A stretch of DNA of 64,000 bases from Norana najaformis (lineage: Eukaryota; Annelida; Clitellata; Crassiclitellata; Hormogastridae), in NCBI GenBank assembly GCA_964023275.1, contig OZ029916.1, positions 46,071,657 through 46,135,656 on the forward strand. Direction: 5' to 3'. The notes below the pieces were generated by a model. It saw only the letters and a program-made list of their open reading frames with translations. It searched no databases and was not told the origin of the DNA. Positions 1 through 64,000 of this stretch are shown one piece after another. The position numbers and the translations under genes are program-made. Every line of letters starts with the position of its first letter. Within the stretch, counting starts at the first letter, position 1.

Positions 1-65
1 CTTAAAGAATAGTTTTCAGCGTTCTCAGATAGCAAAGGATAGAGGGACTGATTCCAGCTGTTTAA

Positions 66-577
66 TAGTAGTTCCTCAGTTTAACGACAGCTTATGGCAT
101 CAAAGGCCGTTGCCCTCCTCCTTTATCCAGGCTTGGGACTGGCACTAACTACACCAAAACAAGGCAGTGGCGGAGTTTTTTCAACTGTTTAGTAGTAGTT
201 CCTCAGTTTAACGACAGCTTATGTCATCAAAGGCCTTGAATTAACTACACGGGGACCTTAAATGGCGTGGCACCCATTCAAACGGTTAGCGGTGGTGAAG
301 GATCTTATTCGATAAATTCATTGAAAAGATAAGCAGGGTCGGAGCCATACGGTCAATATAGAAAAACAAGTACGTTTATATTAATATTTAACGACATCCT
401 GGCTGCGAGGGGCCGTTAACATCGACCTTACCCGATCCCACTAACGAAAATTTTATACGAAATGTAGTTCCGCAGTTTAACGACAGCTTATGGCATCAAA
501 GGCCGTTGCCGTCGCCCTCCTCCTTTATCCAGGCTTGGGACTGACACTGCCCCCAAACAAGGCAGTGGCGGAGTTTT
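66..577 (+). repeat. R1 interspersed repeat: two copies and a partial
   Basis: R1 is my name for a repeat of about 110 bp that starts TAGTTCCTCAGTTTAACGAC, passes GCATCAAAGGCCGTTG and CCTCCTCCTTTATCCAGGC, and ends AAGGCAGTGGCGGAGTT. Copies at 66-180 and 463-577, partial at 188-240. A partial S1 SINE lies at 245-365. Positions 578-1540 show no gene. Confidence 0.7.
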
Positions 578-1611
578 ATACGAAATGGAGAGTCTTCTTT
601 TATTTATAGGTCGAATGACACTATTAAAAGAGGCGTGGAAGAGAATGCGCTTCTATACTATTATATTATTATATGTATTATATTACGCACAATAATTGCG
701 CCATTGCAAGTTACGTAACTGATGTTGTTAGACGTGTATCGATTATCGATTCACTCAGGTTGTTAAAATTCAAGTGCATAGCAAGGCAGAATCGATCAGT
801 TCGTCCTGGCATCGACCTAAATAACAAAACGAAGCCTAAACCTAATGAATATTTCCATACGAAGCAGCCTACACGGGCTACACGCCTATAATAGATTAAC
901 ACGTGCATGCGTAGGCCCATGTATTGTACGTGGGCGCGTTACGGGGAGATGTGATATTGCAAAGAGCCGTTATTTAGGTCAAAGGCAAAATATTTTCGCG
1001 TTCCTCTCCAAATGGAGATTAAAATTGATTTTAACGAACCAATGAGTCTACATCGGTCAAATCTCGAAGTTCAAGGGTAGAATCTGACGGTGTAATGCGA
1101 GGTCGGTTCCGGGGAGAAAAAGGTTCCGGCTCAGCCAATTTTGTTGCCAAGGCTGGACGTATTGAAGCTGATTTTAAGTGTTCTGTTGTCTTGATAGCAA
1201 AATTAAATGCAAAGCAATATTGTAGTAGGTGGAAAAAATAGAAACCCACGCTGTCTATATTTCTGCAGTAGTAATTAGGACAAAGGATTGTCCTAATTAC
1301 GAACGAAATGGCAACAAACTGTTATCTGATGTCATCGGTCACGTGAACCAATCACAATATTTTCCGGAACTATTTTCTCCCCGGAACCGATCTCGCACTA
1401 CACCGGCATTGAAATCAAACACCACACCATGAACAGGGCAACGTGCCAGCTGTTTGTTAATCGTCGCTAGATGTCGTTGGTCAGTCTCTACGTGTGTGCG
1501 AGGGACTGCCCAGTCCAATGCGTTCTGTCAGTCCATTTAATGTCATTCAAGAATAATACTAAAGACTCGTCTGTTTCAGTTTGCTTACCCACCATAAGCC
1601 TTACTTATAAA

Positions 1612-1815
1612 TGGCTTTGTTGACCTTTCAACGGGGCTTTGTTGACCTTTCAACGGGGCTTTGTTGACCTTTCAACTGAGATTTGCTGACCTTTCAACTG
1701 GGCTTTGTTGACCTTTCAACTGGGCTTAGATGACCTTTCAACTGGGCTTTGTTGACCTTTCAACTGGGTTTTGTTGACCTTTCAACTGGACCTAGTTGAC
1801 CTTTCAACTGGGTTT
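1612..1815 (+). repeat. Minisatellite, 20-21 bp unit, about 9 copies
   Basis: Unit GCTTTGTTGACCTTTCAACT with small variants. It interrupts what looks like a family 2 LINE 3' end (1545-1611 and 1835-1905). Confidence 0.8.
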
Positions 1816-2203
1816 CTCCAATGATTAGGGCTTCAATTGAAGCCGTCTTCGATTGTTGCCTTGTGGATTATGACGAGTCATTTGATTAGATTAGATTCAG
1901 GTGGGGTAATCCCGCCATAGACCCAGTTTGATACAGAGTTGGGGAGAGCCACTGAGATAGCCTCCAAAATGGTTTGGGTGAGAGTTGCTCACAGAATGAG
2001 TAAAGCAAAGAGGCCACAAATATGCTCTTAAAATAAAGTTTTAAAAGCTGGAAAAGAGAGAAGTTGGGAATACGTGCTAAACTGGAAAAAGAAACGAGAA
2101 ATCAAGAGGGAAGTGAGCGAGAAGTGACTTAAAGGATTCCTATTCTCTGATTCTAAACGCTGTGTATGGCGACTTGACTGCTGTAACTCAACATCTGAAC
2201 TGG

Positions 2204-2440
2204 CCTGGTTAGCTACATTGGTTAACGCGTACGTCACGGCGCCTCTGTGCGTGAGGATGCCGGTTCGCGTTCCGGTCGTGGCGTATATAAGAGATTTGAA
2301 TATCGGGCTAGCACGATCCGTACACGGAGACCTTAAATGGCGTGGTGCCCATTCAAACGGGCAGCGGTGGAGAAGGATCTCACCCGATTAATTCATTGAA
2401 AAATGAGAAAAATCGAGGCCATGCTGTCGCTATAGAATGC
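2204..2440 (+). mobile_element. tRNA-derived SINE S1
   Basis: Pol III A-box-like TAGCTACATTGGTTAACGCG and B-box-like GGTTCGCGTTCCGG 60 bases later, then a body (AGATTTGAATATCGGGCTAG, CATTCAAACGGGCAGCGGTG) and the end GTCGCTATAGAA. A 3' part is repeated at 2625-2730. Confidence 0.7.
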
Positions 2441-2849
2441 TTATACATTTATATCTACATTTTACAAATTAAGCAGTTTTTGCTTAAACACCTTTAAAGC
2501 GTATATTTACGAAGCTATATAATTGTCAATTTCGTTTAATCGTAAATGGTGTACCACGAAATACACTGATCGATGTTAAATGCCCTGGCAGCCACAAGAT
2601 GTCGTTAAACACTGAATATTAATACAAAAGGAGTGGCGCCCATTGAAACGGGCAGCGGTGGTGAAGGATCTTACCCGACTGATCACTGAAAAATGAAGGT
2701 CAAGGCCATACGGTCGCCATAAAAAGCGTGTATATTTACATTTACATTTTTAATTTGACATAAAATATATCTGTCTGCTTATTGTCTTTTTACCTCTGCC
2801 TCTACATGTTGATGTCTTGCTCTTTCCTTCTTGCTGTCTCTCTCCATTC

Positions 2850-3463
2850 CCCTCTGTCTGCCTCCCTCTCTCTCTCTAACGCTGTCTCTATCTCTCTGTC
2901 GCTGTGCCTGTCTGTCTCTGTCTGTCTGTCTCTGTCTCTGTTTCTGTTTCTGTCTGTCTGTCTGTCTGTCTGCATGGATATGCTAAGTAAGATGATACTG
3001 GTGGATGTGGAACATTTAATTAACTAGTGCCTATAATGATTAGCCTACATACAAACTTGTATACAGCAGCTCTCCTGTTTAATATATTGAGTGATTAGGC
3101 CTAGATTTTAGGCTCCAGGCCTATACTCCACACCGTGTAGGCCTATGTAGCCGCTATATACCAAACCATTATCGATGGCCCTTCGTGATATTCGAGCTCT
3201 TTGATCGATTTTCAATCCAGTGCACAGTATGTATACGAAGCTGTTATCAAATTAACTAGACAGAAAGTCACGACCAGCTGTTGACTGTATGAGTGGGATA
3301 CGTCTGGGCGCATTGGTGTCTGGCTGTATCCAGACATACATTGACGAGTTTCAATCGCGCATGCGTCAGAAGCAAGCGTTCTCTAAAGTGTAAACATTTG
3401 ACATTTATGTTTAAGACCCGAACAGTCCACCTATCTACATATTCATGATTTCTCTATATGTTG

Positions 3464-3504
<41 letters not shown>

Positions 3505-3783
3505 AGATTGTTTTTGTGTGCATATGTATACGAGAACCATAAATTTTATATATGCATATGATTCAGTATATAGAGAACACATACATGAGCCGACATAATA
3601 TTCGGTATAGGAATTCTCATGTACATGTAGATGCAGGCTGTTAGGGTTATATAGATATATGCATACATACATACATACATACATACATACATACATACAT
3701 ACATACATACATACATACATACATACATACATACATACATACATACATACATACATACATACATACATACATACATACATACA

Positions 3784-3816
<33 letters not shown>

Positions 3817-3819
3817 GCA

Positions 3820-3851
<32 letters not shown>

Positions 3852-4060
3852 CATACATATATGCATACATACTAAACACATACATACTAAACACATACAT
3901 ACATATATACATACATCATACTTAAACATATACACACATATATGCATATATACATGCACATATACATATATAAATCATATACATATACATACCTAAACAC
4001 ATACTGATATACTGGCATACATACATACATAAACACATACCTGCATGCATGCAAATACAA
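2850..4060. repeat. Simple repeats upstream of the CRACR2A-like gene
   Basis: CTCT/CTGT-rich 2850-2975, (TA)n 3466-3500, (CATA)n about 3659-3860 and degenerate CATA to 4060. Open frames here encode only Tyr/Met/Val/Cys or His/Thr/Tyr/Ile repeats. Positions 4100-5000 hold nothing I recognise. Confidence 0.85.
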
Positions 4061-5071
4061 TGCATATAGCAATGGAACAGAAGTCATAGCCTACAGCCAT
4101 TAGTCAAATCAATTGTGAAGAAGTATAGGCCACGGTTGTCTATCGTCGTAAATAACATATAGAAGCATGTATACTGTGGCCACCGAGCTATGATGTATAT
4201 GTATACACAGGCTCTAAACACACGTATGTTTATGCATGATTGTATGTTTGTGGTCATAACAGTGTCTGAGTTTATCAGAGCTGACTCTGAAGAGCGTTGG
4301 CCATGTGTGTGTGTACATTTCCTCTAGTTCTGCTACATTCGTGTCTTGTTTATTGAAAATTTCTAATTGCATTTCCAGGTGTTGTAACTCGTTTCAGGTA
4401 GTTCCAGCCGCATATTTGCGTACGCTTCAGACAACGCAGTAGGAGAATCGTTTTAAAGGCGCTATATGCATCCACGATGTTCTCATAGACAACTTGAGTT
4501 AATCTGTATTCAAGTCTTGGGCTGGAATTAACAGACGATTTCCGAGGAATGACAGTTTTCGTTTGAGCTTGACATCAGAGGATTCTAGGTTGTATATGGT
4601 TGATAAAACACATCCTGGGAGTGACGTTTTCAACTTCGCTGATTGGGAGTGACAGCTGAACTGGGATTTTGTGCTCTGACGAGGATTGACAATATCCCAG
4701 GTGGTCAAACAATAGTTTTTTTCCACTGAAAACTTGCAAATTCACTGGATTAAGAATTCTTTTCCAGGGAATTAACACAACTTTAAGAAAAGTAGAGGAA
4801 TTTTAAGAATAATTTGAGGATATTTAGTGCAAATTTAAGAAAAGTTGAGGAAATTTAAAAATAATTAGAGATTTTACTGGTGCTCAAGGTTTGCAAATTT
4901 ACTAGATCTGACAATTCTTTTCACGGGTCGGATTGACACCAATTTCAGAAAATTTTGAGTAAATTGAGGACTAATTTTAGACTCCACATATTGAGGACTA
5001 ATATTAAGCGCCACCAAGCGAGCGATCATTACTTCTAGCCGTTGCTTCCGATCACTCTAGTCGTCGACAAG

Positions 5072-31446
<26,375 letters not shown>

Positions 31447-31449
31447 AAA

Positions 31450-32125
31450 GATTCCTTCTCCCACTTTGCCTTCTCACTTCATAGCCTTCTCACTTCATTG
31501 CCTTCTCAGCTCACCGCCTTCACAGCTCATAGCCTTCTTTCTTCATTGCCTTATCACATCGTTGCATTCTCAAAGCATTATCTCCTCAGCTTATTGGCCT
31601 TCTCATCTCACTACCTTGGTACACAATTACTGTCTCATTCTCATCTTATTGCTTTCTCGCCCCATTGCCTTCTCACCCCATTGCCTTCTCACCTCATTGC
31701 CTTCTCATCCCATTGCCTTCTCACCTCATTGGCTCCCCAGCCCACTGCCTTCTTACCTCATTGCCCTTCTCTCCTCATTGCCTTCTCAACTCATTACCTT
31801 GTCACCTTACTGCCTTGTCACATAATTACTGTCTCATTCTCACCTCATTGCCTTCTTTCTTCATTGCCTTCTCACATCGTTGCCTTCTCACAGCATTATC
31901 TTCTCAGCTTATTGGCCTTCTCATCTCACTACCTTGGTACATAATTACTGTCTCATTCTCATCTTATTGCCTTCTCACCCCATTGCCTTCTCACCCCATT
32001 GCCTTCTCACCTCATTGCCTTCTCATCCCATTGCCTCCTCACCTCATTGGCTCCACAGCCCATTGCCTTCTTACCTCATTGCCTTCTCACCTCATTGCCT
32101 GCTCGTTCCCACTGTCGCGAGCTAG
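31450..32125 (+). repeat. Tandem CCTTCTCACCTCATTG array after the CRACR2A-like stop
   Basis: About 40 units of roughly 16 bases start within 10 bases of the TGA at 31446, with a longer block (CTTCTCATCTCACTACCTTG) recurring about 310 bases apart. Positions 32130-33020 and 33565-35130 show no gene I can support. Confidence 0.8.
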
Positions 32126-33023
32126 TCGCTAAGTCAAAACTCAGAAACAAGTCTTAAATAAAATTTCATAAATTTCTTCTCTCTGTGTCTTTTCAACAAC
32201 CTTTTCATACCGCCATCACTTCGACTCACCGTAGACTGTCATCCTGCCTCATAAATAATCAGTTACGTAAGTAAGTGGGACCTGCCCACCCATTGGTCCC
32301 GACACCCTGACAAATCCTTGCTTTCTTACTACCCAATCCTCCACCCACCCACTGTAAAACTACGTTATTATGTAAACTACGCAATGCACGTCTTAGTGAT
32401 GCAATTGTGGAGAGGTTGCGTAGGTCGATAAAGCGACATCTTGTGAAATCTTTACTCGTGTAATTTTATTACAAGAGAATTGTTTAAGAGTACTATGTAA
32501 GACACCTACAATATTAAGATCTTTTCGTCACGGACAATCTGATTTGTTTTTTTTAAATTTTAAACTTCCCATCTTGCGTTGGTATTCATTTACCGATCAC
32601 GAATTCTTGGCAGGCTTAGCTGGCCCAAATGGCCTGGTATTCCATAAACGACAACAAAGCAGCCTACTAACCGTGCTCTTTTGCGCTTAACTTATTAGTG
32701 CTTGCCAGCAACATCGTATCCAATCAGTCAGCTTTGTTGTGTGATCTCCTGGTATTTGATAATTTATTTGCCGTTTGCGTTTTTGATGTTTATTTTTTGG
32801 ACTCTATGATAAGAATAGGCCTACTAAGGTGTTGTGGTGAATGGCAAAGTAGAAACTTGTTCACTAAGAAATAATTAAAAGAATTAGGGTAAGTTATGCA
32901 ATGCAGTTGTTAAAATGAGAATATTATTTTTGTGGGCTGTGATTAAAATTGTCTATATTTTCTTTGGCTATTTCTTAATTTTAAAGCGTGTTGGTTGAGG
33001 TAAGTCAATACGACAATTAAACT

Positions 33024-33028
33024 GCATG

Positions 33029-33071
<43 letters not shown>

Positions 33072-33560
33072 TAGTAGTAGTAGTAGTAGTAGTGGGAGTA
33101 GTGGTAGTAGTAGTAGCAGTAGTAGTGGGAGTAGTAACAATAGTAGTTTCCAATGTTTAACGACATCTTATGGCATCTAAAGCCGCTAACGTCGCTCTCC
33201 TCCTTTATCCAGGCTGGGACTGGCACTACCCGATTAAACACAGTGCCGGAGTTAAAACGCGTGGTAGTAGTAGTTCCGCAGTTTAACGACAGCTTATGGC
33301 ATCAAAGGCCGTTGCCGTCGCCCTCCTCCTTTATCCAGGCTTGGGACTGGCACCACCCTCAAACAAAGCAGTAGCGGAGCTCCTAGTTGGTAATGAACGA
33401 CAATGAGTTATTTATAATCATGTAAAATACGATTTAAAGGTGTTAAGGGTAACCGCGTATTCGATGTACTTCGTGCTTAGCTACATCATATACGGATGCC
33501 AGTGCCGTTGACGTCTACTGGGACTGGCACTAACCCAAACAAGGCAGTGGCGGAGTTAAC
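33024..33560 (+). repeat. (GTA)n array and three R1 copies
   Basis: (GTA)n at about 33028-33150 runs straight into R1 (33144-33252). A second (GTA)n R1 copy is at 33264-33382 and a shorter one at 33480-33560. Intergenic. Confidence 0.65.
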
Positions 33561-35139
33561 TGCATGGCGATGATCAGACAAGTAGATGAAGCTATTCTAG
33601 ATTACCTAGTTCTGGTGTTCTCAGTCTGCTCACAACTTCATCGACAGGGGGCGACTCTAACCCAGTTCTACGCTCATATCTATCCGCCTCACTGCCCCTG
33701 TTACTTCCGACTTAAAATGGCCGTTCCGTACCGTCTCTGTGCACCATGTTCTTCCTCACCAAGGAAGGTTCAGGAATGGCCGCTTGCTTAAGAGATGCAA
33801 CATTGTAAAGCTCTGTCTTGTGAGCCGAATCTGCCTCTTCTTATTCAGCTGTTTATTGCTCCAAAAAAAACCCAGAATGAAACATTGCAAATGTAAGTAA
33901 CACAAACACTTATCTGGATGCAAATGTCTACCCAAAAGGGGCTAAGGTCCCGCTAATTTAGGGCAGCCTATAATACAATAATATATCGATGGCTAATGAC
34001 TTATATACGAGCAGCTAATCAATTCTTAACTAAAATGAGAACAACATCTGTCGACAAGGAAAAGAAATAGCCTACTACTTTGGAAAAACTAAAATTCAAA
34101 TGAATAAAATTCTGATGAGCAACACCCTGAAAATGGCTTTATCTCAGAGCAAGGTTGGTTCCTCTACCGGCAATAGTAGGTCTCTTTTCGTGTGCCTTTT
34201 TAACTGCGGGCTCTCTCTTCACCACCATTCTACATCTCGTAGCTCTGGAACTGCGGCTATTAATATGAGACACTGGTCAGTCTTTCTCTTAGTTCCTGGG
34301 ACACGGGGATCTGATGACATTTGTCTAAGTCTCTCCGCCCTAGGCACATGGATATCGGGCAAAGCATCTCCCAACTATCACGTGTCTCTCGCTCTCTTGT
34401 CGTTTGTAGGACTCCGAGTCTCACACGTGTATGTGTCATATACTACAACTTACGGAGAAAGTTCTCATATCAGGTTTCTGTGTTGGTAATTCTAGCCCAA
34501 CATAATAAATAAATTCTGCTTCGGAAGATAGGATATTTCTCTGGAACTCTGATGATGAAGCTAAGCCCTAACCCTTCGCTATTTGCCCACAAATCTTCTT
34601 CCAGATCTACGCACCCAAGGCCCCAATCTCTGTTGCGACATACAAACCTAAGTTTTGATAAAAGGATAATTCTCTGATAAAAGGAGAATAATACGTTTAA
34701 AAGAGGTGTTTAAAAAACACAGTATTGCCATTTTGGCTTCAACTGTTCAACATGTCGTATTAATTTAGTTGTAGTTATTGATGATGATTAGAGCTGCCCT
34801 CCTCCTTAATCCAGGCATCGGAGTGGCACCACTCGAACTTGCGTGCTTAAACATTTCTTCACATAATCACACAACTTTTAATTTAGCATAATCATTCAGA
34901 TACAAGTGCAACACGTTGGGTTCGATTCCTAGATTCCATTTAATTCGGCGTTACGAAATTGAGAGCCATTTTTCGTCGACCAAAGCGGAGACCTTTAGTT
35001 CAACGTCCACCTGGCGAAAAAGACGGACATCACAGACTTCCTTTATAGGGAAAGGCGTTTTCAGACGAAAAGACACCTTTATTACGCATCCAGATGACGT
35101 TATATTAAACTCGTAATCGCCATTTTTGCAATGACTACT

Positions 35140-35570
35140 TCACACACTGGAACACGCCATCTTGTGTTGACTCGATTCAGCACTTTCTACGGAGTTGTTG
35201 GTCAGTCCTTGGAATGGTTACCTTCTTTCTGTACAAGAGAACGATGACGGTTGTAATGGGGTCATACAGATCACAGTGGGGCCCAATCCCATACGGTGCC
35301 CCACGAGGACCCGTCCTTGGACCGCTTTTGTACTTCTTGTTAACAGCCGACCTGACGCAAGCCATCACGGCTCTTGGAGCCAGGGTTTATCAGTGTGCTG
35401 ACGATGTTCAGCTGTACTCGACGTGTCACTCATAGGATGCACTTGCCCGTGTTTCAGAGGCAAAGCCCATTGCGACAGAAGTACTGACCTAGATATCAAC
35501 GAATCGGCTACGCCTGAATCCATAAAAAACCGCAGTTCATGTGGCTGGGCTCTCCACTGGCGCGAGCGTA
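35140..35570 (+). pseudogene. Decayed LINE reverse transcriptase fragment
   Basis: Broken frames read LLTRFSTFYGVVGQSLEWL, then GAPRGPVLGPLLYFLL and YQCADDVQLYS, then NRLRLNP. These match the non-LTR reverse transcriptase block G-P-Q-G-S-x-L-G-P-L and the catalytic YADD (here CADD). Frameshifts and stops show that it is dead. It ends at a (CAT)n array. It lies between the CRACR2A-like and PDK genes. Confidence 0.75.
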
Positions 35571-35639
35571 GATGGGTACACAGATGATAGCGGCGGCATT
35601 ACCACGGTGCTAACCACTATATGTCGTCCGGGACTTTCG

Positions 35640-35808
<169 letters not shown>

Positions 35809-36483
35809 TGTTGCCGTTTCCACAACGCGCAACCAGCCGTCTCCATTCTAGGCTCGTCTGCAAAAGTCCAAATGGGCGTAGATTAGCTTCCACTGTTCTT
35901 GTCCATGTGTAGACCGACAGGTCTCTTCCAACCTCTCGAAAGGCCGGGAATCACTGCTCGCAAGGCCCTGGCATGGTCCTGGTCACCTTCGCTATTACGT
36001 AAGCTTTAACCAATGTAGCGGCTACGGGGAAGCGGATGAATCAAGATAGAGTTTGTAGAAGAGGAATCCTTTCAGTTTTCGTGAAAAACCAGCGCAGATA
36101 TTGCAAGGGAAGAAGTAACTGAGATCCCGAGATTTCAACAGCGCCCAACGAGAGCCACGTGACGGGGACCAGCTTATTTACAGGCGTGTAGGCCTACGTA
36201 AGCCAGCATTTTCCCTAGTTTTATTGGGTCTCCTGTAATGACTAATTACCCCCCCCCCCCCCAGACGCTCGTTAGGTCTATAGGCGGCCCGCATTACGCC
36301 ACAGCTACTTGTCCATGTAGGCCAAGGCCAGGGTCATAAAATGGTCGTAATATTCGCCAGAGAACCTTCGAAGAATCTCTTAAACGTTCGGTAGTCGACA
36401 TCTTCGACGTTGATCGCAGTCGGTAGGTGTCGCCGCTCCAGGTTTTTGTTTTTTATTTCGGGAGATGTTTACGAGTCGGAAAA

Positions 36484-38061
36484 ATGAGGCTAACATGTTT
36501 GCTGCGAAATAGAGCCAAACTTCTCGACTACTATGGACGGTTTCATCCAAGTGTCCTTACGATCCAGCAGTTTATCGAATTCGGTGAGTTGCGATTGCTG
36601 TCGATCTAGGTTAAGGTCCCTTGTTTTTGGGTTACTTCGATGTTTCGAAGTGGCCTTGCAGACCCCCTCGCATACTCATCAACGGAAAGATGGGCCATAA
36701 ATTCAATACTGAAATTGAGGCGACCATATTATTGGCTTCGATGAGAGTAAACGGCATAAAAAGCCATAGATTTAGTTTAATCGCATGAATTCCCGAGTCT
36801 TTGCCTTTGAAATTCAAGTCGAATTTACGAACTTTTTAATTGACTGAATTGTTGAATCAGTTTTTACCCACGGAATGTGTACAATTTTTTTCGAAAAATC
36901 AGAATAAAAAATTAAATGTGGCTGTGCCATTCAAATTAAAATAGAATTACAAGATGGAATTTAGGATTGATTAGTATTAATTTTTCCACTTACTGATGAT
37001 GTAGAATTAATAACAAATTAATAACTTTTACAAAGGTCAGATAAGAGTATGAGATCCAGAGTAGGACAGCCAGCAATGTAATATATATGTCACTTTATCA
37101 TTATTATTATTATTATTTTTATTATTATTATTATTATTATTATCGTTATCGTTATTATTAATCCGACACTTATATTGCACTAATTTATGAATTTAACTTA
37201 AAAGCATGGGAAAGGCAGAGTTGGATATAATCCTTTTGGTAACTAATTCCTGAATTTATGTTTGAAGGCAGGAAGAATGTTTCGGCCAAAAACTCTTTTG
37301 TGTTCTTACGAAAGGAGATTCCCGTGCGACTTGCCAACACCATGATGGAAATACAGCTGCTGCCGGAACCGCTGCTGAAAATGCCATCTGTCCAGCTTGT
37401 CGAAGGATGGTAAGGGTGTTCTCCTAATTTAATGTCCATTTAATGTATAATCGTAACTGCAATCCTAAAGTTGAGATTTATGCGGCACCCAATGAAAGCT
37501 TATGCACAAAGAAAGCTTATGCACAAAGAAAGCTTATGCACAAAGAAAGCTTATGCACAAAGAAAGCTTATGCACAAAGAAAGCTTATGCACAAAGAAAG
37601 CTTATGCACAAAGAAAGCTTATGCACAAAGAAATCTGTTTCCCATGACTTAGCCTTCATTGGGTGCTGTAGAAATCTCAAGCTTACGATTACGTATTTAT
37701 TTGATTTATAAACGGAAATTATGGTTTAGTGGGTGTACTCTATGCACAGCCTGTGATGTGCAGATTCGATAAAACAGGTGTGGCTTGTAGACAGTTGGTT
37801 AAATTTGTTTGTTAGGTATGCAAGAAGTTTCGATGACATCCTTGAGTTTGAAAAGGCAGATGCAAACAGTGATGCTACACTTAAGAGGTTGGTCAAGAAC
37901 ATCTTACCCAACAATTATTATCATGCACGACTAATCTGTGCACAAGTTATTAGTATTATTACTATTATTAATATTATTGTTATTGTTATTACTATTATCG
38001 TAGGCAGATATGTTCCCTCAGGATTTAGGAAATGTCCATAGAAAATTAGTAAATTTATTAC

Positions 38062-38117
<56 letters not shown>

Positions 38118-41100
38118 TTTAGTGCCCCTAGGTATGTATTATCCCTTAAGACTTAAAAACTTATTGGAGAAGAGCAACATTATTATTCATCATCATCATC
38201 ATCATTTATTTATTTATTTATTTATTATTATTATGATTTATTATTATTATTATTATTTTTAATTAAATAAATACTAAAAATTAATAGAGCAAAACTAATG
38301 CAAATAATAATGGCAGTAATAATAATTATTATTAGTAAATTACCAAAATCAGTACACCGATACTGATAGGTTTGTATGCCTGCTTCCTGTATATGAAGGT
38401 TCAACGGCGCACTGGACTGTATCCAGGACCGTCACAAGACCGTGGTTGAAACGATGGCCCAGGGAGTGATCGAGATGAAAAGTGAAGCATCAGACATGAT
38501 TCCGAATCTCGAAGGAAGGATTCACTACTTCCTCGATCGATTCTATCTCAGCCGGATCAGCATTCGAATGCTTATTCATCAGCATCGTCAGTTGAAGAAT
38601 TGCATTTGTTTTTGATTAGTGAATGAGCAGGGTGATTCGGTGATGCATGGTGATACATGGTGATTCGGTGATGCGTGGTGATTTGGTGATGCGTGGTGAT
38701 TTGGTGACCTGTGGTGTTCTTATGATTTCATGGTGATTTGTTGACGCATGGTGATTCAGTGACATATGGTGTTCGGGTGAGTGCGTGGTGATTTGATCAT
38801 GTATGATGATTCGGTGATGCATGGTGATTTGGTGATGCATGATTATTTGGTGATATAAGGTGATTTGGTGATGCACGTGATTTGGTGATGCATGGTGATT
38901 TGGTGATGCATGTGATTTGGTGATGCATGGTGATTTGGTGATGTATGGTGATTCGGTGATGCTTGGCGATTTGGTGATATGTGGTGATGCAAGGAGATTA
39001 ACTCATGGTGAGTGATGCATGGCGATTTAGCGATGTGTGGAAACTGACCTATGCTCAGTGATGCATGGTGATTTGGTGAGGCATGGTGATTTACCTTTGG
39101 TAAATGATGCAGGGTGATTTTTGGTGGTGTGTGGTAAGTGATTTTTTTTCAGTTTCTTTGTCTTACTTGAATATTTGTTTATTTGTTGCATTTTCAGTGC
39201 TGTTGTACGGCGACATGGATAATCCGTCTCGACACATTGGTTGCTTCGATCCGAGTTGTGATGTTCTTTCCGTGGCTAAAGGTAAGTGTCTCAACATCTT
39301 CATTTCTTGTCATAAAGAAATGTTATCCAGGAAAAATATGTACATACATGCATACATACATATATACATACATACATACCTACATATATACATACATACA
39401 TACATACAGACAGACAGACATATACAGATAAACAGACAGACATACATGCAAACATACATACATACTTGCATTCTGGATTAATTTAGTTTGAATGTCGATT
39501 TTTGTAGATGCGTATGAAAATGCTCGATTTCTCTGTGAACAGTACTACAGTTCGGCACCTAAGTGTGACTTCCAGTGTCACAAACGTGAGTTACTCATGA
39601 AAATCTTTCCCACATGATTTACAAGGCATTCTGATGATCACCAGCTGTCCTTGTGGTTTATATGATCAAGACTTGTCCAGATCTCTGCAGAATTTGTGTC
39701 CCCTTGCGATCTGAGGTAATAACTAAGTAGACTGACTGTACAGTGTCTGTTAGGAAGATCTAGAGGTGAGGGAGAGGATTGGCCACCTGGCCTCCTATGC
39801 TGAGTTCGAGAAAATGAAGTTGGTAGCACTTCATACCTATAGCTGCCTATTGGCGTTATCTAAAGGACCGCTTCACTTCTTCTTTTATGTTTTATAAAGT
39901 ATTTAAGATAAAGATATTTAACAATAAGGCAGAAATTCTTCCATGCATGAGTTGTTACTTGTGAAATGGTTTGGATAGAACTCTATCTGTTGTCTTATCT
40001 TGTCTTGTCTGCAGTCATGGTCGAGCCGAGGATTGGCTGCCCGTGGACAATTTTGTGCCATCTGCTTCTGTCCCTCGTCTCTTGTAATGACTGGTCGAAT
40101 GATAATTCAGTCCATGATTTGATGTCGATCCGTGTCATCTTGGTTCTTCCCTGAGTTCGGGATCCAGGAATTGTGCATTGGCTGTCTCAGTTACTATCTA
40201 GCTTTTAAGATCAAGTTACAGGAAGGGACTTGCTATTGAGCTTTAATTGAGTCTATAATTGCAATGGTTCTAACACAGATTAAATGTCTTCTGGAGGACT
40301 TAAAAGCCTTGTTGTATTATGCGTTGCATCTTTTTGCATGAAATTGATTGTTGGTGAATGTTATTTCAGCCTACGATCCAGTTAGCGAGACAGGTGACCA
40401 GAATGACCGCATTGTGATGACCTATGTACCAGCCCACCTGTACTACATGCTCTTTGAACTCTACAAGGTATATTCTTTAGATGTATTCATCATTGTCTAC
40501 GCTACCACTGCTGTGTCGCCACTGTCATCATCGTCGTTTTCGTCATCATTGTTATGGTTGTTGTCATCCTCGTTACTACTACGTCAGCCAGCACAAACAT
40601 CACCATCGCCATCATCGCTACCACCACCAGTACCACCACCTCAGGATCATTGTCATCATATCATCATTATAATCATCAGCAGCAGTATCTGCATCGTCAT
40701 CATCGTCATTATCATCATCATCATCATCATATTTTTATTCTCCACCTCATCATCGCAGAATTCCTTCTGTTAATCTGATTCACTTTAAGAATTTCCAGCC
40801 TTCCAATGAAGCTCACATGTGATCTGATTTTAGAATGCCTTGCGTGCAGTTGTCGAGTTCCACCACTACAAGCCCGCTCTTCCAAACGTGGAAACTCTGA
40901 TCTGCAAAGGCCGTGAAGACGTAACAATCAAGGTGAGCTCACAGGGCATTCTTAGCATAATTGTTATCCTGAGAAATCTTTTTAATTGTTATCCTGAGAA
41001 ATCTTTTCTATTTGATATATTTATTTCTTATTAAACATTTCTTTTTGATTAGCACATCTTTCTACATATTTATTTTGATTTGTGTTTTTCTGATTCATTG

Positions 41101-44100
41101 ACTTATGGACTTATGTTTTTATCGACTTTTTTATTGGCATTTTTCAATTTAATTTCATGTTGACTGACATCTGATCTTGCTTGACATATTTCAGTTTGAA
41201 CATTATTTTTTGTTCAGATTTATTTCTTTTAGATTGAGATTTATTTTTAAATGACTCAGTTCTTTTGGATTGACATATTTCTTGGTAATTTGGATATTTC
41301 TTGTTGATTTCTTGGTAATTTGGATAATTCTTGTTGATTTCTTAGTAATTTGGATATTTCTTGTTGATTGACATTTCATTTTGATTGACAGATTTCTGTT
41401 TGATTGACAGATCTCTGACCAAGGAGGTGGTGTTTCTAGAAGTGATGCGGATAAACTCTTCCATTACATGTACACGACAGCTCCAAAGCCTCCGTCACCT
41501 GATGCCATCCTGACAACTCCTCTGGTCTGTTCTTTCTTCTTCTTCAAGTTCTCTGGCCCGTATCCGTCCACCATCATCGAGTCTAGTAGCTTTTGTCTAG
41601 GTCTTCCTCTTCTTTTCTTTCCTTCCATTCTTCCCTCAGTGGTATCTCTTAAAAGGGAACCACCTCTTAGTATGCATCCAATCCATTTCCTCTGTCTTGT
41701 TTTTATTGTAGCCATCTTGTCTGTAATTCACGTAAATCCACGTAACAAAAATCACTTTAACAGATGTAGCAAACGAAAACGAAGCAGCAGAGTGGAACCA
41801 TTACGAAGCGTAAAAGATGTAATAGTTGGATTTTAATTATGTGTTACACGACGGTGGTAAAGTTACCGTATCTGCCTGTTGTATTTTGGATCCTGAGATA
41901 TCGCTGGAGGGCTACTGAAAGTGATGAAGAGGTCCTTTTATGTCATGTTGTTAGTGCCTAACTACTTCAGTTGTATTTTGGATCCTGAGATATCGCTGGA
42001 GGGCTACTGAAAGTGATGAAGAGGTCCTTTTATGTCATGTTGTTATTGCCTAACTACTTCAGTTGTATTTTGGATCCTGAGATATCGCTGGAGGGCTACT
42101 GAAAGTGATGAAGAGGTCCTTTTATGTCATGTTGTTATTGCCTAACTACTTCAGCGCATTTACAGTGCATCTAGTTACATCATCTTCCTTTAGTAATTCA
42201 TCTAACAGATGCATTTGTATAGAGCATCTTTCTTGAAGAGCTGCTATACAAATTTCAGATTACAATTAGTTACAATATGCATCATTGGTAAATAACTGTA
42301 TTTTTCTAAATGTAATTGCACTTGTATGATTGCAGTTATAACACAATGTAACAAATGGTATCAACAACTCATTACAGTTGTAATGTAATTAGGCATTTAT
42401 TTAGCGCCTTTTTGCTACTTAAATTTGAGATTTATACGCAATGTTTCATTGGGCAGTTGTATTGATATTTTTAAAGGCTGGTTATGGCTATGGTCTGCCT
42501 ATATCGAGACTGTACGCCAAGTATTTCAACGGCGATCTGTGGCTGAATACGGTCGATGGACATGGAACGGATGCAATGGTTGCTCTTAAGGTACGTGTCT
42601 CTCGATTCATAATGGTTGCTCTTAAGGTACATGTCTCGATTCATAATGGTTGCTCTTAAGGTACATGTCTCTCGATCCAAAATGGTTGCTCTTAAGGTAC
42701 ATGTCTCTTGATCCAAAATGGTTGCTCTTAAGGTACATGTCTCTCGATCCAAAATGGTTGCTCTTAAGGTACATGTCTCTCGATCCAAAATGGTTGCTCT
42801 TAAGGTACATGTCTCTCGATCCAAAATGGTTGCTCTTAAGGTACATGTCTCTCGATCCAAAATGGTTGCTCTTAAGGTACATGTCTCTCGATCCAAAATG
42901 GTTGCTCTTAAGGTACATGTCTCTCGATCCAAAATGGTTGCTCTTAAGGTACATGTCTCTCGATCCAAAATGGTTGCTCTTAAGGTACATGTCTCTCGAT
43001 CCAAAATGGTTGCTCTTAAGGTACATGTCTCTCGATCCAAAATGGTTGCTCTTAAGGTACATGTCTCTCGATCCAAAATGGTTGCTCTTAAGGTACATGT
43101 CTCTCGATTCAAAATGGTTGCTCTTAAGGTACTTGTCTCTCTATTCAAAATGGTTGCTCTTAGGGTACGTGTCTCTCGATTCAAAATGGTTGCTCTTAAC
43201 GCGTCTCTCAGTTCATAATGATTGCTCTTAAGATACATGTCTCTCTATTCATAATGGTTGCTCTTAAGGTACATGTCTTTTGATTCAAAATGGTTGCTCT
43301 TAAGCTACGTGTCTCTCGATTCAAAATCCAGCCGTTGTTTGATGTTTAAACATCTTTCGTTTTGTTCTGTATTTATGTTTGTGTTTGTCCACTCTACAAT
43401 TCCTCGCTCAGTTGATGGACGTATGGCATGTTAACAAATGCATTACATACTTACTTACTCAGATGGCACTGTTGCTTTGAAAGTGTGAGCATTTGTCATG
43501 CACTGTTAAAGATTATGCACTTTCTTACTTACCTCCAGTGACTAACTGTAACGTAATGTGCTTGGATGGGATGGGTGACCTTCTGTGGAAGACCATGCCA
43601 CCTGGCACCCACTTGCTTTTACATCCTTTATTGACCAGTATGCGAGTACCAGAATACACAGTCGAAGGTTAAAAAAGGAATCCCGTCGCTGGGTTGCTAT
43701 GGTCATGTTTGTGCCTCAGTCAAATGTTCCTTATTCCTTGGAAGCAACCTGTACAGGTTCTTAATGTTTCCTGCATTTGTGAAATTTTTTAAGGGGGCAT
43801 TATAAACTATTGTATGGATGAATTATTTATATTATTATATTGAATTTATCACGTACACAAGGTCAGTAAATCTGAATATGAGGCGTGAAGCAGTTGTAAC
43901 TGAAGGACTTTCTCAAGGACCCTACACAGTTACCGTCTCAGGGGAGGCTCAAACCCATACACTCCACATTACAAGCCGAGTACTCTACCCAATCAGCTAC
44001 CCAACTTTTCACTACAGTGCCCCACATGTAAACATGTTGCCTTTAGCTTCTTAGCCGATAATTTCAGGTGTTTCCAAAAGATGCCAGTGAACTGCTGCCT

Positions 44101-44226
44101 GTCTACAACAAGACCTCCTCACAGAGGTACACGGCCACCGTTCAGGCCAAGGACTGGAGCGAACCAGTCGACGGGTTGGGACTTCACCGCAACCGAGTTG
44201 ATAGCTTCCCATCGACCAACCACTAA
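36484..44226 (+). CDS. PDK: Pyruvate dehydrogenase kinase, mitochondrial (11 exons, 415 aa)
   Basis: Exons: 36484-36583, 37268-37409, 37816-37887, 38399-38586, 39198-39281, 39508-39585, 40370-40467, 40834-40932, 41411-41524, 42477-42590, 44068-44226; all phases join and give 416 codons. The enzyme phosphorylates and inactivates the E1 subunit of the mitochondrial pyruvate dehydrogenase complex. Visible family marks: PVRLANTM near the N-terminus, [18 protein letters not shown], the GHKL/Bergerat ATP site with N-box ([14 protein letters not shown], about residue 251), G1 box SDQGGGV (about 289) and G2 box [13 protein letters not shown] (about 327), and the C-terminal DW motif (about 392). The N-terminus is short, basic and amphipathic, as in a mitochondrial presequence. 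Length matches animal PDKs (about 400-435). BCKDK is less likely because of the DW tail. The donor of exon 10 lies in a tandem array. Confidence 0.95.
37495..37632 (+). repeat. 16-bp minisatellite AAGCTTATGCACAAAG, about 8 copies
   Basis: Almost identical units inside a family 1 LINE 3' end (ends GGTGCTGTAGAAATCTCAAG at about 37682). PDK intron 2. Confidence 0.9.
38625..39100 (+). repeat. GGTGATTTGGTGATGCAT degenerate array
   Basis: Units of about 17 bases through most of PDK intron 4, beginning about 40 bases after the donor. A CATA array follows in intron 5 (39340-39460). Confidence 0.8.
41525..41715 (-). pseudogene. Antisense LINE ORF C-terminal fragment at the PDK exon 9 donor
   Basis: The minus strand reads [32 protein letters not shown] and DSMMVDGYG, the well-known C-terminal end of many animal non-LTR retrotransposon ORF2 proteins (WIGHxLR, EGxxxGxRxRGRPR). 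It starts exactly at the 5' end of PDK intron 9, so the intron's first bases are retroelement sequence in antisense. Confidence 0.7.
41879..42160 (+). repeat. 92-bp tandem repeat, three copies
   Basis: Unit starts TTGTATTTTGGATCCTGAGA and ends GCCTAACTACTTCAG; copies nearly identical. PDK intron 9. Confidence 0.9.
42576..43330 (+). repeat. 36-bp array that repeats the PDK exon 10 end and its splice donor
   Basis: Unit ATGGTTGCTCTTAAG|GTACATGTCTCTCGATCCAAA (bar added at the splice point). The first 15 bases are the last five codons of exon 10, and the second part is the start of intron 10. About 18 units keep AAG|GT; the second unit is 34 bases long; the last few units are degenerate. Confidence 0.92.
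43885..44003 (-). mobile_element. tRNA-Thr-like SINE
   Basis: The minus strand reads GTAGCTGATTGGGTAGAGTA, GCTTGTAATG (TGT anticodon position) and GGTTTGAGCCTCCCC, then a body shared with 49040-49145 (TTACTGTGTAAGGACCTTC type). In PDK intron 10. Confidence 0.6.
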
Positions 44227-46290
44227 ACACCCCAAGCAAAACGAAAGATCTTACCGATTGGAACTGGGGATCGTTCGCAAATTACGCACAAGACTGAAGT
44301 ATTTATAAATTACGCACAGGTTTGGGGAATTCATAAATTATGCACAGGCTTGGTCCATTCATGAATTATGCACAGGCATGGGGTGCTTAATGGAAAAACA
44401 TTCAGAACTTATATAATGAAACTGAAACTTAAAGGAACATCCAACAAATTTCAATGTCACATGCTTTTGAAGTAGTTGTGTCCCTCTGAAAACCTTTACA
44501 CCCGGTGTTTAAGCCCCCTGTGTTGGGCAGTCATTTATTTTTTCTGTATTTGAACATAAAGTATTAGCCAAAGTCCTCTGACACAGTTTGGCCCAGTTCC
44601 ATATCAGCAAGGCCAAACAATGAAGTCTTATCGGACGCGAATTTTTGAACTTATTCGGTGAACTTTGGACCCTGGATTCTTTCCTTATTTTGACCCATTC
44701 TTTGTCTCTGTTGTTGATAATGGATATTTCTGCCGGCTTCAGGCCAGATTTTAGGACTGGTTTGTGTCTTAAGGAAAATTTTATGCATGATTTCATTTTA
44801 TCCGTTTCTAGTTTACTTGTTCTCTGTGTATTTGAATACAAGACATATCACAAGCAAGGGCTGAATCTGACCCATTTACAGCAGCCAATCAGAAAGATTG
44901 GCCTATTTACTGAATTAGAACAGCCAATCAGAACATTGTAACACTTTTACGGTTGTAAGGTACTGTGTGATTCTTCAGTACTGCTTCCCTATTAATTAAG
45001 TCAACGTTTTAAAGAAAAATTTTGTTTTATGTTTGTTTTACAAAATAAGTAACTCAACATTCTGTATCGGTTGTCAAATGTCTTCCATGAAATGAACAAT
45101 TAATTGGTTAACATAAAATCGTTTATTAATAATATTTAATAATAAATTATAATAATTATTATTATAATTATTATTTATATTATTAAGAACTAATAATACA
45201 ATTAGTAACATCTCTGACAATGTCATGCTTGACTAAAGTGCCATTATTTAGATTTTGCATTGCTTTATGTCTCTTCCAATTAAACCGACATTAACAGTGA
45301 AAACTTCGTTTAATTGTTGTTGATATATTAACCTACAATGGAATTCTAATTCAGTTAGTGTGCTGAAACTTGTTTAAGGCCAATGTTTGCTTTGTCGTCA
45401 AACGGAAAGTTCAGAAACCCGTACGCTGAATCTTTGGCTCAGAGGGAACAAGCCCCAACTTTTTTCTTTTGCCACTAGGGATCATATCAGGAAAGGTGCT
45501 ATATAAATTTCCGTTATATTCCCTTACATTCAGAGTAGATCCGACGATTTCAGGAAGGGTAGAATCAGTGCAGGTGAATCACGTAGGAATGTTCAAAAAG
45601 TTATTTTACACAAAATACGATTTATCAATAAACTATAATTAAATGTTTACAGAAAAACAAGACCCACTTATTGGATCCTGCCATTTAGAAAAGCAAATAA
45701 TTACACCCCTTGAATAACGAATCCAACGAATACGTATCGTAACAAAGACAACAACTTTCTTTGGGCCCATAGATGGCTATGGGTGGCCCACCATTAATCC
45801 AACGCGGGGTCCCAGTGAAAGTGGCCATCTCAGAAACAAACAAATTGCAATCAACAATAAATAACCAAACACAAAGTCAAACCTGAACATATTCTGTGAT
45901 TTCAATTCTATTTTGTTTTAGTTCTTCTGGATCTGTACTTTCAGCCTACAGGTTGGGATATCAGCCATTCCTGCTAATGGCACAGGTTCAATACCAGGTG
46001 CAAAAACTCGCCTCAGCACTAGTTACATAACAGTAGTTTATTTACAAATTATATCATGTTACAACACCCTGTTACCTGTGCTGCTTTGATTATGCAAGAG
46101 TAATTACATCACATTTCTAGACAGTTCGAGTCATGACATGGCTTTTGAAACATCTTGAACAAAGAACCTCTGATTCTCTCCAAAGACAGATATTTAAGAC
46201 GTTAAACAATACAAGCAACAAAATTATCTAAATATATATTTGCAATAAGATTAAACTCAAATCAACCGACTGCAGCAAAATCAGAACAAA

Positions 46291-48896
46291 TCAATTGGAC
46301 GAATCAGTCATGGCATTTGCACCACTGTTATTCTTCAGCTGCTCATAATTGGTCGAGGGAACATCACTGGCGCCATCTGCAAGAAAAATTACAAACTGCT
46401 TTGACTCCAACACAAGCCACTTTCAACCTACCACAAAAATATCTCTCTTCTACTGAGAATTAGAATGTTACTGCCATAAATGTCTGGAAATAGTTTTCTT
46501 TTGCTGGGGCAGGGCTAGGAGTCCTTCTCCTTAGAGATCTTGAAGGGGCAATACATAAATGCTGTGAATAAATGAATTTTCAGCTCACCTTAAGTGCACC
46601 TTTTTAGATCTTTATGACAGCACGTTTCAGTGCCTTTGAGAGACTCTCAAAAGGCACTACATAAATGTTCACATACATACATTCATACGTCATAACCGTA
46701 TCATAATCATAAACTCAATATTTCTCCAGTGCCCATCCCCAACCTATTCACAGCAGCTTAGTCACAGAAGCTGTCAAAACAAAATTGACAGGCAGGAAGG
46801 GTTGAGTTCCAGCCATAGATCTGAGTTAGGCAGACAGACAGTCGGACGGCTAGGGTGGGTGGTGTTAGGAATTGGATCTGCATGATAGATAAGAGGAAGA
46901 ATAGGAATACATACATATATACCAAATATACAAATTGTAGCCATCATTATCACTGTCATCATCATTGTAAGAATCGTCATTATCACTGTCATCATCATTG
47001 TAAGAATCGTCATTATCACTGTCATCATCATTGTAAGAATCGTCATTATCACTGTCATCATCATTGTAAGAATCGTCATTATCACTGTCATCATCATTGT
47101 AAGAATCGTCATTATCACTGTCATCATCATTGTAAGAATCGTCATTATCACTGTCATCATCATTGTAAGAATCGTCATTATCACTGTCAACATCATTGTA
47201 AGAATCGTCATTATCACTGTCATCATCATTGTAAGAATCGTCATTATCACTGTCATCATCATTGTAAGAATCGTCATTATCACTGTCATCATCATTGTAA
47301 GAATCGTCATTATCACTGTCATCATCATTGTAAGAATCGTCATTATCACTGTCATCATCATTGTAAGAATCGTCATTATCACTGTCATCATCATTGTAAG
47401 AATCGTCATTATCACTGTCATCATCATTGTAAGAATCGTCATTATCACTGTCGTTACCATAAACACTAATTGTGTGCACTGTATTTGGCATCTTTTAAAA
47501 TTAATGTTGTAAGTGGATTTGGTCACATCTTACTCCTGTTTCTTAGTTACGTTTTCTTGTCACGTATCGTACCACGAGATGAACAACTAGTGGCCAGGCA
47601 ACCAGAAAAGCAATCGTCGGATAGTTCACGCCGGCAAACAATCTCCATTTCTATAAAACAAGAAAATCACATAAACTCGTGTTTCACTAGAAAGCCCCAT
47701 ATATATTCCATCAGGATGACTGAGAGATGGAAGTCATGCAATGTGGTAACCTTTAGTTATCTGAGCAGTGTTTGGTTACTGCTGAACTTCCTGTTCTAAA
47801 TGAACATTAACATCATTTAGGCTCAACATGTACCCCAGAGCAAGGATGGTTCCAGGGAAGGGCCAATCCAGCTATTCCATCTGGAACAGTCTTCCGGTTT
47901 ACACAACTCGCAACAATATCTCTCTAGACAGTTTCGTAAAGCGGGCTTAAGACCTATGTGTACAACCTTGCTTTTATTGTCTGACCGCCGTGACCTTCCC
48001 ATGCCTACAATTCCTCGCTCAGGTGAAGGACACATGGCGTGTAACAAATGCATTACTTACGTACTTATTCTCCCTGCAAGTGGTGACTTCTAGATATCTC
48101 AGCAGTGCTACCTTACTGAATAACTATTTCTTCTTATGCCTCTCTTTAGTTTCTCCTGAAGCAGATATACAAATTTCTGATTACAATTACACTTAGGCCA
48201 GTGTAGGCAGCACTTTTGTGAGGTACTTAAAAGGTGCTACATCAAGTGTCTAGATAAATAGCAAACTACTAAAGCAATGTAACTAAATTTTTCTTGAGCT
48301 TTATAAGTAGTGCGGCAACTGCGGCATTGTGGTAACGTGTTTGGTCAATGATCATGCGGTTGCGGGTTCAACTCCGTGTAATGACCTTGGGCAAGTTGTT
48401 TGTGGACACCATGCCTCTATCACCAAGCAGTATCGTTTGGTTCCAGCGCAAGCCGCGAAGTAAACGGCAAGTCCTGGGATGGCCCCGTTTCCAGGACCTT
48501 GAGATTCGTCCATTTTGCCGGATCGGTGGCCTTAAAGAAAAGGAAATGAGCACCTCCCACACGTTTCAGTTGTGGGATATAGGATACTTTACTTTGAACA
48601 TGCACATCTCTGAAAGACGCTCCTCACTAAAGCATTTGGCTTTTCATCTGTTTCAACTTGCTTACCCACTCTAGCCTGACTTCTAGCTTCTATGACCGAC
48701 CAGATTCATGATTTTTTGCTACGATTTCACTTGAAGCAATCATTGACTGATGCCTTCTGCATTACGATAACAGCTCTATAGAAGTTATCAGATTAGATTA
48801 GGAAAAGGAAAGCAAAAAGGAAACAGATGCTTTTAGAATTTGGAAAGATAAACTTACGTTTGGCTTGCGATGACTTAGCCTGGTCTTCTCCAGAGC
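46291..48896 (-). CDS. ACBD5: ACBD5-like alternative end B (exons 48896-48858 and 46376-46291)
   Basis: The 39-nt exon 48896-48858 has a TTTCAG acceptor and a GTAAGT donor. It reads GSGEDQAKSSQAK in phase with exon 50594-50513 and joins the last exon (TTGCAG acceptor), reading GASDVPSTNYEQLKNNS and ending at TGA. Phase agreement at both joins supports real use. The encoded end is polar and Ser/Asn-rich with no known motif. These exons could instead belong to a separate minus-strand transcript. The intron between them contains a 33-bp minisatellite. Confidence 0.5.
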
Positions 48897-51807
48897 CTGA
48901 AACAATATTATGGACGTATTTGTTCAGCCAAATTGTAAACAAGTTTTACAAACAAATAAAAAACTGCAAGTATTATTGTCATTATTTCTGCACTTAATAA
49001 GCGCCATTCTCCAATGACTAAGCATCAATCGATGGCGCTGAGCAATTGTGAGTAAAGGACTTGCTGAAGGTCCTTACACAGTAACTGTCTTGGGAGTCTC
49101 AAACCTGTACTCTCCATGTTCCAAGCTCAGTGCTCTAACCAATCGGTTACTGTGACCTACATACAAGCTGAGCATTCTAACCAATCACCTACTGTGACCT
49201 ACATACAAGCTGAGCACTCTAACCAATCACCTACCGTGACCTACATACAAGCCAAGCGCTCTTACCAACCGCCTACCGTGACCTACATACAAGCCAAGAG
49301 CTCTAACCAATCCCCTACCGTGACCTACATACAAGCCAAACGCTCTAACCAATCACCTACCATGACCTACATACAAGCCAAGCACTCTAACCAACCGTCT
49401 ACCGTGACCTACATACAAGCCAAGCGCTCTAACCATTCAGCTATCATTCCCCACAATTTATGGTGCATCGTTAGTAGCCAGCTACATTGTTTCTCTTGAC
49501 TCTGAGTTAGAAAATTATTTGGAAATTTATTTATTTATAAGTCGTGCCTCTTTCTGAGCCATGAAGAGCGTTTCCATTGCCTGAAGTCGGACAAGTGCGG
49601 AGTTCATGTCCTGCTGCAGTCGATCAAGCGCCAGCGCCAGATGATCTGCTGTGCCGGCCATGACCCCATTCGTCAGCGGGTAACCCTCCAGTGGAATTCC
49701 ACCAGGCGCAAGGACAACAGGTTGCGAATGATTGGTAGCAATATAATCACGGGAATGATGCTTCCCTGCAACAAAAATAACAGTCACAACCATAAAAGTA
49801 AAGTCTCCCATATCCCACAAGTGAAATGTAGCGGAGGCGCTCATTTCCTTTTCTTTAGGCCCTTGAACCGGCAATGGACGAATCCCAAGGTCTTGGACAC
49901 GGGGCATCTTTGGACATCCCGAGACTTGCCGTTTACTTCGCAGTTTACAACGGTACCAAATTATGCAGCTTGGTGACAGAGGCACAGTATGTGCAAACAA
50001 CTTGCCCAGGGCCGAAGACAGGCTACAGAAGATGAGCAATCCAAAAGGATGACACTGTAGTCCAGACCTGATAGGACAGATGCAGTCAGACGATTCCAAC
50101 AATTGGAACTGCAACCAAGAAAACCTGGTAAACCAATACAGTCTAATGATTGAGTAGAATATATATAAGCCTCAGAAGCTCAAGAGAGGAAGCTCGCACC
50201 TTTTAAGAACCTCTCAATTATAAATTCATCTGAAATTAATTTATTTCAAGTCCAATAAAAATACTTTAATCACATATAATTTAAAATGAATTAAAAAATA
50301 AAGATTGCACTCCAGGGATCATACATAGACAAAGTGACATTTCAAACCAAAAGGCTGATATTCGTAGATATTATAAAATACAAATTTCGGATGATTTTCA
50401 CTGCCTAGTCAAACAGTGGATGCCGAGTTCCAAACTGACAGTTGATTTGCAGTTGATTTCCAACCTGATTGGGACAAAAAATGGCTTGCTCCTCACGCAA
50501 TCAAAGCTTTACCTGCTTGCGGGGAGCTCAACGAAAGTTGATCTTCTGGATTGCAATCTAATACAAGTGGACCCTTACGAAGGATAGTGTCGTCCTGAAG
50601 ACAAACAACCACATGAATTACAGAAACTAACTGAATGAGTTCTGTAGCGCCGTTATCATAACGCACAACTCGTCAGACGATGGAAACTTAACATGAAATT
50701 TACAACCATACGAGTTATATCATCTGATCGAACGACTTGTGATATCCAATTATTATCAGACAGCACAAGACATGAATCGATAGTCATTTTAATTGAAACT
50801 ATATTCAAAATTTATCCGTTGGAGAAGTTTGCTGAATCATACATTTGAGTCGTCTGCACTATGCGTTGAGTAGTCAGAAAGTTACAAAATGATATTGCAT
50901 TTTGCAAAATTTCACAAAGGCGTAAAATTCTTAAGCATATACTACATCACAACAATCCGAGTAAATGGCGGCATCTACCAGTAAGTTTGAAACGTCGGAA
51001 GTGTCGCAGAACTCCTCTGCGTCACTTCCGCTGTCACTAGTTGGCTCTCCTGATCCAAGCGCTCGTTGAGCAACAGAAGTGGAAGGAAAGGAATTCGGTG
51101 TATCTGACAGCAAAACAAAATACAACATAAATCAGCATCTTGGAAATGTTGGAGAGAAATGTTGGAAAGGAAACAGCAACGTGCAGCCGCTGTTCCTCGT
51201 ATAATTCAAAAATCTGTTCAGTCACGAGAGATCATATATGCTGGTACCTCAGAACAAAAAACTGGTATCCATCTAATCTAATCTAAAGAAAAGTTACCAC
51301 TGGCAGGTCCCACTCACACAAGTAGAACCTAGCCAAGTGAGTTTCGTCCACAACTGACAATGTGTTTAGAGTTCCAACAACAAAAAATTACCAATGTTGC
51401 TAGTGGGTGAAGCGCGCTGCGGTGAACTTTCGGTAGAAGCAGATGACGAATAACTGGAAAATTCCTGTCCATTATGCTGATCAAAGCTGTTTGGCTTTGA
51501 AACAGGTTCAGTCAGCTGAGGAGAATCGGAACGGACAGGACTTGCGTTTCTGTGCTTTGGACTGGCATTTCGAACCATCTGCGCGATTGGCGTATCGTCG
51601 TCAACCACCTCGTAAAAGTTGCCTAGTTTCTCAACAAACTCCTGGACGTTTTCAGTGTGTGGCATTGTCTCGATGATCTGAGAAAAATCAAAACAATATA
51701 TCGTAATTGTTTACTAAACGTGAAATTTCTACAGCAAAACGAAAGCTAAGATACAGGAACCAGTTTATTTTTATTATTATTATTATCATTATCACTATGA
51801 TTATCAC

Positions 51808-51843
<36 letters not shown>

Positions 51844-54800
51844 CATCATTATCATCATCATCACCACCACCACCACCACCATCATCATCAATCATCATCA
51901 TCATTATTATTATTCGGATATTTATGTTGCACTAATTAATGAGCTTTTACCTTCTTCAGTTCATCAACATAACGTATCATGGCTGTTTCTTTAGACATTG
52001 AACCAAGACTGTTCCAAGCATCCCTTGTGGACAAACAACAGAATATATTTAGCATACATTAAGCAAAAATATACATGTATTTATGTATGTAAATATGTAT
52101 GTATGTATGTAAGCATTCTTAATATAGCACCTTTTAAGTACCTTACAAAAGAACCGTTTTATAGCTCCTGTTATTACTTTAATTCTGATGTAACATGATT
52201 GGGCATGAATCATAAAATTTAATTCAGCCTGAGAACATGAACTTTTTATAAAGAACGAGGTCATGTCACTTTCCAATTACTGAGCAACATGAACTTGATT
52301 TAAAAAATTAGGTCAAGCCACGTTACTAATACCCAGCAACACGAACTTGATAGTAATTATAAAAATGAGGTTAAGTCACTTTACAATTACCCAGTAACTT
52401 CATTTTTAAGAAATATAGGTAATTGCCTCTCCACTTCTCTCCCATCGCCCCTTATCTGCCATCAAGTATATCTACCATCAAGTACATACCTAAGGTACCT
52501 GTTAACTGGGGAGTTCAAAGCGAAAACAGTAATTAATAAGTTAACCACATGAAAAGAAATTACCCAGTAACAAATTTCTCACTCAAAACGAGACATCTAC
52601 ATTAATTAAGTGAGGGTCATGATTCCCGCAGTTCCTCATTCAGCCGCTGGACACATGGCGAGTAACCAAATGCTTACTTACTCATCTGAAGGTTCACTCT
52701 GAGAAATGCATCAAAGATGGACGCACCATTTTGCTTTACCCACAACGTTCCAGAAACCAGGTTTACTGACGTTGCACGGACCAAGCGTTGCCTGCTTGTA
52801 GAGACCATAGAAAGTGAGCATCATTGCGATCGAAGGCTGAAATGACCCTACAAATCAAATACATCAAAGGCTCAATATATTTACATGATTCATTACAACA
52901 CGGATTACGACACAACACGGTTGGGGAGATAGATCCAAAACATAGTTTAGTTTTCAAATATCTGTTCGGAATAACATTTCATTACTACTTGCACTGAATG
53001 CATGTATAGGTAGGCATGTAGGATGTACGTGTGTATGTATGTGAGCATGTAAGAACTTATGTATTTATAAATGTATGTATATATGTATGTGTGCAATACA
53101 CTGTGCATGTATTAGTGTATGGATGTAGACAAATATGTGTGTATGATGTATGTAAATATGCATTAGAACAGTTACATAGTGCTTAAAATAAAGAAGCTCA
53201 CAAAGGTTAGGGCTCTCAAAAGTATCTAAACTAATCTAATCTAATGACTTCTATAGCACCGTCATCATAATGCACAAGGCATCAGTCGATTATCACTTCA
53301 AGCAAAAACATGGTAAAAAAATTTTCTGCTGGATAATCCTGGTTGAAATCCAATGGATCTAAGAAGTCAGGATATGATGGATAACACATAACATAATAGA
53401 ACATAACATAATATGACATGACATAACATAACACTAGTGTTTCAAGTGGTTTAGAAGACATGTGACCTGTGTTTAGAACCACTGAAAATTAACTGGGAAT
53501 TTTTAACAGCCAATCCTTCCTAGCTTATTCCTAAAAGCTGGGATAGCATCCACTGAGACAGTACTATTATCATAACTATTCCACACGTATACGACTATTG
53601 CACTAGAGAGTTTCTGCCCTAGTGTTCCTTTCAGTTTTTTAAATAAACAAGGGTAAGCAAGTTGAAAGACACGCGTCTTAAGTTTAGACTTGAATGACAT
53701 TAAAGAACTGAAAGAATGCACAGAACTGAGCAGTGAACTCCAAACATGCCCCCAACATGACAGCCCAACACTTTCCTTGTTTGAGGTACAATACGAATCA
53801 GTGTCTTAATGAAGTTCAATGTTTAATGAACGAAAATGAAATATGAATAGCTTTAGAAAGAAAATCATTGAGTTGCTTGACAAGTTAGGCATATGCTTCG
53901 AAAAAAGCAACAAAAAGGCTAAAGAGTAGAAGTTACTACATCCATTCATTCAGTCCCTCTTATCATTCTTACAGGTATGTCCTTTGAAGAGGCCACTAAG
54001 AACACTCAATGGTACTCATACACTGGTTACTTAATTTTAAAACCAATCAATGGTTCAAGAAATCGATACACAACCTAACTAATCTCAACAACAGTTCAAA
54101 GGTTGCGAACAAAGAACAAGCTTTAACTGATAAACGTTTTCACTGTAATAAAATGACAGTAGGATTAATTAATTGAGGCTTATCAAGCAAGTGTTGTACT
54201 GTATTAAACGCTAAACAATTTGACACAGTACAATTCAAGTGGACTTTGATCAGAGCATCTTTAAAATCTGATTTGATTGCCAAATGCAGAATTCAGGCAA
54301 TATCTCAATTTTAATAAAACCTTAAATGTTCCACACTTATAAAATTTCTTTTGAAGTAACATATATGCAATAAGGCTTTTTAGCAAAATCACAGCCTTTC
54401 TGGCGTGGTCTCAATAGTTTAAACCCTGAGCTTGATAACAATATTGGCAATTGGTTGGCAAGCCGTGTAACTCGAAAGATCTTGTCTGGCTGTACGGTTA
54501 CTGGATTACTATATCGTCTGCCGCACTGATATTGTAAAGTAATGTAAAGCGCTGAAGTTTCTCAGTCACACGAATACCGCGACAAGTCGAACAGCTTATT
54601 CTACAGTTTCAAAGACTGCTAATGATTGCGCATAATAAACATGCAATTAAGATGCTAATCTTATCAGTTCACTCACGTAATAACATTGCTTGGTATGGTA
54701 ATGGTCGGTTAAAGTAATTAAGTTACTCAACGGTAAAGTAAACTAGCATTGCATTCGCACAAGTTGTTAGCAAGCGGCTTCCGGCTCAAGAAACCGTAAA

Positions 54801-54919
54801 GTTACAGGCATAATAATAATAATACCAGCAAAATGGTCTTCCGCCAACTCACCATTCTTGGGCAAACTATGAATAACATTAACAGCCGCCTCAAACTTCT
54901 CCTTAGCAGACGCAGCCAT
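46291..54919 (-). CDS. ACBD5: ACBD5-like acyl-CoA-binding domain protein, two predicted 3' ends
   Basis: Shared exons (minus strand, 5' to 3'): 54919-54853, 52847-52727, 52023-51951, 51677-51392, 51103-50979, 50594-50513. They end in phase 1. Two continuations fit: terminal exon 49765-49527 (330 aa in total), or cassette 48896-48858 plus terminal exon 46376-46291 (292 aa in total). The N-terminal acyl-CoA-binding domain shows KFEAAVNVIHSLPKNG, YGLYKQATLGPC, KPGFW and KWDAWNSLGSMSKETAM. The middle is Ser/Pro-rich and carries an FFAT-like motif. ACBD5 is a peroxisomal tail-anchored protein that binds very-long-chain acyl-CoA and tethers peroxisomes to the ER through VAP. I see no tail-anchor segment in either predicted end. 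ACBD4 is an alternative name. Confidence 0.88.
46940..47455. repeat. 33-bp minisatellite, about 15 copies
   Basis: Unit TCATTATCACTGTCATCATC plus ATTGTAAGAATCG, nearly invariant. In the last intron of the ACBD5-like gene (end B). All six frames are low complexity. Confidence 0.9.
47823..48070 (+). mobile_element. LINE 3' fragment, family 3
   Basis: The frame reads AIPSGTVFRFTQLATI-like sequence and FRKAGLRPMCTTLLLL, then the repeat CAATTCCTCGCTCAGGTGAA and CATGGCGTGTAACAAATGCA. The last part also occurs at about 43395-43460 and 52625-52685. Confidence 0.5.
48325..48610 (+). mobile_element. tRNA-derived SINE S3
   Basis: Head with B box GGTTCAACTCC, then TGACCTTGGGCAAGTTGTTT, GTAAACGGCAAGTCCTGGGA and TTCCTTTTCTTT-type body. 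The body recurs in reverse at 49800-49990 and, more diverged, at 19220-19420 (GACTTGCCGTTTACTTC). Confidence 0.6.
48600..48805 (+). mobile_element. LINE 3' end, family 2
   Basis: TTTCAACTTGCTTACCCACT, ATTGACTGATGCCTTCTGCA, AGCTCTATAGAAGTTATCAG, then GATTAGATTAGG. In an intron of the ACBD5-like gene, opposite strand. Confidence 0.6.
49040..49440 (-). mobile_element. tRNA-Thr-like SINE with tandemly amplified tRNA 5' half
   Basis: The SINE body and B-box part are at 49040-49130. The tRNA 5' half (GGTTAGAGCACTGAGCTTG on the minus strand) is then repeated about seven more times with a 42-bp period to about 49440; each unit has an A-box-like TTGGTTAGAG and CTTGTAT. Confidence 0.65.
49527..49765 (-). 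CDS. ACBD5: ACBD5-like alternative terminal exon A (coiled coil)
   Basis: Acceptor TTGCAG precedes 49765 and the frame continues from 50513 to a TAA at 49529-49527. It codes for a linker and then LALALDRLQQDMNSALVRLQ, which matches the coiled coil that precedes the tail anchor in vertebrate ACBD5. The frame stops about 20 residues after this (AQKEARLINK), where vertebrates continue into the membrane anchor. AATAAA overlaps the stop codon region on the minus strand. Confidence 0.75.
49800..49990 (-). mobile_element. SINE S3 body, antisense to 48325-48610
   Basis: CATTTCCTTTTCTTTAGGCC, GACTTGCCGTTTACTTCGCA and ACTTGCCCAGGG are the reverse complement of S3. It lies just before ACBD5-like exon 49765-49527. 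Confidence 0.55.
51765..51915. repeat. (ATT)n / (ATC)n / (ACC)n microsatellite
   Basis: Between ACBD5-like exons 52023-51951 and 51677-51392. Confidence 0.85.
53230..53720 (-). mobile_element. LINE 3' end, family 2, antisense
   Basis: The minus strand reads SLMSFKSKLKTRVFQLAYP, later TGATGCCTTGTGCATTATGA and GGTGCTATAGAAGTCATTAG, then GATTAGATTA. In intron 1 of the ACBD5-like gene. Confidence 0.65.
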
Positions 54920-55359
54920 GTTTACATCTCTCCAACGACATTTACAACCGTTGAACCACAGATTACATATATAGTACATATAGATTACACAAAGTCCACG
55001 CGCTGCTTAGTGACGTCTATGAAAATTAGCGACATCTAGCAGTTGACAATACAACTTCGCATAAATTATATTATGACACACTAAGAGTTCTTTAAAAATT
55101 TGACTTGATTTAAGATATTGTATTTTTTGTTTCAGTAGAATGCCTTCGGGTAAATCTAACTATTTACGACAACTACAAAATTCATGCAATCAGCCGCCTT
55201 TCCATTTCTCACTGATCTTCTGCCAACCTGATTTGTTCTTCCCACGGCATCTATGGACAGACCCACTGACTTGGCGCAGCTCTCTCGAATAAGCTCTTGC
55301 CCTGCGCTTAGGTTTAAGTAGCACGTTAGAAATTCTCGAGATTACGATTACATGACCCA

Positions 55360-55690
55360 TCCTACGAACTCACCATTGATCACCACTTGTGATCTCTGTA
55401 CAGGTCTTTCGCTGAAAATTTAAAACACTTCTGTCCCCCATATCCTATTCTGATTCCTCCCCTTCTTCTTATCTATCTTGCCGCTTCAATTTTAAAGCAC
55501 CATCCGCCCAACGAGGTAATAGAAGAACGCATCCGCCGCAGCTGCATGACTGTCTGACCTTTATAACTTGACCCAGAACCGGATCTGACCCGACCATACC
55601 GAGCGCCTTGAATAGACTGGTTCCCGTGGCTTCCTTTCGTTGGACGCTGTATTCCCTTATTAACATCTTTGGTATAGACCTTGAGTTTAC
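55360..55690 (+). mobile_element. LINE 3' end, family 1
   Basis: Same ORF2 end and 3' UTR as 27810-28285 (CAGGTCTTTCGCTGAAAATT, CCGCTTCAATTTTAAAGCA, GAATAGACTGGTTCCCG), decayed. Intergenic between the ACBD5-like and ASB genes. Confidence 0.6.
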
Positions 55691-55791
55691 ATTTACGAAT
55701 AGGAATCAGTCAGTAACATGGATTATATATTAAACTATAGACCTTTTGTTAGACAACAAATTTATGCATCTGGGGTTTAAGTGATTCATGT

Positions 55792-56155
55792 AATGCCGTT
55801 CACCTATGACAAGCGCCGTGAATTAAGGCTTGAAAGGCGAAGGCGAATCCATAAAAAAACGGGTCAACAAACCCCGAACGCCGTTGTTGAAGCCACGGGT
55901 TAAAAGGACTGAGATCGGCGATCAATGCAAGGAATACAGGTCTAAATATAGATTTCTTGGACCGTACGATATGTTCCCATTAGCACATAAGGCGTCCACA
56001 GCCTTTGCCGAAGCCCCAACGAGGCGAGTGTATTGCACAGACCAGACGTGTGTAAACAGCATCAGCAGACGCCAGTGTATGTCATCCAGGGTAGCGAGCG
56101 ACCAGCCCCAGCCAAAGCGCAGGCGACAGATCAGGAAGGCGCTACGTGATGCATA
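55792..56155 (+). other. Possible small basic ORF, unsupported
   Basis: An open frame from ATG 55830 to 56155 gives 108 residues rich in Lys, Arg and Gln with two Cys (CTDQTC). A second frame from 55792 starts MPFTYDKRRELRLERRRR. The sequence is not simple repeat, but I see no splice context and no family. It could be a decayed element. Confidence 0.15.
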
Positions 56156-56478
56156 GTCTGTGTTCGTATAGCGATTGGGAGCTCGGAATGGTTTTAATTA
56201 ATCACTGTGGAGAATGATCGACAGATACCATCATTGAGAGATACTAATGCTGGCTCAGACACAGGTAGAATTTAAAATTATTTTTCAGCCGTGTGCCTAA
56301 GGCTGTCAGTCTGTACGACTGTACATTAATTGCCTGCAGATCTATTATTTCATACTTGTTTACATCTGCCGGCCCAAGTATTTAGAGCTGTCTCTGTGTC
56401 TGTCAGCCGTGTCTGAATATTTCTTTGCCTGTCAGCCTGTGAACTTTTCTGTATAGGGTTACTTTCTTACGTTACTTC

Positions 56479-56479
<1 letters not shown>

Positions 56480-56531
<52 letters not shown>

Positions 56532-56885
56532 GCGAGCGAAGTATCAGTCGGTGCCTGATGCTATAAATAGGGTGAGCTCTTGGATCTGAGGGACTAATTA
56601 CGTCGACCTTTTCTGTCGACCGGGGCTTGCTTGACACGACCTTATGAATCGACCTTATGGCGCGACTCGCTGACCCGGTCATTCTTCCACAATTAGATAT
56701 GCAGGCTTCTTGGTGTCTGCCTTCCTGTCTGTTTTTTTACCTGCTTGCCTGCCTGCATCGATGCCGGCCTGTGATACAGCTGCATGGCTAATTGCATGCA
56801 TCGTTGCCCGCTTGCGTGACCGCTTCCCTGCCTGTCTGCCTGCCTGCCTGTCTGCCTGCCTGCCTGCCTGCCTGCATGCATGCTT
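56480..56885. repeat. (CTGT)n and CCTGC-rich arrays
   Basis: (CTGT)n at 56480-56532 and CTGC/CCTG tracts at 56740-56880, upstream of the ASB gene. A GTCGTC/ATCATC tract follows at 57090-57200. Confidence 0.8.
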
Positions 56886-57427
56886 TCGTGGCAGGCGCAC
56901 TGCTGGCCTGGGTAGCCTAGCGCAGCCTGGCCTTGGCTGCAGTGGGGAGGAGGACAGAGGTCCCTTTAGGCGGTGGATGCGGGTTTCGATGCGGGAGATG
57001 CGACGGATGCTGCAGCTGACCAGCAATCGATTGAGCCTGTTATTGGCGCCGCGTAGAGACGCCAGGAAATGACTAAGTAAGCTAGGACATCACCTTTTTC
57101 GTCATCGACATCGTCGTCGTCGTTGTCGCCTTCATTATTATCATCGTATTCATCATCATTATAATCAATATCATCGTCGTCATCATCATCTCTACCACCC
57201 ATACCTCTGCACCACCACGACCACTACGACAACGACGACGACCACCAGCAACAACAACAGCACATTTGCTGTTTAGTCAACCTTGTTATCGTCGTTGTCA
57301 CCGTCATCGCTTCTTTGTCATTCTATTGCTTATCATAGTTTTCTTTGTAGACCTTAATGTGATAATTCATCCAGCGTCATTCATGAAGCTAGTTTGACAT
57401 CGCCATGTTCAGTCAAACCTGACAGCG

Positions 57428-59284
57428 ATGGCACTTCGAAGCTGCGTCGGTTCACGCATGAACGAACCGCTTCTGCAAGCGGTCGAGGAGGCGATCAAAG
57501 ACAGCGCCGCCTCACGGCTACACTCCCTACTCTCGGCCGGGCAGCTGTCTTCGTCTGAGCTCGCCCACAAGTGCCTCCTCCACCAGGCTGCTTGGCTGGG
57601 ACACACAACCTGCGTCCGACTGCTCCTCGACCACGGAGCATCTCCCGACGAACCGCATCGGAAGAACGGCTGCACTCCGTTGCATCTGGCTCACTTCTGC
57701 ACCGTCGTGGAGGACACGAATCCCGGAGCGACGATTCGAACCCTAGTCGCCGCAGGCGCCGATATCAACAATCCAGGAGGAAAGAAGTGTGGGAAGATGC
57801 CGATCGATCACGCCATCCAACATCAAAGGATCGATTCCATACAGGTGCTGCTGTCCGAGGGGTCACAGGTGAGAGGTTTATATTTCACGGTTCGTTGAAT
57901 TCTGTCGAAAGATTGGAGGTGAGAGAGATGTTCTACTTAGATGTTACGGGTCACTGAATTCGGTCGAGGGTTCAGCAGGGAAAGGTTTAGATTTCACGGC
58001 TCATTGAAGTTCGTCCAAGGATCACAGGTAAAGGGTAAAAGATGTTGTTTAGATTTAACGGTTCACTGCATTCGGTCGAGGATCACAGACGAGAGATTCA
58101 GATTTCACGGTTTAGTGAATTTCGTCGAAGGGCCACTGAATGTTCTGACTCTTCTGGCGCAAAAACAGTAACAGTACGGATAGTCCGGTCTTTCTCTGTG
58201 GCAGATCCAAGGCTCTGGCTGCTTCTGTCCGCTTCGGTTTTCTGTGTTGTTTAGATCAAGACTGAAATCTCATCTGTATCGAATTCCTCATCCCAAGTAG
58301 CCTGTCCTCAGGTTTCAATGACCTCACAGATCTTAACTGTACGGCTTGCCCAACAGACTGTGATTTTGGAGTGTAAGAGACGGACGGACAGACAGACAGA
58401 CAGACGGACGGACGGACAGACGGACGGAGGCAGGCAGGCAGTAAGGAAGTGAGGGAGGGAGGGAGGGAGTGAGGGCCAAGGACAAGGACAGGGTCAAAGA
58501 GGAAGAGGGCAGGGAGAAGAGAGGAAGCGAGAGAAATGGGAGCAACAGAGGTTTCCCAGAATGGTCATATTGCCGAACTAGCGCACAGTTCCTACGCAAC
58601 TGGATAGGCTAATATATATTAAGTATATATACTGCGATCAGTTATCAACATACATATACATACATGATGTTTGTTTTCGTTGACCGACAGGTGACGCTAC
58701 AGTCCGTGTTGATTTCGATCGACGTGGCGAATCCGCGCATCCTGGAACTGCTTTTGATCCACGGCGGCGACTGTAGCCGTCCGCTGACGAGCACCGTGCT
58801 GTTCTGGGGCCAGCCTCTGCACAACGCTCTCTACTCTCCCCTCAAGTGTCCGCGCGAGTGCTACAAACAGCTGTTCCGTCTGCTCGTCCAGGCGACCGTC
58901 TGCTACCCAGTTCTCCAACCGCCCATCGAGGCCCCTGAACCCGGTGCCCTCCCTTCACCCACCGGCCGGCTGCCTCCAAGCGTGCACGTGGCCCTCGAAG
59001 CGGAGCTGCGTACGATAGCCAACGACTACGTTGACCTCGCTCAGTACCTGTACGCGAGCCTCGTGAGGAACGGACTGATACCGTCGGAACCCCTGAGGAA
59101 GCTGATGGTGAGTATGGTGGACTGGACCGAGGAGTATCTTCGAAGTCCTCCGACCCTGAGAGATGTTTGTGTTCGGACTGTCCGCTCCTACTTCCACCAG
59201 AGCGGAAATGTCATGTACGCTGTGCACAGACTCCATCTGCCGTCGAGACTGAAAAACCTCATTCTGCTCATCAATCCGTTTTAG
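57428..59284 (+). CDS. Ankyrin-repeat and SOCS-box protein (ASB family, 2 exons, 344 aa)
   Basis: Exons 57428-57868 and 58691-59284 join in phase 0 at CACAG|GTGAGA and GACAG|GTGACG. Ankyrin repeats cover about residues 40-190, with helices such as LLHQAAWLGHTTCVRLLLDHGA and CTPLHLAHF...IRTLVAAGADIN. A longer alpha-helical part follows. The C-terminus is a SOCS box: BC-box TLRDVCVRTVRSYF (consensus T/S-L-x3-C-x3-V/I), then LHLPSRLKNLILLI, close to the end motif of ASB proteins. Such proteins are substrate receptors of Cullin5/Elongin BC ubiquitin ligases. The exact orthologue (which ASB number) cannot be told by eye. Confidence 0.88.
57851..58135 (+). repeat. Degenerate 50-60 bp array repeating the ASB exon 1 end and donor
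   Basis: The exon end GTCCGAGGGGTCACAG|GTGAGAG (bar added) is echoed at 57904-57925, 57963-57984, 58012-58034 and 58073-58094, each followed by a GATTTCACGGTTCATTGAATT-like stretch. GT donors persist at 57919 and 58028. Confidence 0.75.
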
Positions 59285-59483
59285 CTGTGCGATGCTCGAT
59301 GGTCCAAAGTGGTAACTCTAGCTGATGGAATCTGTTACAGTCTGCTTAGGTTATGATTATTAATGCCTGCCGACATTAGATCATGTGAGAGGATTGTATG
59401 TTTGTATGTATGTATATGTCACGATGCCGAGTCTCATCAAATAGAAGTCTTTTATTATTTAACTGAGAGGTTACTTGGACCGA

Positions 59484-59489
59484 AATAAA
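59484..59489 (+). terminator. Polyadenylation signal of the ASB gene
   Basis: AATAAA lies 200 bases after the TAG stop at 59282-59284, in otherwise unremarkable sequence. The spacing fits a short 3' UTR. Confidence 0.5.
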
Positions 59490-59784
59490 GTTCAACAGCA
59501 GTTCACGGCAGTTCTGACAGTCAGACATCGACTGACGAGCGGCTCTGTTTCTCTCTCGGTCTGTATCGGTGTAACCCAAAGAGTTACTTTCCCCCCATTT
59601 AACGAGTCTGACAATGCCTCGACAATCCCTGGTGAATCTGTCTGGCACTCTGTCGCATCAGGTGAGTGTCCGAATTTTCCGGCCGATGGCGCACCTCCAG
59701 CTACCATCACTGAACACCAGAGGGCACCACTGGACGCACGTGCTGATGACGACGACAACTGAGGAGAGGAACTTGATATTGAAT

Positions 59785-60090
59785 ATGTATGTATGTATGT
59801 ATGTATGCATATGTATGTTTACATATTTGTATACGTATGTATGCATGTATATATTTGTGTATGTGTGTATATATGATGCATGTATGTATGTATATGTATG
59901 CCATGTATGATGTCTGTGTTTAATTATGTATGTATATATGATGTATGTATGTATGATTTATGCATGTATGCATATGCTTATGTAAATTTTTTGTTTGTAT
60001 GTATGATGTTTGTATGTGTGTATGTATGATATACACGCGTACTAACATACCTATGTATTTATGTGTGTATTGGTGTGTATGCCTGTATAA
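59785..60090. repeat. Degenerate (TATG)n array
   Basis: Downstream of the ASB polyadenylation signal. 60100-61100 contains a GCGCCGTTTAAGTACCTCAC fragment shared with 48210-48245 and 52125-52150, and otherwise no gene. Confidence 0.8.
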
Positions 60091-61104
60091 AGACACTTAA
60101 TATAGCGCCGTTTAAGTACCTCACAAAAGCGCTGCACGCATGACTTACTGATAGCAATGCATGGTAGCCTAAATTGCAAGTTCCGCGACGCCTCTGTCTA
60201 ATTCCCAGGCATCAACTGCACCACGATGGACATGCGCAAAACTGACCTACTTTGGACCCATCTCTCCCCTTGTCCGCGTATGTCCACGTTTTGCATTACC
60301 TTCCTATCCTCCATTGCGGACGTTTGTACTTCGTCGGAGTGCCTAGGCCTAGTTGATCTTGCACGTCTGACAGTGGTACGGTGTCGGTAGTTTGATTTTG
60401 CACGGCTGAAAATGGTACGGTGTCGGGTACTTTGATAAAGCCGCATCCTAGAAAGTCCAAGCAGTACACCCTACTGTTGTCTGCTGTGACTGAAATGGGG
60501 ATGTACTAACAAATGTATGTACCAATTTTAGATGAGGATGTCAACAACGGGCAACACTCATCCCTTTGTCCGCAATTGTGAGCATCGTGTGACCTCTCCC
60601 TTCCCACTCTGCGGACGGCCTTGGTGAAGGAACGCTGATAAACTAACAATCAAACTCAGAATTAGAGCTACTGACTGCGGAATAACTTTTATTTAATATT
60701 TCATTTTATATTGTTATTAATTAAATCAATACAAATAAATAAAATAAATATAACGTGCATTAACATCAATTATTACGATGTAGCATCACACTTGCATGAG
60801 GATAGTAATATTATTTTAATAAATTAGGTTATTGTGGTAATATGTTATAGATATGAATCGTGCGTTAGTCAAACTAGATCTAAGTGAGAAATAAAAAGTT
60901 CTTCTTCGGAATGTGGCTGGATTACGGATATACTATTAACAGATATTGTAAGTAATTTTAGAAGGAGTTATAATGCAAATCGGTTTAAAAAAGGCGAATA
61001 TAAGTGTTAATATTTTGTTCCATTTTCACGAAAATTACATGGAAAAGTCACGTACAGTTGACTGCGCAATTTGTCTACGGAAATTGTTCACATCCGTTTA
61101 CATT

Positions 61105-62431
61105 TTAATTGTCTGCATTTGAAAATTTGAGAGCTGCTGAATCGCTTTCGACTGATCTTGGCGCCACGATTTGCTGGTTCTCCGTATGTTTAATCAGCTT
61201 CTCGTATTCGTTTATCCAGTTCTGGCACTTTTGTCTGATGCCCGTTTTGTCTGCGACGCAATCACTGGAACTGAAGTGGAACAGTTGGTCGCAGATGGAA
61301 CACATCTGCTCGATGCTCTCCTTAGTTCCGAAGAAGTCAACTACGTCACTTGGTTGACTGTGAGAACAAAGGTAACTCAGTTGAGTAGGCTGCTATAAAT
61401 AATGATAGGTAAGGTATTGAACAGGGGCGGATTTAGCGATATGAGTGAGGGGCGCTTCGCCCCGTGCCGTCTTGTTGATGCCGGCGCCCCTCAGACCAGA
61501 CCCGTGCATGGTGAACTGCCAGAATGTGGCGTCACTCTGCAAAAAATCTTTTCCCCACGCAAGCAATCTTGGAGTCGCCACTGGTTATATAAGTTGTATT
61601 TGATTACTGCAAGGAATAGTATTCCCGTGAGGTACTGAATCAAGTAGTTGATCACTATAAAAAGTAGAGGTGTTGTTCCTATACAAGAAAAATGCTGGGC
61701 TATCGGGCCTTCTCCGGTAGCTGGTCGAAAGCTTTGGAATTCACTGTAAAGTTCAGTTCGTTATGTCAATTCTTTGATGTCATTCAGGTCCAAACTAAAG
61801 TCACGTATCTTTGAACATGCTTACCCACCGTCACCTGGCTTCCGGTTTCTCTGACCTGTTGGAATTCTACTCGGCTTCTCCAATGGATTATAATTTCGAT
61901 TGCAATTTTCGCTTGAAGCGACTATCGACTGAAGTCTTTGGCATCTTGATAACGGCACTATAGAAGTCTTTGGATTAGATTAGACAGATTAGTTCCGAAG
62001 CTCTAGAAATCGTTGTTCTTGACCTTTCGGTAAGTTCTCTGATTTCGTTGAGGTGTGAGCCTCAAACTCATTTTTTGAATTCCTTACCCTTCGTAACCTG
62101 TCTTTCGGTCTGCAGCACCTGTGGACCTGGACTGGTTTCATCCAAACGATTCTGATATTGAAGCGCAGTTTTCTTAGAAAAGGCCATCGGTTGATTACTT
62201 TTACAATACTGTATGGCGCGATAGACGTTCCATGTCAGATTGGATCAGTCGAGAAGTGGTAAATGGAGGAGGGACCTTTGGTTGTAGAAATGATACGAGA
62301 TCAAGTTACAATGTAACGACAAAGAAACCTGTCGACTGTGCACGATGAATACTGAGATTGTCGAATAAGTTTTTTAATCCCGACCGATCATATGTACCTC
62401 GGGGAATTAATAATAATAGGCCTACCAACGA

Positions 62432-62529
<98 letters not shown>

Positions 62530-63137
62530 ACAAAAATAATAAAAATAGCAACAAAAATAATGATAATAGTAATAATTATTATTATTGATATTATTATTAT
62601 TATTATTATACAAGCACTTTAAACTACAATATCACGTGAGATTGTAGGCCTTCAGTTTATATTCACATTCAAGCATAATCATAATAGCAACAACAACGAA
62701 AACAGCAGCAATAAAAATAATAATGAAGAAAAATTTATACCAAGGAATACAGTTTACATGTTATGTAGCTAGCTTTTGCAGTGTTTACACTTCAACTAAA
62801 GATTCCTCTATTCTAGAACTTTTAGGACCATTTTAGAGGTTCAGATGTTAAATAATTAAGCAATAACCCTACTTGAAGATGCTAACATAATCAGAAGCTG
62901 TATACTCACCCCGCAGCTGGAGAATAAGATTTGATCCACTTGGAATCGAGAAACGTCTGAGATTCTTTCACCTTTTGCTTACACTCCTCTGTCACCTTCT
63001 GAGTGTTCTTGATGCAGCTGGCTTCGTCTATGCCGAAGTATTTATGGCAGATCGAACAGATCTTCTCCAGATTCTCTCTTTTGCTCTCGTCCTGAACTGC
63101 TATCGACCGCTTCTTGACATGACGGTGCTCGTCTTCC
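61105..63137 (-). CDS. Unrecognised protein with two CSIC cysteine modules (3' part of gene)
   Basis: Two exons, 63137-62910 and 61357-61105, with GCAG and CACAG acceptors and a GTGAGT donor, join in phase 2 and end at TAA. They code for about 159 residues; the 5' end lies beyond the window or in unseen exons above 63138. Each exon holds one module: ICSIC-HKYF...SC...EEC and MCSIC-DQLF...DC...QKC. Cysteine spacing is identical in both, C-x2-C-x10-C-x10-C, with a Phe four residues after the second Cys and charged, probably helical flanks. No signal peptide, membrane segment or known domain is visible. I do not recognise the family; saposin-like and C4 zinc folds were considered, but the spacings do not fit. 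Confidence 0.65.
61422..61583 (+). mobile_element. hAT-like MITE
   Basis: Starts CAGGGGCGGATTTAG and ends GAGTCGCCACTG, imperfect inverted repeats of the hAT type (CAGNGGCGGA). No transposase and no clear 8-bp target duplication. In the intron of the CSIC-module gene. Confidence 0.6.
61685..61985 (+). mobile_element. LINE 3' end, family 2 (ORF2 end, GATTAGATTA tail)
   Basis: Decayed frame with LWNSL, then SLMSFRSKLKSRIFEHAYP, a 3' UTR and ACGGCACTATAGAAGTCTTT, ending in GGATTAGATTAGA. In the intron of the CSIC-module gene. Confidence 0.65.
62430..62529. repeat. (TAG)n microsatellite
   Basis: About 33 pure triplets in the intron of the CSIC-module gene, followed by AATAATA-rich sequence. Confidence 0.95.
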
Positions 63138-63264
63138 CTGCAACATCAGTGTTCGTTACAAGGTGTAGACTATTTTCCTGCATTCATAAAAATACTAACT
63201 AACTGATTGAATGATTGACTGATTTACCACTAACTAACTAACTGTGAACGACTAACTAACAATC

Positions 63265-63480
63265 TAATAGACTATCTTATATAATGACTTCTATAGCGCC
63301 TTTATTATAATGCCCAAGACATTAACCGATGGTTGCTTTAAGTGAAATCGCAATCAAAATAATAATCTATTGGCGAAGCTAGGTCGAATTCCTAGAGGTC
63401 AGATAATCCAGAAGTTAGGCTACAAACGTTTGTAACCGAGTCTTAAGACGAGTCTTAATTTTAGAATAGGTTCGACCGTC
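63265..63480 (-). mobile_element. LINE 3' end, family 2, antisense
   Basis: ATGACTTCTATAGCGCC and AATGCCCAAGACATTAACCG on the plus strand are the reverse complement of the family 2 end. Upstream of exon 63137-62910 of the CSIC-module gene. Confidence 0.55.
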
Positions 63481-63779
63481 TAATTTCGAAAATTCTTCGT
63501 CTTCCGGCAACTAAACTGACGAATACTCGTGCTTCAAAACTCTGGTGAGGCGTGATATCCGTTCGAGGCGAGTTCTACAGTTAATAAGTGCCAGTAAGTA
63601 GGCGGTCAGCATAACCCAGTCCTGCAATTCCATTGTCGTCATTCCTCTTCTTTAATGTAACTTGTCAGCTGTCGAACTGAAGGAGAGAGAGCCTTTTGGT
63701 GAAGATCTTCATACGTGAGGGAATTTGTTTATAGAAACTTCTCCGGCTCTTGAAGCATCAACTGAATAAGCATGACTTT

Positions 63780-63951
63780 CAGTGGCGGATCCAGGATTGC
63801 TTGCGTGGGGGCAAGGGCATTCCCAGAGGGGCGACACATTTTGGAATGGCAGTCCATCATGCACGGGTGTGGTTTGAGGGGCGCCGACATATAACCAAGA
63901 GGGGCGAAGAGGGCGAACCGCACCCCGCACCATTACCTAAATTCCCCACTG
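63780..63951 (-). mobile_element. hAT-like MITE, inverted relative of 61422-61583
   Basis: Plus strand CAGTGGCGGATCCAGGATTG to ATTCCCCACTG; interior shares CCGTGCATG and CCCCACGCAAGCAATC with the other copy in opposite orientation. The flanks ATGACTTT and ATGAATGC are only partly alike. Confidence 0.6.
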
Positions 63952-64000
63952 ATGAATGCGTTTTTCTTAACGAACTCCAACAAAATTTATGCTGGCAGGC

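Follow-up and report, generated by a model that had tools for sequence, protein, structure and literature searches.

In the window (the whole 64-kb stretch of DNA that was analyzed), the boundary between the penultimate coding exon of a PDK gene and the intron behind it has been multiplied into a tandem array, each 36-bp unit of which joins the 15 last coding bases of the exon (MVALK) to the 21 first bases of the intron. We consider it likely that this array is a near-neutral minisatellite of the kind described in lancelets as a "mirage," one which spans a splice boundary and leaves the first donor dominant.

Identity of the Gene

The two exons that flank the array were delimited as follows.

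42477..42590 (+): penultimate PDK exon (exon 10 of an earlier, sequence-only reading of this DNA), ending ...GTDAMVALK in phase 0; from phmmer and from reading of the acceptor and donor
44068..44226 (+): last coding PDK exon (exon 11 of that reading), with the DW of QAKDWSEP and a TAA stop

When these exons were compared together with human PDK structures by phmmer, the best match was to PDK3 (E 6.6e-20), with PDK2, PDK1 and PDK4 also matched and BCKDK far weaker (~4e-5). The identification as PDK, made originally from the letters of the sequence, is thus upheld, and the gene is by homology of the PDK rather than the BCKDK type. Further exons matching PDK lie at ~37.3-41.5 kb of the window. 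The exon/intron boundary at the array was placed by homology and by comparison with paralogs, and the other donors of the gene were placed by homology. Scans of the window with Rfam (gathering threshold) and for tRNAs returned no matches. In the intron 5' of the array exon, a 92-bp unit is present three times with 99% matches (window 41878-42154) and is by its look a recent duplication.

Anatomy of the Array

Tandem Repeats Finder reported a span of 42575-43327 (753 bp) with a period of 36, 21.1 copies, 94% matches and a score of 1261. Cutting at the unit start resulted in 21 copies at 42576-43327, 18 of them 36 bp long, with 34 bp for copy 2, 32 bp for copy 18 and an arbitrary end for copy 21. 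The sequence-only reading had proposed a 36-bp repeat of MVALK codons and 21 intron bases, an authentic donor at 42591, a second donor at 42627, a second unit of 34 bp and a next exon at 44068, all of which we could confirm.

42576..42611 (+): copy 1, with 15 exonic bases, the authentic donor AAG/GTACGT at 42591 and 21 intronic bases
42612..42645 (+): copy 2 (34 bp), with donor AAG/GTACAT at 42627, adding 12 in-frame residues if used
42646..43113 (+): copies 3-15, homogenized core, all with A at +5
42657..42659 (+): TAA, first in-frame stop for any GT donor from the third onward
43114..43327 (+): copies 16-21, diverged distal edge, with no GT in copies 18, 19 and 21 and G at +5 in copy 17

In its core form the unit reads ATGGTTGCTCTTAAG/GTACATGTCTCTCGATCCAAA. 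Of the 21 copies, 18 (1-17 and 20) have a GT where the donor lies and 16 (1-15 and 20) the exact string AAG/GTACRT; the original estimate of about 18 copies is therefore correct for GT and slightly high for AAG/GTACRT. When the 19-mer ATGGTTGCTCTTAAGGTAC was sought across the 64-kb window with up to 3 mismatches, every one of the 20 matches fell within the array, compared with 0.01 expected by shuffling, which rules out a chance origin of the repeat.

Copies 3 and 5-14, eleven in all, match one another and the consensus exactly, whereas copies 1-2 and 15-21 have in common a T at unit position 32 not seen in the core. G at +5 is present in copies 1, 17 and 21. Variable sites among the copies are fewer in the exonic part (3 of 15) than in the intronic part (13 of 21; Fisher p 0.019, each indel base being counted as a site and the copies being non-independent), a difference that might point to constraint if these caveats are set aside. 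On the minus strand, an open frame of 257 codons runs across the array (window 42471-43244); a period divisible by three permits this, and the frame is not taken as evidence of a gene.

Paralogs and Origin of the Array

The genome from which the window comes (608 Mb, 17 contigs) contains two other PDK genes, on contigs C12 and C2, plus two weaker matches. The corresponding exons of the two paralogs end in DAMIALK and DAMICLK, such that the exon end DAM[VI][AC]LK and the phase-0 intron position are common to all three genes, and no repeat is present at the corresponding boundary in either paralog. Since exon end and intron are common to paralogs free of an array at this boundary, both predate the array, and it is coding sequence that was copied into the intron, in accord with the sequence-only reading. 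Used as a query against the DNA of its own genome (608 Mb), the array was found in one place only, the window itself; simple repeats and very frequent words are passed over in such a search, which hence is no proof of absence elsewhere, and within those limits a dispersed satellite is unsupported. In the C12 paralog, a 23-bp unit is reiterated over 2 kb of the corresponding intron (~6731-8748 of the reverse-complemented join, L010+L044); this array stops 13 bases 5' of the exon start and leaves the AG uncrossed.

As to the mutational route, we infer that a short duplication fell by chance across the 5' splice site of the PDK exon and that slippage or unequal exchange then built the 21-copy array inside the intron. 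The simplest reading of the +5 bases is that the ancestral unit carried G at this position, that it was lost in an early intronic copy, and that the core expanded thereafter. Copy 1 would have been kept constant because it encodes PDK and holds the working donor; the core copies would have been homogenized and the distal copies left to decay.

Donor Strength and Predicted Products

Duplexes with the 5' end of U1 came to -8.3 kcal/mol for donor 1, -7.7 kcal/mol for copy 17 and -5.6 kcal/mol for the remaining 16 downstream GT copies. Donor 1 is both the best U1 match in the array and the most upstream. The base at +5 among the 17 downstream GT copies is G in copy 17 only, A in 15 and T in one, and the description of these sites as near-identical donors consequently fails at a base of importance, as 16 of the 17 are without the authentic G. 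In comparison, other donors of this gene, their positions taken from homology, go down to -5.7, -3.9 and -1.6 kcal/mol, so that the weaker array copies are within 0.1 of the first and better than the other two, while the paralogous donors of the array exon, both without G at +5, have -5.7 and -6.8 kcal/mol. The downstream copies are not so weak that they would be inactive, and leaky use is possible because their pairing with U1 is near that of the paralogous donors.

Use of donor 2 is predicted to add 12 residues in frame, in agreement with the sequence-only reading. GT donors 3-17 and 20 all read into the same stop at 42657-42659. Nonsense-mediated decay follows the rule that the stop must precede the last junction by more than 50-55 nt. 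If no 3' UTR intron is assumed, the distance from stop to last junction is 1 nt for donor 3, 37 nt for donor 4 and 73 nt for donor 5, and at least 73 nt for every GT donor from the fifth onward. Since the stops reached from donors 3 and 4 are inside the limit, classical decay is not expected for those two, which would instead yield a stable truncated message lacking the last exon of the protein, with decay targets arising only from donor 5 onward. Donor 20, at +678, restores the frame length yet meets the same stop. The statement that all later donors shift the frame and lead to decay was thus too strong: the shared stop stands, whereas donors 3 and 4 would escape the expected decay and donor 20 would cause no frameshift.

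In the account that we favor, the spliceosome would mostly pick donor 1 and the array would be almost silent: donor 2, with its 12 added residues, and the later donors, which would truncate the protein ahead of its C-terminal tail, would be used at a low level at most. The array is most likely tolerated because its first donor is the strongest and the most upstream.

Comparison with Published Systems

The phenomenon is already in print, and the PDK array is another example of the mirage kind, not a new kind. Lancelet mirage minisatellites are reported in Adh3, the globins BflGb6 and BflGb9, troponin C and PGBD5, with units of 10-72 bp in Adh3 and AG/GT kept in many, not all, copies, and are said not to disturb regular splicing (PMC3087553, PMC3902484). 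Besides undisturbed splicing, a length that is unstable between haplotypes counts as a defining trait of the kind. Their cores are homogenized and their edges excluded, and their copies are presented as possible cryptic sites and as a proposed source of new introns (PMC3087553). An annotation of lancelet PGBD5 counts repeat copies as exonic, and the authors omitted the exon in question (PMC3902484). The PDK array resembles these in a unit length within the Adh3 range, in repeats that span a real exon-intron boundary (15 exonic and 21 intronic bases in 21 copies, the boundary being placed by homology and paralogs), in a splice signal kept by many but not all copies (GT in 18 of 21) and in a homogenized core (copies 3 and 5-14) with edges excluded from it (copies 1-2 and 15-21, marked by the T at position 32). 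It differs in residing in a PDK gene, in having 21 copies as opposed to the 6 and 3 of the two BflGb6 haplotypes, and in being known from the DNA of one assembly.

Intron 7 of human F7 contains a variable number of 37-bp repeats, the first unit of which has the working donor, and only the most upstream donor is normally used; a +5G>A change there results in exon skipping and in use of downstream cryptic donors (PMC6627357). This F7 disease change has a counterpart in the PDK array, where most copies have A at +5 instead of the G of donor 1. A tandem-repeat polymorphism of intron 7 with alleles H5, H6 and H7 is also on record (PMC3166910). F7 is, in contrast to the gene studied here, a human clotting gene, and it has no homology to the PDK array. 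We take the H5/H6/H7 polymorphism to be that of the F7 37-bp repeats, with fewer units than the PDK array.

Intron gain by tandem duplication of AGGT segments (the Rogers model, with ATP2A1 and 24-bp repeats in fission yeast as described in PMC4974935) likewise involves a short tandem duplication of a segment holding AG/GT. An intron gained in this way is new and absent from relatives, whereas the PDK intron existed before the array and both paralogs carry an intron at this site, also in phase 0, which rules out this origin. In C. elegans, intronic minisatellites are reported to be linked to alternative splicing (PMC4039745). We found no report of the PDK array among the papers listed by searches of the open-licence literature.

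Alternative Readings

The possibility that the array acts as a regulatory rheostat, competing for U1 such that a share of transcripts dependent on copy number is diverted to donor 2, with a longer link to the tail, or to truncated or decayed products, and array length sets the level of PDK, has in its favor that the array copies and the paralogous donors are comparable in U1 pairing, that the stop at 42657-42659 would cut the protein cleanly 5' of the tail exon, and that from the fifth donor onward this stop is far enough from the last junction for decay. We nevertheless judge it unlikely, as the authentic donor has kept the G at +5, which 16 of its 17 downstream rivals lack, the regular donor is reported to be the one used in published mirages and in F7 intron 7 (PMC3087553, PMC3902484, PMC6627357), and the paralogs manage without an array at this boundary. 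We give little credence to the bolder proposal of a mutable splicing dial, in which copy number would vary between individuals and set the share of PDK transcript with the 12-residue insert or without the tail.

Weak U1 sites could alternatively serve as an intronic landing pad which, without being spliced, reinforces definition of the true donor or shields the intron from premature polyadenylation; 17 additional GT-bearing, donor-like sites do lie less than 680 nt from the true donor. The sequence offers nothing that would separate such a pad from neutral copies, and the paralogs have none, which makes this reading quite improbable in comparison with a near-neutral minisatellite. An assembly artefact, with a real copy number much smaller or an inflated array, might be suspected from the eleven identical copies and from one lancelet mirage that was apparently mis-assembled in a draft genome (PMC3087553, supplementary legend), and is hardly credible given edge copies with variants of their own, indels in two copies, a genome in 17 contigs and an array of 753 bp, shorter than usual long reads.

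A Second Boundary Repeat and Local Repeat Density

A repeat is also present at an acceptor of the same PDK gene.

41356..41417 (+): 19-bp unit ATTTCTGTTTGATTGACAG, repeated up to and over the acceptor CAG/ATCTCTG of exon 41411-41524
41037..41355 (+): decayed upstream copies of the 19-bp acceptor unit, in the same intron

The unit at this acceptor ends in GATTGACAG and forms a tandem pair 19 bp apart. Decayed copies with up to 5 mismatches were found in 5 places in 40933-41355, whereas shuffling gave 0.13 on average and in 200 trials never reached 5. In a less direct test, in which a 36-base probe from each of the 18 PDK boundaries was aligned to its own intron and to 200 shuffles, the score at the 41411 acceptor was equalled by 5 of 200, as was that at the acceptor at 40370. 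Only 2 of the 18 probes beat all 200 shuffles, namely the array donor, which scored 63 when its shuffles rose to 27 at most, and the donor of exon 41411-41524 (28 versus 27), the latter CTT-rich and taken as low complexity. By its decayed copies, the repeat at the 41411 acceptor is apparently a similar array of greater age that arose from a 3' splice site.

Tandem repeats with a period of at least 7 cover 13.4% of the window and those of any period 18.9%, with many long tri- and tetranucleotide arrays. Repeats are not enriched at the PDK splice sites: 2 of 18 sites lie in repeats compared with a mean of 2.4 on sliding, and 63% of shifts reach 2, in a test that covers one 64-kb window, ignores selection on exons and has a few of the 18 positions off by 1-2 bases. 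With the sliding mean at 2.4, the overlap of repeats and splice sites needs no special cause here. Repeats make up 23% and 9% of the two paralogous stretches and 3.4% of 109,779 bases at 30 kinase loci. In the paralogs, where 9 of 10 exons could be located per gene, all 36 exon edges tested lie outside repeats, some of these edges being ends of alignments and not splice sites. The best matches of the kinase family are mostly over long open frames and served for repeat density, not as a splice-site survey. The kinase-family search gave 138 matches, with 131 of 1895 candidates scored. Among the matches scored, contig C2 carries at ~0.2-15 Mb dozens of clustered partial kinase-domain matches (profile positions ~5-128), which suggests a large local gene family.

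Significance

The PDK array is a clean natural test of how the spliceosome chooses one donor among 18 similar ones in a row. It is a further example of splice boundaries seeding minisatellites; another repeat in this gene, decayed and derived from an acceptor, is apparently an earlier case. If the splicing dial were true, a central metabolic switch would be under heritable and rapidly evolving control. The array is of value as a model system and as a warning to those who annotate genes.
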